Shown one piece after another: positions 1 to 64,000 of a DNA stretch of 64,000 nucleotides. The translations under genes and the position numbers were made by a program. This stretch comes from Desulfurococcales archaeon (GTDB taxonomy: Archaea > Thermoproteota > Thermoprotei_A > Sulfolobales > Acidilobaceae), in assembly GCA_015521115.1 (NCBI GenBank), contig WAOT01000004.1, positions 1-64,000 of the forward strand, in the 5' to 3' direction. Below the pieces are notes generated by a model. The model was given only the letters and a program-made list of their open reading frames with translations. It did not search any database and was not told the origin of the DNA. Position 1 is the stretch's first letter. Each line of letters opens with the position of its first letter.

Positions 1-41
1 AACCTGGAAAGTTTTTAGAACGCTTTCGGCCGTTTCTCTTT

Positions 42-236
42 TCATACCGGCAAAATATATTTGTTTTTTGTCAGAAAATTTTTATATAATTTCATGAAAT
101 ATCCATCAGTTATAAATAATCCAATTCCTTTAAAAATTAAGTGTAGTTTATTTTGGATGAAAACGTCTTTATTTGATATGGATAATCCATTATGTAATTC
201 ATAATCTGCATCATTCCTAAGTTGGGCATGTGACAT
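42..236 (-). CDS. Small hypothetical protein, doubtful
   Basis: A 64-residue open frame in very AT-rich DNA, rich in Lys, Asn, Ile and Phe. I recognise no domain or motif. The ATG has a GGTG-type SD about 6 nt upstream on the minus strand, which is the only positive sign of translation. It lies downstream of the tRNA half at 392-429 on the same strand. It could equally be a chance frame in AT-rich spacer. Confidence 0.28.
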   Translation of the reverse strand: MSHAQLRNDADYELHNGLSISNKDVFIQNKLHLIFKGIGLFITDGYFMKLYKNFLTKNKYILPV

Positions 237-365
237 TCGCTACACCTGTTTACTCTGTTCCCCCTGCTTTCAACATATGGAACGTAATACCAGATTAACT
301 TACTTCTCCAGGAGACTTCTAGTGTGTCTGCCTATAACACTTGAGAGAATTGGTTGCAGAAGGTT

Positions 366-391
366 AAGGTGGCCGGCAGCCCCACGCCTTA
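366..391 (-). other. GC-rich tail of the tRNA 5' half
   Basis: Directly after A37 the minus strand continues with TAAGGCG and an 18-nt GC-rich block, GTGGGGCTGCCGGCCACC (385-368), before the DNA turns AT-rich. Known split tRNAs have such a tail on the 5' half, which pairs with a complementary leader on the 3' half to form a bulge-helix-bulge splice motif. Part of the block (GGGCTGCC) can also pair with the D-arm segment GGCAGCCC of the half itself. Its function here is inferred. Confidence 0.5.
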
Positions 392-429
392 TATGAGCCC
401 CGCGGGCTGCCAGGCTACCCTACCCCGCT
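392..429 (-). tRNA. 5' half of initiator tRNA-Met(CAU); split-tRNA candidate
   Basis: Read on the minus strand, these bases give a perfect tRNA 5' half. The acceptor strand is AGCGGGG, positions 8-9 are TA, and the D stem is GGGT pairing GCCC around a canonical D loop with G18-G19 and A21. G26 follows, then anticodon stem strand CGGGG and loop CTCATA ending at A37. A1 and the three Gs at 29-31 are hallmarks of archaeal initiator tRNA, and the anticodon is CAU. After A37, the normal archaeal intron or split point, the sequence becomes a GC-rich tail (391-368) and then AT-rich DNA. I find no matching 3' half within several hundred bases downstream, and no permuted 3' half directly upstream. It is a split tRNA gene, an intron-bearing gene with a very distant second exon, or a fragment. 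Confidence 0.72.
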
Positions 430-465
430 GTTTTACCCCGCCGGGTGTTGTTTGTTTGTTGTTTG

Positions 466-474
466 GGGTTTATT
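466..474 (-). promoter_or_regulatory. Weak TATA-like element before the tRNA half
   Basis: The minus strand reads AAATAAACC about 37-45 nt upstream of tRNA position 1. This is the right range if transcription starts 10-20 nt before the mature 5' end. The flanking minus strand is almost pure A and C, so an A-rich match by chance is easy. Confidence 0.2.
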
Positions 475-489
475 TGGTTTTTGGTTGGG

Positions 490-681
490 TTATTCGGGTT
501 CTAGTGGTTGTTTTTGTGTTGTTTGGCAGTTTAGTTTTATGTTTTCTATTTGTATGTTGTATCTGAATGTGAGCTCGCATAGTTTGTCTTTTGGGATTAC
601 TGCTTTTTGTCCGTGTTCTGTTGTGATTATGACTAGTTCTCCTTTGTCTTCTGCGTGTGCGCGGATTTTTGTTTGGGGCAT
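490..681 (-). CDS. Hypothetical 63-residue protein
   Basis: An unrecognised small protein with a compact, plausible fold-like stretch (residues 13-35 alternate hydrophobic and charged residues, including ELVIITT) and a Gln/Thr/Pro-rich end. It starts 16 nt after the stop of the gene at 698-1108 on the same strand, so the two probably form one transcript. The coding strand is unusually rich in A and C compared with the purine-rich genes elsewhere in the window. No function can be assigned. Confidence 0.5.
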   Translation of the reverse strand: MPQTKIRAHAEDKGELVIITTEHGQKAVIPKDKLCELTFRYNIQIENIKLNCQTTQKQPLEPE

Positions 682-697
682 TTTGTTGTCCCCTGTT

Positions 698-1108
698 TTA
701 TTGTATGTTTGTTTGTTTTATTTTTAGTATTTTTGATATTATTCCTGGGTTTTTGACCTTGTTCAGCTCGTTTAGTGGGACGTATTCTGGTAGGGCGTAT
801 CTTGTCTTGGTCAGTTCAGCTATGGTGTTTGTTGCTTTGAGCTTGCTTAATATTTTCCTGAGCCTGTCCTCTCCGGCTATTCCCTGGAAGATCAGTTTGA
901 TCTCCTTCCATGATACTGGTGCTTTTGCCTCCGCTAGTGCTAGGAGTATTAGTTCCTCTAGGTCTTCGTCTGATAGTGCTGTTACTACGGGTATGTCTGT
1001 GTCCATCATTAGGTCTTTTGCTATCTCGTTGTATGCTTTGAGTACTTTCTCTCTTACTCTCTTGACTTTTTCTAGGTCTGGCTTGTACGTCTGCTGTCTC
1101 TGTACCAT
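698..1108 (-). CDS. Hypothetical protein, possible winged-helix C-terminal half
   Basis: A 136-residue protein of unknown function. I chose the ATG at 1108 because a GGGGGTGAG SD lies 7-8 nt upstream and a TATA box sits about 50 nt upstream. A longer frame to 1174 would run nearly into that TATA box. The N-terminal half is helical and charged. Residues about 45-110 (acidic helix, then SWKEI, then RLRKILSKL, then TRYALPE) resemble a winged-helix arrangement, so DNA binding is possible but unproven. It is the first gene of a two-gene minus-strand unit with 490-681. Confidence 0.55.
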   Translation of the reverse strand: MVQRQQTYKPDLEKVKRVREKVLKAYNEIAKDLMMDTDIPVVTALSDEDLEELILLALAEAKAPVSWKEIKLIFQGIAGEDRLRKILSKLKATNTIAELTKTRYALPEYVPLNELNKVKNPGIISKILKIKQTNIQ

Positions 1109-1157
1109 TCTTCTCTCACCCCCTTTCTCCCATGTTAATACAGTTGGTTGGTTCATG

Positions 1158-1165
1158 TATATAAA
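1158..1165 (-). promoter_or_regulatory. TATA box for the 490-1108 unit
   Basis: The minus strand reads TTTATATA, about 50 nt before the ATG at 1108. This leaves room for transcription to start near 1131-1133 and gives a short leader carrying the SD. Confidence 0.5.
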
Positions 1166-1242
1166 CTCTAACACTATACAAGGTAAACGTTATGTCTGGG
1201 AGAAGGGTTGAGGGTTTTTATATATTAGTGTTTTTAGAAATA

Positions 1243-1524
1243 TTATGTTTCAGCCCTGGCCCGCACCGCACTAGACAGCGGGGCCCCATGCTCGACCTCG
1301 CCGCCCACAGAGGGCTCATCCCACACAAAACCCGCCAGCTCGTACAGGTCTTTCATGAGGTGCCTCCTCAGTATCCTGAGGAGCTTCCTCTCGACCTCTG
1401 ACTCCTCATCGTCGCCTAGCTCGAGGAGGCGCCCGTCAATCCAGGCGATCTCATTCACGAGCCTCTCAATCTCCCTGTCTATGAGAGAGTTCAGAGCCGA
1501 CTCGAAATCATGTGGCCCAGCCAT
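1243..1524 (-). CDS. Hypothetical acidic helical protein
   Basis: A 93-residue protein, predicted mostly helical, with heptad-like Leu/Ile spacing and many Glu/Arg pairs in residues 8-60 (coiled-coil-like). A GGGGG SD lies about 8 nt upstream of the ATG. No family is recognised. It is transcribed divergently from the gene at 1673. Confidence 0.5.
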   Translation of the reverse strand: MAGPHDFESALNSLIDREIERLVNEIAWIDGRLLELGDDEESEVERKLLRILRRHLMKDLYELAGFVWDEPSVGGEVEHGAPLSSAVRARAET

Positions 1525-1672
1525 AGGTTTTCCCCCGACAAGAATAATAGGTCTCCCCCAGCTTAACCCGGCCTAGGGTTAGTATTACACTTGTATTCCT
1601 CCCGTTAACGCAGGGGATACAGTCTGAGTAGACCCAAACTATAATCTACTCTGGGATCCCACTACAACCCTG

Positions 1673-2008
1673 GTGACCCGTGTGGAGGAGTTCGACGTTA
1701 ACGAGATACCGGAAGACGTCATAGAGGATCTCGAGGAAATAGCGGCAGAAATAGCATCAGACACCCGAAGAGCGGGAAGGAGGAAGGTGAAACTCCCCTC
1801 ATCCCGAGACCTAGCAGAGGTCGTCGCTGAAGCAGCACTACAGGCCAGGGGCATACCTCCAGAGGAGTTCCCCTCAATAGTAATAAAACTACTAGAAGAG
1901 AGGGGGTTCTACACCAAGTATGTTAACGAGAAGAGGATATGGAGGGTCTACGAAAACCTCGTCAGGAGGAGAGTCATACCAGACACCCTCGGTGTTGTAA
2001 TGTGGTAG
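1673..2008 (+). CDS. Hypothetical crenarchaeal-type helical protein
   Basis: A 111-residue protein of unknown function with a GTG start. The N-terminal third is strongly acidic and the rest is basic-acidic helical, ending in a Trp. No strong SD is visible, so the message may be nearly leaderless. Its stop overlaps the likely GTG start of the zinc protein at 2002, which implies translational coupling. Confidence 0.55.
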   Translation: MTRVEEFDVNEIPEDVIEDLEEIAAEIASDTRRAGRRKVKLPSSRDLAEVVAEAALQARGIPPEEFPSIVIKLLEERGFYTKYVNEKRIWRVYENLVRRRVIPDTLGVVMW

Positions 2009-2346
2009 CCACCACATGCGAGGTCTGCCTAGAGAACCCCGGAGAATATAGGTGCAAAGTATGTGGAAGAATAGTATGCCGCCAACACTACAACCCGGAG
2101 ACAGGGACATGCACGTTCTGCGAGGAACTAAAATGCCAAATATGTGGGAAGAGACCATCACTAGGCTACTGCCTAGTATGCGGCAGGCTAGGCTGCGACC
2201 TCTGCCTAATACAGGTAGACAATGTCAGGAGGGTCTGCAGAGAGTGCCTGGAAAAGTATGGAATGAAAGGTATATGGGAGATCCTAAAGAGCAGGAGGAT
2301 CTCCGAAGGCCCCCTACGGGTAGTCCGCAGAGTAATCGGCTTATAG
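2002..2346 (+). CDS. Multi-zinc (CxxC-rich) small protein
   Basis: A 114-residue protein dominated by Cys pairs. There are at least six CxxC units (CEVC, CKVC, CTFC, CQIC, CLVC, CREC) plus extra Cys and CRQH, arranged as two consecutive treble-clef or B-box-like modules over residues about 5-85. A basic helical tail follows. This pattern implies binding of several zinc ions and a role in nucleic-acid or protein contacts. I cannot name the family. GTG 2002 is chosen because GGTG lies about 7 nt upstream and it overlaps the preceding stop. A frame open to 1939 would lie entirely inside the previous gene. Confidence 0.6.
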   Translation: MVATTCEVCLENPGEYRCKVCGRIVCRQHYNPETGTCTFCEELKCQICGKRPSLGYCLVCGRLGCDLCLIQVDNVRRVCRECLEKYGMKGIWEILKSRRISEGPLRVVRRVIGL

Positions 2347-2394
2347 GTTTTATAGGCCGCGACCGCGCCCTCACCGTGCGGGGTGGCGCTGGCA

Positions 2395-2898
2395 ATGTCA
2401 GCAGTCGTGTCACGGATCGAGTCGATAATGGAATCCCTGCCCAAGGAGGGGGCGAAAGCGGCTGTTGCCCTAGGCATAGTTGAGAGGGTGAAAGAACTCG
2501 CCGAGCTCGCCTCAAAAGCAGTCAACATGATAGAATGCCTAGCCCAGGCAAGGGGCTTCTGCAGGGAATCATTATGCACGCCCAACTGCGGAGGAATATT
2601 CCTCACACGCGACGGAGGCATACACATAAACAAGATCAGAAGCAACGCGTCAGGCATAACAATAAACGATGAAGGCGTACTAATAGGCGTAAAAGACGCG
2701 AAGCTAATGATAAGGCCCGATGGGACAGTACAACTCCAAATACCAGGCCTGAACGAGACAGTAGACCTGAAGAACGTTGAAGACGTCTACAGTAAAAGCC
2801 ACCTGCTAAAGTACGTTGTACGCAAAGTAGGGCGCAGCGTGGACGTCATATTTGAAGACCTTACACTATGCGCCAGACAGAGCGCAGTAGTCTGCTAG
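2395..2898 (+). CDS. Hypothetical protein with helical N-terminus and beta-rich C-terminus
   Basis: About 167 residues. Residues 1-55 are amphipathic helix, followed by a Cys cluster near residues 50-65, then a repetitive beta-type region with DG/NDEG turns (residues about 72-120). The ATG at 2395 has GGTG 9 nt upstream. An in-frame GTG at 2383 is the alternative. It follows the zinc protein by about 48 nt, so 1673-2898 may be one expression unit. No family is recognised. Confidence 0.5.
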   Translation: MSAVVSRIESIMESLPKEGAKAAVALGIVERVKELAELASKAVNMIECLAQARGFCRESLCTPNCGGIFLTRDGGIHINKIRSNASGITINDEGVLIGVKDAKLMIRPDGTVQLQIPGLNETVDLKNVEDVYSKSHLLKYVVRKVGRSVDVIFEDLTLCARQSAVVC

Positions 2899-2904
2899 CC
2901 CTCT

Positions 2905-2942
2905 GTTAAAGGAATCCTTTAACCCTATCTTTAAAGGATCCG
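2905..2942. repeat. Palindrome plus related repeat upstream of cren7
   Basis: GTTAAAGG (2905-2912) and CCTTTAAC (2916-2923) form a perfect 8-bp inverted repeat around AAT. A near copy of one arm with its spacer, CTTTAAAGGATCC, follows at 2930-2942. The site lies about 110-145 nt before the Cren7 start and just after the previous gene. It could be an operator, a promoter cluster (TTTAAAGG is TATA-like) or an RNA hairpin ending the upstream gene. Confidence 0.35.
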
Positions 2943-3051
2943 ACATGAAAAGCCCTTATCCTGTCTAATGTATACCATTAACCTTAATAACATCAGTAGG
3001 CGTATCATAGTCAAAGTGAAGGGCAACGACTAGAACAGAGGTGAGAATGTT

Positions 3052-3246
3052 ATGGCCAGGAAGAAGCCCTATCCTGTGAAGGTACGTGACCCAACTACAG
3101 GAGAAGAGGTAGAGCTAGTACCACTAAAGGTATGGCCCCTAGCACCTAAGGGGAGGAAGGGAGTCAAGATAGGGCTATTCAAGAGCCCGAAGACCGGTAA
3201 GACGTTCAGGGCTAAGGTTCCGGACGACTACCCGATCATAAAGTAA
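3052..3246 (+). CDS. creN7: Chromatin protein Cren7
   Basis: A 64-residue protein matching Cren7, the conserved crenarchaeal DNA-bending chromatin protein. It has the [11 protein letters not shown] core, the KIGLFK strand and the DDYPI C-terminus. The family is small, basic and beta-barrel (SH3-like), binds the minor groove of duplex DNA and compacts or stiffens the genome. The ATG is preceded by GGTGAG. It stands alone, with a palindrome upstream (2905-2942) and a pyrimidine-rich stretch with a T run downstream (about 3270-3295). This is strong evidence for a crenarchaeal host. Confidence 0.93.
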
Positions 3247-3295
3247 AGCACAGACTTCAGCCGCCGAAACAGGTTTAACCCCTTGTTTTTCCCCT

Positions 3296-4600
3296 TTAAC
3301 CCTTCGCCCTATAGATGTTAACTATTAACTTTAAGGCCTCCTCCTCACCCAGTCTCGCAACACTCATATACGTGTCTGAGACGTTCATGAGAGTGGGGTT
3401 ATCACCCTTAATCATGACCGTGTGTAGTCTTATGTCTCTAGGTGACTGGAGGAGCCCCCTCAATATGTATGTTGAGAGCTTGTCCTCACCGTCAGTTATA
3501 AGCACTATATCGCTGGGGCCCCTAGAGGGGCCTGACTCTATATCCTCAACGGCCTTGGCGATAGCGTTGGTTATATTTGTGCCTCCTGTAGCCTTGACTG
3601 TGGCTAAGTATTTGATTAGTTCCATCAAATCCCTCGGCCTTACACGTCTAGTCACAGTCTTAAGCTCGTACACTATAGAGTCGAAGAACCGCACGTAGTA
3701 GTCTCTTCCAGCACTTCTTGCCTTGATTAGGAGTGCTAGAGCGACGGCCCTAGCCCAGTTGATCTTCTCCCCGCTCATACTCCCACTCTTATCGAGGAGG
3801 ACATAGAGGGGGCCCTCCTCAGCGCTTAACTCCTTATGATATAACAGCATCCTACTATTAGCGAGCTGCGCGTAGAAGACCTCCTCGGGGAGGGCAAGCT
3901 GCGATATGTGTAGCCTCTCGATATCGCCACCCAACTCCAGTCCACCGACCCACCCCCTCGTATACCTTGTTGTCCTCTTTGATGAGACCCTTGAGACCTC
4001 GATCCTCGAGAGGATCCTTTCTATCTCGCTAACGTCAGTCCTCCTCGATAGCTCCATGACTATGTCTAGACTGTCCTCAAACATTAGGCTCGAGGAAGTC
4101 CCGGCACCAACTCTCGCGACTATAGACTTAAGGGCTGAGACGTTCTTCATAGCGTTAGACAACTCGTTGAGAGCCCTCTCAACCTTTCCACTCCTGCGAC
4201 CACCCTTGCCCGAGGAGGGAGATGAGAGCGGTCTCAGGCTCTCCCCACCCCCCCGCTGCCTGGCGAGAATACTGATGTATAAGCCTGCGGCGACCATGCT
4301 AATTTGGGCGTCAGCGACTGTCATAGCCTTAATCTTCCAAGTCCTGGGACTGCTCAATGTCTCAGCGACGAGTGCTAGCCTTGCTAGATCCCTTTCGTTA
4401 GAGGGCTCATAGTCCCTCCTCACTCTGGGTAGTGGAAGGTAGAATATGTAGAAGAGGTCGCCGGCAACATCCTCGAGAACCCTATCGGGCCTCCTCCCAG
4501 TTAGTTTCCTAACTAGATCGAGAACTCTCCCCGCCCTGTACCTGTAGGTGGTGTTAACCGCTACCCCGTCTAGGAGGCTCTCCATGCCTGGAACCCTCAC
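3296..4600 (-). CDS. VWA-domain protein (MoxR partner)
   Basis: A 434-residue protein with an N-terminal helical region (1-260, including a Gly/Ser-rich low-complexity linker near 117-135) and a C-terminal von Willebrand A domain. Its metal (MIDAS) residues are visible as DKSGS at 270-274, Thr in GGTN near 341 and Asp in ITDGED near 370. Such CoxE/YehP-type proteins work with MoxR AAA+ ATPases in assembly or metal insertion of protein complexes. The GTG start overlaps the stop of the MoxR gene by 2 nt (ATGTGA arrangement), which indicates tight coupling. The substrate is unknown. Confidence 0.85.
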   Translation of the reverse strand: MRVPGMESLLDGVAVNTTYRYRAGRVLDLVRKLTGRRPDRVLEDVAGDLFYIFYLPLPRVRRDYEPSNERDLARLALVAETLSSPRTWKIKAMTVADAQISMVAAGLYISILARQRGGGESLRPLSSPSSGKGGRRSGKVERALNELSNAMKNVSALKSIVARVGAGTSSSLMFEDSLDIVMELSRRTDVSEIERILSRIEVSRVSSKRTTRYTRGWVGGLELGGDIERLHISQLALPEEVFYAQLANSRMLLYHKELSAEEGPLYVLLDKSGSMSGEKINWARAVALALLIKARSAGRDYYVRFFDSIVYELKTVTRRVRPRDLMELIKYLATVKATGGTNITNAIAKAVEDIESGPSRGPSDIVLITDGEDKLSTYILRGLLQSPRDIRLHTVMIKGDNPTLMNVSDTYMSVARLGEEEALKLIVNIYRAKG

Positions 4601-5724
4601 ATGTTCAGCTTAATGGTTACGATCTCGAGTAGATCAGATATCACGTCTAGGAGCTCTGAAGCGGCGGCCACAACCTCCTCGTCAGCCATATCAGATGCTA
4701 GAGCCTTCACCTTGTTCTCGAGCTCTCTAAGCACCTTATAATAGTCAATCAGCCTGGGACTGAGCGTACCACTCCGCCTTATCTCAGGCGCTATCCTCTC
4801 CAGGTTCGCCTTTATCTCAGCCAGCTCTGCTAGAACCTTCTCCTTCGTCTTGATCTCTTCGAATAGTATGGTCTTAGCCTTCTCGAACTCGTCAATATCC
4901 CTAGGGACGACATACTTCAGCGCGTGGAGGTCAGTCAATTCAGCCCTGCTTCTACCGTGTATGAGGGCGTGTGCGGCAACTATCTTAGCCGCCTTACCCT
5001 TCCTCCTGTCCGTTAAGTGAAGGCCCTTCTCTTCGAAGACCATGAAAAGTTTAAGCATTTTATCAAGTACTTGGGATATGTCGACGGTGAGGAGCCTATC
5101 ATACCACTGTCTAAGCTCGCTGAGGCTAATGATTGGCCTCTCAGCCTCATACCCTCTCTTCTCGATCTCCCATGACTTGTGGATGAGTTCGCTCCAGTAC
5201 TCTGCGTCCAAGGGTTTCACGAGGTGGCGGAGCATGAACCTGTCGTAGAGGGCCTCTAGCTCCGGCTCAGTAGGGGTTTGGTTCGACGCCCCAATTATGC
5301 TCCATATGCTTGTCTTTATCTCTGTGTACCCATCGTATATGACCCTCTCCTGCATAACGCTAAGCAGGCTGTTGAGGACTGCACTATTAGCGTTGAATAC
5401 CTCATCAAGGAAAACGATCTCCGCCTCAGGCATCTTATCCCTAGTTATACGCCTGTAGACTCCCTCCCTCAACGCCCTGATGTCGAGTGGGCCGAGGAGT
5501 TCGCCCGGCTCTGTAAACTTAGTTAGTAGATATTTGAAAAATCTAGCGTCCAGCAGCGTTGCCAAGCGCCGCGCCAGGGCGCTTTTGCCCGTCCCCGGCT
5601 CTCCTATAAGGATGGCGTGCTCCCTGGAGACGACCGCCATAACTAGGACTAGCGCCTCCTCCCATCGCCCCACGAACGGCTCGGCAAGCCTGTTCACAAG
5701 CTCTAGTAGTCTTGTACTGGCCAT
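4597..5724 (-). CDS. MoxR-family AAA+ ATPase
   Basis: About 375 residues. It has Walker A GEPGTGKS (41-48), Walker B IVFLDE (about 103-108), a GASNQ sensor 1 and the MoxR-type lid, then a long helical C-terminus. MoxR ATPases act as chaperone-like remodelling motors with VWA partners, and one is encoded directly downstream (3296-4600). I chose ATG 5724 because GGGAG lies 8 nt upstream. Two earlier in-frame starts (5745, 5766) have weaker SDs. Confidence 0.87.
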   Translation of the reverse strand: MASTRLLELVNRLAEPFVGRWEEALVLVMAVVSREHAILIGEPGTGKSALARRLATLLDARFFKYLLTKFTEPGELLGPLDIRALREGVYRRITRDKMPEAEIVFLDEVFNANSAVLNSLLSVMQERVIYDGYTEIKTSIWSIIGASNQTPTEPELEALYDRFMLRHLVKPLDAEYWSELIHKSWEIEKRGYEAERPIISLSELRQWYDRLLTVDISQVLDKMLKLFMVFEEKGLHLTDRRKGKAAKIVAAHALIHGRSRAELTDLHALKYVVPRDIDEFEKAKTILFEEIKTKEKVLAELAEIKANLERIAPEIRRSGTLSPRLIDYYKVLRELENKVKALASDMADEEVVAAASELLDVISDLLEIVTIKLNM

Positions 5725-5836
5725 ACCTGGTACTCCCTTTACCATATGCCTTTTCAAGCAGACCATATATCAGCTAGCCTCCCCTCACAGCACTTAAGCA
5801 AGAAGTATGAGCCAATGCTAGAATGGTAGGTCGGCC

Positions 5837-6253
5837 TTGGCTAGTCGGGTTATCCCAGAGGATATGCTAGAGCTCGCTAGAAGATACAGGGACAGACCCT
5901 ACGCCCCCTACTCGCGTTTCCGTGTAGTATCCGTCGTTAGGGGCGAGTCCGGCCGCCTGTACGTGGGTGTTAACGTGGAGAACGCCAGCTACGGCCTAAC
6001 AGTCTGTGCCGAGAGAGTCGCCATTTTCAACGCGGTGACTGAAGGCGAAAGGAGGATCAGAGAGGTTCTAGTCTATGCCCTCGACAGCGATGAACCAGTA
6101 TTCCCCTGTGGTGCCTGCAGACAGGTTATAGCCGAGTTCTCTCCAGACGGCTCCGCAATAGTCTATGCATACTCGGCTAAAACAGGAAAGTGGGGGGCAG
6201 CCCTACTTAGAGACCTCCTACCAGAGGCGTTCAAACTCGAAACTAGTGAATGA
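5837..6253 (+). CDS. cdd: Cytidine deaminase
   Basis: 138 residues, the usual size of the tetrameric cytidine deaminase. Cysteine ligand and catalytic Glu are in CAE (57-59), the second zinc motif is PCGAC (Cys91, Cys94), and the N-terminal YAPYSRF and VNVENASYG substrate motifs are intact. It converts cytidine or deoxycytidine to uridine or deoxyuridine in pyrimidine salvage. The start is TTG with GGTAGGT about 8 nt upstream. It is transcribed away from the MoxR gene. Confidence 0.92.
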   Translation: MASRVIPEDMLELARRYRDRPYAPYSRFRVVSVVRGESGRLYVGVNVENASYGLTVCAERVAIFNAVTEGERRIREVLVYALDSDEPVFPCGACRQVIAEFSPDGSAIVYAYSAKTGKWGAALLRDLLPEAFKLETSE

Positions 6254-6320
6254 TGGGCGACTATATTAACCCTCGACCTTCCTAAGGTACTCAGACCAGA
6301 ATAGGAGAGGAAGATCCGAG

Positions 6321-6755
6321 TTGGAGGAGAAGGAGAAGAAGATCATGGATCTCAAGGAAGGCGAGAACGACGTCACCGTGAAGGTGCGCGTCATAAGCAC
6401 GAGCGAGCCCAAGGTCATTCAAACCCGAAAGGGCCCCAGGACGATAAGCGAAGCAATAGTAGGCGACGAGACCGGAAGAGCGAAACTCACCCTATGGGGT
6501 AAGCACGCGGGAACACTCCAAGAGGGAGAGGCCGTAGAGATAAGCGGAGTATGGACAACCCAGTACCGCGGCGAGGTGCAGCTCAACGTAGGGTACAGAG
6601 GAGAAATAAAGAAGATCGAGGACGAAGAAGTACCAGGCGAGCAGGACATCCCCGAGGAAACGCCGAAACCTGAGAACCCCTACACGCCCAGGAGAAGGTT
6701 CCAGGGCGGAGGGTTCCAGAGAGGTAGAGGCTACGGATACAAGAAGAGGTTCTAG
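6321..6755 (+). CDS. ssb: Single-stranded DNA-binding protein, crenarchaeal type
   Basis: 144 residues with one OB fold (about 10-105, including TISEAIVGDETG and LTLWGKHAG, hallmark strands of Sulfolobus-type SSB). An acidic/proline linker and a Gly/Arg/Phe-rich tail follow. It protects ssDNA and recruits repair and replication factors. Sulfolobus SSB is about 148 residues with the same layout. The start is TTG 6321 behind GGAGAGGAAG. ATG 6345 is the alternative, giving a protein eight residues shorter. Confidence 0.92.
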   Translation: MEEKEKKIMDLKEGENDVTVKVRVISTSEPKVIQTRKGPRTISEAIVGDETGRAKLTLWGKHAGTLQEGEAVEISGVWTTQYRGEVQLNVGYRGEIKKIEDEEVPGEQDIPEETPKPENPYTPRRRFQGGGFQRGRGYGYKKRF

Positions 6756-6760
6756 CCGCC

Positions 6761-6781
6761 GGGGATAGCCCCTATCTCCCC
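6761..6781 (+). terminator. Hairpin after ssb
   Basis: GGGGATAG (6761-6768) pairs with CTATC-T-CCCC (6772-6781) with one bulged T, directly after the ssb stop. A pyrimidine-rich stretch and a long AT-rich region (about 6830-6868) follow, shared with the convergent TatD-like gene. Archaeal termination mainly uses T-rich tracts, so the hairpin may only stabilise the 3' end. Confidence 0.3.
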
Positions 6782-6868
6782 AGAGGAAAGTACTAGAAAT
6801 CCCCGATATTTCCCCTTACATGATATATATAATACATAAACTGTATAATAAATTAAAAATTAGATATT

Positions 6869-7738
6869 TTAATATTCGTATTTTACACCATATAGCTTTT
6901 CCACAAGATCCACGTTTATCCTATATAGGTAGTCCTCACCCACCTCTCTCTTCCCGTATAGTTTCTGGATGGTCTCAGCCATAACCCAGGGGTATACGAC
7001 TGCCCCCGGCCTTGAGGGGTCATCTATGTGGTCACTCTCCAGGATGAACACTGGCTCAACCCTGCCAAGCACTCTCATTAACAGGTGAGGGGTGCCCGGT
7101 ACAGTAGCAATGTACCCGCGCCTGTAAGCCTTAACAGCTGTTCCTGGTTTGGAGTGGTGGAATACGATCTTCCTCTTAACATCGTTGGGTAAGCCGATCC
7201 GTTTAGCAGGTATGTCTACAAGGCCTATAGTGGTGTCACCTTCTTGTTCGAGGTGCATGTGAACTATGCAACCATAGTCTTTTGCTAGCTCGAGCGCCCT
7301 CTCAAGGATCATCTGGGAGATGATTGCCCTCGTAGGGAAGGTCTTATAGTGTTGGCGGCCTACCTCCCCTATACCGTCAATCTGACCTTCTGAGCAGAGC
7401 TTAGCCTCATACTCAACCACCTTGAACCCCAACTCCAGGACGTCCAGGGGTTTCATTCTGTACTTGTCAATTAGCCTGTCAACATCTGCTGGGTGGAAAC
7501 CAGCTAGACATGCCACACTGATCCCTGCCTCGGAAGCAGCCTTACACTCGCGGAGTAGAATGTCGACCGTACTAGCGTATGACTCGAACCCGTTGAACTC
7601 GATCCCATAGTGCCAGGGACTGAGGGCTACTATAGCCATAAACCAGCCTCCAACAGCCTTAAACCTCTCAGCTATAGCGGCTGCCCCAAGCCCGCGTACG
7701 GGGTTGGTATGGGTGTGCCCATCTGCAACCGGTATCAT
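6869..7738 (-). CDS. TatD-like metal-dependent hydrolase
   Basis: 289 residues of amidohydrolase (TIM-barrel) type. The N-terminal metal motif is DGHTH (6-10), a Glu is in GIGEVG (around 125), histidines are in HMHLEQ and FHHSKP, and a late Asp is in ESDHIDD. This matches archaeal TatD-related predicted phosphohydrolases or deoxyribonucleases. The exact substrate cannot be told. It lies 13 nt downstream of leuS on the same strand, so the two are probably co-transcribed. Confidence 0.8.
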   Translation of the reverse strand: MIPVADGHTHTNPVRGLGAAAIAERFKAVGGWFMAIVALSPWHYGIEFNGFESYASTVDILLRECKAASEAGISVACLAGFHPADVDRLIDKYRMKPLDVLELGFKVVEYEAKLCSEGQIDGIGEVGRQHYKTFPTRAIISQMILERALELAKDYGCIVHMHLEQEGDTTIGLVDIPAKRIGLPNDVKRKIVFHHSKPGTAVKAYRRGYIATVPGTPHLLMRVLGRVEPVFILESDHIDDPSRPGAVVYPWVMAETIQKLYGKREVGEDYLYRINVDLVEKLYGVKYEY

Positions 7739-7751
7739 TTGACTCCCCCGG

Positions 7752-10658
7752 TCACTCTAGTACCAGTGCCGGCTTGCCCGGTAGGGCGATCTTCTTCTTC
7801 TGATCTGTACTCTCCTCCTCGGCAATTACTATAGCCTCCTCTAAGCCTAGCTCTCTTGCAATGAAATCTGCAGCCTCCTTGAGGTGGCGCATTTCTACAT
7901 CTCTAGGTGTGAGGCGAGATAGTACTTCAGGGTATTTTACGAGCAGCTTGACTAAATTGCCTATCTCCCTCTTCGGGACTTGCCCTTCCAGCTCTCGGAG
8001 GGCCTCCCTAATACTGTCTTTTAGGGGCTTCCCCTCCTGCCTGTGCCTTAATACTGCGGTGAGGACGTTATACTTCCATCCCGCTGCCACTATAACCTTT
8101 AGCCGTCTAGGTTTCTCGACGAATTTCATAATCTCTCTAGCATCCTCTATGACCGCTTTCAGTATTTCCTCAGCCGCCTCGATCTCAGGTCTTATCTTGC
8201 TCGTGTCAGCCTCAGGCCATTCAGCGAATACTATGCTTCCCTTCTTACCGATCCTGTGCCATACTTCCTCTGCCGTGTGTGGCGCGAAGGGGGCTATCAG
8301 GAGGGTCTGAGTCTCTATGAACTTGCGTAGGAGATCCTTGTTAGGCCTCCCTGCCCTCCTAATGTACCACCTATAGGCTGCCTGTAGGTGGTAGTATCCT
8401 GTGACTAGTGCGCTCTTGTATTTTGTCTCCTCCATGTGATCAGTTGTCTCGGCTATTAGCCTATTCATTACGCTCTCAAACCACATGTCGACTGTGGTGT
8501 ACTCCTCTCTGGCGTCAGCGTTATAGTTTTCGCTGGCAAACCTTATCCACTCCTCGAGCTCTAGCGCAGCTTTTTCGGCGACATCTGGTTCGAAGTTGGC
8601 GTCGTCTAAGCCGGGGTCTCCGCCACCCATTATCTCTGCCCATCTCGTGGCGTCGGCTCCCCAGAGATCTAGTGCTTGGCGGAGGAGTATGAAGTTCCCC
8701 TTCTGCTTACTCATCTTCTCTCCACGCAGTAGTACCCAGCCGTTTACCCCTATGCCTCTAGGCCAGTGCTTCTCCTCGAAGAGCGCGGTATGGTGGAATA
8801 TGAAGAAGACGAGGTGGTTCTGGATTAGGTCTTTACCACTAATCCTAAGGTCTACTGGGTACCAGTAGAGGAATTCCTCTCTCATCTGCTTAAGTAAGCT
8901 CGCAGGTATCCCGGTTCTCTCCGAGACCTTCTCTACATCCCCCACTCCTTTGAAGATGTAATCGAATACCTCTGGGACGAGCTGCTCCGGCCTTATACCG
9001 TACTTCTCCGGGTGCTGGAGGTATTTGGCTATGGTGTAATATGCCATGTATATTGTGCTGTCACTCAAGCTCTCAATAACCCATGACTCATCCCAGGGTA
9101 GGGGTGTGCCTAGCTCATTCCTGTGGGTGAAGGCCCAGTCCTTGTACCAGTCTATGAGCTTGTGGAATTCCGCCCGTAAAGTCTCGGGGTAGAATTTCAT
9201 TCTGTCAACAGCCCTGTGTGCTAGCCTCTTCCATTCCGGCTTGCTATAGAGGAGGAACCACTGGTCTGATACTATCTTGACGTGAGTCCTTGCCCCACAC
9301 CTGCAGTAGACGCGTTCTGGCAGGGTGTAGACCCTGACCGCGTCACCCCGGCTAACAAGCCAGTCAGTTATCTCTTCCTTAGCCTCACTAACCTTCATGC
9401 CTGCCCATCTGCCTGTAATCTCTAGTAGTATTCCTGTGTGGTATTCTTTCGTGTAGATCTCTTTAGTTGCAGCCTCCAGGGCCCACCTCTCCTCCTGGCT
9501 TTTTACACCCCTCTTCTCCACGGCGTCCCTGGCCGGGATCTCGGAGTAGCCTTCAAGTCTAATGAGAGGTATAGGTTTGAGACCTCTCACTATTGAGGGG
9601 TCAAGCCCATACCTCTCCAGCAGGTCGGGACGCTCCTGTAGGTCTAGAAGCCCCCTATAATCGAATGGGGCATGGGCTGGCACACTCATTACCACTCCAG
9701 TCCCCATATCGGGGTCAACAAAGCTTGCTGGGAGAACGGGAACCCATCTACCGTCTACAGGGTTCTGTACCATGATCCCGAGGAGATCTACCCCTCTGAC
9801 CCTCCCTACCACTTTAACCTCATGCTTCTGATCCGCAAGCTCTCTGCTGGCGTACTCGTTTATGATCCACTTCTCACCGTCTACGATCGCTGTGAGGTAC
9901 TCTGCCTCAGGGTTGACCCAGACGTTTGTCACTCCGAAGACCGTCTCGGGCCTGTAAGTGAGTGCGGGGAAGACTGTGCCGTCCTCGGTTCTAAACTTTA
10001 TGATCACGGCTTCCGTAGGGCTGATTCCTGCATATTCGTCGGGTCTATCATGGTCTCCTACGACTTTCTTCTCCTTAGGACACCATACAACAGGGTGCTC
10101 CCCCTTATCCACTAACCCTTTCTCCTTTAGCCGGAGGTACTGCCACTGCACGAATTTGCTATAGTACGGGTTAAGGTAGGTGGTGTAGAACTCTCTCCTC
10201 CAGTCTATGCTCATACCGTACCTCTTGAGATCCCTCTTCCATCCCTTAGTGAAGTAGAACACCCAGTACTTGGGGTCTTTGAATTTCTCGAGCTCATCAT
10301 CTCCCACTCCCATACTTAGTAGTGTCCAGATGATTTTTGGGTCTCCCTCCCGGAGTCTCAGGGCGGCAGCCATTATGGGGCCTCCCGTCGCATGCCAGCC
10401 CTGGGGGAACAGTACATTGTACCCCCTCATCCTCTTGTACCTAGCCGTTATGTCGACTCGGAGGATAGTGAAAGCGCTGCCTAGGTGGGGGAAGGCGTTA
10501 ACATAGGGGTATGGGAATGTCACGAAGAACTTGGGCTTTGAGGGGTCGGGGTCGGCCTCGTATATGTGCTCCTCCTCCCACCATTTCTGCCACTTCTCCT
10601 CTATGACCTTAAGCCTCTCTATAGCATCCTTAGCCCTTCTATCTCTAACCTCAAACAC
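7752..10658 (-). CDS. leuS: Leucyl-tRNA synthetase (class Ia) with HLGS in place of HIGH
   Basis: 968 residues, archaeal/eukaryal-type LeuRS length. Recognisable parts are FPYPY and the Rossmann entry, the editing (CP1) domain with TYRPETVFG and the GTGVVMSVPAHAPFD segment, KMSKQKGN (KMSK at 648-651), and the helical anticodon-binding and C-terminal regions. It charges tRNA-Leu with leucine. The first signature reads HLGS at residues 58-61, so the second His of HIGH is Ser. That raises the possibility of a divergent or non-canonical paralogue, since some crenarchaea carry two LeuRS genes. A TatD-like gene follows in the same operon. Confidence 0.88.
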   Translation of the reverse strand: MFEVRDRRAKDAIERLKVIEEKWQKWWEEEHIYEADPDPSKPKFFVTFPYPYVNAFPHLGSAFTILRVDITARYKRMRGYNVLFPQGWHATGGPIMAAALRLREGDPKIIWTLLSMGVGDDELEKFKDPKYWVFYFTKGWKRDLKRYGMSIDWRREFYTTYLNPYYSKFVQWQYLRLKEKGLVDKGEHPVVWCPKEKKVVGDHDRPDEYAGISPTEAVIIKFRTEDGTVFPALTYRPETVFGVTNVWVNPEAEYLTAIVDGEKWIINEYASRELADQKHEVKVVGRVRGVDLLGIMVQNPVDGRWVPVLPASFVDPDMGTGVVMSVPAHAPFDYRGLLDLQERPDLLERYGLDPSIVRGLKPIPLIRLEGYSEIPARDAVEKRGVKSQEERWALEAATKEIYTKEYHTGILLEITGRWAGMKVSEAKEEITDWLVSRGDAVRVYTLPERVYCRCGARTHVKIVSDQWFLLYSKPEWKRLAHRAVDRMKFYPETLRAEFHKLIDWYKDWAFTHRNELGTPLPWDESWVIESLSDSTIYMAYYTIAKYLQHPEKYGIRPEQLVPEVFDYIFKGVGDVEKVSERTGIPASLLKQMREEFLYWYPVDLRISGKDLIQNHLVFFIFHHTALFEEKHWPRGIGVNGWVLLRGEKMSKQKGNFILLRQALDLWGADATRWAEIMGGGDPGLDDANFEPDVAEKAALELEEWIRFASENYNADAREEYTTVDMWFESVMNRLIAETTDHMEETKYKSALVTGYYHLQAAYRWYIRRAGRPNKDLLRKFIETQTLLIAPFAPHTAEEVWHRIGKKGSIVFAEWPEADTSKIRPEIEAAEEILKAVIEDAREIMKFVEKPRRLKVIVAAGWKYNVLTAVLRHRQEGKPLKDSIREALRELEGQVPKREIGNLVKLLVKYPEVLSRLTPRDVEMRHLKEAADFIARELGLEEAIVIAEEESTDQKKKIALPGKPALVLE

Positions 10659-10780
10659 TCGCAGTCGACCTCCGGTGACCAGATACTGTTCAGTAGCCTA
10701 GAGGGTTGAGTGTAGGTTATAGGACATTTATTTTGTGTTAACAGGGGCTAGCGATAGTGGGAAGCTGAGGTGGGCCCGGA

Positions 10781-11101
10781 TTGGAGAGTGTAGAGAAATC
10801 ATTTGAGGGTACAGCTAAGATAGGGAAGGTTATGAAGAATATAGCTACTATATCGCTAAAGCCGGAGGACTTCTCGAGCCCGATAGCCCTGCAGATGGCC
10901 TTCTCCAGGATATATGAGGCTATGATGAGGATCCTGGAGGAGGGAGGCCCCAAGTCCACGTATGTGGCTGAGGTAAGGTTTGTAGATGACCTGGGGAACC
11001 AGGTGGTCTTCGCAGTTGATCTCGGCGAGGAACTCCCACCGTTCTCTAAGGACAAAGTGAAGGCTAGGGTTAGAGTAGAGCTATACGAGGAAGAGGAGTA
11101 A
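10781..11101 (+). CDS. Hypothetical 106-residue protein
   Basis: Unrecognised small protein. Residues 1-55 are helical and residues 60-105 are strand-rich, ending in a poly-Glu tail. The TTG start has GAGGTG about 8 nt upstream. It is divergent from leuS and convergent with the PhoH-KH gene, whose stop is only 5 nt away. It looks translated, but no function is assigned. Confidence 0.6.
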   Translation: MESVEKSFEGTAKIGKVMKNIATISLKPEDFSSPIALQMAFSRIYEAMMRILEEGGPKSTYVAEVRFVDDLGNQVVFAVDLGEELPPFSKDKVKARVRVELYEEEE

Positions 11102-11106
11102 AGTCA

Positions 11107-12279
11107 TCATCTCTTTCTCTCGGCTCTCTCAGCCTCCTCCACTCTTAGACCTACCCCAAACGTTTTCCTTAGGAATGCCTCCATGAACTTGGCATAGGCC
11201 CCCTTCTGTCCTAGCATTGGGCCTAGATGCTTCCTAGGGATCTTCACAACAAGGTAGGGGCCTGCTAGGTCTGCATCGATTATTCTAGCATGTATCCATG
11301 ATACTGGGTGTATTGCCCTGAAGTATTCTTTGAAGTTGAGTGTGAGTTCTACTACTCTAAGCATTAGCCCGGTATCCTCTTCCACTTTCCCTATCCTCTC
11401 CCCTCCAGTTCCGATGGCTCTGCCCACATGTCCTGGTTTCACGATTACGAGGGCATCAGGCACATTCTCTGATTCTATTTCGAACGTCTTCTTGGCGTCT
11501 GTGAGGTTTATCACAGTAATAATGTCGGCGTCAGGAGCGTAGAGTTTATAGGTGTTTGCCACAAGCTTTTCAGTATCATCCATCGCTCTCCTGCGGAGAA
11601 CTGACTCTAGTAAAAGGCGGAGGCCCCTCTTCGCCCCAGGCCTTATAACATCTTTGATACCGAGATCTACGACCTCAGCGTTCTCCTCATTCCTGAGGAT
11701 CTCCCACGCGAGGACAGCGGTATTTGACGCGTCCGGGTAGAGGTGCTGGAATACGGGGTCTCCCGCAACTACTAGCTTACTCTTAATTCCCAGCCTTGTT
11801 ATGGCTTCGATTACCACCTCGATTGTGGTGTTCTGTACGTCGTCTAGGAATATGAATGACCTATCGAACGTCCTTCCCCTTAGGAATACAGGGTCAGCTA
11901 TCTCTATCTTGCCGTTCTCGACCATCTCCTCTACTATAGCCGGTAGCTTCGGCGATATGCTACTGGCGAGATCCTTAAGGTAGTCAAGAACGTGGTGTCT
12001 ATAGACTTCCAGTGAGCGGGCGGACGAGATCTGCTCCCTGTATGTGACCCCGATAACAGGCCTTCCCAGGACTAGCTTGTCGTATTTGCCCTCTAAAACC
12101 TGGAGTAGTGCTTGTGAGAGGACTAAGTAGCTCTTCCCGGTGCCGCTTGGGCCGAAGGCGCCTATGAGGTCTACTCTCTCATCTCTGAGGAGGCCTACAA
12201 GCTTCCTCTGGTTATCGGTTTTGGGTTCAACATTCATTAACAGTTCCGCTGCCTTCACGTCTGCTCCCATGCTCTCCAC
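11107..12279 (-). CDS. PhoH-like ATPase fused to tandem KH domains
   Basis: 390 residues. The N-terminal part is a PhoH-type P-loop ATPase with Walker A GPSGTGKS (43-50), LGRPVIG, Walker B FIFLDDVQN (143-150) and sensor VVAGDP. The C-terminal third has two KH-like GxxG elements, AIGTGGERIG (about 290-300) and MLGQKGAYAK (about 355-365). The fusion predicts an ATP-dependent RNA-acting enzyme in the cytoplasm. PhoH proteins are linked to RNA processing and RNA-helicase or endonuclease activity. It is followed 36 nt upstream on the strand by the nitrilase-family gene. Confidence 0.85.
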   Translation of the reverse strand: MESMGADVKAAELLMNVEPKTDNQRKLVGLLRDERVDLIGAFGPSGTGKSYLVLSQALLQVLEGKYDKLVLGRPVIGVTYREQISSARSLEVYRHHVLDYLKDLASSISPKLPAIVEEMVENGKIEIADPVFLRGRTFDRSFIFLDDVQNTTIEVVIEAITRLGIKSKLVVAGDPVFQHLYPDASNTAVLAWEILRNEENAEVVDLGIKDVIRPGAKRGLRLLLESVLRRRAMDDTEKLVANTYKLYAPDADIITVINLTDAKKTFEIESENVPDALVIVKPGHVGRAIGTGGERIGKVEEDTGLMLRVVELTLNFKEYFRAIHPVSWIHARIIDADLAGPYLVVKIPRKHLGPMLGQKGAYAKFMEAFLRKTFGVGLRVEEAERAERKR

Positions 12280-12315
12280 CCCAAGGTTTAGATCGGGGAT
12301 CGATCTCGAGGGCCT

Positions 12316-13146
12316 TTATTGAGTTTGCTCCGACCCGTCGAGTAGCTGTCTCCCGATCAATGTCTCAATGTCCTTGAAGATCCTTCTCCTAATAGGCCCG
12401 CTTAGATCAGAGTAGAAGGCCCACCTCTCCCTTATCCTCTGAATAACCTGTCTGTGCAGTGTGAACTCTTCTATTGCCTCCCGGGTACCTGCTTGACCGA
12501 CGAGGGCAGCGTTTGGGGCGTAGATAACGCTCCCACCTAGGGTGAGCCTGCCATCTGGATATACATAGCCTACACTATTTACCCCAACAGTGTAGACAGT
12601 GTTTTCAGAGGCTCTAGTCCTAAGAACAGCGTGCCATAGATCTATTCTATCACTCGGGATCGAGGCGGGGTTGAATATGAGTTCTGCACCGTTGAGCGCG
12701 TATATTCTTGACAGCTCCGGGTAGAAGATGTCTACACACGCAACACATGAGATGCGCCATCCGGATGACGAGATAGGCTTCAGTAAGCGGCCGCCCTGAA
12801 CTCTACCCCTCTCTCCCACTGCGGTAGAGGGGAAGATTTTCTCACAAGACCTCACTATTCGCCCGTTTACTAATGCAAGGCCCACACTACGTACTACACC
12901 GTCACGATCTCTCACGTAGTTGATCCCGGCGAATATGTCCCCGGAAAATGCGGAGCTGAGTCTCTCGACACTATACTCGTAGTCTTCAATATTGACCGGC
13001 TCCCTGCTCAGCCAGTTCTCATTAATGAACAGAACCTCAGCGTGTGGCGTGTTCCTTTCAATGAACGATAAAACTAGGTTAAGGCTCTCCCCCCAGCTCC
13101 TCCCCCGTCTAGTCTGAACAAGGGCTATCGTGATGGTGTCCTCCAC
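12316..13146 (-). CDS. Carbon-nitrogen hydrolase (nitrilase superfamily)
   Basis: 276 residues with the Glu-Lys-Cys triad of the superfamily: Glu43 (in NENW), Lys103 (in CEKIFP) and Cys137 (in CVDIFYPE). These enzymes hydrolyse amides or nitriles, or make amides. The substrate here is unknown. The GTG start lies inside the 3' end of the PMT-like gene (22-nt overlap), so translation is probably coupled. Confidence 0.85.
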   Translation of the reverse strand: MEDTITIALVQTRRGRSWGESLNLVLSFIERNTPHAEVLFINENWLSREPVNIEDYEYSVERLSSAFSGDIFAGINYVRDRDGVVRSVGLALVNGRIVRSCEKIFPSTAVGERGRVQGGRLLKPISSSGWRISCVACVDIFYPELSRIYALNGAELIFNPASIPSDRIDLWHAVLRTRASENTVYTVGVNSVGYVYPDGRLTLGGSVIYAPNAALVGQAGTREAIEEFTLHRQVIQRIRERWAFYSDLSGPIRRRIFKDIETLIGRQLLDGSEQTQ

Positions 13147-14384
13147 ACCCGATCCTCCTCCCTGCGCAGGGCAGAACCGGCTCCCAATAAGATTAGGATA
13201 GCCTCCCCTATAGCTATTCCAGCGGGGGGATTGAGTTGCACCGCGTAGAAGCTATACAGTGTATGGTTGCCTAGAAGGTATACTGCTAGGTAGAGGAGTA
13301 GTGTCGCGATATACGTGGTCGAACCAGCACCTAGAGGGATCTCCCTCCCTCTGAGTGAAAGGGCAAGAACCAGGAGTACAATGACAAGGGACACTGCAAG
13401 GGCTGCTAGATGCACTATTGTTGTAGTCTCAGCGGCAGCATAGACAGTTGAGTAAGCGAAGACGAACGGGTTAGAATTCAAGATCCAGCCTGGAGGGTTA
13501 CTCGTCGGCGGCCCTTCAGGCCTACTAGTGGTGTGCCACTTTAACGCTGCTGACGTCTCCTTAAGGATCTTGGTGGGGCCAAAGTAGGCTATAAGGGGCG
13601 AGTAAACTACGAGCCAGATAAGGGCTGTTACTATTACTGCCTCTAGCACTATTCTAACGCTAACCCTCCACTTCCTCCTGGAGATCTGTCTGAAGAATTC
13701 ATAGCCAGCAACTCCTGCTACAGCCGCTATACCGCTCATCTTGACAGTAGAGGCTAGCGCAGCCATAACTAGTGCTAAGCGCGGCCTCCCCGCTAGGTAA
13801 GCGGAGAGCGATAATGCGGTAAAGAATGCTAAGTGTATATCGAGCATTGCAACACTAGCGTCGACAAACAGTATCCTGTCAGCACCGGCTGCAACTGCCG
13901 CAACAATGCCAGCAAGTATAGCTAGCCTCCACCTTCTCCTCAAAGCTACCGAAGCGAAACCAACATATATGACTAATGGTGTTAGGAAAGCCTCCAATAT
14001 GCCGGGAAGCCTCCAGCACACAGGCTTATCGCCGCATAATAGCATGGAAAGCCCTATGATGTACTTCCCCAGAGGGGGATGCTCCAGGTTGTAATAGTTC
14101 TCTCCGGTCTTCCCACTCCAGTTATACTGCTCTCTCAGGCCCACATGGAATACGTTTATGAGGATCCTCCTGGCAGTGTCAACATAGTATATCTCATCAC
14201 TAACATAGTCCTGATGCAGTGTGTATGCCGTGGCAAGCCTGTAGGCCCTATAGGACGAACAAAGGCCCACCCCCACAGCTATGATGAGTCCTAGGGCGAT
14301 AAGCAGGAAGAGTGCTCTGCTAGACCCTCTACCCCCCAGGGAAGGGCTCAAGGCAACCATCTCATCCCAACTCGCCACGATCAC
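13125..14384 (-). CDS. PMT/ArnT-like membrane glycosyltransferase
   Basis: 419 residues, with about ten hydrophobic segments. The first external loop has SDEIYYVDTAR (acidic catalytic motif) and NLEHPPLGKYIIG, both characteristic of dolichyl-phosphate-mannose protein mannosyltransferases and related GT-C enzymes. It probably transfers a sugar from a polyprenyl-phosphate donor at the cell membrane. It ends in a short charged tail overlapping the nitrilase-family start. GTG 14384 is the longest start. ATG 14360 would remove eight residues before the first membrane helix. Confidence 0.8.
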   Translation of the reverse strand: MIVASWDEMVALSPSLGGRGSSRALFLLIALGLIIAVGVGLCSSYRAYRLATAYTLHQDYVSDEIYYVDTARRILINVFHVGLREQYNWSGKTGENYYNLEHPPLGKYIIGLSMLLCGDKPVCWRLPGILEAFLTPLVIYVGFASVALRRRWRLAILAGIVAAVAAGADRILFVDASVAMLDIHLAFFTALSLSAYLAGRPRLALVMAALASTVKMSGIAAVAGVAGYEFFRQISRRKWRVSVRIVLEAVIVTALIWLVVYSPLIAYFGPTKILKETSAALKWHTTSRPEGPPTSNPPGWILNSNPFVFAYSTVYAAAETTTIVHLAALAVSLVIVLLVLALSLRGREIPLGAGSTTYIATLLLYLAVYLLGNHTLYSFYAVQLNPPAGIAIGEAILILLGAGSALRREEDRVWRTPSR

Positions 14385-14431
14385 ACGTGGGGCGCTAAAC
14401 CCTTAATTAGGCCCGGCTAACTCCTCATCCT

Positions 14432-14752
14432 GTGACGCCAACAGGCGGGGATAAGAGGTTGGTTAGAGGTCGAAAGAAGAGGAGATCAGACGTCTACAGG
14501 ACTGATTTCTCTAGGATAAGCGTATACCCAGGTTTTCAGAGGCCAAGCCCGCAGCAGGGCCTGAAGAAGTTCAAGTCTGGGGACGAGATTAAGGTTAGAG
14601 TCACGGGTCAAGACGACGATGGGAGGCCAACAGGCATGATTAAGGGGTTCACAGTTGTACTTGAAGGCGCTGACGTAGAGCCTGGGGCCGAGGTTAGGGC
14701 AGTAATAACGAGAGTGTCCGGAAAGACAATTTACGCCAGACCGGTTGAGTAA
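14432..14752 (+). CDS. TRAM-domain protein
   Basis: 106 residues with a GTG start. A basic N-terminal arm (GRKKRRS) is followed by a C-terminal TRAM-type OB fold of about 60 residues (FKSGDEIKVRV, GFTVVLEGADVEPG, AVITRVSGKTIYA). TRAM proteins bind RNA, and stand-alone archaeal members have been described as RNA chaperones. It is divergent from the PMT-like gene. Confidence 0.8.
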   Translation: MTPTGGDKRLVRGRKKRRSDVYRTDFSRISVYPGFQRPSPQQGLKKFKSGDEIKVRVTGQDDDGRPTGMIKGFTVVLEGADVEPGAEVRAVITRVSGKTIYARPVE

Positions 14753-14818
14753 ACGACGTTGACAACATAATAATAAGAGCCCTCAACGAATCCAACGCTA
14801 ACAGACGGGTGACCAGCT

Positions 14819-15403
14819 GTGAGCGTAACTGCAAAGTGTAACGCAACAAAAGACTTCCTGAGACACATAGCTAACAAAGTATTTGCAGAGGCGTTAGAGA
14901 AGCTCCCCTCAAGCGTCGTGACAGAGTTTCGGAAACGGTTGGGAAGGCTTGAGGACAAGTATGATTTCTCAATATACGGGGGCCGCCCCGAAAGGTTAGC
15001 AGAAGCCCTTTCCAGCCCAGAGTGGAGGGAGCTAGTCGAGTATGCTGAGAAGTCAAACGTGGTATGGCTAATTAGAAAGATACTCGAGAAAGCGGCTGAA
15101 GCCTATAAGGATACGTGTCCAACAGTCTATGAGAAAATCCAGGCTGAGCGCTCAAGACTCGCCAGGATGGAGGAGAAGGAGGGGGTTGAGGAGTTAACCT
15201 CTGACGAACTATACAGAGCCCTGAAATACAAGGGATACCGTGTCGAGGTAGGACAGGATGGTGACATATTCGTTAGTGAAACAAACGTCTCAGCTAGACT
15301 AAAGGTCGCAAACGGCATGATCGAGTACGAGATCTGTAGGACTGGTAAGAGCTCGTCAATAGATTCTATATTGATTAAGATTGAGAAAATAAAAGAATTA
15401 TAA
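14819..15403 (+). CDS. Hypothetical 194-residue protein
   Basis: Unrecognised. Residues 1-130 are predicted helical and highly charged. Residues 135-194 look like a small alpha/beta module. GTG start with GGTGA upstream. It is 66 nt after the TRAM gene on the same strand and converges with the reductase at 15428. No function is assigned. Confidence 0.6.
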   Translation: MSVTAKCNATKDFLRHIANKVFAEALEKLPSSVVTEFRKRLGRLEDKYDFSIYGGRPERLAEALSSPEWRELVEYAEKSNVVWLIRKILEKAAEAYKDTCPTVYEKIQAERSRLARMEEKEGVEELTSDELYRALKYKGYRVEVGQDGDIFVSETNVSARLKVANGMIEYEICRTGKSSSIDSILIKIEKIKEL

Positions 15404-15427
15404 AAAACAGCTTACACCAAGCTTAAT

Positions 15428-16501
15428 TTAAACCTCAAATTTCCTTATACTAGAGACAAGTAGGGGGCTTATGCGAGATACATGATAGGCAAATCTATCC
15501 ATAGTAAGACGGGCACTAAGATAATCAGTCCAGAACTCCCTGTCGGCAAGTCTCAACACTCTTCCTGCCAGTCTAGGCGTTACAATCGCCATTAGAAGAG
15601 AGATCCTGCTAGCTCTAACTTCAGATCTGAGCGTTCCAGTAGATGAAGCATACCTCTTCTTGATCATGTGAAGACTACTAGGTGCCTCACCGAGAAGTGC
15701 TTCAGCGAAGCCCCTTGATGATTCTAGTGCTGGCCTGTTCCCCTCACCAGCGCTTGATATTATGAATCCTGCAGCCTCTCCCACGCGGAAGACTCTATCC
15801 CCACCTATATCTATCCTAGAGAGGACGGCGATCGGAGCGGCTCTCTCATCAACTATCATATACCTGCCTAGGAGGGACTCCGCCTTCTCTAGTGAAAACC
15901 TTATTGCTTTACGGACACCGCCGCGAAGCCATCCGGCACCTACGTTAACAACTCTGCCCTCAGAGTCTGATGGGAAGAGCCAGAACAACCCCCCCAGCTC
16001 TGGGTAGAAGTCTATTAGAGCATGCCCAGGATCCCACCGTTCATACGTCCTGAGTAATAGCCTGTACGTGATCACCCACGTCCTCTTAGGGTGGGCGAAC
16101 GGGCCTCTGGCGTCTATGCATAGGCAGTTCTCCCCGCACCCTGTACATGTCCCATAGCTTCCCAGCCTCACCTTAGCACCGGCACGAGAGGCGTTTTCCC
16201 ACAGTTTCTCAACGAAGGCGTGTTTGTCTATTATGTGCCAGTTTGCTGATGGGAAGTTGACCTCTGAGACGAGATCCCCGTCGACGAGTATGGAGTAGCG
16301 TTTTACGCTCGTAGATATCACATCATGCTCCTCGAGGAGCTTCGAGATCCAGGGTCTCAGGGTCACGGCGTCACCGCACGGTTTAGAATACTTTTTTTGA
16401 AAGTCTATGAGCTCTACCTGTACTCCCCGCTGTGCTAATAGTTGTGCGAGATATGAGCCCGCCACTCCTCCACCGATTATCCTAACACTGAAGCCCTCCA
16501 A
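15428..16501 (-). CDS. Geranylgeranyl reductase family FAD protein
   Basis: 357 residues. It has an N-terminal FAD-binding Rossmann motif (IIGGGVAGS, 8-16), KPCGDAV (41-46) typical of the geranylgeranyl reductase family, and the second dinucleotide motif around RVFRVGEAAGFI. Family members saturate the isoprenoid chains of archaeal membrane lipids or related prenyl substrates. Which of several paralogues this is cannot be decided. The start is TTG with GGGTG upstream. Extra Cys residues (CTGCGENCLC, about 118-127) are unusual and could be structural. Confidence 0.82.
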   Translation of the reverse strand: MEGFSVRIIGGGVAGSYLAQLLAQRGVQVELIDFQKKYSKPCGDAVTLRPWISKLLEEHDVISTSVKRYSILVDGDLVSEVNFPSANWHIIDKHAFVEKLWENASRAGAKVRLGSYGTCTGCGENCLCIDARGPFAHPKRTWVITYRLLLRTYERWDPGHALIDFYPELGGLFWLFPSDSEGRVVNVGAGWLRGGVRKAIRFSLEKAESLLGRYMIVDERAAPIAVLSRIDIGGDRVFRVGEAAGFIISSAGEGNRPALESSRGFAEALLGEAPSSLHMIKKRYASSTGTLRSEVRASRISLLMAIVTPRLAGRVLRLADREFWTDYLSARLTMDRFAYHVSRISPLLVSSIRKFEV

Positions 16502-16595
16502 ACAAGCGCACCCGTTAAGGCACTATACCCAGCGGGATTTAATGGCTAGACAATAATACCGCTGACAACCTCATAGACCGGTCTAGGGCTAAACG

Positions 16596-17006
16596 TTGAG
16601 GATACCGGTAGAGTTCTCCAAGAGCAGGAGCGGTAAACATGCATCGAGGAAGATAGCAGTAGCCATACTGGAAGACGGGCGTGGACTTATACTGTCAAAG
16701 CCCGTGGAGGAGGGAGATCAGAGTATCAAGGTATACGCTCGGGGCTATGCAGGCTTTGCAGCAACACCACCAAACACCAAGTATATTGTATGGTTTGACC
16801 TCGTAAGGAACCTCAGAGGCCATATTAAGGGGAGAGTAGTGGTTTACAACGCTAAAGGTGAGCCCCTCCTCGAGCTAGTCTTAAGGAGGAGGAAGCTTAG
16901 GAGGGTGCGAGGAGACCCTGGCTTAGCGCCCATTGTCGAGAAAGCATTGAAAACTATCAAATTATACGACTATATACGTAGGATAAACTTAAACACAGGT
17001 GCTTGA
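16596..17006 (+). CDS. Hypothetical protein preceding the helicase
   Basis: 136 residues, TTG start. It is beta-rich in the first 90 residues, followed by a basic segment (RRRKLRRVRG) and a helical tail. No family is recognised. Its stop lies about 5 nt before the helicase ATG at 17012, so it is co-transcribed with the helicase and may work with it. Confidence 0.6.
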   Translation: MRIPVEFSKSRSGKHASRKIAVAILEDGRGLILSKPVEEGDQSIKVYARGYAGFAATPPNTKYIVWFDLVRNLRGHIKGRVVVYNAKGEPLLELVLRRRKLRRVRGDPGLAPIVEKALKTIKLYDYIRRINLNTGA

Positions 17007-17011
17007 GGGAA

Positions 17012-19288
17012 ATGGAGGCGGAGAAGGTAAACGTCGGTATTGTCTTGAAAGAGTTAAACCTCATGCTAAAGCAGACTGGATCCCGCATAGCCTATATCCA
17101 CAAAGAGGAATCAGGAGACCCACCACCGGGCCCTACACTAGAGGAATCAGGCCTCCACCCTGCACTTGTAAAAGCACTGAAAGAGTATGGCATTCAGAGA
17201 CTCTACGACTTCCAGTACCGTGTTTTTGAGGAGTACAAGCAGGGCAAGGATCTAGTCATCGTCGCAGGCACGGGAACAGGGAAGACCGAGGCCTTCATTA
17301 TACCAGTTGTTGACGAGATACTCAAATCAAAGGAATCTGCACCCAGGCCGTACGCCATAGTAATGTACCCGACAAAAGCTCTAGCCCGCGACCAGCTATA
17401 CAGGTTCAAACTAGTCCTCGAGGGTAAACTCGGGCTGAAGGTTGAGGTTCTAGACGGTGATACGCCACGTGATAAGAGAGCACAGATATACACCAGCCCC
17501 CCGCACGTCCTGGTCACTAACCCCGACATGATGCACTATGGACTGGCCCTATCGGATAGGATAAGAAGGCTGGTAAGCGGTTTCAGAGTGCTAGTCTTAG
17601 ATGAGATGCACGTCTACCAGGGCGTTTTCGGGAGCCATGTGAAGTGGGTTATAGAGAGGCTCAAAAGATACTCAGACTCCCCCCAGATCATAGGGGCAGG
17701 CGCAACAATAGGAAACCCACAAGAGCTTGGGAGGGCGCTCTTCGGGCGTGACCCAAGCGTAGTCTTTGGCCCTAAGAGGAGGAAGGGCCGAGCATACCAT
17801 GTCCTGGTGGCACAGGGAGGAATCAGTAGGTGGACACTGACGGCCCAGATCGTCGCATTCCTTTCAAAGAAAGGCCTAAAGACTCTATGTTTCGTTGACT
17901 CACAGCAGATGAGCGAGCTGGTGGCTAGGATAGCGAGAAAGAGCTATGGCGCCCAGGTGGCAGTCCACAGGGCAGGGCTGGAGGCCAGTTATAGGAGGAG
18001 GGTTGAGCAAGACTTTAGAGAGGGTAGATTGAAAGCTGTGGTAGCAACTCCAACAATGGAGTTAGGTATTGACCTTGGAGATCTGGATGCGATAGTTATG
18101 GCGACACTCCCCAGGAGCATATCAAGCTACCTTCAAAGAGCGGGCAGAGCGGGGAGGAGGGGGAGGCCAGGGCTTATCGTAACAGTATTGGGCGACGACC
18201 CCATTGAGTCATATTTTCTGAGGCGTCCCAAGGAGCTTTTCTCCATGGAACCGGATCCGAGCTATATTGAGCCGGCTAACCCAGAGATCGTGAGGGTGCA
18301 CGCGGCAGCCCTCCTGTTAGAAAGCGGGATCCTCAAGGAGTCGAACATTCCGGAGCCCCTAGTTAGGGGTGTAAAGGATCTCGAGATCCTAGGAGCAGTG
18401 AAGAGGTATGGGGACAAGTACTTCCCTGTATGGGACAGGCTGAGGGAGATTGTGAAGTCCAGCGGTCTAAGGAGTGCAGGCCCCCAGGTCACTATTGTTG
18501 AGGGTGAGAAGAGGATAGGCTACCGCGAGCTCCCCCTTGCCCTGTACGACCTATACCCCGGGGCGATCTACTATCACGCAGGTAAGGCATACCTCTCCGT
18601 GGAGCTCGACTTAGAGAAGTATAGGGCCCTAGTACGACGGGTCGGCGGGCAAGTGAAGTTTTACACTAAACCAATGTACACAGTCGATCTAAGCTCCGTC
18701 CGCCCATTAGAGAAGAGGATGAGTGGCCCCCTCCTTCTAACCTATGCTGAAGTGGATCTTAACGTTATCGTGACAGGGTACGTGGTGAGGGAGGAGTACA
18801 CGGGTAGGAAGCTGGGCGAGGTTATTTATGACAAGCCTATAACGTGGAAGTACACTACTAAGGCAGTCATAACGCGCTACCCGAACCCCGGCATAGCGGA
18901 TCCAATAGCGAGGATTAGCGGTTACCACGCTCTAGAGCACGCCCTCATATCTGCGAGCAAGCCCGTGGTCGGGGCTAGTGATACGGATCTAGGAGGTATA
19001 AGCTACCCGAGCGGGCATATAGTCATCTACGACTCCACACCAGGAGGTAATGGGGCCTCCCGGCTCGTCTTTGAACGGTATGAGAGAGTCCAGGATATTG
19101 CTGAGAATATACTTGCTGACTGCGACTGTGAGGACGGCTGTCCGAAGTGTGTCTATTCCCCGTACTGTGGGAACAATAACCAGTTCCTCTCCAGGAGGAA
19201 CGCCTATAAGATACTGATAAGCGTGCTGAAGGCTAGGGAGGGTATAATTATAAAGGAAAAACCCTTTGAAGGGAAACCCCTGGCTTAG
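17012..19288 (+). CDS. Hrq1/MrfA-like superfamily 2 helicase
   Basis: About 758 residues. The motor has Walker A GTGTGKT (about 86-92), DEMH, a SAT-like GAGATIG and motif [15 protein letters not shown]. The C-terminus carries a four-Cys cluster ([11 protein letters not shown]...C, about 703-720) as in MrfA and Hrq1-type DNA repair helicases (DUF1998-like). These proteins unwind DNA 3'-5' and act in crosslink or alkylation repair. ATG 17012 has GGTG about 10 nt upstream. TTG 17003 is the alternative. It overlaps the convergent peroxiredoxin gene by 4 nt. Confidence 0.86.
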
Positions 19289-20004
19289 GCCTTGGGTGTG
19301 GGCTTCTCGGCTGCCCTCTTGAGGAAGGCCTCAGCTAGCTCCTTCTCCTCCTTGGTGGCCTTGTCGTCGAAACAGAACCACCAGTCGAAGCACTTGTAGG
19401 TCTTCATCCTCTCCATGGCCTCCTGGTAGGTGCCCGGTGGAGGCACTATGAGCTTGTCTCCTATGAGTTCGTTGTGAGGCCAGTTCGCAGGCACCGCCCT
19501 GCCGTACTTGTCAACTAGCTGTAGGCCTAGAACCATCCTGAGGATCTCGTCGATGAGCCTGCCGAGGGTTAGCGGGTAGTAGAGTATCGCCCTTATGACG
19601 CCCTTGTTGTCCACTATGAACACAGCCCTAACAGTGTGAGTGCTGCTCTCAGCATGTAGCAGGCCCAGCTTCTTAGCAACATTGCCCTGGGGGTCTGCGA
19701 TTATGGGGAAGGGTATCTTCTCACCCAGCTCCTTCTCGATCCACTCCTTCCACTTGATATGGCTGTATGTGCTGTCAACGCTTAGGCCTATGAGCTCTGT
19801 GTTGAGCTTCTTGAAGTCCTCATACCTCTTGGCGAACGCTACGAACTCGGTCGTACAGACCGGTGTGAAGTCTGCTGGGTGGCTGAATAGGACGAACCAC
19901 TTACCCTGCGAGGTGAAGTGGTCAGGGAGCTTGATCACTCCGTGGTCAGTTACGACCTCCATCTCGGGGAACTTCTCTCCAATAAGTGGTATCTCTCCAG
20001 GCAT
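19285..20004 (-). CDS. Peroxiredoxin (Prx6-like, archaeal two-Cys)
   Basis: 239 residues. The peroxidatic Cys50 is in [10 protein letters not shown], and Cys205 and Cys211 are in KCFDWWFC. These match the layout of the Aeropyrum thiol peroxidase (Cys50, Cys207, Cys213). It reduces hydrogen peroxide and alkyl hydroperoxides using thiols, and related enzymes form decameric rings. ATG 20004 has GGGGTGTTGTGAG upstream and a clear TATA box at 20053-20061. Confidence 0.93.
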
Positions 20005-20052
20005 CTCACAACACCCCTGAACTGATTTCTATGTAGAGTAGCACACACGCTT

Positions 20053-20061
20053 CTATAAAAA
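20053..20061 (-). promoter_or_regulatory. TATA box of the peroxiredoxin gene
   Basis: The minus strand reads TTTTTATAG with a purine-rich AAGG (BRE-like) just upstream. It lies about 50 nt before the ATG at 20004. Confidence 0.55.
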
Positions 20062-20100
20062 CCTTTTGCTCGAATGCCCCCACTATAGAAGACATAAACG

Positions 20101-20107
20101 TTAAAAG
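20101..20107 (+). promoter_or_regulatory. TATA-like box of tRNA-Gly
   Basis: TTAAAAG about 32-38 nt before the tRNA 5' end, the usual distance for an archaeal tRNA promoter with a short leader. Confidence 0.45.
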
Positions 20108-20138
20108 CCGGAGATCAACAATGGGAATCTACAGGCAA

Positions 20139-20217
20139 GCGGCGGTCGTCTAGCCTGGACTAGGACGCCGGCCTGCCAAGCCGGAGGTCCCGGGTTCAAA
20201 TCCCGGCCGCCGCACCA
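20139..20217 (+). tRNA. tRNA-Gly(GCC), CCA encoded
   Basis: Full cloverleaf without intron. The acceptor GCGGCGG (20139-20145) pairs with CCGCCGC (20207-20213), followed by discriminator A and an encoded CCA. The anticodon stem CCGGC/GCCGG encloses the loop CTGCCAA with anticodon GCC. The T arm is CCGGG with TTCAAAT and CCCGG. It decodes GGC and GGU. It is the only complete tRNA I find in the window. Confidence 0.96.
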
Positions 20218-20401
20218 TAAAATCTAAGCTCCTCCGGATGCCCAGTTTGCTGAACCCAGCAATCTAGCACCGTGAAAACTCTCATCCACCGTGGATTCTA
20301 CGAGTTTAGGGGGCGTTATCCTTATTACTCGTATCCCAGTTCATGTCGTGGGAGGGGGCTAAAGGCAGACAACCGATGAGAGTAATGGGGTGTGAACGAG
20401 A

Positions 20402-20860
20402 TTGAACAAGAGGCGTGATAAAGGTAAGAGTGAGAGTACGAGGCCTGCGAGGCTGGTACCGCCTAAGTGGCTCGTCTACTCTCCAGAGGACATAGAGCTT
20501 ATCATAGAGGAGCTGGCCCGTAAAGGGTATGGCCCTAGCATGATCGGGATAATATTGAGGGATCAGTTCGGCATCCCTCTAGTCAAGCCGATCCTCGGTA
20601 AGAGTATAACGCAGGTTCTCAAGGAGAAGGGGCTAGCCCCACCGTTGCCTGAGGATTTAATGACCCTCATACGGAAGGCGGTTAACCTGAGGAGGCATCT
20701 CAGCGAGCACCCCAAGGACTTCCATGCTAAGAAGGGGCTTCAGGATCTCGAGTCTAAGATCAGGAGGCTAGTCAAGTACTATAAGAGGAGGGGGGTACTA
20801 CCGCCCGACTGGAGGTATAGCCCGGAGAAGGCTAAGCTCCTGGTAGCGGAGTACAGCTAA
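20402..20860 (+). CDS. rps15: Ribosomal protein S15 (uS15)
   Basis: 152 residues, the archaeal length with an N-terminal extension. It has the conserved [10 protein letters not shown] start, [13 protein letters not shown] and the [36 protein letters not shown] 16S-binding helices. It is a small-subunit core protein. TTG start behind GGGGTGTGA. Following genes (RecJ/Cdc45-like, Pcc1, S3Ae) reproduce a widely conserved archaeal cluster. Confidence 0.95.
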
Positions 20861-20928
20861 TCGGGCCCGTGGCATCGCACCCCTAAAATTTCCCTTATTC
20901 TACACCATAGGCTAACGGTGTAGACGTA

Positions 20929-22224
20929 TTGCTAAAGATTACGCTTGAGAAGAATAAGTCTCTGGAGAGGCACCTCGAAGCGGCCACTAAATACTTTGCA
21001 AAGCTTGTGGAAGAGGCGTCCAGCCACGGGTGGGCTCGGGTATGGGCGTATCCCAGGCTTGATGCTATGATGACGGGGGCAGCGTTATCTAGTGTGCTCA
21101 TGTCTCTAGGTGTGAGAACGGCCTTCAAAGCATCACTAGATCCTCCCCCCGGTGTCTCCATGCCTACAGTCCTAGTTGGTTACAGTAACATCCCCTACGG
21201 GTCGCCCCAGGTCGAGGCAACGCTAGTCGCAATATCACAGAAAATAGAGGGGCCACCACCCCCGAACGCCCTCTACCTTGAAGGTGACGGCAGCACAGGA
21301 GCCCTAGCGGGTCTCATACTGTTAAGCCTTGGAGGGATATACCCTAGGAGGGAGGCACTCTCCCTTCTACTAGCATCACTCTACTATGGGGGGAAGATGG
21401 ACAAGCTAGGACGCCTCTACGGTCTCGACCAGACATTCGTTAGTAAGGTATCCGAATCGGAGGCCCTTGGCGAGCTGGACGTGATCACAAGCCTCAAGGC
21501 TTACAACCCCCATCTAATGGCTACATGCTCAAGTATAGCGGCGACCGTCAACCCCTACTACCCGTCATTAACGGGCAACCCTGAGGAGTGCCTGCGAACC
21601 CTTGCCGATGCAGGAATAGAGAGGCTAGCATCGCAGAGGCTAGTTGATATGGGGGAGGAGGATCTAAAGTTAGTTGCCAAAACAGTCATCTCACGCGTCC
21701 AGGACGAACTGGAGGAGAACGCTGAAATAGAGGTTGCAGACTACGTGGGAGGGCTGATGATATCCTTGAACAACCCCCTCGGCGACTACAGACACCTGGC
21801 AGACTCCGTCCTCCATGCGGTAGAGGCGTACCACAGCCTTGAACCACTACTCGGGGCATCGCTAGACCTAGACAATGACGGGCCAATACTCTCTACACTA
21901 CTAATAGAGAGTGCGGAGAGGTACGCGGAGATCATAGAAAAGGGGAAGTTGAGGAGGCTCAAGATCATGCCATGGCTTAGAGTATATCACGTCGAAGGAG
22001 TAGAAGAACATTCACCCACACTTGTATGGAAAGCGCTAGTGTTAACCGGTAAGATACCTTCTGAGAGCATAATTGCTGTGAGTGGAGGCGAGGAGGACGT
22101 TTACGAGGTGTCCTCCATACAGATCGAGGAGGCTCTTGGGAGCGGTGAGGCCAGGAAGTTGAGGAACATTAAGGCGTTGGAGGGTGATGGGTTATATCTG
22201 AGGCTAAGGAGAAGGGAATCCTGA
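20929..22224 (+). CDS. Degenerate DHH/RecJ-like protein (Cdc45-like candidate)
   Basis: 431 residues, TTG start. Its place between S15 and Pcc1-S3Ae matches the archaeal RecJ/Cdc45 family gene. The DHH signatures are mostly missing: the first motif reads RLDAMMTGAAL and no Asp-His-His triad is visible, although a DGDGSTGAL-like turn exists. That fits an inactive, structural member such as the crenarchaeal RecJ-homologue that binds GINS in the replicative helicase. The call rests partly on gene order. The last codon overlaps the Pcc1 start (CTGA). Confidence 0.6.
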   Translation: MLKITLEKNKSLERHLEAATKYFAKLVEEASSHGWARVWAYPRLDAMMTGAALSSVLMSLGVRTAFKASLDPPPGVSMPTVLVGYSNIPYGSPQVEATLVAISQKIEGPPPPNALYLEGDGSTGALAGLILLSLGGIYPRREALSLLLASLYYGGKMDKLGRLYGLDQTFVSKVSESEALGELDVITSLKAYNPHLMATCSSIAATVNPYYPSLTGNPEECLRTLADAGIERLASQRLVDMGEEDLKLVAKTVISRVQDELEENAEIEVADYVGGLMISLNNPLGDYRHLADSVLHAVEAYHSLEPLLGASLDLDNDGPILSTLLIESAERYAEIIEKGKLRRLKIMPWLRVYHVEGVEEHSPTLVWKALVLTGKIPSESIIAVSGGEEDVYEVSSIQIEEALGSGEARKLRNIKALEGDGLYLRLRRRES

Positions 22225-22511
22225 CCTGTGAGGCATCCATAACTATTGAAACTAAAGCCCCGGAGGCTCTCGTCGCCGGTCTGGAGCCAGACAACTGGGA
22301 AGCCCCTGAGTATATGAGCGTAGAGTGTAGGGCTGGGGTGGGACACGTTGAATGTAGTATCCAAGTTCTAGGGTGCGACAACCCGAGACGACTGCTGACA
22401 TTAAGAAACACGCTTGACGAGATATTGGCCCTCTCGAGAACTGTTGAAGAGGTGATCTCAGTTGGGGAGGAAGAGATTAATTCAGGAAGCGTTCACCACA
22501 CGGGGCGGTAG
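22221..22511 (+). CDS. pcc1: KEOPS subunit Pcc1, apparent CTG start
   Basis: About 96 residues with the Pcc1 layout: an N-terminal strand ASITIETKAPE, then ALEPDN-like GLEPDNWEAPEY, a second strand pair with C-V-E-C-S-I-Q-V, and a long helix RRLLTLRNTLDEILALSRTVEEVI. Pcc1 is the dimerising subunit of KEOPS, which makes t6A in tRNA. The conserved N-terminus lies upstream of the only ATG (22314). The frame from 22188 to there contains no ATG, GTG or TTG. CTG 22221 overlaps the previous stop (CTGA) and has GGAG 9 nt upstream, so I take it as the start. Confidence 0.8.
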   Translation: MTCEASITIETKAPEALVAGLEPDNWEAPEYMSVECRAGVGHVECSIQVLGCDNPRRLLTLRNTLDEILALSRTVEEVISVGEEEINSGSVHHTGR

Positions 22512-22567
22512 AGCAAAAAATATCCGCTTAGCTACCCCCGGGAGGGAGCGGGGAAGGTGAAAAAGGG

Positions 22568-23218
22568 TTGCCCAGGAGAAGAGAGAGGAGAGCAGGGGAT
22601 ACATGGAGGCTCAAGAAGTGGTATACGGTCATAGCCCCACCCGTATTTGGCGAGATACCGCTGGGAACGACTCCGGCTGACGACCCCTTAAAGCTTATAG
22701 GGAGGGTCATGGAAGTCACGCTCTTCGACATAACAGGAGACTTCGCCCATGTCCACATAAAACTCTACTTCCAAATAGTGAAGGTCGATGGTGACAAAGC
22801 GTACACAAGGTTCAAGGGCCACGAGCTGCTACGGGACTACATGAGGAGCCTGACGAGGAGGAAGAGCAGTAAGATAACGGGCATCTTCGACGTGTGGACA
22901 AAGGACGGCTATGGGCTACGCGTCACGGGGGTAGTATTCACACGTTACAGGTGTAACACAAGCCACAAGAAGCTGATACGGAAGAGGATGAAGGAGGTTA
23001 TCGAGAGGAGGGCTGCCGAGAGCACCCTAGACGAGTTCATACAGGCCATGGTGTTCAGCGACCAGGAGGGAAGCCTAGCCCTCGACATAGAGCAGGCCGC
23101 TAAGAAGATATACGCCATAAGGAAGGTGGAGATCGCCAAGTCCAAACTCCTATGGATTCCTGGCCCCAACGGCCCGGAGAAGGCAGTAGTGCTCTCACCT
23201 CTACAGAAGGGGGCGTAA
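22568..23218 (+). CDS. rps3ae: Ribosomal protein S3Ae (eS1)
   Basis: 216 residues matching archaeal eS1. It has the basic RRRERRAGDTWRLKKWYTV start, the GRVMEVTLFDITGD core, and the FTRYRCNTSHKKLIRKRM segment. It is a small-subunit platform protein near the mRNA exit. TTG start behind GGTGAAAAAGGG. It follows Pcc1 by 56 nt in the conserved S15-RecJ-Pcc1-S3Ae order. Confidence 0.95.
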   Translation: MPRRRERRAGDTWRLKKWYTVIAPPVFGEIPLGTTPADDPLKLIGRVMEVTLFDITGDFAHVHIKLYFQIVKVDGDKAYTRFKGHELLRDYMRSLTRRKSSKITGIFDVWTKDGYGLRVTGVVFTRYRCNTSHKKLIRKRMKEVIERRAAESTLDEFIQAMVFSDQEGSLALDIEQAAKKIYAIRKVEIAKSKLLWIPGPNGPEKAVVLSPLQKGA

Positions 23219-23268
23219 ACTACACGCTAAACGCCCCACAACCATCCTCTATCACTGAGGTGTAGCTC

Positions 23269-24351
23269 TTGGCCAATGTATGCATTTTTGCCAAGACAAT
23301 GCTAGATATGGAGCGGATCGCAGCCCAAAGGATCATGGAAGTCGCAGAATGGCTGCAAGCGATCCCAGCACCAGCAGGATATAAGGGTATCGTGCTAGTC
23401 AGCGGATGCCGCGACCCCGAACGGGATCTCCAAATAATCCTTGACAATGTCCCAGAAGTCGATAGAGCCTTCATTGTAATGGAAGAGGTGCCCGCAACTC
23501 TAGAAGAGATAGCGGGAGCAGCAGCAAGGGTAGCCAGGGGGAAGATCTCGCCGCAGGAGTGCTTTGCCGTCAGAACCGTTAGACGGGGTAAACACCCATT
23601 CACCAGTATTGACGTTAACGTGGTAACCGGTGACGCTGTTAGGCGTGAGACTGGGGCTTGTGTAAACCTTACAGCACCCGATAAGATAGTACTAGTCGAG
23701 ATCATCAAGGACAAGGCGTACATCGGAGTGGTTCCAGGTAGCTACGAATGGAGGAAGCTCCCGCCCGGAAAGAAGCCTGTGCACCGCATCCTCCGTAAAA
23801 TAAGGGCTGCCCAAATGCCCTATCTCGGGCCTAGAGAAGCATCTTACAAGATGGGTGTTAGAGTCGGGAGGGAAGTCCAAAACTTTGAGATTGGAGAGCT
23901 GGTAATAGCTCCCGCCGGAAGAATTGATGCCGAGCCCCTCTACCACTTTCTGAGAGGCCTGTTCGAGGGCATAGACTCAAGGTATAGCATCCAGGTAAGA
24001 AGCTACACCAACAGGAAGCCCTGGAAAGTGCCAGTATATCTCCAAGATATACACCAGTTCGTAAGACAACACAGAGGCGAGCCAATAATAGTTCTGGAGC
24101 CTGAGGGAAAACCTGTGAGCAAGGCTAAGGAGGAGATAATAGAGCTATTCAGGAGGAGAGGTAAAGTCAACATTCTGGCGGGTGCGAGAGAGGGTATCCC
24201 TCTGGGCATATACCGGTTTGCAGACCTAGTACTTGACATTGCCCCGGGGATAACGCTTTCAACAGAATACGCCCTGAGCTCAGCGTTCATAGCAATAATA
24301 TCAGTATTATATAATTATATTGATGAAGTGGTGGGCGAGGAAGGGTCATGA
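23269..24351 (+). CDS. THUMP-domain protein with SPOUT-like C-terminus
   Basis: 360 residues, TTG start. Residues about 60-155 form a THUMP RNA-binding domain (VRTVRRGKHPFTSIDVN, then VVTGDAV). Residues about 260-355 look like a knotted SPOUT methyltransferase (PIIVLEPEGKPVS, GAREGIPLG, TLSTEYALSSAFI). A tRNA- or rRNA-modifying enzyme is likely. The site and product are unknown. It overlaps the next gene by ATGA, which suggests a functional pair. Confidence 0.75.
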   Translation: MANVCIFAKTMLDMERIAAQRIMEVAEWLQAIPAPAGYKGIVLVSGCRDPERDLQIILDNVPEVDRAFIVMEEVPATLEEIAGAAARVARGKISPQECFAVRTVRRGKHPFTSIDVNVVTGDAVRRETGACVNLTAPDKIVLVEIIKDKAYIGVVPGSYEWRKLPPGKKPVHRILRKIRAAQMPYLGPREASYKMGVRVGREVQNFEIGELVIAPAGRIDAEPLYHFLRGLFEGIDSRYSIQVRSYTNRKPWKVPVYLQDIHQFVRQHRGEPIIVLEPEGKPVSKAKEEIIELFRRRGKVNILAGAREGIPLGIYRFADLVLDIAPGITLSTEYALSSAFIAIISVLYNYIDEVVGEEGS

Positions 24352-25850
24352 TAGGGCTCATCTATCCCTCAACGAGGCAGGTAGCTTTTTCGAGTTTATT
24401 CTACAGGGGCATAAGGAATAAGCTCATAGACGAGGGCATCTACCATGGATCCTACTATCTAGAAAGGGGTGAGGTCATCTCAGACTCAAAGCGTGGACTA
24501 ACAAGGGCTAAAGCACTCTTCATTAGCTTACCGTATGAGATAATGTACAGAGACTATGCCGAGCTGCTCCTCAAACTAGGCATAAATCCACGCACCAGAG
24601 AGCAGCTAGAGGACACGATAATCGTGGCTGGGGGGCCTGCCGTTACAGCGAACCCTGCCCCCATCATTGACCTCGTTGACGCTGTTATCATCGGGGAGAT
24701 AGATGACATATTTGATGATATTATAGATATACTCACGGGTGAAGGCACCAAACACTCGAGGCTGAGGAAACTTGCAGAAACAAGTGGAGTGCTAGCTCTT
24801 AGGTATAGTTCTATCCCTGTAAGGAGGCACTATGTCCGAGATCTTAACACTTACAATATCTTCCTAGACCAAAAGCTGCCTGACAATATAGAACCTGTCT
24901 GGGGGAAGAGCTATATCGTCGAAGCCTCTAGGGGGTGCGGGAGAGGATGTAGGTTCTGCATGGAAGGGTTCATTTTCAGGCCAAAGCGTGACAGGAGCTA
25001 TGACACTCTGAGAGCTCTGGTAGATGAGGGGGTCAGGCAAGGTTTTGATAAGGTAAGCTTCTACAGCTTGTCATTCTTCGACAATCCAGCCGCGGAGAGG
25101 ATCTTAGAATACGCAATAGGGCATGGCTTAAACACCTCAGTCCCGAGTGTAAGAGCCGATACGCTCACTGATAAGAGGATCCGCCTAATAGCCGATGGAG
25201 GCCAGAGAACTCTGACAGTAGCCCCTGAGACTGGCAGTTGTAGAATGTGTAAAGCAATCAATAAGGTAATATCAAAGGATCTAGTAATAGATGTGGCTGA
25301 AAAGGCGCTGTCATCGGGAATCCGATCAGTCAAACTCTATCTTATCACCGGGTTCCCCCACGAGACGGAAGAGGACTACAATCAAACCATAGAGCTGGTG
25401 AAGGCGATGGCTCAAGTACACAAAAGATATGGCGCCCGGCTTAAAGTGAGCCTAAACCCCTTCATCCCCAAGCCAGTAACCCCTCTTCAATGGGCCCCCT
25501 TAGAAGATCTCAAAACCCTAAGATCCCGTATCAAGGAGCTGCGTAAGGTTGCCGGAAGGCTGGGGAACGTGGAGGTGTCAGCATATGATCCCAGGTGGGC
25601 AGTCGCTCAAACAGTCTTAGCCCGAGGTGGTAGGGAGATCTCCGCTCTAGTGGTTGAGTGGGCTAGGAGGGGGTCAGGGCTGGGCCACTTCAGGGGGGCA
25701 CTGAAAACAGTTTCTCTCGACACCTCCCAATACACTCAGCCCCTCCCTGAGAACGAAGTTCCAATATGGCACAAGCTTGTGGAGCACCCCTACGCTAGTA
25801 TCGATGTCTTGAAGAGGGAGTACAGGTTTTACAAAATGATGTTCTCATAG
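24348..25850 (+). CDS. Radical SAM protein
   Basis: 500 residues. The N-terminal 170 residues resemble the B12-binding-like Rossmann domain found in many radical SAM proteins (AGGPAVTANPAPIIDLVDAVIIGEID). The 4Fe-4S motif is C197-x3-C201-x2-C204 (CGRGCRFC), followed by TIM-barrel features such as VAPETGS and KLYLITGFPHET. The substrate is unknown. The overlap with a THUMP/SPOUT gene suggests RNA modification. Confidence 0.85.
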   Translation: MIGLIYPSTRQVAFSSLFYRGIRNKLIDEGIYHGSYYLERGEVISDSKRGLTRAKALFISLPYEIMYRDYAELLLKLGINPRTREQLEDTIIVAGGPAVTANPAPIIDLVDAVIIGEIDDIFDDIIDILTGEGTKHSRLRKLAETSGVLALRYSSIPVRRHYVRDLNTYNIFLDQKLPDNIEPVWGKSYIVEASRGCGRGCRFCMEGFIFRPKRDRSYDTLRALVDEGVRQGFDKVSFYSLSFFDNPAAERILEYAIGHGLNTSVPSVRADTLTDKRIRLIADGGQRTLTVAPETGSCRMCKAINKVISKDLVIDVAEKALSSGIRSVKLYLITGFPHETEEDYNQTIELVKAMAQVHKRYGARLKVSLNPFIPKPVTPLQWAPLEDLKTLRSRIKELRKVAGRLGNVEVSAYDPRWAVAQTVLARGGREISALVVEWARRGSGLGHFRGALKTVSLDTSQYTQPLPENEVPIWHKLVEHPYASIDVLKREYRFYKMMFS

Positions 25851-25865
25851 TCGTGCTATCAAGGT

Positions 25866-26570
25866 CTACCTCGCCTGCGAACCAGAGCCCAGGTTTACTC
25901 GGGAGATTACGCTTAAAGGGTTGACAGTTACCCACTGTATGCTCACCTCTTCTGGGATACCCCCCAGCGCGGCTAGACCTATGATGTGAAGTGGGTGTGG
26001 TAGAAGCCAGGGAGAATTACTGCAGGACGAGATCACGAGAGGTAGATTGTATCCCACCGCCCTCCTAAATATAGTGAACATTGCTCTTAGCGTGTAGTCA
26101 AGCCTCCTCTCGGGCTCCATAGTTGCTGCAAGAACGGGTAGTAGGTGAACCTCTACGACGCCCCATCCTCTCTGTTGGAAGAGGATCAGAGTGCTTCTAT
26201 CTACTATACGTTCCATCCCCGGGGAAACTGTTAGTATGTGAACCCTCTTGTTCCTAGCAGCAAATCTTGCGGCTTCTAGAGTTTCAGCGGCTACAGCTAC
26301 GATCTCACCCCTTTCCGAGTCCCTCAGTTGTCGTTGGATCTCTCGGGGACGAGAAGCCCTGAGGGTTCTCCTCCAGATAACCTGTACTCCCGCATCGCTG
26401 GCGGCTTTCTCGATCCTAGCGGTGTCAAGCCAGGGCGATTTCTCGATGGCTACGATCTTATAGTTAAGCCTGGAGTAAAGGGCTAGCATGTTTATTGCAT
26501 CTTCAACTGTTGGGGGTCTAGCGCAGAGGTCGACGAAGACTCTGCCCAGCCTCTCATTCTCCACCGCCAC
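25866..26570 (-). CDS. rnp3: RNase P protein component 3 (Rpp30 homologue)
   Basis: 234 residues of PHP-like TIM-barrel fold. Recognisable features are the VDLCARPP start, LNYKIVAIEKSPW, and the C-terminal SSCSNSPWLLPHPLHIIGLAALGG segment of Rpp30. It is a subunit of RNase P, which matures tRNA 5' ends. It overlaps the COG1325-like gene by 17 nt and is the third gene of the L15e-COG1325-Rnp3 unit. Confidence 0.9.
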   Translation of the reverse strand: MAVENERLGRVFVDLCARPPTVEDAINMLALYSRLNYKIVAIEKSPWLDTARIEKAASDAGVQVIWRRTLRASRPREIQRQLRDSERGEIVAVAAETLEAARFAARNKRVHILTVSPGMERIVDRSTLILFQQRGWGVVEVHLLPVLAATMEPERRLDYTLRAMFTIFRRAVGYNLPLVISSCSNSPWLLPHPLHIIGLAALGGIPEEVSIQWVTVNPLSVISRVNLGSGSQAR

Positions 26571-27000
26571 TTCTCAGCCTCCTCTCATAGTCATGCAATG
26601 CCCTCTTCCTCCTACCGGAGTATCCAACCTTTACTCTTATCACATCATCGCTCTCGTAAATTGTTAGCCTGCCTTGAAGAGCGTCTTGTTTGCTTAGCCT
26701 GAAGTAGAGGCTTCCCTCCTTGTCAACCCTCTCCTCCAGGCTAGCTGCCAGCATTGTTTTATCCACTCTATCTAGCTTTGATAGTATATAGTTGAGGATT
26801 TTTTCGGATTCATCAGGGTTTTCAACATTTATTGAGAGGACTAGGATTGGGTTCCCGTAGTGGCCCGTGTACTCTTCTCTCTCAATCCTGACCTTCGACC
26901 TGTACTCTTCCGGGATTGCCTCAAGCAAGGCCTTCCTAACCTTCTCCTCGTCTTCTGTTGCGTGCACGTTGACCCGAAGTTTTATGGAGTGTACTCCCAT
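26554..27000 (-). CDS. COG1325-like RNA-binding protein (exosome-linked)
   Basis: About 148 residues, matching the small archaeal family always found beside Rnp3 and L15e, with a paired alpha/beta repeat (KLRVNVHATEDEEKVRKALLEAIPEE, then EYTGHYGNPILVLSINVENPDESEKILNYI). It is thought to act with the exosome or in rRNA maturation. That role is inferred from gene order. ATG 27000 is preferred because GGTGGAG lies 9 nt upstream. A GTG at 27018 is the longer option. Confidence 0.8.
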   Translation of the reverse strand: MGVHSIKLRVNVHATEDEEKVRKALLEAIPEEYRSKVRIEREEYTGHYGNPILVLSINVENPDESEKILNYILSKLDRVDKTMLAASLEERVDKEGSLYFRLSKQDALQGRLTIYESDDVIRVKVGYSGRRKRALHDYERRLRSGGGE

Positions 27001-27077
27001 CTCTTCGCTCCACCCCACTAAAAATACAGGGTGGCGGACGCTATAGGGTTAGATGAGGCCTTGAATAAGGGATAGGG

Positions 27078-27755
27078 CTACTGGAGGTCTCCCTTATGGT
27101 ACTTCTCCCTAATCTCATCGGGGGCTATGAGTCTTGCCCCTCTGCTAGCCTCATGCCTCTTCTTCAGCTCCCTCTCCTTGGCCTTCTTCTTCCACTTCTG
27201 CTTGTGTGTGCCCTTTAGGCCTCTACTCTTAAGGAGGCCTCTCATCTTTCTGCCAGCACTGGTTAGTCCTCTGAAGGGTCTACCTTTATGCTTCCCGGTA
27301 GTGACCCAGTTCAGCTCCGGGTCGCTCTTTATTGCGGGGTGGTGTGGGTCTACGAGGATGACCTCATACCATTTGTATAGTCCGTCCTCTCCAACATAGT
27401 AGCTGTTCAACACAACCATGTTGGGATACTTCCTCTGGGCCCTCTCTTCGGCGATCAGGCGTAGACTCTTCGCGGGGGCGAAGCCGTATACTCCCATCCT
27501 CTTAGGCCTTCTCCCCTTATTTGGTCTGGGCTTTCTACGGCCCCCCTTTCTAACACGCACGCGTACAACAATGACGCCCTGCTTAGCCTTATAGCCAAGA
27601 GCCCTAGCCCTATCAAGCCTTGTGGGGTGTTCCACCCTGATTATGGCGGGCTGCCTCCTCCACTCGATCAGCCTCTGCTTCATTAGTAAGCCGTGCTCAC
27701 CGTCGTACGGCCTCTTCCAGGCCTCAGCTATATAGTGGTAGACCGATTTTGCCAT
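27078..27755 (-). CDS. rpl15e: Ribosomal protein L15e (eL15)
   Basis: About 225 residues starting at [16 protein letters not shown], the conserved eL15 N-terminus. The basic [23 protein letters not shown] and the [17 protein letters not shown] segments are intact. It is a large-subunit protein embedded in rRNA. ATG 27755 has GGGGGAAGAG upstream. The open frame continues 48 residues further upstream but that part is not eL15-like. It is divergent from YchF. Confidence 0.94.
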
Positions 27756-27889
27756 CTGCTCTTCCCCCGGAGACTCTAAACCACTATACCCCGCTAGCAA
27801 GTTGGTAGGGGGGCTAAAATATTTGTGAGGCGGTTGAGGGACTCCTAAGAGGTGCCTGAAAAACAGGGTTAAGGGACAGGGTGTGACAG

Positions 27890-29116
27890 TTGGAGCCATC
27901 CAACATACTAATAGGCGTAGTGGGGAAGACCAATGTTGGAAAATCCACGTTCTTCACAGCAGCAACCGAAGCGCCAGCAGAGATCGGGAACAGGCCCTTC
28001 GTAACCATTGAACCAAACGTGGGTGTAGGATATGTTAAGAAGAGGTGTGTACACGTAGAGTTAGGGCTTGACCATTGCGACGCAGCCAATAGTCTGTGCC
28101 TTGAAGGCTGGCGGATGATCCCGGTTAAAATGATGGACGTAGCCGGCTTAGTACCAGGAGCCCACCAGGGTAGGGGCCTCGGGAACAGGTTCCTAGATAA
28201 CTTGAGGAGGGCAGACGTTCTACTCCTGGTTGTCGACGCGAGTGGGGGGACGAGTCCTGAGGGTGTGCCTGTAAAGCCGGGAAGCTATGACCCGGTTGAG
28301 GAGGTTAAATTCATTATAGAGGAAATAGACGAGTGGATGTACGGGATAATATCAAAGGACTGGAAGAAGACCGCTAGAACAATAGATACGAGTGACGTGC
28401 TAGACGTCCCCGGAGCGTTGGCCCAGAGGCTAAGTGGTCTGAGCATTAGAAAGAGCCACGTTGTAAAGGCACTTGAGGGGACAGGGCTCTCTTCTAAGAA
28501 GCTTTCCAACTGGACGCCCGAAGAGCTCCGACTATTCATAAAGGCAGTGAGGAAGGCTTCGAAACCGATCGTTATAGTGGCAAATAAAGCTGATATCCCA
28601 ATAGCGGAAGAGAATATTAAGCGACTTAAGAGGGCGTTTCCAGGCATACCAGTTATACCAGTTAGTGCGGCAAGCGAGCTACTCCTTAGGAGACTAGCTA
28701 AGGAGGGGGTGATCAAGTACATACCGGGAGACCCAGACTTCGAAGTTATCGACGCCTCTAAGGTCGACTCCAGAACTGAAAAGCTCCTAACACTCGTTCG
28801 AGAAAGGGTTTTGAAGAAGTATGGCTCAACAGGCGTCCAACAGGCCATAAACACTGCCGTCCTGGACGTCCTCAAGATGATCTCTGTCTACCCAGTGGAT
28901 GACCCCAACAAGTACACTGACAAAAAGGGCCGCATTCTACCAGACGTCCTCCTAGTCCCCAAAGGAACCACTGCAAGAGAGCTGGCGTATAAAATCCACA
29001 CCGACCTCGGTGAGACGTTTCTCTACGCGATTAACGCTAAGACGAAACAAAGGGTGGGCGAATCGTATGTCCTACAGGATAATGATGTCATAAAGATAGT
29101 CGCTGCCAAAAGGTGA
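27890..29116 (+). CDS. YchF/Obg-family GTPase with TGS domain
   Basis: 408 residues. G1 is GKTNVGKS (12-19), G3 DVAG (83-86) and G4 NKAD (about 240), followed by a C-terminal TGS-type domain ending in [11 protein letters not shown]. Archaeal YchF-like GTPases bind ribosomes and are linked to translation. TTG start. The gene is inserted on the plus strand between the minus-strand L15e block and the minus-strand Rnp2 gene, which interrupts the usual superoperon. It converges with rnp2 with a 3-nt gap. Confidence 0.9.
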
Positions 29117-29119
29117 TCT

Positions 29120-29695
29120 TTATACCCCATCGGCTATCTTTTTGGCCCTCTTTATCGTGCCGGAGGTTATAAGTGGGACGACAATAACATGTTCCCCGTC
29201 TACCTCTCTAAGGAGTCCCAGTACTCCGAGGGCGACGTTCTTATACTGAGCCCTTACCCGCAGCACCCCCCTCCTCGTAATAGGGTTGAAATAGACGAGC
29301 TGGATCCCGCTGTTAGCTAAGCCAGCAGACCCTATTATTCTCCGTGATAAGCGTATTATCTCCTGCTGGAGCCTCTTCTCATTTAAGTCGGCCTCTGATA
29401 TAATAGTGAAAACGATATACCTCCTCCTAGGCTTCCTACTCAGAATCCTTCGAATTCTTGAGAGCTCCCTTATCCTAGCGGTCGAGATAGCAGCCTCCAG
29501 GAGCATGCGAGCCCTTCTTGCTTCAAAGAGTGCTACCCCTGCTAAGACTAAAGAGATGCCTGCTACTACAGCCAGAAGCAGTATAACGATTAACCCGTAG
29601 TCAACGCCTAACCAGCTTAGATCCACCTTATCACCAGCCACTTTAACGCTTTCCCTCAGCTTCTGCAGCATTATATGGTCAGGTATCAACTGCAT
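29120..29695 (-). CDS. rnp2: RNase P protein component 2 (Pop5 homologue) with N-terminal membrane segment
   Basis: 191 residues. Residues about 92-191 match Pop5/Rnp2 (RRYIVFTIISE, NSGIQLVYFNPITRRGVLRVRAQY, EVDGEHVIVVPLITSGTIKRAKK). The first 90 residues include a strong hydrophobic helix at about 34-58, then a long basic helix rich in Arg. Typical Pop5 proteins are shorter (about 110-150 residues). The protein thus looks like a membrane-tethered RNase P subunit, or its true start is internal (GTG/ATG codons near residue 64). It is immediately upstream of psmA on the opposite strand. Confidence 0.82.
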   Translation of the reverse strand: MQLIPDHIMLQKLRESVKVAGDKVDLSWLGVDYGLIVILLLAVVAGISLVLAGVALFEARRARMLLEAAISTARIRELSRIRRILSRKPRRRYIVFTIISEADLNEKRLQQEIIRLSRRIIGSAGLANSGIQLVYFNPITRRGVLRVRAQYKNVALGVLGLLREVDGEHVIVVPLITSGTIKRAKKIADGV

Positions 29696-29817
29696 CCCCC
29701 GGAGGCTAAGGGCGGGCCCTCAGGGGAGAGAATAGATCTCATAGGCTATATGCCTCAATGGTCGGTCTCTACATCATCGGGCCAATTATAGTTCAGGGTG
29801 CTGAGGCTGTTAAATCA

Positions 29818-29828
29818 TCCTATTTAAG
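29818..29828 (+). promoter_or_regulatory. TATA-like box for psmA and the exosome operon
   Basis: CCTATTTAAGT about 70-80 nt before the psmA ATG, in the divergent spacer between rnp2 and psmA. The predicted leader is about 45-50 nt. Confidence 0.4.
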
Positions 29829-29898
29829 TCCCTTAGACTACGGCATAAGAGGGATAACCCTCTTGAGAGGGATGCTTAGAAGTGATGGGTGACATGTC

Positions 29899-30684
29899 AT
29901 GGGTCTTGGAGTACCTCCAGCAGCATACGACAGGGCGACTACGATATTCTCGCCTGAGGGAGACCTTTACCAGGTGAGATACGCTTTCAAGGCTGTTGAA
30001 AAGGGATGGACAAGCCTAGGCGCTAGGGGGGCAGATAGCGTGGTGATAGCTGCAGAGAAGAGGCTCATAAGTACACTCCTCGACATTGAGGATATAGAAA
30101 AGATATACAAAGTAGACGACCATATCGGGGTGGCCTTTGCCGGTATGGGGAGCGACGGCAGGGTCTTGATAAGTCAAGCCCAGATAATAGCCGTTAGGCA
30201 CAGGCTTCTCTACGGTGAAATCCCAAGTGTGGACTACATCGCACGGATGATAGCCGACATAAAGCAGGCATACACTCAGCACGCCGGAGTTAGACCTTTC
30301 GGAGTATCACTAATCTTCGGAGGAGTAAACCCCGACGGCAGGGTTAGGCTCCTAAAGACCGACCCGGGAGGTCAATACTTCAGCTACTACGCCGTAGCAA
30401 TAGGAATGGGCGAGAGCCATGCACTAGAAGTCTTCAGAGAGGAGTACAAGAAAAACATGACATTCGAAGAGCTGGTCAGGCTAGTGCTGAAAGCCCTCTT
30501 CAAGGCCCGCATAGAGACAGCAATGAGCGAGGAGGAGTCTAAGAAGGAAGAGCTCCTAAAGAACTTCCACGAGCTAGTAGAGCTTGGTTACGTGAAGAAA
30601 GACGAGATGATGTTCAAAAAGATGAGTAAAAAAGAACTAAAAGAGTATGTAGAAAAATTCTATGATGATCTCCTCAAGGTATAA
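29899..30684 (+). CDS. psmA: Proteasome alpha subunit
   Basis: 261 residues. It has the alpha-type N-terminus (PAAYDRATTIFSPEGDLYQVRYAFKAVEKG), GADSVVIAAEKR, and the PFGVSLIFGG and DPGGQYFSYYAVAIG segments. It forms the outer rings and gate of the 20S proteasome. ATG 29899 has GGGTGA 7 nt upstream. It heads the plus-strand half of the exosome superoperon, the known physical link between proteasome and RNA-decay genes in archaea. Confidence 0.96.
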   Translation: MGLGVPPAAYDRATTIFSPEGDLYQVRYAFKAVEKGWTSLGARGADSVVIAAEKRLISTLLDIEDIEKIYKVDDHIGVAFAGMGSDGRVLISQAQIIAVRHRLLYGEIPSVDYIARMIADIKQAYTQHAGVRPFGVSLIFGGVNPDGRVRLLKTDPGGQYFSYYAVAIGMGESHALEVFREEYKKNMTFEELVRLVLKALFKARIETAMSEEESKKEELLKNFHELVELGYVKKDEMMFKKMSKKELKEYVEKFYDDLLKV

Positions 30685-30748
30685 CCAATGGGTCAGAGCA
30701 ACCCTTAACCCTTACAACCTACAACAGGGAGTTTCAAGGGTGTGAAAA

Positions 30749-31453
30749 TTGACCAGGAAACACGACTATGTGGTCGCATGGATTACCATTAAGGGTAAAA
30801 GGTTTGAGATCCTAGTCCGACCCGACCCTGCCTTCAAATACAAGGAGGGCACTCCTGTTGACTTAGATGAGATACTCTGGACAGACACAATTTATAGGGA
30901 CTCAAGAAAGGGTCTGAAAGCCAGCCCGGAAGAGGTTAAGAAAGCCTTCGGTACAACCGACGTAAAGAAGATTGCTGAGCGCATATTGAAAGAGGGCGAG
31001 ATCCAGCTCACTGAGGAGCAGAGGAGGAAGCTTATTGAAGCTAAAAAGAGGCAAATAATAAATTATATAGCTAAAAATGCTATAGATCCTAAGACAGGTA
31101 AGCCTATACCTGTGACGAGGATAGAGACAGCGTTCGAACAGTTAAGGATAGGCGTGGATCCGTTCAAGGACGCTGAAAGTCAGGCTATTGAGGCAGTCAA
31201 GAGGATAGCGACACTAATGCCAATTAGGCTCGCCAAGGCAGTAGTAAAGGCGACAATACCTCCCCAGTATTCGGGACGTGTATATAAGGAGCTCCGTAGA
31301 CTGGGAAAGGTGTTGAAGACGGACTGGCTCCACGACGGATCACTAGTTGTAGAGCTAGAGATCCCGGCTGGCTCGCAGGTAGATGTTGTCCAGAGACTCC
31401 AAACCCTTACACGAGGGTCAGCTGTAGTTAATGTTAAGGTGATGAAGAGTTGA
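30749..31453 (+). CDS. SBDS/Sdo1 ribosome maturation factor
   Basis: 234 residues with the three SBDS domains (FYSH N-terminus with RFEILVRPD, helical middle including QRRKLIEAKKRQIINYI, and ferredoxin-like C-terminus). It helps release the anti-association factor aIF6 from the 50S subunit. TTG start behind GGGTGTGAAAA. The 3' end overlaps the Rrp4 start (TTGA). In archaea it is always near the exosome genes. Confidence 0.94.
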   Translation: MTRKHDYVVAWITIKGKRFEILVRPDPAFKYKEGTPVDLDEILWTDTIYRDSRKGLKASPEEVKKAFGTTDVKKIAERILKEGEIQLTEEQRRKLIEAKKRQIINYIAKNAIDPKTGKPIPVTRIETAFEQLRIGVDPFKDAESQAIEAVKRIATLMPIRLAKAVVKATIPPQYSGRVYKELRRLGKVLKTDWLHDGSLVVELEIPAGSQVDVVQRLQTLTRGSAVVNVKVMKS

Positions 31454-32157
31454 GTGAGGTTAAGAGGCGAATTGTAGTACCCGGGGAGCGCCTCCCACCT
31501 AACGTTGTCGTTAGGGAGAGGGAACACGAATACGTGTATGAGGAGGAAGGGGTGAAGTACGCCACTGTTATAGGTTTACTAGACGAGAGAGGGGAGAATC
31601 CTGTGTTTGTCCCGTTACAGAGCATATACATTCCAAAGCCGGGAGACGTTATCATAGGGCTCGTCCAGTCCATTGGGATAATGAACTGGTATGTGGATAT
31701 CAATAGCCCATATGTGGCTATACTGACAGCCCAAGACTACCTTGGTCGCCCTTACAACCCGCAGATAGACGACCTCTCAAGATATCTCCCGGTTGGCTCG
31801 TATGTTAAGGTGAAGGTGTTGGCGTTCGACAGGACGAGGAACCCCCTCCTAACGGTACGTGGGGAGGAGGGTCTTGGTAGGATAACTAAGGGTAAGATCG
31901 TGGAGGTAGACCCGGCTAAAATCCCCCGGGTGATAGGCAGGAAGGGGAGCATGCTCCAGATGCTCAAGGAGGAAACGGGATGCTCGATCTTCGCCGCAGT
32001 AAACGGTAGGATCCACATAAACTGCCCTAACCCGGAGATCGAGCCGATCCTGGTCTTAGCCATCAAGATGATAGAAGAACAGGCGCACACATCAGGCCTA
32101 ACGGATAGGGTGAAAAAGTACATTAGTGAGCTTAAGGTTATCAGGGGTGTCAAGTGA
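31450..32157 (+). CDS. rrp4: Exosome subunit Rrp4
   Basis: 235 residues: N-terminal domain (VVPGERLP), S1 domain ([29 protein letters not shown]) and KH domain ([29 protein letters not shown] as the GxxG loop). It forms the RNA-entry cap of the archaeal exosome with Csl4. TTG start overlapping the SBDS stop. Confidence 0.95.
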
Positions 32158-32879
32158 TGGGTAAGGTATCGATGAAACTCATAAACGAGGAAGGCCTCCG
32201 CCACGATGGAAGGAGACCGGACGAGATGCGCCCGGTAACAATGGAGGTCGGAGTGCTGAGCAATAGCGACGGCTCAGCACTAGTGAGCTTCGGAAGGACT
32301 AGGGTTCTGGCAGCCGTATACGGCCCGCGAGAGCCCCCACAAAGGTACATGATACTCCCCGATAGGGCCCTCCTAAGAGTGAGATATCATATGGCACCGT
32401 TCTCGACTAGTGAGAGAAAGAGTCCAGCGCCGAGTAGGAGGGAGATAGAGCTCTCGAAGGTTATAAGGGAGGCATTAGAAGACATAGTGCTTACACACCT
32501 CTACCCTAGAACCTCCATAGACATATTCATAGAAGTCCTACAGGCGGACGGAGGCACCAGAACTGCAGCTGTCACTGCAGCCTCACTAGCACTTGCCGAC
32601 GCAGGGATACCGATGAAAGCCCTAGTAGCGGGGGTGGCTGTAGGCAAAATCGAGGGAGTGCTGGTGCTCGATGTTGACGAGATAGAGGATGGGAGCGGCG
32701 AGGCGGACATGCCCGTGGCCGCGGCCCCAGACATAGGTAAGATAACCCTCTTCCAGTTAAACGGAGTGCTTACCAGGGAGGAGATAGAGAGGGGCCTCGA
32801 TATGGCGTTGAACGCTATACAGAAGCTTGTCGAGATGGAGAAGGAAGTTCTAAGGAAGAAGTATACATTCAACGTCTGA
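32157..32879 (+). CDS. rrp41: Exosome catalytic subunit Rrp41
   Basis: About 240 residues of RNase PH fold. It carries the substrate and phosphate-site residues ([38 protein letters not shown]) and the catalytic acidic loop [17 protein letters not shown]. It degrades RNA 3'-5' phosphorolytically. ATG 32157 overlaps the Rrp4 stop (TGATG). GTG 32154 is possible. Confidence 0.96.
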
Positions 32880-32890
32880 GGTGATGGGTT

Positions 32891-33748
32891 ATGAGTCTAA
32901 CTCCATACAGGATACCCATAGTCCCCGAGATTAAGAAGCAGACCCTTCTCTCCCTATACGATAAGGGCCTACGGCCCGATAAGAGGGATCTCTACACACC
33001 TAGGGATTTGACAGTACAGGTAGGAGTCATAGAGAAGGCCGAAGGCTCCGCGCTAGTAAAGCTGGGTAGAACTCAAGTCCTTGCCGGAGTGAAGATCGAG
33101 GTGGGGTCACCCTTTAGGGATACGCCCGACGAGGGTGTGATAACCGTCAACGCCGAGTTCGTTCCACTAGCATCGCCATACTTCGAGCCAGGGCCTCCTG
33201 ATGAGAACGCGATCGAGCTGGCAAGAGTCGTTGACCGTAGCCTTAGAGAGGTTAACGCCGTAGACCGGAAATCGCTGGTTCTGATACCCGGAGAGAAGGT
33301 CTGGATCGTGTTCGTTGACTTATACATCCTAGACCACGACGGCAACCTCTTCGACGCCAGCATGCTAGCCGCTATGGCAGCACTACTAAACGCAAGACTC
33401 CCAGACTATGAGGAGCTTGAAACCGGCGAGATCCTAGTCAAAAAGGAGGTCAAGAAAGACCCGTTAAAGATCAACCACATAGTTGTCTCCACAACCCTGG
33501 CAAAGGTCGGGCGACACATTATCGTAGACCCCTCACTCGAAGAAGAGACAGTCTCAGACACAAGGTTAGTCGTCTCATATGACGAAACGCTGAGAGTCGT
33601 GGGCATCCAAAAGACAGGCCCCTCCTCACTGACAAAAGACGAGATCATAAAGATGATCAACATAGGGGCCGATTCCGCGAAGATATACTTTAAAGCCCTA
33701 GCTCAAGCCTTCCAGGATGCCGGGCTACCAGTAAAGTTAGAGTTGTAG
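32891..33748 (+). CDS. rrp42: Exosome subunit Rrp42
   Basis: 285 residues of RNase PH fold without the catalytic acidic cluster of Rrp41. Features are GLRPDKRDLYTPRD, GSALVKLGRTQVLAGVKIEVG and the LEEETVSDTRLVVSYDE region. It forms the hexameric ring with Rrp41 and contributes to RNA binding. It is 11 nt after rrp41 with GGTGATGG as SD. Confidence 0.95.
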   Translation: MSLTPYRIPIVPEIKKQTLLSLYDKGLRPDKRDLYTPRDLTVQVGVIEKAEGSALVKLGRTQVLAGVKIEVGSPFRDTPDEGVITVNAEFVPLASPYFEPGPPDENAIELARVVDRSLREVNAVDRKSLVLIPGEKVWIVFVDLYILDHDGNLFDASMLAAMAALLNARLPDYEELETGEILVKKEVKKDPLKINHIVVSTTLAKVGRHIIVDPSLEEETVSDTRLVVSYDETLRVVGIQKTGPSSLTKDEIIKMINIGADSAKIYFKALAQAFQDAGLPVKLEL

Positions 33749-33771
33749 CCAGGTATAGAGGGGGATAGAGT

Positions 33772-34035
33772 ATGGCAAGGAGGACGAAAATAGTTGGGCC
33801 CGTCGGAAGATACGGCCCACGATACGGTGTAAGTGTTAGGAAGAGGGTAAGGGACGTACTACTAAGGAAGCAGGGCCCGCACACGTGCCCCTTCTGCGGC
33901 TCAACAGGAACTGTAAAGAGGGTGTCAGTAGGCATATGGATGTGTAAAAAGTGTGGCAACGTATGGGCAGGTGGGGCATACACACCACGTTCCGGCATCG
34001 CCAAATACTTTAAGAAGTACATAGTCAAACCCTAA
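33772..34035 (+). CDS. rpl37ae: Ribosomal protein L37Ae (eL43)
   Basis: 87 residues with the zinc ribbon C-x2-C...C-x2-C (CPFC and CKKC) and the conserved RTKIVGPVGRYGPRYG start. It is a large-subunit protein. In most archaea rpoP follows. Here only 61 nt separate it from the Brix gene and no rpoP frame is present. Confidence 0.94.
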   Translation: MARRTKIVGPVGRYGPRYGVSVRKRVRDVLLRKQGPHTCPFCGSTGTVKRVSVGIWMCKKCGNVWAGGAYTPRSGIAKYFKKYIVKP

Positions 34036-34096
34036 TACTATCCCATAAACCCTTCTATTACCATTTTAGAAGCCCGTTTCTAGAGCGTGTAATAAA

Positions 34097-34663
34097 ATGT
34101 ATAAGATAATAGTTACAACTACAAGAAGGCCAACCCCAAGAACGAGATCCCTCGTCAAGGATCTAGTCTCGGTTATACCAGGTGCAGTAAGGTTCACGAG
34201 AGGCCACTACAGTATGCCCGAGCTCGCCATAGAAGCCAGGGCGTTAGGTGCTGAAAGAGTTCTAATAGTCGCCTCGAGGCGGGGGAATCCCAGCCTCGTG
34301 AGATTCTATAAAGTGGGCGACGAGGAGCTAGTGAACATAGCCTCTCTATCAATACTAGGAGTTACACTTTCAAGAGAGTGGAAGAAGGGAACCCCCCAGA
34401 ATATAGGCACTGCTAAGGGTGTAGCGGTCTATCTTGTTAGAAGAGATCCCACGGCCGAGATTGTAGCAGAGGCTCTAGTCGGGGGACTAGGAGCCCGGGT
34501 CTCAGCGGAGAGTAATGTGCCGGACTACGTAGTTATCGTTCTCAGCCCCTCCGAACGGGGCGGTGTAGAGGCGGTTTTCACTTTTAACGGGAGAGTTGTT
34601 GGCCCAAAACTTAGATTGTCACCAGTATCTAAGAGCCTGAAGGGTGTAAACATTGAAGGCTAG
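34097..34663 (+). CDS. Brix-domain rRNA-processing protein (Imp4-like)
   Basis: 188 residues of a single Brix domain: IIVTTTRRPTPRTRSLVKDL start, FTRGHYSMPELAIEARALGAERVLIVASRRGNP, and C-terminal VFTFNGRVVGPKLRLS. Archaeal Brix proteins are thought to act in ribosome assembly. The following Pcc1-like gene begins inside its 3' end. Confidence 0.9.
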   Translation: MYKIIVTTTRRPTPRTRSLVKDLVSVIPGAVRFTRGHYSMPELAIEARALGAERVLIVASRRGNPSLVRFYKVGDEELVNIASLSILGVTLSREWKKGTPQNIGTAKGVAVYLVRRDPTAEIVAEALVGGLGARVSAESNVPDYVVIVLSPSERGGVEAVFTFNGRVVGPKLRLSPVSKSLKGVNIEG

Positions 34664-34895
34664 CATAAAACTATGCCTAGGCCCCTTTACCGCTTCAGTC
34701 TATGAGGCCCTAAAAGCAGAAGAAAACCAGCCAGCCCCTGAGAAGGGGGAGGTCAGTATAGCTCTCTCACAGGACTGCCTTCTAATAAGGATAGCATCAA
34801 ATACGATCTCAGGGCTTAGAGCCCTCGCAAACAGTTTCCTCCTCCTAGCTCACGCATCTTACTGCTCTCTTGTCGAAGCCTCAAGAAAACTCTAA
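34653..34895 (+). CDS. Second Pcc1-like KEOPS protein (Pcc1 or Pcc2 paralogue)
   Basis: 80 residues, TTG start overlapping the Brix stop, with GGGTG upstream. The layout is that of Pcc1: strand 1 (ASIKLCLG), a helix with EALKAEENQPAPEKG, strand LLIRIASNTISGLRALANSFLLLAH. It is divergent from the Pcc1 at 22221, so the genome has two family members. Archaeal KEOPS is known to include a Pcc1 paralogue (Pcc2) as a fifth subunit. Which of the two is Pcc2 cannot be told here. Confidence 0.72.
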   Translation: MKASIKLCLGPFTASVYEALKAEENQPAPEKGEVSIALSQDCLLIRIASNTISGLRALANSFLLLAHASYCSLVEASRKL

Positions 34896-34953
34896 TGCCT
34901 TTAAAGTGGAGACACCTCCCAAACCTCTCCCGGTCACCGGGGGCGTAGCGAGG

Positions 34954-35322
34954 ATGGTTGAGAGGATCCCACGTGAGAAGTATGCTGCAAAGATAGAGAA
35001 GTTCCAGAAGCTGAGAGCGGATCTAGCAAACCTTGCCCAGTCAAAAGCTGCTATCGCAAGGTCGTTAGAGGAGGCTAAGGTCGTATTGGATAGCCTTAAG
35101 GAGCTACCGGATGATACACAACTATACAAATTAGAGGGCTTCGTCCTAATACCGGTCACAAAGGCGAAGCTAGCCAAGGAGCTTGAAGACAGGATAACCG
35201 AGCTGGAGGCAAGACTGGCAAAGCTGGAGAAATTAGAGGAGTCATATAGGAAGGAGCTTGAGAGGCTCATGGAGGAACTACAGGCACTAAGCTCACCAGG
35301 TGAGAAAGCGGTTGGAGGATAA
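34954..35322 (+). CDS. pfdB: Prefoldin beta subunit
   Basis: About 122 residues from ATG 34954, the usual prefoldin beta size: two long coiled-coil helices flanking a beta hairpin (TQLYKLEGFVLIPVTKAKLAKELEDR). The jellyfish-like prefoldin hands unfolded proteins to the thermosome. The frame is open back to TTG 34870, which would add 28 residues overlapping the Pcc1-like gene. The shorter start is favoured by family length. Confidence 0.9.
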   Translation: MVERIPREKYAAKIEKFQKLRADLANLAQSKAAIARSLEEAKVVLDSLKELPDDTQLYKLEGFVLIPVTKAKLAKELEDRITELEARLAKLEKLEESYRKELERLMEELQALSSPGEKAVGG

Positions 35323-35683
35323 GCTCCTAGAAAGGGCGCTCACCAAGGCATACGAGGCCGCCCTAAAAGTCCTCGAACCCGCAATTCTTTCCCCATCAGC
35401 GTCCATGTCCTTCACGCTAAGCGTAGAATACGATGAAAAAGGCCCCGTGAGGCTAATAATAGACGTTCAGATCTCGAGGAGAAACCTCGATAAGTTCAAA
35501 CCACTGTTGGAGGCGGCAGCAGATGAGGCAGCGAGAGCATTTGAGAAGGAGATGGGAATCAAAACTGGCAAGAGACTTCGACTATATCCTGTCGAAGATA
35601 GAGGGAGAGGCACTCGTAGTGACACACAAAAACCCAGACCCCGACGCGGCAGGAGCAGCAGTGGGCTTCGCCGAGATAGCTAG
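35312..35683 (+). CDS. DUF3194-like small protein with long overlapping tail
   Basis: About 123 residues from TTG 35312 (GGTGAG 7 nt upstream), with GTG 35300 as alternative. Residues 1-75 are a plausible alpha/beta domain (AYEAALKVLEPAI, SFTLSVEYDEKGPVRLIIDVQISRR). Its position after prefoldin beta matches a small crenarchaeal family. The last 30-35 residues are Arg/Ser-rich and lie entirely inside the start of the DHH gene in another frame. That overlap of 140-160 nt is unusually long for this genome. Confidence 0.6.
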   Translation: MEDKLLERALTKAYEAALKVLEPAILSPSASMSFTLSVEYDEKGPVRLIIDVQISRRNLDKFKPLLEAAADEAARAFEKEMGIKTGKRLRLYPVEDRGRGTRSDTQKPRPRRGRSSSGLRRDS

Positions 35684-36602
35684 GGCGTATGGAGTATACG
35701 CGAGGATAGCTTTTCCGGAGGGCCCCTCGAAGTCGGTCAAGAAACTCCTAGACGAGTTAGACTTAGAGGTTCCCTATGAAACTCGACTTACTAGCAGACC
35801 CCCAGGATGCAAGTGGGTGGTGAGTGTTGACACGGCTAACCCCAGCCAGCTCGGCGAGTTTGAAGTACTTCTACGCAGTCCAGAGACTAGAGTCGTAGTT
35901 ATAGACCACCACGCAGTAGGAGGTATTTCAAAGCATGGCAGCTTCAATCTCATTGTCAGTGATGCAACATCTACCAGTGAGATCATATCCTATGCTGCGA
36001 GATCACTCCGAATACCCCTCTCACCCAGTGTAGCGTCCCTAGTATATGCGGGCATCCTCGTCGATACGCGCTGGCTGAGGCAAACCGGCCCGTTCACATT
36101 TGAGGCGTTAAGCTACCTCCTCGATATGGGAGCAAACACTTCAAAGGTGTTCTCAGCACTCCGGGCCTCCCAGGAAAGGGACTTGTCTGAGCGAATAGCC
36201 CTCCTAAAAGCTGCGAGTAGGCTTCAACTGGCGAGGGTATGCAAGGACATCCTGGTAGTCGTATCACATGTGGGAAGCTTTGAAGCGAGCGCGGCTAGGG
36301 CGTTAATAGATCTAGGAGCAGACATTGCAGTAGTAGCGAAGGACTCACCCGAAGGGGTTAGAATCTCCATTAGAGTCTCCCCAAGGGCCGAGTCATACAA
36401 TATAACGGCGAACGCGATAGCGTCATACATAGCAGGGAAACTAGGTGGGGAGGGAGGCGGCCATAGTGGAGCGGCTGGAGTCCTAATAAGGACTCAACGC
36501 TTGAGCGCGGAGCTAGTGGCACAGCAACTGGCAAGGTCGCTGCCAGGAAAGATAGCAAGGCTCTGCGTGGAGGCGAGGAGGCTTGGGGGAGCAAAAGAGT
36601 AA
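35541..36602 (+). CDS. DHH-family phosphoesterase (NrnA-like)
   Basis: About 353 residues. The DHH motifs are complete: H-x3-D-x-D in THKNPDPDA (about 29-36), Asp in VSVDTANPS, and IDHH (about 121-124). The C-terminal DHHA1 motif GGGHSGAAG is near residue 310. Such proteins are nano-RNases or pAp phosphatases. TTG 35541 or ATG 35523 are possible starts, and both fall inside the previous frame. Confidence 0.85.
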   Translation: MRRRWESKLARDFDYILSKIEGEALVVTHKNPDPDAAGAAVGFAEIARAYGVYARIAFPEGPSKSVKKLLDELDLEVPYETRLTSRPPGCKWVVSVDTANPSQLGEFEVLLRSPETRVVVIDHHAVGGISKHGSFNLIVSDATSTSEIISYAARSLRIPLSPSVASLVYAGILVDTRWLRQTGPFTFEALSYLLDMGANTSKVFSALRASQERDLSERIALLKAASRLQLARVCKDILVVVSHVGSFEASAARALIDLGADIAVVAKDSPEGVRISIRVSPRAESYNITANAIASYIAGKLGGEGGGHSGAAGVLIRTQRLSAELVAQQLARSLPGKIARLCVEARRLGGAKE

Positions 36603-37308
36603 GAAGACGAAGACCATAGTCTATGCAGACTATAGGGAGGAGAAGAGCGGCATCCCCCAGCTAATAGAGGCGGAGGGGGTGCCTGTTATCAGGAAAAACC
36701 TACCCATAGGAGACTACATTGTGTCGGGCGAAATTGTAATAGAGAGGAAAACCGCATGGGACTTCACCAAGAGCCTCTTCGACGGGAGACTGTTTGACCA
36801 GGCGAAAAGAATGGCTGAGGGATATCCACACGTGATATTTATCGTAGAAGGAAACCCTCTAAGGCTGAGAAGATACTCATCAAAGCGAAGACAGCTCCTC
36901 GCCGCACTAGCATCCCTCACGGTAGATTACGGTTCAAGGATAATCTATACTGAGGGCCCGGAAGACACTGCCTACATGATCGCTTCCATAGCCAGGAGGC
37001 TGGAAAAGGAGGGAAGGAGAGGGGTGATTATAAGGAAAAAAGCCAAATTAGAGACCATAGACGACTGGCAGCTCTTCATACTACAGTCATTTCCAGGAAT
37101 AGGTGAGAGAACCGCTATCAGGATAATGGAGACCTTCAACACGATAAGAGAATTTTGCAATGCCCCTATGAGTGTGCTCTCGAAAATAGAGGGGATAGGT
37201 GAGAAGAGGGCAGAGCTGATCTTCACGATCCTGAACCGAAGATTTCCTAGGTCTAAAACCCGGAGGAAAACTACGACGCTAGAAGACTTTTACGGGGAGA
37301 ACGCCTAG
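36583..37308 (+). CDS. xpf: XPF/Mus81-type structure-specific endonuclease
   Basis: 241 residues. The XPF nuclease core has Asp44 (in GDY) and ERK (54-56), then a tandem helix-hairpin-helix domain (FPGIGERTA, IEGIGEKRAE, about 170-215). The short crenarchaeal form lacks the helicase. The last residues TTTLEDFY (230-237) resemble a PCNA-interacting box, consistent with the PCNA dependence known for Sulfolobus XPF. It cuts 3' flaps and nicked junctions. TTG start, overlapping the DHH gene by 20 nt. Confidence 0.92.
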   Translation: MGEQKSKKTKTIVYADYREEKSGIPQLIEAEGVPVIRKNLPIGDYIVSGEIVIERKTAWDFTKSLFDGRLFDQAKRMAEGYPHVIFIVEGNPLRLRRYSSKRRQLLAALASLTVDYGSRIIYTEGPEDTAYMIASIARRLEKEGRRGVIIRKKAKLETIDDWQLFILQSFPGIGERTAIRIMETFNTIREFCNAPMSVLSKIEGIGEKRAELIFTILNRRFPRSKTRRKTTTLEDFYGENA

Positions 37309-37378
37309 AGTATGTCGTAATTGCCTTCTTCCGCGACCGAGGCTTGAGATCGTTATTCAACCTCCATCTCCCGCCTAC

Positions 37379-37386
37379 TTTATAAG
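37379..37386 (+). promoter_or_regulatory. TATA box of the EF-2 gene
   Basis: TTTATAAG about 53-60 nt before the EF-2 start. The predicted leader is about 25-30 nt and includes a GGTG site. It is one of the clearest TATA boxes in the window. Confidence 0.6.
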
Positions 37387-37438
37387 CCTCCAACTCAGCC
37401 ACACCACCTAGCGGTGACTATGCAAGGGGCGAGCAAAG

Positions 37439-39652
37439 ATGGGAGCCAGGGTTAAGGTGGTCTCGGAGATTGAGAAGATCATGGGCAACATAGAGCAGAT
37501 AAGGAACATAGGCATCATAGCCCACGTAGACCACGGTAAAACAACGCTAAGCGACAGCCTACTAGCGGCTGCTGGGATAATTAGCGAGAGGATCGCGGGA
37601 GAAGCACTAGTGCTCGACTTCCTTAGTGTTGAGAAGAAGAGGGGCATCACTGTAAAGAGTGCAAACATAAGCCTATACCACGAGTACCAAGGTAAGCCGT
37701 ACGTCATCAACCTAATAGACACGCCAGGTCACGTCGACTTCTCAGGTAAGGTGACCCGTAGCCTTAGAGTGCTTGATGGGGCCATAGTGGTAGTTGATGC
37801 GGTCGAGGGTGTTATGACACAGACCGAGACAGTTATAAGACAGGCCTTAGAGGAAAGGGTTAGGCCGCTCCTCTTCATAAACAAGGTCGACAGGCTGATA
37901 AAGGAGCTCAAACTCCCGCCGGAAAAGATACAGGAGCGGTTCATTGAGATTATTAGGGACGTGAACAACCTTATCGACATGTACGGCGAGCCGCCATTCA
38001 AGAAGATATGGAAGCTGAAGCCACAGGAGGGCACTGTAGCATTTGGTAGTGCGAAGGACAAGTGGGGTATAAGTATCCCCATGGTTCAGAAGAAGGGGAT
38101 TACTTTCAAGGAGATCATACAGGCTTATGCGAGTGGGAAGAAGGAGGACGTGGCTAGACTGGCGAAGCTAATGCCCGTCCACGAGACAGTCCTAGACATG
38201 GTTGTCAGGTTCGTCCCCAACCCGAGAGAGGCCCAGAAGTATAGGATCCCGAAGATATGGAAAGGCGATATAAACACAGAGCTCGGGCAGGCAATGCTCA
38301 ACGCAGACCCCAATGGCCCCCTAGTACTATTCATAAACGACGTGAGGGTTGAGAAGACGGGTCTCGTGGCGACTGGTAGAGTGTTCTCAGGCACTCTCGA
38401 GCCAGGCAGAGAAGTGTACCTCCTCAGCGCTAACACAAAGTCGAGAATACTCCAGGTAAGCCTCTACATGGGCCCGTTCAGGGAGGTCACAAAGAGGGTT
38501 CCAGCAGGTAACATTGCAGCAGTAATGGGTCTGAGCGACGTCAGGGCGGGAGAGACGGTTGTTGACCCGAAGTACGTAGATCAGGCCGCCCCGTTCGAGC
38601 AGCTGCACTACGTGAGCGAGCCAGTAGTCACCATAGCAGTGGAGCCACTAAGGATCCAAGACCTCCCCAAGATGATAGAGGCGCTAAGGAAGCTGACAAT
38701 AGAGGATCCCAACCTAGTTGTTAAGATAAACGAGGAGACGGGAGAGTACCTCATATCGGGTATGGGCCCGCTCCACCTAGAGATAGCTCTCACACTCCTC
38801 AAGGAGAACTACGGGGTAGAGGTCAAGGCCAGCCAGCCTATAGTTGTCTACAGGGAGACCGTTAGGACGGAGAGCCCAGTCTATGAGGGTAAGAGCCCGA
38901 ACAAGCACAACAAGTTCTACATTAGCGTAGCACCCCTCAACGAGGAGACCATAGAGCTCATACAGAAGGGTGTAATAACGGAGAACATGGATCCAAAGGA
39001 GAGGGCTAAGATACTGAGGGACAAGGCCAACTGGGACTATGACGAGGCACGGAGAATATGGAGTATCGACGAAGGAATAAACGTGTTTGTCGACAAGACA
39101 ACTGGTGTACAGCACCTCAGAGAGGTAAAGGACACTATACTGGCAGCCTTCAGGCTAGCCACCAAGGAGGGCCCACTGGCTGCTGAGCCAGTCAGGGGCA
39201 TCAAGGTAATCCTCCACGACGCAATAATACACGAAGACCCAGTCCACAGAGGTCCAGGACAGATCTACCCGGCGGTTAGGAATGCCATCTGGGCCGGAAT
39301 ACTCTCAGCACGCCCAACACTCCTAGAGCCGCTACAGAAGCTAGACATAAGGACGCCAATGGAGTATGTTAGCAACATTGCGGCGATCATAGCCAGGAAG
39401 AGGGGCAGGATACTTGAAGTGCTGAGCCAGGGCATGATGGCTAGAGTGATAGCGGAGATCCCGGTCGCTGAAAGCTTTGACCTAGCTGCAGAGCTGAGGA
39501 GTGCAACAGCGGGTAGGGCGTTCTGGGGCGTAGAATTCAGTAGATGGGCACCAGTCCCGGACTCAATGCTAGAAGAGCTAATAAAGAAGATCAGGCAGAG
39601 GAAAGGGCTACCACCACACCCGCCGAAGGTAAGCGACCTTATAGGCCCCTAA
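37439..39652 (+). CDS. fusA: Translation elongation factor 2
   Basis: 737 residues. The GTPase domain has AHVDHGKTT (28-36), DTPGH and NKVD. The C-terminal domains IV-V include DPVHRGPGQ with the His (about 603) that is modified to diphthamide in archaea. It drives ribosomal translocation. It is monocistronic, with a TATA box upstream and a T-run (CAGTTTTCCCCC) after the stop. Confidence 0.97.
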
Positions 39653-39739
39653 ACCCCGCCTAGTCAAACTCTCTAAGTTATAGAGTCCTACAGTTTTCCC
39701 CCGAACTTATAGAACCATATTTAAGTGGGCGTTCAAAGG

Positions 39740-39747
39740 TATATATA
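39740..39747 (+). promoter_or_regulatory. TATA box of the nuo operon
   Basis: TATATATA preceded by a purine-rich CAAAGG (BRE-like), about 108 nt before nuoA. Transcription is predicted near 39772, so the RNA leader is about 80 nt and contains the hairpin at 39791-39845. A second TATA-like element (ATATTTAAG) lies about 20 nt upstream. Confidence 0.55.
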
Positions 39748-39790
39748 GTCATATACGCATTACTGAAAAAGACCATGACCCTCATCTGAA

Positions 39791-39845
39791 ACCCCAGGGG
39801 AGGGTATCGGTATTATCCCCATAATACCCACCCTCCCCTTGGGGT
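39791..39845 (+). promoter_or_regulatory. Long leader hairpin covering part of the nuoA SD
   Basis: ACCCC-A-GGGGAGGGT (39791-39805) pairs with ACCCTCCCC-TT-GGGGT (39830-39845) with one bulged T, giving about 15 bp. An inner stem (GGTATTAT with ATAATACC, 39809-39828) is capped by CCCC. The 3' arm ends in GGGGT, and the SD of nuoA is GGTGGAG at 39843-39849, so the stem includes the first bases of the SD. This could set translation of the operon by temperature or a protein or ligand. Function is inferred. Confidence 0.55.
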
Positions 39846-39854
39846 GGAGTCTGA

Positions 39855-40265
39855 ATGCTCGAGATGCTAGAAAATGCGCTAGTGAAGAGCACCACCAGCC
39901 TCGTAGTGCTTCCAGTCATACTGATCATAGTGATGATAGCTGTCGTACTATTCCTAGAAAGGATCACAAGAGCCGCAGAAGAGATTAACAAGAAGGAGCC
40001 CTGGAAGTATTGGAGATACGATGCCGCAAACCCGAGTAAGGACAGGGATGTGAGGAAGAAGGTATCAATGCAGTACCTGGGCTACCTCATCATATTCCTG
40101 GCAGTAGAGCCCGCCGTAATCCTTCTAGCACTACTATCAACAGCGAGCAGAGAGTCCCTCCCCTCACTCTTGAAGGTGTTCGGCGTGTTCCTCGCAGTAT
40201 ATACTCCATTACTCATCTACGCGGTGAACGAATCGAGGAAAGTGGAGTCCTGGATGCTAGATTAG
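39855..40265 (+). CDS. nuoA: NADH-quinone-type oxidoreductase subunit NuoA
   Basis: 136 residues, three membrane helices. After the first helix the loop KYWRYDAANPSKDRD corresponds to the NuoA loop (YE-x-GNPP-like), and Glu is conserved in helix 2 (LAVEPAVILL). It is a membrane subunit of complex I at the quinone site. ATG with GGTGGAG 5 nt upstream, itself partly in the leader hairpin. First gene of the operon. Confidence 0.87.
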   Translation: MLEMLENALVKSTTSLVVLPVILIIVMIAVVLFLERITRAAEEINKKEPWKYWRYDAANPSKDRDVRKKVSMQYLGYLIIFLAVEPAVILLALLSTASRESLPSLLKVFGVFLAVYTPLLIYAVNESRKVESWMLD

Positions 40266-40278
40266 GGGGTGAACCCGA

Positions 40279-40881
40279 GTGGAGGGTAATGGCGGCAAAG
40301 GAGAGGGCAAGGTTTACGTTGGAAACCTCGATGTGGCAGCAAAAAGTGCGAGAAAGATACTTATGAGCTCATTGAGGCTCGGCAAGCTCGTCGACTGGGG
40401 GACAGCGTTCTCCCTATGGCCTGTACACCTAACCACAAGCTGTTGTGGGTGTGAGTTCGCGGCGGCCTGGAGCCCCAGGTTCGATAACGAGCAGCATGGT
40501 GCTCTGCCCTGGATAGCTCCTAGACAGACAAACCTGATTATAATAGAGGGTACCGTGTCAAAGAAGATGGCCTGTGCGGTCAGGCTCGTGTGGGAGCAGA
40601 TGCCGCAGCCTAAGTTCGCAATAGCGATGGGTGCATGTGCGCTTGATGGGGGGATATTCTATAACAGCTACAATATTGTGAGGCCGTGGGAGATTATCCC
40701 AGTGGACGTCTACATACCCGGTTGCCCGCCGCGCCCGGAGTCTGTTGCAAGGGCTATTGTTGAGCTTCAAAGGAAGATCAAGCGGGATGGCGTTGCCCAT
40801 AAGTTCGTTGAAGAGGGCTGGAGACCCGATAAGGAGTACGTCAAGCCCAAGGAGGACGTCTGTGCCTGGTGGAGGGGGTAA
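40279..40881 (+). CDS. nuoB: Subunit NuoB (N2 cluster)
   Basis: 200 residues, GTG start. The N2 4Fe-4S ligands are Cys55-Cys56 (SCCGCEF), Cys120 (MGAC) and Cys149 (PGCPPRPE). It passes electrons from the peripheral arm to quinone. It is preceded by GGGGGTGA. Downstream genes continue the complex I order. Confidence 0.95.
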   Translation: MEGNGGKGEGKVYVGNLDVAAKSARKILMSSLRLGKLVDWGTAFSLWPVHLTTSCCGCEFAAAWSPRFDNEQHGALPWIAPRQTNLIIIEGTVSKKMACAVRLVWEQMPQPKFAIAMGACALDGGIFYNSYNIVRPWEIIPVDVYIPGCPPRPESVARAIVELQRKIKRDGVAHKFVEEGWRPDKEYVKPKEDVCAWWRG

Positions 40882-40883
40882 GT

Positions 40884-41366
40884 ATGAACGTAGAGGAGCT
40901 AGTAGCTAAAGTCAAGGAAATACTCTCAGACATGGTAAAGGACGTGGTTGTACATAAAGGGAATGACTACATCGAGGTTGAGATCGACAAAGACAATATA
41001 ATAGAGGCAGCAAAGAGGATGAAGCAGGCCGGATTTGACCACATAAAAGATCTCACAGTCGTGGACTACCCTAAGGACGGCGTATTCCGCATCATATACA
41101 ATCTCAGCAGCTACTCGAACCGCGAACTATCCTATTACATAGTCGGGCTAGCTTATAACATCCCCAGGGACAAGCCGGAGACAGTTACACTCTACCCGAT
41201 CTACACTACAGCAGACTTCCAAGAGAGGGAGGCATATGAGGCATTCGGCATAACATTTAAGGGCCACCCCGACATGCGCCCACTACTTCTATCCCCACCT
41301 GTTGCTGAGATGAAGCCGCTCCGCAAGGACTTCGTTGTGAAGGAGGAGCCCATAGACTTGAAGTAG
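40884..41366 (+). CDS. nuoC: Subunit NuoC
   Basis: About 160 residues of the 30-kDa subunit: helical N-terminus, DLTVVDYP, IIYNLSSYSNRELSYYIVG, then TTADFQEREAYEAFGITFKGHPDMRPLLL, the family signature. ATG 40884 directly follows the nuoB stop, with GGAGGGGG upstream. Confidence 0.94.
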   Translation: MNVEELVAKVKEILSDMVKDVVVHKGNDYIEVEIDKDNIIEAAKRMKQAGFDHIKDLTVVDYPKDGVFRIIYNLSSYSNRELSYYIVGLAYNIPRDKPETVTLYPIYTTADFQEREAYEAFGITFKGHPDMRPLLLSPPVAEMKPLRKDFVVKEEPIDLK

Positions 41367-41379
41367 GAGGTGGGAGGCG

Positions 41380-42621
41380 ATGAGCGGTATAGTTAGAGGG
41401 ACAGTAGGTTTCAATGACCTTAAACTACCGGGGGCTTGGACTAGGAAGATCGGGAAGGATCTCTATGAGGTCTTCATTGGGCCGCAACATCCCGGCTCCG
41501 GCCATATGAGGATCATTATTAGGGTAGACGGTGACATCATAGTAGAGGCAGAGCCGGACATGGGATATGTTCATAGGACTATGGAGAAGCTTTCAGAGGT
41601 TAGAACGTGGATAAAGAGTATACCATTATTCGAGAGAATGGCCATACATGATGCGTGCAACGTGACCCTACCCTACGTAAGGGCTGTCGAGAAGCTTCTA
41701 GGGATAGAGGCTCCGGAGAGGGCCAAGTACCTTAGGGTTCTACTTTGCGAGATAAACAGGATAGCGGCGTTCCTCTACGGCTTCGGCATATTCGGCGTCT
41801 TCCTCGGCCACTCAACCATGTACATGTGGCCCTTCGGCGATAGAGAAGTCTGGGTAGAGCTGGCTGAGTGGCTAACTGGGGCTAGACTAACCCACACGTA
41901 CCCTGTATTCGGAGGGGTCAGAAGGGACGTCCCAGCCGGCTTCACGGATGCTCTGAGAAAAGCCATAAGGTATATGAGGAGGAGGCTAGAGGACTACAGG
42001 AAGATATTCGTCGACAACCCCGTTATAAGGTCTAGGCTGGAGGGCGTAGGCTACATCCCGAGGAACCTAGCTATAGAGCTCGGCATAACAGGTCCCAACC
42101 TCAGGGCGAGCGGTGTGAAGTATGATGTTAGAATGAACCACCCATACGAGGTATATGATCAGCTAGACTTCGAAATACCAGTGTTCCAGGAGGGCGACGC
42201 TTACGCTAGAGTATTGCAGAGGGTAGAGGAAATCAAACAGAGCCTCCGCATACTTGAGCAGGTCGCAGACTGGCTCGATAAACATGAGAGGAGCCCGATA
42301 CTCCATGATAGGTTCTGGAAGACCGCTCCACCACTATACAAGAAAGTCTTCCAAGAGCAGGGAAGGGCTAAACTAATGGCCGTATACGCTATACTCAAGG
42401 TTCCAAAGGGTAAGGCCTACGAGAGGGGAGAGACAGCGAGGGGAGAGATCTCCTACTACGTAGAGAGTGATGGTAAGAATACACCTTATCGGGTAAGAAT
42501 ACACTCTGCCAGCGCGAGGAACGCTCTAGTCTACAAGTACATTCTGCCAGGCCACAGGGTTATGGATCTACCGGCAATCTACGGTAGCATCGACTATTTC
42601 CCGCCCGAGGCGGATAGGTGA
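41380..42621 (+). CDS. nuoD: Subunit NuoD
   Basis: 413 residues of the 49-kDa subunit. It has GPQHPGSGHMR, EPDMGYVHRTMEKLSE, and C-terminal VMDLPAIYGSIDYFPPEADR. There are no hydrogenase-type Ni-binding Cys pairs, so it belongs to complex I rather than a hydrogenase. It forms the quinone pocket with NuoB. Confidence 0.95.
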   Translation: MSGIVRGTVGFNDLKLPGAWTRKIGKDLYEVFIGPQHPGSGHMRIIIRVDGDIIVEAEPDMGYVHRTMEKLSEVRTWIKSIPLFERMAIHDACNVTLPYVRAVEKLLGIEAPERAKYLRVLLCEINRIAAFLYGFGIFGVFLGHSTMYMWPFGDREVWVELAEWLTGARLTHTYPVFGGVRRDVPAGFTDALRKAIRYMRRRLEDYRKIFVDNPVIRSRLEGVGYIPRNLAIELGITGPNLRASGVKYDVRMNHPYEVYDQLDFEIPVFQEGDAYARVLQRVEEIKQSLRILEQVADWLDKHERSPILHDRFWKTAPPLYKKVFQEQGRAKLMAVYAILKVPKGKAYERGETARGEISYYVESDGKNTPYRVRIHSASARNALVYKYILPGHRVMDLPAIYGSIDYFPPEADR

Positions 42622-42634
42622 GGAGGTGAGCATG

Positions 42635-43663
42635 ATGACCGGTTGGGTAGAGGCCATAATTAAAATCATTGAGTGGCCGCCCTTATGGCAGCTCGTAGTC
42701 CTAGGCCTTATAGCACCACTAGCAGTAGTGATATACATCCTCTGGTTCGAGAGGAAGACTGCTGCACGAGTACAGAGGAGGATAGGGCCATACCATGTAT
42801 CACCAAGGATAGCTGGGGGCCTCCAGCTACTAGCGGATCTTATCAGATACTCGTTCCAAGAGGTTATTATACCAAAAACTGTTGACAAGGCAGCCTTCAT
42901 ATCAGCTCCGCTCATAGCATTAATACTAAGCATACTACCAGTTGTAGCGATACCCTTCACCGACGTGCCCAAATGGTTCCCACTACCAATGGACTATAGC
43001 CTAATCCTAGCATTAGCGCTCGTAACATTGTCACCGCTCTTCATAATAGTGGCGGGATGGGCAAGCAACAACAAGTTCGCCATAATAGGTGGAATGAGAG
43101 AGGCTTACCTGATAGTATCTTACGAGATAATAGCCATTCTCAGCTTCCTAGCAGCTACTGCCATGACGGGAACCTACAACCTTGTCGACATAGTGCATGC
43201 CCAGACCGGGTGGAAGTGGTTTATAGTATTGAACCCGCTAGCGTTCTTCACAGCCTTCGTAGGAGTACTCTTAAGCACGAGCGGGTTCCCCTTCGAGATC
43301 GCAGAGTCAGAGCACGAGGTAGTCGCAGGAGCGTTCACAGAGTACTCCGGCCTAATGTACGGCATAAACATGGGAGCCGCATACCTCAAGAGGATGATAT
43401 ACTCCCTGCTCCTAACAGTCGTGTTCCTAGGTGGGTGGTACCCCCTTAAGCCCGGAGAGGGCTTCATTTGGGGCTACCTTGCACCCTCGATTGTCATATT
43501 CATAAAGGCTACGATTTTGATGATGATCTTCAGCTTCTTCAGAGCAGTATATGGAAGGTACAGGCTAGACCAGGCAATAGAGATTGCGTGGAAGATACTC
43601 TTCCCGCTAACTGTGATAGCGTTCGGCCTGGGCCTCTTAGAGGCTTATTATGGTATAATATGA
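42635..43663 (+). CDS. nuoH: Subunit NuoH
   Basis: About 342 residues, eight membrane helices. It has WFERKTAARVQRRIGP and FPFEIAESEHEVVAGAFTEYSG, the quinone-channel signatures. ATG 42635 is favoured by the GGAGGTG 6 nt upstream. ATG 42632 and GTG 42626 are alternatives. Confidence 0.94.
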   Translation: MTGWVEAIIKIIEWPPLWQLVVLGLIAPLAVVIYILWFERKTAARVQRRIGPYHVSPRIAGGLQLLADLIRYSFQEVIIPKTVDKAAFISAPLIALILSILPVVAIPFTDVPKWFPLPMDYSLILALALVTLSPLFIIVAGWASNNKFAIIGGMREAYLIVSYEIIAILSFLAATAMTGTYNLVDIVHAQTGWKWFIVLNPLAFFTAFVGVLLSTSGFPFEIAESEHEVVAGAFTEYSGLMYGINMGAAYLKRMIYSLLLTVVFLGGWYPLKPGEGFIWGYLAPSIVIFIKATILMMIFSFFRAVYGRYRLDQAIEIAWKILFPLTVIAFGLGLLEAYYGII

Positions 43664-43700
43664 TAATATTTCCCATATTATAGTATGGAGGTGATGGAAT

Positions 43701-44255
43701 GTGCCCCCAAGACCCGTAGAGAAACATGTGCACCCGAGGGGAATATTCAGCAGGTTCAAAGGCAACCTTGAGGCTATAGCGATAGGAGTGAAGTACTTCT
43801 TCGACCCGAAGAGGTCAACATTAATTTATCCAAAAGAATATATAAAATTGAGGGAAGGATATAGAGGCTTCATAGTCCTAGTAAAGAACAAGTGCATAAG
43901 CTGTTCCAGCTGTGCTAGGATCTGTCCCGCCGCGGCTATGAAAATGGTGAAGGTACCCGTTACCGACCCCAAGACAGGTAAGCAGAGGATTAAGAAGTTC
44001 CCTGTAATAAACTACAACAGATGCATTTTCTGTGGATACTGTGTGGACGTATGTCCCACCGAGGCCTTGTACCACGTACCATACCACGATATAGTATATG
44101 AGAGCATGGAAGAGGCAGTTACGGATCTCGAAAGCTTCCAGAAGGAGCCCGAATATAAGACTGCTAAAGAAGGATTACCAGTACGCTACATAGTGGACGA
44201 AGTCAAGGGTCTAGTGAAGATCCGAGTGAAGAAGGAGGGAGGCGAGAAGAAATGA
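43701..44255 (+). CDS. nuoI: Subunit NuoI (two 4Fe-4S clusters)
   Basis: 184 residues, GTG start. Two ferredoxin motifs are present: C65-x2-C68-x2-C71-x3-C75 (CISCSSCARICP) and C108-x2-C111-x2-C114-x3-C118 (CIFCGYCVDVCP). It may serve as the electron entry point because no NuoEFG genes are present. ATGA overlap with nuoJ. Confidence 0.95.
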   Translation: MPPRPVEKHVHPRGIFSRFKGNLEAIAIGVKYFFDPKRSTLIYPKEYIKLREGYRGFIVLVKNKCISCSSCARICPAAAMKMVKVPVTDPKTGKQRIKKFPVINYNRCIFCGYCVDVCPTEALYHVPYHDIVYESMEEAVTDLESFQKEPEYKTAKEGLPVRYIVDEVKGLVKIRVKKEGGEKK

Positions 44256-44737
44256 ACCCAGGACAATATCTACCGCTGATGGCATCCATAACTGGAATAT
44301 TAATGATATTCGTATCATACCTAGTAGTGAGAAGCAAGGATCTAGTCTATGCAAGCACAAGCCTGGCAGCACTTGGAATATTGAACGCTCTAATGATAGG
44401 ACTCCTAGGCTACTATATCATAGCGATATTCCTGACCATAGTCTATGTAGGCGCTGCAGTGATGTTCATAATAATAACTGTCTCCATGCTAGGAGGGAGG
44501 TCGAAGGAGATTAAGGACGAGTACAAGGGCCTATTCACCGGGGCTTCTGTAGTTACGGTCGCCCTGCTTATAGTGTCGTCGCTAGGAGCTTATCTCGGCT
44601 ATACGAGACCATCATCTATTCCAGCCAGTAACGTTGCTGACTCGTTACTTACAGGGTACACACCTGTTATTGCCCTCATCTTCGTGGCTCTTGCTGCGAC
44701 CCTAATAGAGGCGATCGCTATAGCTAGGAGGGGGTGA
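44252..44737 (+). CDS. nuoJ: Subunit NuoJ
   Basis: 161 residues, five membrane helices, including the conserved AIFLTIVYVGAAVMFIIITVSML helix with its central pi-bulge-like stretch. A membrane-arm subunit. Start overlaps nuoI by 4 nt. Confidence 0.9.
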   Translation: MNPGQYLPLMASITGILMIFVSYLVVRSKDLVYASTSLAALGILNALMIGLLGYYIIAIFLTIVYVGAAVMFIIITVSMLGGRSKEIKDEYKGLFTGASVVTVALLIVSSLGAYLGYTRPSSIPASNVADSLLTGYTPVIALIFVALAATLIEAIAIARRG

Positions 44738-44742
44738 ATGGG

Positions 44743-45057
44743 ATGGCGATAATCGACTCTGCGGTAGCGGGAATAGCTCTCGTGACATCAGCTGTTATGA
44801 TGGGAATTGCGGCTTATGGAATGACGTATTCCAGGAACTTCATAAGGCAGCTGCTATCAATTGAGGTTTTATTCAACGCAGTACTACTGTTTATCATCGT
44901 GCTTTCAACTCTGTCTCCAGCCCTTCTTACCGGTTTTGGTGTAGTGTTGATCTCGATAGTCTCAGGAGAGGTTATAGTAGTGGTTGCGATAATAGCAGCA
45001 TTCTACCGTGTCGGTAGGACTCTGGATTCTTCAAGTATAGAGGAGGAGGGCGTCTAA
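44743..45057 (+). CDS. nuoK: Subunit NuoK
   Basis: About 104 residues, three membrane helices. Conserved Glu residues lie in helix 2 (SIEVLFNAV) and helix 3 (SGEVIVVVAI), as in NuoK proton channels. ATG 44743 has GGGGGTGA 5 nt upstream. GTG 44734 is the longer option. Confidence 0.92.
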   Translation: MAIIDSAVAGIALVTSAVMMGIAAYGMTYSRNFIRQLLSIEVLFNAVLLFIIVLSTLSPALLTGFGVVLISIVSGEVIVVVAIIAAFYRVGRTLDSSSIEEEGV

Positions 45058-45058
45058 A

Positions 45059-46603
45059 ATGGTGGAGATACCTTTCATCTGGTATGGGAGTCTTCTGCTC
45101 CCAATAATTGTTGGGCTATTAGGCCTAGGCAGTAGTAGGGGGAAGCTGATCGCAGCACTCTCAGCTATAACACTACTCATACCACTCGGTATCATAATGA
45201 CCTCCTGGATCATCTACTCCCCTGAGGAACCGGTTGCCGACTCTATCAAGATAGACCTAACGGGGTACAAGATCGGATACTTTAGCCTTGTAGTCGACGG
45301 GCTGTCTCTGCCTGTTCTAGTAGGAATAAGCCTAGTCACTGGCATCGTTGCGGTATACTCGCTAAAGTACATGACTACTAGGATAGCCGAGATGGAGGAG
45401 CAGGGGGAGAAAGTACCAGGGCTCGGCGCATACTTCTTCCTCTACAACCTCTTCGCTATAGCAATGATGGGGATGGCACTGTCCACGAACCTTATAGAAT
45501 TCTACTTGTTCCTTGAGATCTCGCTAATCGCCTCATTCCTGCTAATAGCGTACTATGGCTACGGTGACAGGAGGAAAATCTCGCTACTCTACTTCATCTG
45601 GACCCACGTTGCAGGGGCCCTGTTCATCGCAGGCGTACTCTACTATGGGATAAAGGCTGGAAGCTTCGATATCCTGAGAATCCAGAATGGGAGCCTAATC
45701 TATGTGCCAATGGCCTCAGCCATCATAGGTGAAGCCGCAAAGATAGCAGCTGCAGCCATCCTAGTAGGACTCTTCATAAAGATGGCGGTCTTCGGCGTGC
45801 ACATGTGGCTTCCATACGCACACGCAGAAGCTCCAACACCAGTATCAGCACTCCTATCACCTAACCTCATCGGTATAGCAGGCTACGCCCTAGCCAGGTT
45901 CGGAATAATCCTATTCCCCGATATACTCCAGAAGATAAAGTACGACCTCATGATCCTCGCAATAGTAACAATAGTATATGGCGGCCTAGTAGCGTTAAGG
46001 CAGAATGATTTCAAGAGACTACTAGCATACTCAAGCGTGAGCCAAATGGGCTACCTGCTCCTAGGCATATCAACGCTAACAGCCTTCGGCATAGGTGGAG
46101 CAATGCTACACTACCTCACACACGCTATAGGGAAGGCAGTCCTCTTCATGGTCGCAGGAGTCTTCATAACTGAGCTACACGGTCTCAGGGATATAAGGAG
46201 GATGAGCGGGCTAGCCAAGTACTACCCATTCACAGCAGCGGCAGCACTCCTAGGCTTCATGCACCTAGTTGGCATCCCGCCTACGATGGGTCTATGGAGC
46301 GAGCTCCTTATAACAATAGGGCTGGTTAAGGCTGTCCCGCTAAACAGTGTAGACCATGTACTATTAGTAGCAACCTCGTTGATAGTAGCGTATGGCGTGT
46401 CAGCGGCGTATGCGTTCATAACGATGAAGAGGATCTTCTACGGTAAACCAATGGAGGGGGCAAACCATGAAATACAGGATGGCTTCAAACAGACGGTTGT
46501 ACTACTAGCAGTGATCGGTGTGATCTTCTTCCTAACAATCTCACTGCTCATATCACCCCTACGCCAGTCCGTCGAGACTCTACTCCTAGCTGGTCTAGGT
46601 TAG
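45059..46603 (+). CDS. nuoM: Subunit NuoM-like antiporter
   Basis: 514 residues, about 14 membrane helices of the Mrp antiporter type, with Glu in LFLEISLIASF, Lys in AVFGVHMWLPYAHAEAPTPVSALLS and the LLAYSSVSQMGYLLLG helix. A proton-pumping subunit. It is placed before nuoL, reversed relative to the usual nuoL-M order. Confidence 0.85.
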   Translation: MVEIPFIWYGSLLLPIIVGLLGLGSSRGKLIAALSAITLLIPLGIIMTSWIIYSPEEPVADSIKIDLTGYKIGYFSLVVDGLSLPVLVGISLVTGIVAVYSLKYMTTRIAEMEEQGEKVPGLGAYFFLYNLFAIAMMGMALSTNLIEFYLFLEISLIASFLLIAYYGYGDRRKISLLYFIWTHVAGALFIAGVLYYGIKAGSFDILRIQNGSLIYVPMASAIIGEAAKIAAAAILVGLFIKMAVFGVHMWLPYAHAEAPTPVSALLSPNLIGIAGYALARFGIILFPDILQKIKYDLMILAIVTIVYGGLVALRQNDFKRLLAYSSVSQMGYLLLGISTLTAFGIGGAMLHYLTHAIGKAVLFMVAGVFITELHGLRDIRRMSGLAKYYPFTAAAALLGFMHLVGIPPTMGLWSELLITIGLVKAVPLNSVDHVLLVATSLIVAYGVSAAYAFITMKRIFYGKPMEGANHEIQDGFKQTVVLLAVIGVIFFLTISLLISPLRQSVETLLLAGLG

Positions 46604-46615
46604 GAGGTGGTAGGA

Positions 46616-48706
46616 ATGATCGTGGAGACAGGTTCCCTAGTTGCTCCGAACTCCGGTCTCATGCCCTGGGCTCTAATATGGGGGATCCCATATCTGGGGG
46701 CAGCAATACTCGCCATACTCTACTACCTAGGAGTTGAAAACAAGGCCGTCCATGGCTGGGGAAGCGTAGTATCAATAGGGCTAGGAGCACTAGTAGCAGT
46801 TGATGCCCTCTTCAAGGTTCTAAGAGAGGGGCCGATCTATGCCGCCTCAACAACCACATGGGTTCCATGGATCAACGTGGGAGTCGGAGTATACCTTGAC
46901 GGGCTCGGAGCTGTTATGGCAGTAATTGTTGGAGTGCTAAGCTTCCTAATAGCAGTCTACAGCGTGGAATACATGCGCCACTCCTGGGGCATCCCAAGAT
47001 ACTTCTTCTTCTTCACATTCTTCGTCGCAAGCATGCTCCTACTAGTGACAGCGGATAACCTCATACTCATGTTCATAGGCTGGGAAGGCACAGGACTAGC
47101 AAGCTACGCCTTGATAGGCCATTGGTACACTGACGAGGAGGAGTACTGGGTAGGCGTACCTGGGAGGAAAGCACTAGGCATACCGATGTACTTTACACCA
47201 AGCCACAGCGGTGTGAGAGCAATGCTCTTCACTAGAATAGGAGACATCGGCATGATGATAGGCATGGCAACACTCTTCCTCCTAACCGGAACATTCTCAA
47301 TACCAGAAATAGCCGTACAGGCAAGCCATGGGGGATGGATGGTCACTCTAGCAAGCAAGGGCGTACTAGCAGCTGTCCTCCTAGTGTTCACCCTCGGAGC
47401 ACTAGCTAAGAGCGCTCAGTTCCCGTTCCAGGAGTGGCTTGTCACAGCAATGACAGGTCCAACACCTGTTAGCGCACTTATCCACGCAGCCACCATGGTC
47501 AAGGCAGGAGTCTACTTCATGCTGAGAATGGCTCCAGTGTTCCTCCTTGGAGCAGCTGCTTCGGGTCTAGTTGCTGGCGAGCTAGCAAAGTACTTCGTAA
47601 TAGTTGCGGGATTGGGGGCGATAACGGCATTTATGCTCGCGACAATGGCCCTCGTATCCAACGAGCTCAAGCTAATTCTAGCCTATTCAACTGCAAGCCA
47701 GCTCGGCTACATGTTCGTAGGGGTCGCAGCCGCAGGTGCTATACTAGCAACTGGTCATGCTGAGGTCGGGGAGATAGCATCACTCGGAGTCGCGGCAGGC
47801 CTTTCACACCTCCTCAGCCACGCAATTTTCAAGGCTGCACTATTCCTCATAGCAGGATGGCTTATCCATGCGGCTCATAGCAGGTTTATCGACTATATGG
47901 GCAACTACGCGAAATACATGAAGCTAACCGCATTATCCCTATGGCTCGCAGGCCTTAGCCTAATGGCGATACCGCCAATGAGCGGATTCTTCAGCAAAGA
48001 ACTTACACTAAAGAGCGCTGAGGAAGCCCATCTCAACTGGGTTCTAGGCCTAGGCGTGCTCACTGCAGGACTAACAGCAGCATACACGCTAAGAATGATA
48101 TTGAGAGTCCTGCATCTGCCGCCTAAGAAGGAAGTCCACGAGCACCCCCACGAGGCCCCACCACTAATGCTCATCCCATACTTCCTACTAGCCCTAACCG
48201 CGCTCGTGATAGGTATAGCGTGGTTCCAGTTCTACCCTTCACTGGCGAAAGCGATATCAGAAACGCTTGGAGTAGAGGCGGCGATTGACACTGTGAAGGC
48301 GGTGTTTGGGATCAGCTTATCAGCAGTGACAGCTACAACTTTGGGCTGGGTGTTCACAAATATTGCTGTAGTTGCTGTACTATACCTATTAGTGAAGACA
48401 GACTTCGACCGGATACTACAGACAAGTAAGACGGCTAGGGTCATACACGACTTCCTCTTCGACCGGTGGTACATCAACTCAATAATATACATCCTAATAG
48501 TGGGCGGGTTCGCAGGCTTCTCAATGTTCCTAGCCGGTGTCGACCACGTCATAGACCTAGCATACCATGCAGCTATACCAGCCCTATTCGCCCTCGGTGC
48601 AGCGGGGCTAAGGGCCCTCCACCGTGGTAGAAGTGACTACTACCTAATGCTATACGTCTACTTCGCCTCTGTGTTGCTCCTCTTCCTCTACATAGCATGG
48701 GGGTGA
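46616..48706 (+). CDS. nuoL: Subunit NuoL-like antiporter
   Basis: About 696 residues, the longest antiporter-like subunit. It has LMFIGWEGTGLASYALIGHWY, FPFQEWLVTAMTGPTPVSALIHAATMVKAGVYFM and a C-terminal lateral-helix region after about residue 560 (DRILQTSKTARVIHDFLFDRWYINS). ATG 46616 has GGAGGTG 6 nt upstream. Confidence 0.92.
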   Translation: MIVETGSLVAPNSGLMPWALIWGIPYLGAAILAILYYLGVENKAVHGWGSVVSIGLGALVAVDALFKVLREGPIYAASTTTWVPWINVGVGVYLDGLGAVMAVIVGVLSFLIAVYSVEYMRHSWGIPRYFFFFTFFVASMLLLVTADNLILMFIGWEGTGLASYALIGHWYTDEEEYWVGVPGRKALGIPMYFTPSHSGVRAMLFTRIGDIGMMIGMATLFLLTGTFSIPEIAVQASHGGWMVTLASKGVLAAVLLVFTLGALAKSAQFPFQEWLVTAMTGPTPVSALIHAATMVKAGVYFMLRMAPVFLLGAAASGLVAGELAKYFVIVAGLGAITAFMLATMALVSNELKLILAYSTASQLGYMFVGVAAAGAILATGHAEVGEIASLGVAAGLSHLLSHAIFKAALFLIAGWLIHAAHSRFIDYMGNYAKYMKLTALSLWLAGLSLMAIPPMSGFFSKELTLKSAEEAHLNWVLGLGVLTAGLTAAYTLRMILRVLHLPPKKEVHEHPHEAPPLMLIPYFLLALTALVIGIAWFQFYPSLAKAISETLGVEAAIDTVKAVFGISLSAVTATTLGWVFTNIAVVAVLYLLVKTDFDRILQTSKTARVIHDFLFDRWYINSIIYILIVGGFAGFSMFLAGVDHVIDLAYHAAIPALFALGAAGLRALHRGRSDYYLMLYVYFASVLLLFLYIAWG

Positions 48707-48712
48707 TCAAGG

Positions 48713-50164
48713 ATGATCCATGAAGTAGAGCTGGCACTCACACTCATCTATACTGTACTCGGGATAGGCCTGATAATCCCTGTAATAGCAGTAGTAGGGG
48801 GCAGAAAATCAAAACTAATACAGTGGCTAGCAGTGTTATCTGCTCTCCTAACGATAGCTACAGGTGCGATAATGCTCGACGTAACTATAAGGAACGGCCC
48901 TATAGCTCTATACAACAATACAGTAGTCCACGACGCTTTCACGTCCTTCATAGTGCTCGGAGCAGGCATAACTGCAACCTTAGCGTTAACCGCAGCAGGT
49001 AAGGAGCCCCTAATATGGGAGAGTAGTCCAAGCTACTATGGGCTACTACCAATAGCCCTCTTCGGCATATTCGTGATCTCGGGAGTAAGAGACGCCCTAC
49101 TACTACTAGCAACATGGCTTTTAGTATCAGTACTGGCCTACGTATACATAGCCCTACCTGTAGAGAGGGAGAGCAGGGCGGCGGCTGTCAGGTATATTAT
49201 GCTAGGTGCAGTAGCGACACTCTTCCTCGCAATATGGGTGGCAGCTAACACTGTGCTCAGCACATCACAGAACCTATACCCCTACCAGATCGCCCCCTTA
49301 AGCTCAGACAAGTTTAGCGGGTTCGTGCTGATAACACTATTAGCAGCGTTAGGGTTCAAGGTAGGCGTAGCACCCTTCCACTGGTGGATTCCAAGCGTTT
49401 ATGGAAGGGCTGACGGTAGGGTTGTCAGTATTGTAGCAGCCGTGATCAAGCTGGGATTCATTGCAGTCCTAACGAGGCTAGTCTACTACATGGCGGGCGG
49501 TGAAGCCCTCGGAAACGTCTACTCTCTCGGCATACTAGCAGGGTCTAAAGCACTCGCCTACACACTAGCAATCCTAGCGGTTGTAACCATGACATACGGA
49601 AATATAGCAGCGCTAACAACCGATGATCTTAGAGCCCTACTCTCCTACAGCAGCATAGCACAGATAGGTTACATACTCGCGGCAATGGCAGCGTTAGCGT
49701 ATTTCACGCCGAGGGGGAACCCAGCTCTAGTCAACTACGCGTTTGCCGCAGTGGCAGTTCAGGCAGTAGCATACGGTATTGCCAAAGCCCCACTATTCAG
49801 CCTGACCAGCAATGTCAGAACCCTAAGAGAGCTTAGAGGCCTCCTCGGAAGGAGTAGGGCTGGAGCTGCAGGAGCAATACTATTATTCAGCCTTCTGGGC
49901 ATGCCACCTATGCTAGGTTTCTGGGGCAAACTCTACATGTTCATCGCAGTAGCAGGCTTCTCAATACTGCTAGTAATAGCGGCCTTCATCAACAGCGCAA
50001 TCAGCAGCGCTTACTACGTCAGATTCGCGAGAGACATGGTTTCCGAGAGCGGAACTTCTGAGAAGGGTGTGGCCAAGAGCGTAGAGGCAGCGCTCATTGC
50101 CGGAGCCATTATAATAATCGCCTTAGGACTCGTAGCCCCAGCAATATTTTCCCTAATCTATTAG
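48713..50164 (+). CDS. nuoN: Subunit NuoN-like antiporter
   Basis: 483 residues, about 14 membrane helices, with KVGVAPFHWWIPSVYGRADG, LLSYSSIAQIGYILAAMAAL and a C-terminal helix set typical of NuoN. It completes the pumping module and is the last gene of the operon. The 3' spacer holds a GC hairpin (50181-50199). Confidence 0.88.
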   Translation: MIHEVELALTLIYTVLGIGLIIPVIAVVGGRKSKLIQWLAVLSALLTIATGAIMLDVTIRNGPIALYNNTVVHDAFTSFIVLGAGITATLALTAAGKEPLIWESSPSYYGLLPIALFGIFVISGVRDALLLLATWLLVSVLAYVYIALPVERESRAAAVRYIMLGAVATLFLAIWVAANTVLSTSQNLYPYQIAPLSSDKFSGFVLITLLAALGFKVGVAPFHWWIPSVYGRADGRVVSIVAAVIKLGFIAVLTRLVYYMAGGEALGNVYSLGILAGSKALAYTLAILAVVTMTYGNIAALTTDDLRALLSYSSIAQIGYILAAMAALAYFTPRGNPALVNYAFAAVAVQAVAYGIAKAPLFSLTSNVRTLRELRGLLGRSRAGAAGAILLFSLLGMPPMLGFWGKLYMFIAVAGFSILLVIAAFINSAISSAYYVRFARDMVSESGTSEKGVAKSVEAALIAGAIIIIALGLVAPAIFSLIY

Positions 50165-50180
50165 CCCCCTTCTTTATCCT

Positions 50181-50199
50181 CCCCCGCGAATAGCGGGGG
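50181..50199 (+). promoter_or_regulatory. GC hairpin between nuoN and the decarboxylase gene
   Basis: CCCCCGC (50181-50187) pairs perfectly with GCGGGGG (50193-50199) around GAATA. It lies 17 nt after nuoN and 6 nt before the ATG at 50205, so its 3' arm is also the only SD-like G-run of the next gene. It may block translation of the decarboxylase or stabilise the end of the nuo message. Confidence 0.5.
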
Positions 50200-50204
50200 T
50201 TAAA

Positions 50205-51296
50205 ATGCCACCACACTCTAGGCAGGAGAGTAGATGCAACGATATACGAGTAGTTGGAGCCATGATATCCGACCCACCCGCACCGGCAGTGGAGGAGTGT
50301 GCTAATAAAATTAATACTAATCTAGGAGACCCGGTATCATATCCGGGCATGAATGAGGCGATTAAGTCAATCATCTCTAGGGTTTCAAGGGAAGCGCTGG
50401 GAAAAGAATACCCGGGTTGGGTAACGAGCGGGGCTACGGAATCAAACCTATTAGCACTATATTATTGGAGGGAGAGGGGTAAAAACAAGCTGATCCTCCT
50501 AGAAAGTGCTCACTATAGTGTTTTGAAAGCGGCTAAGATATTGGGGCTCAAATACCATGTTATCCCCCTTAAACCGTCGAGCTGTGCCCCGGCTAGGAAA
50601 CTGACTGAGGTAGTGGATCACAAGAGCATTGTAGTCGCAACTATTGGGACAACCGAGTTGGGGTGCATTGATGATGTTAGGGGAATGGCTGAAATAGCTG
50701 AGAAGGTAGGAGCTGCGATCCACGTTGACGCAGCATTTTTAGGCCCCATTATGAGGTATATTGTCCCACCGGTCATGATCGAGCTTAATGATACCGTAGC
50801 GACGTTAGCGTTGGATATGCACAAGATCCCCGAAGCACCTCTCCCCCTTGGAGTCCTTCTAGCCTCAGATCAGACCATAATAGAGTCACTCTACACTCAA
50901 AGCTCATACATCCCTAGCGGTAGACAGTTCGGCATTCTCGGCTCTAGACCAGGATGCCCAGTATATGCTGCACTCCGATCCATCGAGACCTTAGAGAAAA
51001 TGTTCGGTAGCTTTGAAGGCATAGCGGAAGCACTGAACCGAGAAGCAGAGAGGATAACGAGAGAGCTTGGGAAATGTGGTTACAGGAGAATATCGCCTCC
51101 AGGACGCCCGATACTATGTTTGCAGCACCCAAACATTGATAAGATATTTAAGAAAGCGTCCCAAATGGGCATCCAGCTATACAAGTGTACAGCCCCTAAA
51201 GGAGTCAGGTTAGTAGTTATGCCTCATCACATCTATAATAGGGAGACCGACTGTATACTCGAACTCTTATCCCGGTTTGCATCCGTATCGGATTAG
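50205..51296 (+). CDS. PLP-dependent decarboxylase, MfnA-like
   Basis: 363 residues of group II decarboxylase fold. It has SAHYS (His103), HVDAAF (Asp175) and the PLP Lys207 in DMHK. Archaeal MfnA-like enzymes decarboxylate L-tyrosine or, in many archaea, L-aspartate to beta-alanine for coenzyme A. The substrate is not decided by sequence reading. The G-run SD is inside a hairpin. Confidence 0.85.
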   Translation: MPPHSRQESRCNDIRVVGAMISDPPAPAVEECANKINTNLGDPVSYPGMNEAIKSIISRVSREALGKEYPGWVTSGATESNLLALYYWRERGKNKLILLESAHYSVLKAAKILGLKYHVIPLKPSSCAPARKLTEVVDHKSIVVATIGTTELGCIDDVRGMAEIAEKVGAAIHVDAAFLGPIMRYIVPPVMIELNDTVATLALDMHKIPEAPLPLGVLLASDQTIIESLYTQSSYIPSGRQFGILGSRPGCPVYAALRSIETLEKMFGSFEGIAEALNREAERITRELGKCGYRRISPPGRPILCLQHPNIDKIFKKASQMGIQLYKCTAPKGVRLVVMPHHIYNRETDCILELLSRFASVSD

Positions 51297-51322
51297 TAGA
51301 AGAACTGGGGTAGTGAGGAGTT

Positions 51323-52063
51323 ATGGGGAGAATGGTAGAGGAGCTTAGGAACGCGATAAACAGGTATAAGCACCTGCTCAAGGGCGGAGAGATAGACTAT
51401 GATAAGACCCTGCTTGTAGAGGAAATAGAAGAAGAGTTAATAGAGAATGCTAAAAGAAATGATGAAATCATAAAAATATTAGATAATAATGAACTTACAA
51501 CAGCGTTAGCGAAGCTCACAGAGAAGCTTAGAGAAGATTATGTAAGGGTCTCCGAGAAATTAGGGCATAGGCTCACAAATTTTGACGAGGCCTTGGAGGC
51601 ATTCTTAACGGGTAAGAAGGACGTTCCAGGATTTAATATAATATTTATAATTATTCAAGCTTATGCTAGACTTAAGGCCCAGCTCTACGAGGAAGAGAAG
51701 GGAAATATCAACAACTCTACTGCGGAGTGCCCCGTATGCGGAGCCATCTCTAGGACTATGTTAAAAGAGGACGAGAGGACATACTCCATGATTTGCCCCT
51801 TCTGCGGGTATAAGTGGATAGTCTCAACAAACGGGCTTCGGTGCCCATACTGTGGAAATACGGATAAGTTAGCCATAGGAGTCTTCACGGGGAAGAAGCT
51901 CAAGAGGCTAGGTTTAGCGTGGTGTCAGTCCTGTGGCGAGACCTGGAGAGTAGTCCTCGATAAGGGCATAAAGGTTCCCAGACTATTCCTGACTGCTCTT
52001 TCCTTCGGCGCCGAGATCTACCGTAACGCTATCCCTAGAGATGCAGACGTCACCGACTCTTAA
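51323..52063 (+). CDS. FdhE-like zinc protein
   Basis: 246 residues. After a helical N-terminal half come four CxxC units (Cys136/139, 158/161, 174/177, 201/204), the two rubredoxin-like knuckles of FdhE, the formate dehydrogenase accessory protein. No formate dehydrogenase is in the window. Its function is otherwise open (it may aid a molybdenum or iron-sulfur enzyme). The last 81 nt overlap the convergent gene at 51983. Confidence 0.72.
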   Translation: MGRMVEELRNAINRYKHLLKGGEIDYDKTLLVEEIEEELIENAKRNDEIIKILDNNELTTALAKLTEKLREDYVRVSEKLGHRLTNFDEALEAFLTGKKDVPGFNIIFIIIQAYARLKAQLYEEEKGNINNSTAECPVCGAISRTMLKEDERTYSMICPFCGYKWIVSTNGLRCPYCGNTDKLAIGVFTGKKLKRLGLAWCQSCGETWRVVLDKGIKVPRLFLTALSFGAEIYRNAIPRDADVTDS

Positions 52064-52573
52064 GCTCACTCTGTGGGTGCATTTCTGCAACAAGGTTAAA
52101 TGGAGGCCCAGAGATACGATACCCAAGAATGGCTCATAGTATTTTGCGCATTCTGTTTCGAAAACGGGTTTCTCAAACAGGTATTCCAGGAAGTCCTTGT
52201 TGATCTTGTATGAGAAGTATATTCCTAGGAGGCCAATATAGGAGCCGACGGCGAGAGCGGGCATTAATATGCTCCTATAAGTTGCACGCCCCTTTTCCAC
52301 GATCTCCCGTATAGAGTATAAACCTGATAAGTAAACGTATTCGAGTGCGCCCCCAATCATGGACACTCCGAGGGCTGTGAGTGCAGGTAGGTAGCTCAGA
52401 TCCTCAGGTACAAGGTATGAAGTTAACGCGATAGGGAGTGATAGTAATATGATTAGGGGCGCGATTTTTGCCTGACCGATTCGGCCGAGTTTCTCACTTA
52501 TTCTAATGGCCCTGACACACGTGCTCTGATTGGGGGTCACATAATGCGATCTCAGTCCTCCGCTAATGTTCAC
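51983..52573 (-). CDS. Hypothetical membrane protein
   Basis: 196 residues with about three to four hydrophobic segments (about 36-55, 60-82 and 105-125) and an amphipathic C-terminus. No family is recognised. GTG start, 6 nt after the stop of the nuclease gene on the same strand, so co-transcribed with it. Its C-terminus overlaps the FdhE-like gene in antisense. Confidence 0.55.
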   Translation of the reverse strand: MNISGGLRSHYVTPNQSTCVRAIRISEKLGRIGQAKIAPLIILLSLPIALTSYLVPEDLSYLPALTALGVSMIGGALEYVYLSGLYSIREIVEKGRATYRSILMPALAVGSYIGLLGIYFSYKINKDFLEYLFEKPVFETECAKYYEPFLGIVSLGLHLTLLQKCTHRVSLRVGDVCISRDSVTVDLGAEGKSSQE

Positions 52574-52579
52574 TCACCC

Positions 52580-53569
52580 TCATACCGGTAAGGGAATAGT
52601 TCTGATGCCCGTGATTTTTTCTATATGTCTAGCCGTGAGCTCCGGATCCCTACCTCTATACGCGTCTACTATGATTATTCTCGGTCTGGCGGCCCTCAAG
52701 TAGTCTACTATCTCCCTAAGGGTTGCATGGTCGCTGTATGAAACATTGTACTTGTTTGGTTCAACCTGGACAATAATGCCTCTCATCTCCCAACCTGTAA
52801 GTATGATATGGGTTCCTCTTCTAGTCTTGAAGGAGCGTGACCGGGACATATGCTGGAATATGACGGCTGACTCGTCAATGGGAGCACCATTATATGGGTA
52901 GAGGTCCTCTATTCTCTCCCTGTAGAACTCGGCTGCTATCTTGGCTAGTTTTATGGTCTTAATATCGGCGTAGAAGGGTAGCCTGACCCCACTTTTTCGT
53001 AGCTCAACCATGACCTCCTGGAGCTTACCATTGTAGCCATAGACCCACACAGGGCCGTACTTGGACTTCTCCTCTATAAGGCCTATGAGGGCCATAAGGG
53101 CCTCCCAATCGCTCCACCGCCTCTGCCGGCGGGGGCTTCCATATGTGGCGTCTAGAACGAGGACGTCGAGATCCCTTATGGGGGGTGTACCGGGCATCTT
53201 GAAGTCCCCGGTATAGGCTACACGGTAATTGGGGCCCTCTACGAGCACCTGTGCACTACCCGCTATATGGCGGGACGGGAATAGCGTTAGCCTCTCGTCT
53301 TCCACCATTAGGCTTCTACCGTAGGGGAGGGGGGCGGTTTTGTGCGGCGGGATCTTGTATCCTAAAACTTCCAGCATTTTCAGGGTTGTGGGTGTAGCTA
53401 CTATGAAGACGCTCCTCTTGATACTCCTCTTCAGGCCTCCTATATGGTCGAAATGGGCGTGGGTCACTACCCTTATAGGTCTGTCGTCGAAACCATCGAC
53501 GACGACATTCTTACCTAACAGTATTGCTCCTTTAGTGCTAACGCTGGCGGTTGCGGTGGCTTTCTCCAA
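52580..53569 (-). CDS. Metallo-beta-lactamase-fold nuclease (Snm1/Artemis-like)
   Basis: 329 residues. The zinc motif is HAHFDH (His37, His39, Asp41, His42), then HIAGSAQVLVEGP and YTGDFKMPG, and the late motif SYSDHATLREIVDY. This is the beta-CASP-like group that includes RNA 3'-end processing and DNA repair exonucleases. The single-domain archaeal form (COG1236) is more often an exonuclease. Confidence 0.85.
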   Translation of the reverse strand: MEKATATASVSTKGAILLGKNVVVDGFDDRPIRVVTHAHFDHIGGLKRSIKRSVFIVATPTTLKMLEVLGYKIPPHKTAPLPYGRSLMVEDERLTLFPSRHIAGSAQVLVEGPNYRVAYTGDFKMPGTPPIRDLDVLVLDATYGSPRRQRRWSDWEALMALIGLIEEKSKYGPVWVYGYNGKLQEVMVELRKSGVRLPFYADIKTIKLAKIAAEFYRERIEDLYPYNGAPIDESAVIFQHMSRSRSFKTRRGTHIILTGWEMRGIIVQVEPNKYNVSYSDHATLREIVDYLRAARPRIIIVDAYRGRDPELTARHIEKITGIRTIPLPV

Positions 53570-53668
53570 CCGGTAAGCACCCAGTTCACACCATTAGCAT
53601 GACTGTTCCCCTAAAAGTGGAAACATCATGTCCCTCATGCAGGAACAGATAATAAGTCTAGCTGCTAG

Positions 53669-54349
53669 CTAGTATTGCGCCTCCCTCGAGAACTTAGAGG
53701 CGTTTATTGCGGCTAACACGGTTATTAATATTGATGCAACAGCTAGACCCGCCTTAACAGCGGGGCTCGGGAATTTATGAAGACAGGTGTCTGGCGGTAT
53801 TGGCTCTACACTTATAGGCTGGAGTATGAGCGAGTACGGTTTAAGCGTATCCCGGTAGAAGTATGCTGATGTCCACGTAACAATACCATCTTCAGTCCGG
53901 TGCATGCTCACATAAACCTCCTTATCGTTCCCCAGGAGCTGAAGTTTATAGTATAGTATCATACCGTGGCTGCAGGCATAGGATTCAGTCCCCTCGGGTA
54001 GGAACACTATAACAGGGTCGCCAGCAGATACTTCCGCTAACCTCTTAGCCCCTATATTTTCCGGCTGTAGGACTGCTTTCACAATTTTCTCGAGATCTCG
54101 TGATGGGCAGCTCCACCCGCTTATTTCAATCGACGACAAGTTTAGTCCTTCATTTGACCGCACATAGTAAGCATTTACTATTCCGCAGAGTGCGAAACCC
54201 TGTTGGTATGGGGCCGATAGTAGTGCCCTATAAGTCACCTTGTAGTATGTATTGTTTACTGCCTCTGCCCCCGCTGGCGTGTGTAGTAATGGTAATAGTA
54301 ATAGTAAAATTGTAAAAATTATTATTTTTGATTTATATTTTTTCAGCAC
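53669..54349 (-). CDS. Exported membrane-anchored protein, unknown
   Basis: 226 residues. A signal peptide or N-terminal anchor is at residues 7-28 (IIIFTILLLLLPLLH), followed by an extracellular domain with paired Cys residues (about 55, 80, 124 and 190), which suggests disulfides, then a C-terminal membrane helix (about 198-218). The layout is that of a surface protein. Base composition is more AT-rich than the neighbours in the N-terminal region. No family is recognised. Confidence 0.6.
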   Translation of the reverse strand: MLKKYKSKIIIFTILLLLLPLLHTPAGAEAVNNTYYKVTYRALLSAPYQQGFALCGIVNAYYVRSNEGLNLSSIEISGWSCPSRDLEKIVKAVLQPENIGAKRLAEVSAGDPVIVFLPEGTESYACSHGMILYYKLQLLGNDKEVYVSMHRTEDGIVTWTSAYFYRDTLKPYSLILQPISVEPIPPDTCLHKFPSPAVKAGLAVASILITVLAAINASKFSREAQY

Positions 54350-54370
54350 TCCCGGCTCACCGGCTGCGTC

Positions 54371-54907
54371 TTACTTTGATGAGCCCTTATACCTCTCTAT
54401 CGCCTTAAGTATTATCTCATGGGCTTTGGATTTGGGCTCCCAGCCCCTGACCTTAACCCACTTACCAGGCTCGAGCTCTTTGTAGTGCTCGAAGAAGTGC
54501 CTGATCTTTTCCTTGATAGGCTCGGGGATCTTATCGACGTCCGTTATTTCCTTGTAGTTGGGATCAAGTTTTGGCTTAGGTACGGCAACAATCTTCCAGT
54601 CAAGCCCTTCTTCGTCCTCCATGTTGAGGACTGCGACTGGGACAGCCTCAATGAGGCTGCCGGGAACCACAGGTTCCCTGCTCAGGACTAGTATGTCTAC
54701 CGGGTCGCCGTCCTCTTCGAGCGTTCCAGGTATGAATCCATAGTTGAAGGGGTAGTACATGCTTGTGTATAGGAACCTATCTACCTTGATCATGCATGCC
54801 TCCTTGTCGAACTCGTATTTTACTGAGCTGCCCATGGGGATCTCGATGAGCACGTTTACAACCTCTGGGGCTTTCTCTCCGGGCCCAATCTTATCGAGGC
54901 AACCCAT
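54371..54907 (-). CDS. ppa: Inorganic pyrophosphatase (family I)
   Basis: About 178 residues. It has [26 protein letters not shown], and the active-site acidic group [11 protein letters not shown], then [21 protein letters not shown]. It hydrolyses pyrophosphate to drive biosynthesis. ATG 54907 is chosen: GGTGGAAG lies just upstream and the longer start (54946) would fall inside the TATA box at 54946-54955. Confidence 0.95.
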
Positions 54908-54945
54908 GCTCTTCCACCGAGAACCCACCGGTATACTTCGAGACA

Positions 54946-54955
54946 TATTTAAATA
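54946..54955 (-). promoter_or_regulatory. TATA box of the pyrophosphatase gene
   Basis: The minus strand reads GTATTTAAAT, about 40-48 nt before the ATG at 54907. It helps fix the start. Confidence 0.6.
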
Positions 54956-55014
54956 CTCGACTTGCTCCTCCAGAGAGTGAGCTACGACCCGGAAAACGGG
55001 GAGGAGGATGAGCT

Positions 55015-55398
55015 ATGAGTAAGCCGTTTTATGTGAGGTTCGAGGTTCCCGAGGAGCTCGCGGAGAAGGTATATGAGGCTGTGGCCAAGGCTAGGGAGAC
55101 AGGGAAGATAAAGAAGGGTACCAATGAGACCACTAAGGCCTGTGAGAGGGGTATCGCCAAGCTTGTCATCATAGCTGAGGACGTAGATCCCCCAGAGATT
55201 GTAGCCCATCTACCCATACTCTGTGACGAGAAGAAGATCCCCTACGTCTACGTCCCCAGCAAGAAGAGGCTCGGCGAGGCAGCCGGGATCGAGGTTCAGG
55301 CGGCCTCCGCCGCAATAATCGACCCCGGAGAGGCCGAGGCCCTAGTCAAGGAGATAATTGAAAAGGTGAAGGAGCTCCGCTCAAAGGCGGGCGTCTAG
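55015..55398 (+). CDS. rpl7ae: Ribosomal protein L7Ae (eL8)
   Basis: 127 residues. It has [48 protein letters not shown], the kink-turn binding fold. It is part of the large subunit and also of C/D and H/ACA RNPs and, in archaea, RNase P. ATG with GGAGGATGAGCT upstream. Confidence 0.96.
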
Positions 55399-55410
55399 CC
55401 CACAATACCC

Positions 55411-55417
55411 TTTTAAC
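55411..55417 (+). promoter_or_regulatory. TATA-like box of the S13 operon
   Basis: CTTTTAA about 65-70 nt before the S13 start, in the only sizeable spacer before the long ribosomal/RNA polymerase operon. Confidence 0.35.
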
Positions 55418-55482
55418 CCTCCACAAAGAGACCCACCCTAGGAGGTAGCCAGTAGTACGCTCAATCGAGGGTGTGGAAAGGG

Positions 55483-55938
55483 ATGGCAGAAGGCAGACAG
55501 TTCAAGTACATAGTCCGTATAGCAGGGACAGACATAGAGGGCAAGCTACCCCTAGTGTATGGGCTAAGCGAGATCAAGGGGATAGGTTACACGACAGCAA
55601 TCGCAATACTAAGATCGCTGGGGATGGATCCCTTTATGAGAACAGGATTCCTAACTGAGGCCGAGATCCAGAAGCTAGACGAGATCGTGAGGGACATAAC
55701 GAGGCTAGGACTACCGTCATGGATCTACAACAGGAGGAAGGACTATGAGACAGGCCTAGACAAGCACCTAGTAGGCTCAGAGCTACTATTCTACGCCAGA
55801 CGTGACATCGAGAGGGAGATAAGGATCGGATCCTGGCGTGGAGTGAGGCACAAGCTAGGCCTAAAAGTCCGCGGACAGAGAACAAGAACGACTGGCAGGC
55901 TAGGTATGACTGTCGGAGTGAAGAAGAAGAGGAAGTAG
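55483..55938 (+). CDS. rps13: Ribosomal protein S13 (uS13)
   Basis: About 151 residues. YIVRIAGTDIEGKLPLVYGLSEIKGIGYTTA and the basic C-terminus with HKLGLKVRGQRTRTTGR are conserved. ATG 55483 has GAGGGTG 8 nt upstream, whereas GTG 55471 is only 3 nt after that SD. First gene of S13-S4-S11-RpoD. Confidence 0.96.
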   Translation: MAEGRQFKYIVRIAGTDIEGKLPLVYGLSEIKGIGYTTAIAILRSLGMDPFMRTGFLTEAEIQKLDEIVRDITRLGLPSWIYNRRKDYETGLDKHLVGSELLFYARRDIEREIRIGSWRGVRHKLGLKVRGQRTRTTGRLGMTVGVKKKRK

Positions 55939-55953
55939 AGGGGGTGAGCGTGA

Positions 55954-56454
55954 ATGGGAGACCCTAAGAAGCCCAGGAAGAAATGGGAGGGCCCAAAGCA
56001 CCCATGGATTAAGGAGAGGCTCCTCAAAGAGATACAGCTTGTAGGAAAGTATGGGCTAAAGAACAAGAAAGAGCTCTGGAAGGCGGAGACCCTAGCACGA
56101 AACCTAAGGCATAGGGCAAGGAACCTCCTAGCCCTCCCCGAGGAGGAGAGGGTGAAAGTGCAGCAGGTCTTGCTGGATAAGCTTTACAGGCTGGGTCTCG
56201 TCGAGAAGAACGCGACGCTAGACGATATTCTCGGAATCACTGCCGAGCACGTCCTCGAGAGGAGGCTCCAGACAATAGTCTACAAGAAGGGGTTAGCCAA
56301 AACTATCTACCAGGCTAGACAGCTGATTGTGCATGGGCACATAGCCATCGGAGGTAGAAGGGTCACAAGCCCCGGCTACCTCGTAACGAGGGATGAGGAG
56401 GAGCTAGTAGACTACGCCCCCGATAGCCCATTTAAGGAGAGACCACCCGTGTAG
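55954..56454 (+). CDS. rps4: Ribosomal protein S4 (uS4)
   Basis: 166 residues. [16 protein letters not shown] start and the S4 RNA-binding domain ([35 protein letters not shown]). It is an early 30S assembly protein. Confidence 0.96.
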
Positions 56455-56471
56455 CCAGGGGGTGAGGAAGT

Positions 56472-56873
56472 ATGGCGTTTGCGGGTAGAGAACTGAAGTG
56501 GGGAGTAGCCCATATCTATAGCAGCTTCAACAACACCATAGTCCATATAACCGATCTCACGGGAGCTGAGACTGTCGCTAGAGTGAGCGGTGGCATGGTT
56601 GTTAGGGCTGACCGTGAGAAGCCCTCGCCTTATGCGGCAATGATAGCGGCAAGCAGGGCAGCCCAGCAGGCAATGGCTAGGGGGATTGTGGCGATCCACA
56701 TAAAAGTGAGGGCCCCTGGAGGTCACGGGCCAAAGACGCCCGGGCCTGGAGCGCAGGCGGCAATAAGGGCCTTGGCCAGAGCAGGCTTCATAATTGGTAG
56801 GATCGAGGACGTAACCCCGATACCGCACGACACGACAAGGAGGCCTGGAGGTAGGAGGGGTAGGAGAGTCTAA
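56472..56873 (+). CDS. rps11: Ribosomal protein S11 (uS11)
   Basis: 133 residues. [25 protein letters not shown] start and the [17 protein letters not shown] and [22 protein letters not shown]-terminus match archaeal S11, a platform protein. Confidence 0.97.
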
Positions 56874-56945
56874 ACCCCTCCTCCCCAAGGTGTGCTAAGT
56901 ATTTATCTTCTTATCCAGTTCTCCCCAGTAGGGGGTGTATACTGG

Positions 56946-57803
56946 TTGGAGAGAAAAGTCGAGTTACTCAAGCTATCGAGAAACACTATAACACTATATA
57001 TGGAGGGTTATCCGAGGAGCCTGCTAAACGCTATTAGAAGGGTCGTCCTCTCCGATGTACCCACCTTAGCCGTTGACTTCGCCTATTTCTATGATAACAC
57101 TACCGCAGTGCCAGCTGAAATAATAGCCCACAGACTCGGGTTAGTCGTGCTAGATTCAAGCAGTGCTATAAGGAAACTGCGTTCACCGGAAGAGTGTAAG
57201 GAGGCCCCCGAAACCGACTCCTCATGTTACGTTGAGATATTCTTAGAGGCCAGTGTGCCTGAGACAGAGGAGACAGGAAGGTATGTGAAGGCTTCAGACC
57301 TAAGTATAAGCGACCCGGACGTTAGACCCGTCTACCCCGAAACACCCATAGTCTACATCGCACCGGGCCAGAGAATACATATGGTAGCCTACGCCCGCCT
57401 GGGGCGGGGGAGGGAGCATGCGAAGTGGATGCCCGCCAGCATATCACTACTACAATATGTCCCCATAGTTGAATACGACGGAACCAAGGCGGGAGACAGG
57501 TGTTTGGAGTGCCTGGAAGCATATCCTGAAGTGGTAGAGGCACTCCGCAAAGGCGAAAAGGGGCGCATAGAGTTCAAGAGAAATATAAACACGAGCGGTC
57601 TACGCTACTGTGCTGAGACAAAAGGCATATGTGACGGGGCTGTAACTGTACGGTACGATGAAAACCGCCTAATATTCAAAGTCGAAAGTACGGGAGCACT
57701 AAAACCGGAGACAATAATCGCAGAGGCTATTAACGCTTTAGAATCCCGCATAAAGCGGGTTAAAGAGGCGGTGAATAGGGCGGAAGTGGTGGTAGAGGCA
57801 TGA
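56946..57803 (+). CDS. rpo3: RNA polymerase subunit D (RpoD/Rpo3)
   Basis: About 285 residues. N-terminal [20 protein letters not shown] (alpha-motif), AHRLGLVVL, and a ferredoxin-like insert with Cys in CLECLEAYP and YCAETKGIC that can hold an iron-sulfur cluster, as in Sulfolobus. It forms the Rpo3/Rpo11 assembly platform. TTG 56946 (GGGGGTG upstream) is preferred over the longer frame from 56892. It overlaps L18e by ATGA. Confidence 0.94.
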
Positions 57804-58162
57804 GGAGAACCGGGCCCACAAACATAGTGTTAAGGAAGCTCGCAGACGAGCTCGAGAGAACCGGTAAAAGAGAGGGTGCGAAGGTCTGGATACGTGTAGC
57901 CGAGCTACTAAGGAAGCCCACGAGGGAGAGGGTTGAGGTCAACCTTTCCAAGATAGATCGTTACGCTAACGAGGGCGAGATGATCATAGTGCCAGGTAAG
58001 GTGCTTGGCTCAGGCACACTAACGAAGAAGGTCACAGTAGCCGCATATGCCTTCTCAGAACAGGCCTTAAAGAAAATAAAAGCAGCTGGTGCGGAGGCGA
58101 TAACACTAGCCGAAGCGGTGAGGCGCAACCCTTCGGGGAGCAAGACAAGGATAATAATCTAG
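57800..58162 (+). CDS. rpl18e: Ribosomal protein L18e (eL18)
   Basis: 120 residues: [68 protein letters not shown] large-subunit protein. ATG overlaps the rpo3 stop. Confidence 0.95.
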
Positions 58163-58182
58163 GTCTAAGGGGGTGTAGTAAG

Positions 58183-58641
58183 GTGTCTGAGCAGAGAAAA
58201 CTCCTGGTGGTCGACGGGACGGGTCAAATTCTAGGCAGGTTAGCAAGCCTCATAGCAAAGAAACTGCTCGAAGATCCTAGCCTCGAGATAGCCGTGGTTA
58301 ACGTCGAGAAAATAGTTGTAAGCGGTAAACCGTCGGAGGTAGTAAAACAGTACAAGAAGACCATACTACCTGTGAGAAGCCACTACTCTCATAAGTGGAG
58401 GCCTAAGAGGCCTAGAAGCCCAATAAACCTCTTCAAGAGGACGGTAAAGGGAATGCTTCCCAAACATAACAAGAGGGGGAGGGACGCTTACAGGAGGCTT
58501 AAGGCCTACATAGGAGTCCCAGTCGAGCTTCAAAACGTAGAGAAGATAAGGTTTAAGGAGGCAGACGTCACCAGGCTTGGAAGGGACTACGTTGAGCTAG
58601 GGCGCATAGCTAGAGAGCTTGGATGGAGGGGTGCAGAGTAA
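58183..58641 (+). CDS. rpl13: Ribosomal protein L13 (uL13)
   Basis: 152 residues, GTG start with GGGGGTG upstream. VVDGTGQILGRLASLIAKKLL, and the basic KRPRSPINLFKRTVKGMLPKHNKRGRDAYRRLKAYIGVP are typical. The stop overlaps the S9 ATG (TAATG). Confidence 0.95.
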   Translation: MSEQRKLLVVDGTGQILGRLASLIAKKLLEDPSLEIAVVNVEKIVVSGKPSEVVKQYKKTILPVRSHYSHKWRPKRPRSPINLFKRTVKGMLPKHNKRGRDAYRRLKAYIGVPVELQNVEKIRFKEADVTRLGRDYVELGRIARELGWRGAE

Positions 58642-59090
58642 TGATGAAGAAAATAGTAATATCGTCGGGTAAAAGGAAGAGGGCAATCGCTGTAGCAGTG
58701 ATAAAGCCGGGGATAGGTAGGGTGAAAATAAATAACATACCGATTGAGATATGGCCCATAGAGATGGCCCGACTAAAGATGATGGAACCCCTACTTCTAG
58801 CTGGTAAGAAGATAAGATCCCAGATTGACATCAACGTGAGGGTTAAGGGAGGAGGATTCATGGGTCAAGCTGATGCAGTCAGGATGGCTATAGCTAGAGG
58901 CCTAGTAGAGTACTTCCGCTGCGAGGGGGAAGACGAGGAGTGTAGGAGGAGTAATGACCTGAGCAAGGCCCTACTCCAGATATTCGAAGAGTACGATAGA
59001 ACCATGATAGCCGGCGACCCGAGGAGGACGGAGCCCGAGAAGTACATGAGAAGAAGCGCTAGGAGGCGCTGGCAGAAGTCGTACAGGTGA
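58641..59090 (+). CDS. rps9: Ribosomal protein S9 (uS9)
   Basis: About 149 residues. SSGKRKRAIAVAVIKPGIGRVKINNIPIEIWP start and the C-terminal RRTEPEKYMRRSARRRWQKSYR tail, which reaches the P-site tRNA. ATG 58641 or 58644. A frame open from 58623 lies within L13. Confidence 0.95.
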   Translation: MMKKIVISSGKRKRAIAVAVIKPGIGRVKINNIPIEIWPIEMARLKMMEPLLLAGKKIRSQIDINVRVKGGGFMGQADAVRMAIARGLVEYFRCEGEDEECRRSNDLSKALLQIFEEYDRTMIAGDPRRTEPEKYMRRSARRRWQKSYR

Positions 59091-59096
59091 CCTGAG

Positions 59097-59330
59097 ATGA
59101 TGCCCCCTATCAGATGTTTCACTTGTGGAGCCCCTCTAGGGCACCTGTGGGAGGAGTATAAGAGAAGGGTCATGAACGGAGAACCCCCAGAGAAGGTATT
59201 GGACGACCTGGGGGTCACGAGATACTGTTGTAGGAGGATGCTCCTCACCTCTATTACATACATTGAGGAGATAGCCCTATATCACACCCTGAAGGCCAAG
59301 AGGCTTAGGGCGTCAGGTGGTGTGCCGTGA
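59097..59330 (+). CDS. rpo10: RNA polymerase subunit N (RpoN/Rpo10)
   Basis: 77 residues. Zinc ligands are Cys7, Cys10 (CFTCG) and Cys44, Cys45 (RYCCRR). It forms part of the assembly platform with Rpo3, Rpo11 and Rpo12. In many archaea rpoK follows, but here S2 starts inside its 3' end (GTGAG, 59327). Confidence 0.95.
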
Positions 59331-59956
59331 GCCAGGAGACAAGTGGGACTAGCCTACTAGTCCCGGCGGAGCTATACAAGAAGGCTGGGGTAGTATTTGG
59401 AACTCAGATATGCACTAAGTATATGAAGCAGTTCGTATACAAGATACTCCCCGACGGGTTCTACATACTGGATGTAGCTAAAATCGATGAAAGGCTAAGG
59501 ATAGCAGCAAAATTCCTTGCACGATACAGCCCGGAGAAGGTCGCAGTGGTCTCAGTAAGGCTCTATGGGCAAAAGCCTGCTAGAATGATGTGTGAAAGAG
59601 TTGGGTGCAAGGCTATCACAGGTAGAGTCATACCGGGTATATTCACAAACCCGCATCTAGAAGACTACATTGAGCCCGACGTAGTCCTCATAACAGACCC
59701 GAGAACCGACAAGCAGGCTATAATTGAGGCCTCAAAGGTCGGGATACCTGTGGTGGCATTTGCGGATACTGACAATAGGATAGAGAATATTGACCTCATC
59801 ATACCTGCAAACAACAAGGGTAGGAGGAGTCTGGCACTCCTATACTGGATACTGACACGCGAGATATTGAGGGAGCAGGGAAGAATAGGCCCTACCGACG
59901 AGCTTGACGTCGACTACACAGCCTTCATGGCGAGTAAGATATATAGAAGAAGGTAA
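59327..59956 (+). CDS. rps2: Ribosomal protein S2 (uS2)
   Basis: 209 residues, GTG start. [63 protein letters not shown] and C-terminal [12 protein letters not shown] are conserved. A small-subunit protein. It is the last of this ribosomal block. Confidence 0.96.
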
Positions 59957-60004
59957 CATCCTAAACCCCAAAATTTTACCCTAGACCCACGCCCTTCTAA
60001 AAGT

Positions 60005-60889
60005 ATGGGTGGTAGTGTGCAGAAGACGATACGCTATCCAGCTCATGCTGGCACATTTTACCCCGCAGATCCTGAGGAGCTAATAAAACTGATAGAATGG
60101 GCGTTCACTCACCCCATAGGCCCAGGCAGGCTCCCTAAGGGTCATGGCGACAAGAGGGAATCAATAGGATACATTGTACCTCATGCTGGCTACATTTATA
60201 GCGGCCCAGTCGCGGCCCACTCCTACCTTAAACTGGCAGAGGAAAAGAGGCCAGAGAGCATTATAATTATAGGGCCTAACCATAATGGGGTCGGGATGCC
60301 TGTAGCGGCCTACAAGGGAGACGCTTGGAGAACTCCTCTAGGCGATGTAGAGGTAGACATGGAGCTTGCAGGATTGCTAGTATCATATTCATCGTATCTG
60401 TCATTTGATAGTACAGCCCACTATTACGAGCATAGCTTAGAGGTGCAGGTGCCCTTTATACAGTATATATTCAAAGGAGACACTCCAAGGATAGTCCCCA
60501 TAACAGCATACCACCAGAATCCTATAATAGCTAGGGACTTAGCGGCCTCAATTTTCAAGGCAGTATCTGAGAATGGGGTGGACTTAGTAGTTGTAGGGAG
60601 CACTGACTTTAACCATTACGAGCCCCATGATATAACAGTTAAAAAGGATTTAACTGCTATAGAAATGATAATTAAGAGGGATGTTGACGGCCTCTACAGG
60701 GTCATCGAAGACTACAATATAACCATGTGCGGCCCTGTATCTGCAGCAACACTCATGGAGCTCTCGCTACGGCTAAAGGGAGGGGAGCCCGTGCTCCTTA
60801 AACACGCCACCTCCGGTGACGTGACGGGGGAGAAGGACTGGGTAGTAGGATATGCATCAATAATGTTCCCAAGGTGGCAAAAGGTATGA
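60005..60889 (+). CDS. MEMO family protein
   Basis: 294 residues of the MEMO/AMMECR1-associated class III dioxygenase-like fold. It has RYPAHAGTFYPADPEEL, PHAGYIYSGPVAAHSYLKL, GPNHNGVG, HYYEHSLEVQVPFIQYIF and STDFNHY. Its molecular activity in archaea is not settled. ATGA overlap with the next gene and place before ipk/idi match the crenarchaeal isoprenoid cluster. Confidence 0.9.
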   Translation: MGGSVQKTIRYPAHAGTFYPADPEELIKLIEWAFTHPIGPGRLPKGHGDKRESIGYIVPHAGYIYSGPVAAHSYLKLAEEKRPESIIIIGPNHNGVGMPVAAYKGDAWRTPLGDVEVDMELAGLLVSYSSYLSFDSTAHYYEHSLEVQVPFIQYIFKGDTPRIVPITAYHQNPIIARDLAASIFKAVSENGVDLVVVGSTDFNHYEPHDITVKKDLTAIEMIIKRDVDGLYRVIEDYNITMCGPVSAATLMELSLRLKGGEPVLLKHATSGDVTGEKDWVVGYASIMFPRWQKV

Positions 60890-61662
60890 GAGTAAGCCAA
60901 ATCATCCCCATCCCAGCGGTTATCCTCGGCTTACCATTAAGGGAGAGCGAGAACCCCTACCTAGTTGCCGAAGTGGGGAGTACGAGAATAGAGGTGGAGG
61001 TTGAGGAGTGTAAGGAGCCCTCAGTAGCGGCGGGAGCCACAGATGATCTAGCAGGACAGGTAGTATCGTTTGCTAAACGACTACTCAAGGAGTTAGGATT
61101 GGATGCGTGCATTAACCTTAAATGGTCAGCTCCCGAGGGGACTCCTAGAGCCGGGCTTTACGCCTCTCTTACCGCTCATATCCTGAAGAGCGTAGCCCGA
61201 GCATACGGAGAAAGCCTTGAAGTGTATGAGATACTCGAGTATGCGAGACTACTGGACGATCTTGAAACCGGCTGGGGGGCGTGGCATAGTGTTGTAGACG
61301 CCCTCCGATACGCTTCACTAATGGGCGGGACTGTAGTCTATCGGAACGATGAAGAGTACGCAAAACTAAGTAACACTACTGTGAGGGGGTTTAAGGAGTC
61401 TTCCTTAATCGTTAAGGAGCAGTTATTTGATAAGGAGACTTTAGGCCCCGACCTATATGGAGCGCTAATCCATACTGTAGGTGTGCTTGTCTTAGAGGGG
61501 GCTGTAAGGGTTAGAGACTCGAATAGGAAACCCTCCCTGAAGCCTCTTATACAGTTACATAACCACCTAGCACACTTTTTCTGGGGTCTGAGCACCCCTG
61601 AAGGCTCAATCTTAAGTCCGGGCCTTTGGCCCGAGTTTGAAAGGATAAAATTACTCGATTGA
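60886..61662 (+). CDS. Degenerate GHMP-kinase-like protein in the mevalonate kinase slot
   Basis: About 258 residues. ATG 60886 has AAGGTGG 7 nt upstream and overlaps the MEMO stop. Gene order (MEMO - this - ipk - idi2 - prenyl synthase) is where mevalonate kinase is expected. Alignment by eye fits the GHMP fold: an N-terminal strand, then APEGTPRAGLYASLTAHIL at the PxxxGLGSSA site, then GAWHSVVDALRYASLMGG at the metal/Asp region. But the phosphate loop reads AGLYASL, and no GAGGGG C-terminal motif remains. It is either an altered enzyme or a non-catalytic relative. Confidence 0.6.
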   Translation: MRVSQIIPIPAVILGLPLRESENPYLVAEVGSTRIEVEVEECKEPSVAAGATDDLAGQVVSFAKRLLKELGLDACINLKWSAPEGTPRAGLYASLTAHILKSVARAYGESLEVYEILEYARLLDDLETGWGAWHSVVDALRYASLMGGTVVYRNDEEYAKLSNTTVRGFKESSLIVKEQLFDKETLGPDLYGALIHTVGVLVLEGAVRVRDSNRKPSLKPLIQLHNHLAHFFWGLSTPEGSILSPGLWPEFERIKLLD

Positions 61663-61687
61663 TCCACCCAGGGGAGGTGTCCACGGT

Positions 61688-62449
61688 ATGGCGTCAATCA
61701 CGTGTAAGAGCCTTGTTGTAAAGATTGGAGGGAGCGCTATTACCGATAAAACGAAATCCTACACCATAAAGCATGATGTCCTTGTCAGAGTAGCAGAGGC
61801 TATTGCTAGAGCTTATGCCGATAATAAGAAGGTGATTGTTGTACATGGTGGAGGGAGTTTCGGTCACTACGAGGTAGACGTGATTAGACGTCAAAAGGGT
61901 GTTCTAGACCATACTGACAGTGGGCGTATACAACTGGCTATGCTAAGACTAGCATTGGAAGTAATCAAAAAATTCGTAGATAAGAATGTGCCGGCAGTCC
62001 TTCACCCCCCTCACACCTACTGTAAGGGTGGCGACATTAAAGTCTGCGACTTCACGCCCATACTCAGAGACCTAGAGCTAGGCCTCATACCTGTAACGTA
62101 CGGAGATGCCATCCCCGAAGAGGACGGTGTTGCAATACTAAGTGGAGACGATCTAGCCGCAGCCCTTGCACACATCTCACATGCAGACTGCCTCATATAC
62201 GTCATAGACAAGGCAGGTGTAATGAGCGAAGAGGGAGAACGTATACCAATCGTAACGCAGAAAGACATTGAAGTCATAGGTAAGCCTAAGGGCTTCGATG
62301 TAACCGGAGGAATGGCTAAAAAGCTTCGTGTAGCGCTCGAGGCAAGCAGAGAGTCTGAAACTACAGTTGTAATAACAGACGTCGACGGCCTCGAAATGAT
62401 AATTAAAGGTAAACGGCCGGGTGAGGTTGGAACCTTAGTAAAGGGGTAG
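61688..62449 (+). CDS. ipk: Isopentenyl phosphate kinase
   Basis: 253 residues of the amino-acid kinase fold. It has VVKIGGSAITDK, the catalytic His60 in GGGSFGH, SGDDLAAALAH and TGGMAKKL. It makes isopentenyl diphosphate from isopentenyl phosphate, the last step of the archaeal mevalonate pathway. ATG with GGGGAGGTG upstream. Confidence 0.94.
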   Translation: MASITCKSLVVKIGGSAITDKTKSYTIKHDVLVRVAEAIARAYADNKKVIVVHGGGSFGHYEVDVIRRQKGVLDHTDSGRIQLAMLRLALEVIKKFVDKNVPAVLHPPHTYCKGGDIKVCDFTPILRDLELGLIPVTYGDAIPEEDGVAILSGDDLAAALAHISHADCLIYVIDKAGVMSEEGERIPIVTQKDIEVIGKPKGFDVTGGMAKKLRVALEASRESETTVVITDVDGLEMIIKGKRPGEVGTLVKG

Positions 62450-62455
62450 AATAGC

Positions 62456-63601
62456 TTGGATATAGGAGAGGTCACTAAAAATAGGAAGTTAGAGCATATA
62501 TTATTGACCGTTGAGAGAGATGTTGAGAGCAGGGAGCACACACTCCTCAAATATGTAAGGCTAGTCCACAACCCCCTCCCCGAGGCCGATCTTGACGATG
62601 TAAGCCTAGAGAAAGAATTCTGTGGTCACAAGCTGGAAGTCCCCCTAATGATAACGGGGATGACAGGCGGGCACCCTGAGACCGGTAAGATCAACCATAA
62701 GATAGGAATCTTAGCGGAGAAGTACGGACTAGCAGTAGGTGTGGGGAGTCAGAGGGCCGCCATTGAAAAACCAGAGGTCGCTAATACCTTCCGAGCAATG
62801 CGAGAAGCTGCTCCCAACGCGTTCATAGTGGCTAACCTGGGGGCACCTCAGCTCTCAAAGGGATATGGTGTCAGAGAAGCCAGGAAAGCAGTCGAAATGA
62901 TAGATGCTGATGCTATTGCAATCCATTTGAACGTTGGACAAGAGCTCTTCCAAGCAGAGGGCGATCCGTACTACTCAAGAGTTATTGAAAAAATAGTAGA
63001 AATAGCGGATAGCCTAGACGTCCCAGTGATCGTTAAGGAGACAGGGGCAGGACTCTCAAGGGAAACAGTGAGAACCCTATACAGGCTTGGAATATCATGC
63101 TTTGACGTGTCAGGGCTTGGAGGGACAAGTTGGATTAAGGTGGAGGGGATAAGAAGCCTTGGTACAGGACACCCCACACCGGGAGAGCTCTCCGACTATT
63201 GGGGCAATCCCACAGCGCTAGCAGTCATAGAGGCCAGGGCATCAGCTCCAGGAGCTTATATAATAGGTAGTGGAGGAATTAGAACGGGGCTAGATGTCGT
63301 AAAGGTTTTAGCGTTAGGAGCGGACTTAGCAGGCATAGCACTCCCAATACTCAAAGTCTTAATAAAGGGAGGCCTAGAGGCTGCAAGCAAATATTTAGAG
63401 ACTTTAATATATCAGATCAAAGCATCGATATTAATGGCTGGAGGGAGGAGACCCGAGGATTTATGGAGGGCACCTCTCACCCTGTGGGGCCGACTAAGGG
63501 AGGAGGCAGAAGCGCGGGGAATAGATACGGTCGAATATTTATCCAGGACGAGATTACAGCCTCTTTTGGTGAGATCAGGTTGGCTACCTATGAAATCATG
63601 A
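62456..63601 (+). CDS. fni: Type 2 isopentenyl-diphosphate isomerase
   Basis: 381 residues of the FMN-dependent TIM barrel. It has MTGMTGGHPETGKINHKIGILAEKYGLAVGVGSQRAAIE, AIHLNVGQE, VIVKETGAGLSRET and GSGGIRTGLDVVKVLALGADLAG. It interconverts isopentenyl and dimethylallyl diphosphate. TTG start. It overlaps the next gene by ATGA. Confidence 0.95.
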   Translation: MDIGEVTKNRKLEHILLTVERDVESREHTLLKYVRLVHNPLPEADLDDVSLEKEFCGHKLEVPLMITGMTGGHPETGKINHKIGILAEKYGLAVGVGSQRAAIEKPEVANTFRAMREAAPNAFIVANLGAPQLSKGYGVREARKAVEMIDADAIAIHLNVGQELFQAEGDPYYSRVIEKIVEIADSLDVPVIVKETGAGLSRETVRTLYRLGISCFDVSGLGGTSWIKVEGIRSLGTGHPTPGELSDYWGNPTALAVIEARASAPGAYIIGSGGIRTGLDVVKVLALGADLAGIALPILKVLIKGGLEAASKYLETLIYQIKASILMAGGRRPEDLWRAPLTLWGRLREEAEARGIDTVEYLSRTRLQPLLVRSGWLPMKS

Positions 63602-64000
63602 ATAGTTACAGAGAAAAATATGCAAATCTCGTCAATTGGTTCATATTAACAGAGGTAATGAGGGGGGCCCCAGAGAAAGTCTATGAGGCAGCCTCTCATC
63701 TGATTAAAGCAGGAGGGAAGCGAGTACGCCCTTTCATAGTAATGGCTATGGCGAAAGCACTCGGAGGCTGGGAGGCAGAGAAGGCGTCCCTCCCGATAGC
63801 GGCTGGTGTTGAGATCTTTCACAACTTCACACTCATACACGACGACATAATGGATAAGGATGAGTTTCGTAGAGGAGTGCCTACAACCCATGTTGTCTAT
63901 GGCGTGGATTTTGCAATACTCGCAGGAGATCTCGCGTTCGCACTCAGCTACAAGTCTATGGAGCTAGCAAAAGTTTACGGTCTACCACCCCATATCCTCG
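63598..64000 (+). CDS. Geranylgeranyl/farnesyl diphosphate synthase, 5' part
   Basis: The first 134 residues of a trans-prenyl chain synthase, cut by the window end. It has the GGKRVRP motif (39-45), the first aspartate-rich motif DDIMD (82-86) and RRGVPTTH. Phe77 stands five residues before the first Asp, as in archaeal geranylgeranyl diphosphate synthases. It makes the C20 (or C15) chain for ether lipids. ATG overlaps the isomerase stop (ATGA). Confidence 0.9.
   Translation, partial: MNSYREKYANLVNWFILTEVMRGAPEKVYEAASHLIKAGGKRVRPFIVMAMAKALGGWEAEKASLPIAAGVEIFHNFTLIHDDIMDKDEFRRGVPTTHVVYGVDFAILAGDLAFALSYKSMELAKVYGLPPHIL

What the first reader, a model, noticed from the sequence alone, without database searches (positions are those of the whole stretch)
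366..429. Isolated 5' half of an initiator tRNA-Met, possibly a split (trans-spliced) tRNA gene
On the minus strand, 38 nt give an exact initiator tRNA half: A1 acceptor strand AGCGGGG, D arm with all invariant bases, three Gs at 29-31, CAU anticodon, and then a break right after A37. That is the normal archaeal splice point. The sequence continues as a GC-rich tail (GTGGGGCTGCCGGCCACC, 385-368), then AT-rich DNA. No T arm or 3' acceptor strand (CCCCGCT) follows on the minus strand, and no permuted 3' half precedes it. Split tRNAs are known in Nanoarchaeum and in some crenarchaea (recently split genes in Desulfurococcales), and a permuted initiator tRNA is known in Thermofilum. A split initiator tRNA is known in Nanoarchaeum, and I recall no crenarchaeal example. 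Alternatives are a duplicated fragment or an integration remnant. Caution: the tail can also pair with the D arm (GGCAGCCC / GGGCTGCC).
Basis: partly seen in the sequence, partly recalled or inferred. Interest (0 to 1): 0.92.

Follow-up and report, generated by a model that had tools for sequence, protein, structure and literature searches.

The report
Initiator tRNA gene split by homing endonuclease
The gene for the one tRNA that starts every protein is cut in two in this heat-loving archaeon, and the two pieces flank a gene for a selfish DNA-cutting enzyme; relatives carry the same enzyme in the same place, which suggests how split tRNA genes can arise.

Summary
Window 429-392 (minus strand) is an exact 5' half (nt 1-37) of initiator tRNA-Met. 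The genome (99.9% complete) has no intact initiator gene. The 3' half exists on another contig (C12:18113-18062) with a leader complementary to the window's tail. Synteny with three congeners shows both pieces belong to one locus: two congeners have an uninterrupted gene there, and the third has the same halves 1.2 kb apart around a LAGLIDADG homing-endonuclease ORF. The window carries the N-terminal part of a homologous ORF (1-236) and C12 its C-terminal part, so the assembly gap falls inside the endonuclease gene. All ten strong homologues of this enzyme in 229 genomes of the class lie at the same point (37/38) of the initiator gene. Two other LAGLIDADG types sit in the same gene at 30/31 and in the T loop. 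The halves have covarying complementary arms and a TATA/BRE-like element about 30 nt before the 3' leader, so transcription as two RNAs joined by bulge-helix-bulge splicing is likely but untested. The halves were not scattered: a mobile endonuclease element opened the gene. I found no report of homing endonucleases in archaeal tRNA genes in the open-access library.

The parts
392..429 (-). 5' half of initiator tRNA-Met, nt 1-37 (anticodon CAU at 395-393)
   Evidence: 38/38 identity to intact initiator genes of congeners
371..391 (-). 3' tail of the 5' half (TAAGGCGTGGGGCTGCCGGCC): 5' arm of the splice helix, complementary to leader GGCCGGCAGCCCCGCCT of the 3' half on contig C12
   Evidence: duplex -43.3 kcal/mol with its own leader, best of 14 leaders tested; arms covary between relatives
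468..481 (-). BRE/TATA-like promoter element of the 5' half, centred 45 nt before A1 (AAAACCAAATAAAC)
   Evidence: 8.0 bits with a matrix trained on 29 tRNA promoters of this genome
42..236 (-). N-terminal part of a LAGLIDADG homing-endonuclease ORF, including first motif FKGIGLFITDGYF
   Evidence: profile hit E=4.3e-6; 52% identity to the G021 homologue, E=1.6e-13
1..66 (-). continuation of the same endonuclease in another frame (KQIYFAGMKRETAESVLKTF), after a frameshift near an A-run, then contig end
   Evidence: 64.5% identity over 31 aa to G021, E=2e-9, frame -1; real mutation or assembly error cannot be told apart
490..1174 (-). Conserved upstream neighbour genes (ORFs 490-681 and 698-1174), used for synteny with the uninterrupted loci of congeners
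   Evidence: tblastx to G001, G002 and G003 flanks

Best explanation
The single initiator tRNA-Met gene of this crenarchaeote (family of Aeropyrum/Acidilobus) has been opened at 37/38 by a mobile element carrying a two-motif LAGLIDADG homing endonuclease. Order on the minus strand: promoter, nt 1-37, 5' arm, endonuclease gene, TATA/BRE-like element, complementary 3' arm, micro-exon A38-C39, a 39/40 hairpin intron, nt 40-73, CCA. Inferred mechanism of spread: the endonuclease cuts uninterrupted initiator genes, which are nearly identical across the family, and repair copies the element in. Inferred mechanism of rescue: the two GC-rich arms pair and form a bulge-helix-bulge, the tRNA splicing endonuclease cuts, and RtcB joins 37 to 38. 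The 39/40 intron is removed from a second bulge-helix-bulge that uses the leader's CCTCGG pairing with exon CCGAGG. Because the 3' half has its own promoter-like element at a fixed distance, the halves are most likely made as two RNAs and trans-spliced. In relatives that lost the enzyme, 150-230 nt spacers remain, giving compact split genes.
For: Shown: exact 5' half; only candidate 3' half in the genome, with complementary leader; no other initiator gene; both flanks syntenic with uninterrupted genes in G001 and G003 and with the interrupted gene of G002. Endonuclease pieces on both sides of the gap. Ten of ten strong homologues lie in the initiator gene, in four families. Both motif acidic residues invariant; profile match to I-DmoI, E=5e-4; LAGLIDADG_3 in 8 of 9 members, best E=0.002; dN/dS 0.21-0.26. 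Top promoter score 27-36 nt before the leader in 12 of 14 genomes, far above shuffles in G016/G024. Splicing endonuclease subunits and RtcB present.
Against: No RNA or protein data. In AT-rich spacers, including this one, the promoter score alone is not above shuffles; only its position is consistent. The endonuclease is frameshifted here and part of it lies in the assembly gap. The family scores at or below Pfam's cut-off, and its AlphaFold models were poor. No cut site has been shown. The central helix of the 37/38 motif has an A35-G mismatch in genomes with the 39/40 intron.
Confidence: 0.82

Rival explanations
1. Cis-spliced mobile intron: one long precursor of about 1.3 kb covers both halves and the endonuclease gene, and the arms are simply the closing stem of a giant bulge-helix-bulge intron, as in archaeal rRNA introns.
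For: Halves on the same strand at one locus in every endonuclease-carrying relative; arms are intron-like; endonuclease in sense orientation in this type; G012, G030 and G005 have ordinary short introns at 37/38.
Against: Promoter-like element at a fixed distance before the 3' leader; another endonuclease type at 30/31 lies antisense; in Aeropyrum pernix tRNA-Asp a 121-nt spacer with internal promoter is made as two RNAs (PMC3218864).
Confidence: 0.3
2. True scattered split gene: the 3' half sits elsewhere in the genome, as in Nanoarchaeum equitans.
For: The two halves are on different contigs; G052 has halves on opposite strands 2.4 kb apart.
Against: Flanking genes of both contigs surround one initiator gene in G001, G002 and G003; endonuclease N- and C-terminal parts lie at the two contig ends.
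Confidence: 0.04
3. Dead fragment or virus integration remnant, with the working initiator gene elsewhere.
For: Integrated elements often leave partial tRNA copies (PMC3218864 discussion).
Against: No intact initiator gene in a 99.9% complete genome; mature parts of both halves unmutated; arms kept complementary across relatives; 3' half intact to CCA; not the direct-repeat geometry of integrases.
Confidence: 0.03

Closest known systems
[quoted passage not shown]
   Same: 37/38 join, GC-rich complementary arms, promoter before the 3' half, halves next to each other; Aeropyrum-named genomes fall in the same family here
   Different: Different tRNA; 121-nt spacer in A. pernix; no endonuclease gene reported; mobile agent only hypothesised there
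Split initiator tRNA-Met of Nanoarchaeum equitans (Table 1 of PMC3218864)
   Same: Same tRNA, same 37/38 join
   Different: Halves about 32 kb apart; no endonuclease reported between them
Archaeal rRNA introns with LAGLIDADG homing endonucleases (for example I-DmoI)
   Same: Bulge-helix-bulge ends with an endonuclease gene inside; distant sequence similarity to I-DmoI
   Different: Host gene is an essential tRNA; 3' part has its own promoter-like element; a second intron lies beside it
Recombinase insertion at tRNA-Thr of Caldiarchaeum subterraneum (PMC3293823)
   Same: Mobile DNA linked to tRNA gene disruption within a population
   Different: Duplicated tRNA fragment beside a full gene, putative recombinase, integrase-like geometry; here one gene is opened and no tRNA sequence is duplicated
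Permuted initiator tRNA of Thermofilum pendens (PMC3218864)
   Same: T-loop break at 59/60, about where the second endonuclease insertion of G157 and G159 lies
   Different: Order of halves is reversed; no endonuclease reported

Membership tests
Split (trans-spliced) tRNA gene | Two separately located parts that together give one full tRNA, with no intact copy | tested here: met
   nt 1-37 in the window; A38-C39 and nt 40-73 plus CCA on C12; no other initiator gene
Split (trans-spliced) tRNA gene | Complementary GC-rich leader and trailer forming a bulge-helix-bulge at the join | tested here: met
   Arms pair, -43.3 kcal/mol; central helix has one mismatch (A35-G), read by eye
Split (trans-spliced) tRNA gene | Each part has its own promoter | tested here: inconclusive
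   Element centred at -31 (8.5 bits), 34% of shuffles of this AT-rich stretch reach it; position conserved in 12 of 14 relatives
Split (trans-spliced) tRNA gene | Two transcripts and joined mature tRNA seen in RNA | not testable with these tools
   No RNA data
LAGLIDADG homing endonuclease | Two LAGLIDADG motifs about 100 residues apart with conserved acidic residues | tested here: met
   In the family D54 and D157 invariant; in the window only motif 1 is visible, motif 2 would lie in the gap
LAGLIDADG homing endonuclease | Recognised by curated family models | tested here: inconclusive
   37/38 type: LAGLIDADG_3 in 8 of 9 members, best E=0.002, G217 22.3 bits against cut-off 22.5; profile hit to I-DmoI E=5e-4. 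T-loop type: E=8.6e-14, over cut-off
LAGLIDADG homing endonuclease | Cuts the uninterrupted allele of its host gene | not testable with these tools
   Only indirect: all ten strong homologues sit at the same site
Group I intron in a tRNA gene | Catalytic intron core | tested here: not met
   No Rfam match in the G002 locus at E up to 0.1

The most novel reading that the evidence does not exclude
Homing endonucleases repeatedly invade the initiator tRNA gene of crenarchaea at 37/38, 30/31 and the T loop, the positions where split and permuted tRNAs are known. The invader brings pairing arms and a promoter for the 3' piece, and when its gene decays a compact trans-spliced split tRNA is left. This would be a general origin of split tRNA genes.
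Probability: 0.55. Interest if true: 0.93.

Novelty: new variant of a known kind. Interest (0 to 1): 0.86.

Why it matters
How tRNA genes come to be interrupted or split is a long-standing question: ancient relic, or recent damage by mobile DNA. A 2014 review asked for snapshots of the insertion event (PMC4033280). Here congeners show the empty site, the occupied site with an intact enzyme, and a broken enzyme (this window), and other genera show remnants and enzyme-free split genes, all for the one tRNA the cell cannot do without. It gives definite proteins and a defined target site, so the idea can be tested in a test tube.

Tried and rejected
Rejected three weaker 3'-half candidates (C25, C8 and C54 hits): the DNA around C25 and C8 and the C54 tRNA-Arg show that they belong to other tRNAs. 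AlphaFold models of two enzymes without alignments: too low in confidence (pLDDT 55.6 and 42.3), so no fold search was run. Single-sequence searches of the PDB found nothing; only the profile did. No relatives in phage records or viral contigs. Pfam with the single G002 protein found nothing. Energies of matched against mismatched arms do not separate cleanly among close relatives, so I rely on complementarity and on base changes on both sides, not on rank. The metagenome collection could not be scanned. Literature searches found no homing endonuclease in an archaeal tRNA gene, but subscription papers are missing from the library.

Full report
1. Observation. The minus strand at 429-392 is an exact 5' half of initiator tRNA-Met, nt 1-37. 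It matches 38 of 38 bases of the intact initiator genes of congeners (E=1.2e-13). After A37 come TAAGGCGTGGGGCTGCCGGCC (391-371) and AT-rich DNA up to the contig start at base 1.

2. The 3' half. In the window's own genome (G000; 1.73 Mb, 59 contigs, 99.92% complete) no intact initiator gene was found by Rfam tRNA or BLAST. The only CAU tRNA read among the Rfam hits I fetched is an elongator (L001). One place holds the missing half: C12:18113-18062, minus strand. It reads GGCCGGCAGCCCCGCCTCGGAGATACACTCTCCCGGGCTCAACCCGGGAGGGTCAAGCCCGAGGTCGGTGGTTCAAATCCACCCCCCGCTACCA. GGCCGGCAGCCCC-GCCT is the complement of the window's tail (duplex -43.3 kcal/mol).

3. A second intron. Between the leader and C40 lies a hairpin. 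Every relative that carries the endonuclease at 37/38 and whose 3' half is in hand has a similar one, for example G002 GGAGACAC-ACTCCCGTAGGGGAGGTCGAT-CCCGAGG. The reading that gives the mature sequence conserved in relatives is a two-base micro-exon A38-C39 followed by an intron at 39/40. Its bulge-helix-bulge would be CCUCGG-AGAY-AC^A / GUCG-NN^C-CCGAGG. The pairs covary: GAC/GUC in G002, GAU/AUC in G077, GGAU/AUCC in G087. This is my own reading of the sequences, not a tool prediction; the hairpin itself folds well (z=-3.0). Enzyme-free G005 also has it; G016, G024 and G033 do not. Its constant company with the enzyme suggests that it is copied together with it (inference).

4. One locus, not two. 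tblastx shows that the genes upstream of the window half and the phosphoglycerate-mutase-like gene downstream of the C12 half flank one initiator gene in all three congeners. In G001 and G003 that gene is uninterrupted. In G002 (record JALVZQ010000007.1, Acidilobaceae archaeon MAG) its halves are 1.2 kb apart on one strand, with a 329-aa ORF between them. C3 and C12 therefore almost certainly join, with the gap inside the insertion.

5. The insertion is a homing endonuclease gene. The window ORF 236-42 matches the N-terminal part of that ORF family (profile E=4.3e-6; 52% identity to the G021 homologue, E=1.6e-13). The match continues in another frame at 66-7 (64.5%, E=2e-9). The C12 end encodes the C-terminal part (E=7e-5). 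The family has two LAGLIDADG motifs about 100 residues apart with invariant acidic residues. Its profile matches the I-DmoI part of an I-DmoI/I-CreI chimera (E=5e-4), and 8 of 9 members match LAGLIDADG_3 weakly (best E=0.002). Close homologues evolve under purifying selection (dN/dS 0.21-0.26).

6. Site specificity. All nine strong homologues in the order (214 genomes) lie inside the initiator gene at 37/38; eight have the 3' part in hand and in G021 the contig ends inside the enzyme. So does the one in another family of the class, G217. That is ten of ten, in families f1, f2, f9 and f13. G084 has a piece in the same place, interrupted by a further insertion. G011 keeps only a decayed remnant.

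7. Other enzymes in the same gene. G029, G082 and G044 carry a different, antisense LAGLIDADG ORF at 30/31. G157 and G159 carry a third one in the T loop (LAGLIDADG_3 E=8.6e-14 in G157; the G159 copy shows an in-frame stop in the sequence). Its arms differ between the two species by changes on both sides that keep pairing. 30/31 and 59/60 are also the positions of the split tRNA-Lys and the permuted tRNAs listed in PMC3218864.

8. One RNA or two. A promoter matrix trained on 29 tRNA genes of this genome (consensus AAACACTTATAACC) puts the best site 27-36 nt before the 3' leader in 12 of 14 genomes. In G016 and G024 the score (16.8 and 15.1 bits) exceeds all 300 shuffles; in AT-rich spacers, the window's included (8.5 bits, 34% of shuffles), the score alone proves nothing. 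The 14 genomes are related, so they are not 14 independent tests. In Aeropyrum pernix an adjacent split tRNA-Asp with an internal promoter is made as two RNAs (PMC3218864). I put trans-splicing at about 65% and cis-splicing of a long precursor at about 30%.

9. Machinery. Two splicing endonuclease subunit genes and RtcB are present. No group I intron was found in the G002 locus.

10. Novelty. Split initiator tRNAs and endonuclease-bearing archaeal rRNA introns are known. An endonuclease-bearing split or intron in an archaeal tRNA gene was not found in the papers searched. The library holds open-access papers only.

11. Limits. Most genomes used are metagenome assemblies; the window's species could not be named; the frameshift may be an assembly error; there are no RNA or enzyme data; numbers of independent insertions were not estimated, and the enzyme tree is too poorly resolved to show transfer between hosts.

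Noticed in passing
L128:486-1142 (-) and L126: A second, different LAGLIDADG ORF sits in the T loop of the same initiator gene in G157 and G159, making that tRNA gene three-part. Arms covary between the two species.
   Followed up: partly
L090:1036-2187, L141:1276-2412, L096 (minus strand ORF of 373 aa): A third LAGLIDADG type lies antisense between nt 30 and 31 of the initiator gene in G029, G082 and G044.
   Followed up: partly
L141:187-1065: A further LAGLIDADG_3 ORF (E=3.6e-10) lies directly beside the 3' end of the initiator gene in G082.
   Followed up: no
L088: In G052 (another family of the order) the initiator halves are on opposite strands 2.4 kb apart, broken at 30/31: a candidate truly trans-split initiator gene.
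   Followed up: partly
L138:1480-3012: In G084 the endonuclease gene is interrupted after the first motif by DNA that looks like an IS200/IS605-type OrfB gene.
   Followed up: no
L083, L084, L085, L091: Initiator genes of G016, G024, G033 (37/38) and G032 (30/31) have spacers of about 150-230 nt without an ORF but with a promoter-like element: candidate compact split genes.
   Followed up: partly
L118, L119: RadA-like genes of G029 and G021 appear to contain LAGLIDADG inteins.
   Followed up: no
G000:C7:19892-22648: RtcB of the window's genome is one open frame of 978 aa with its family match in two separated pieces, which suggests an intein.
   Followed up: no
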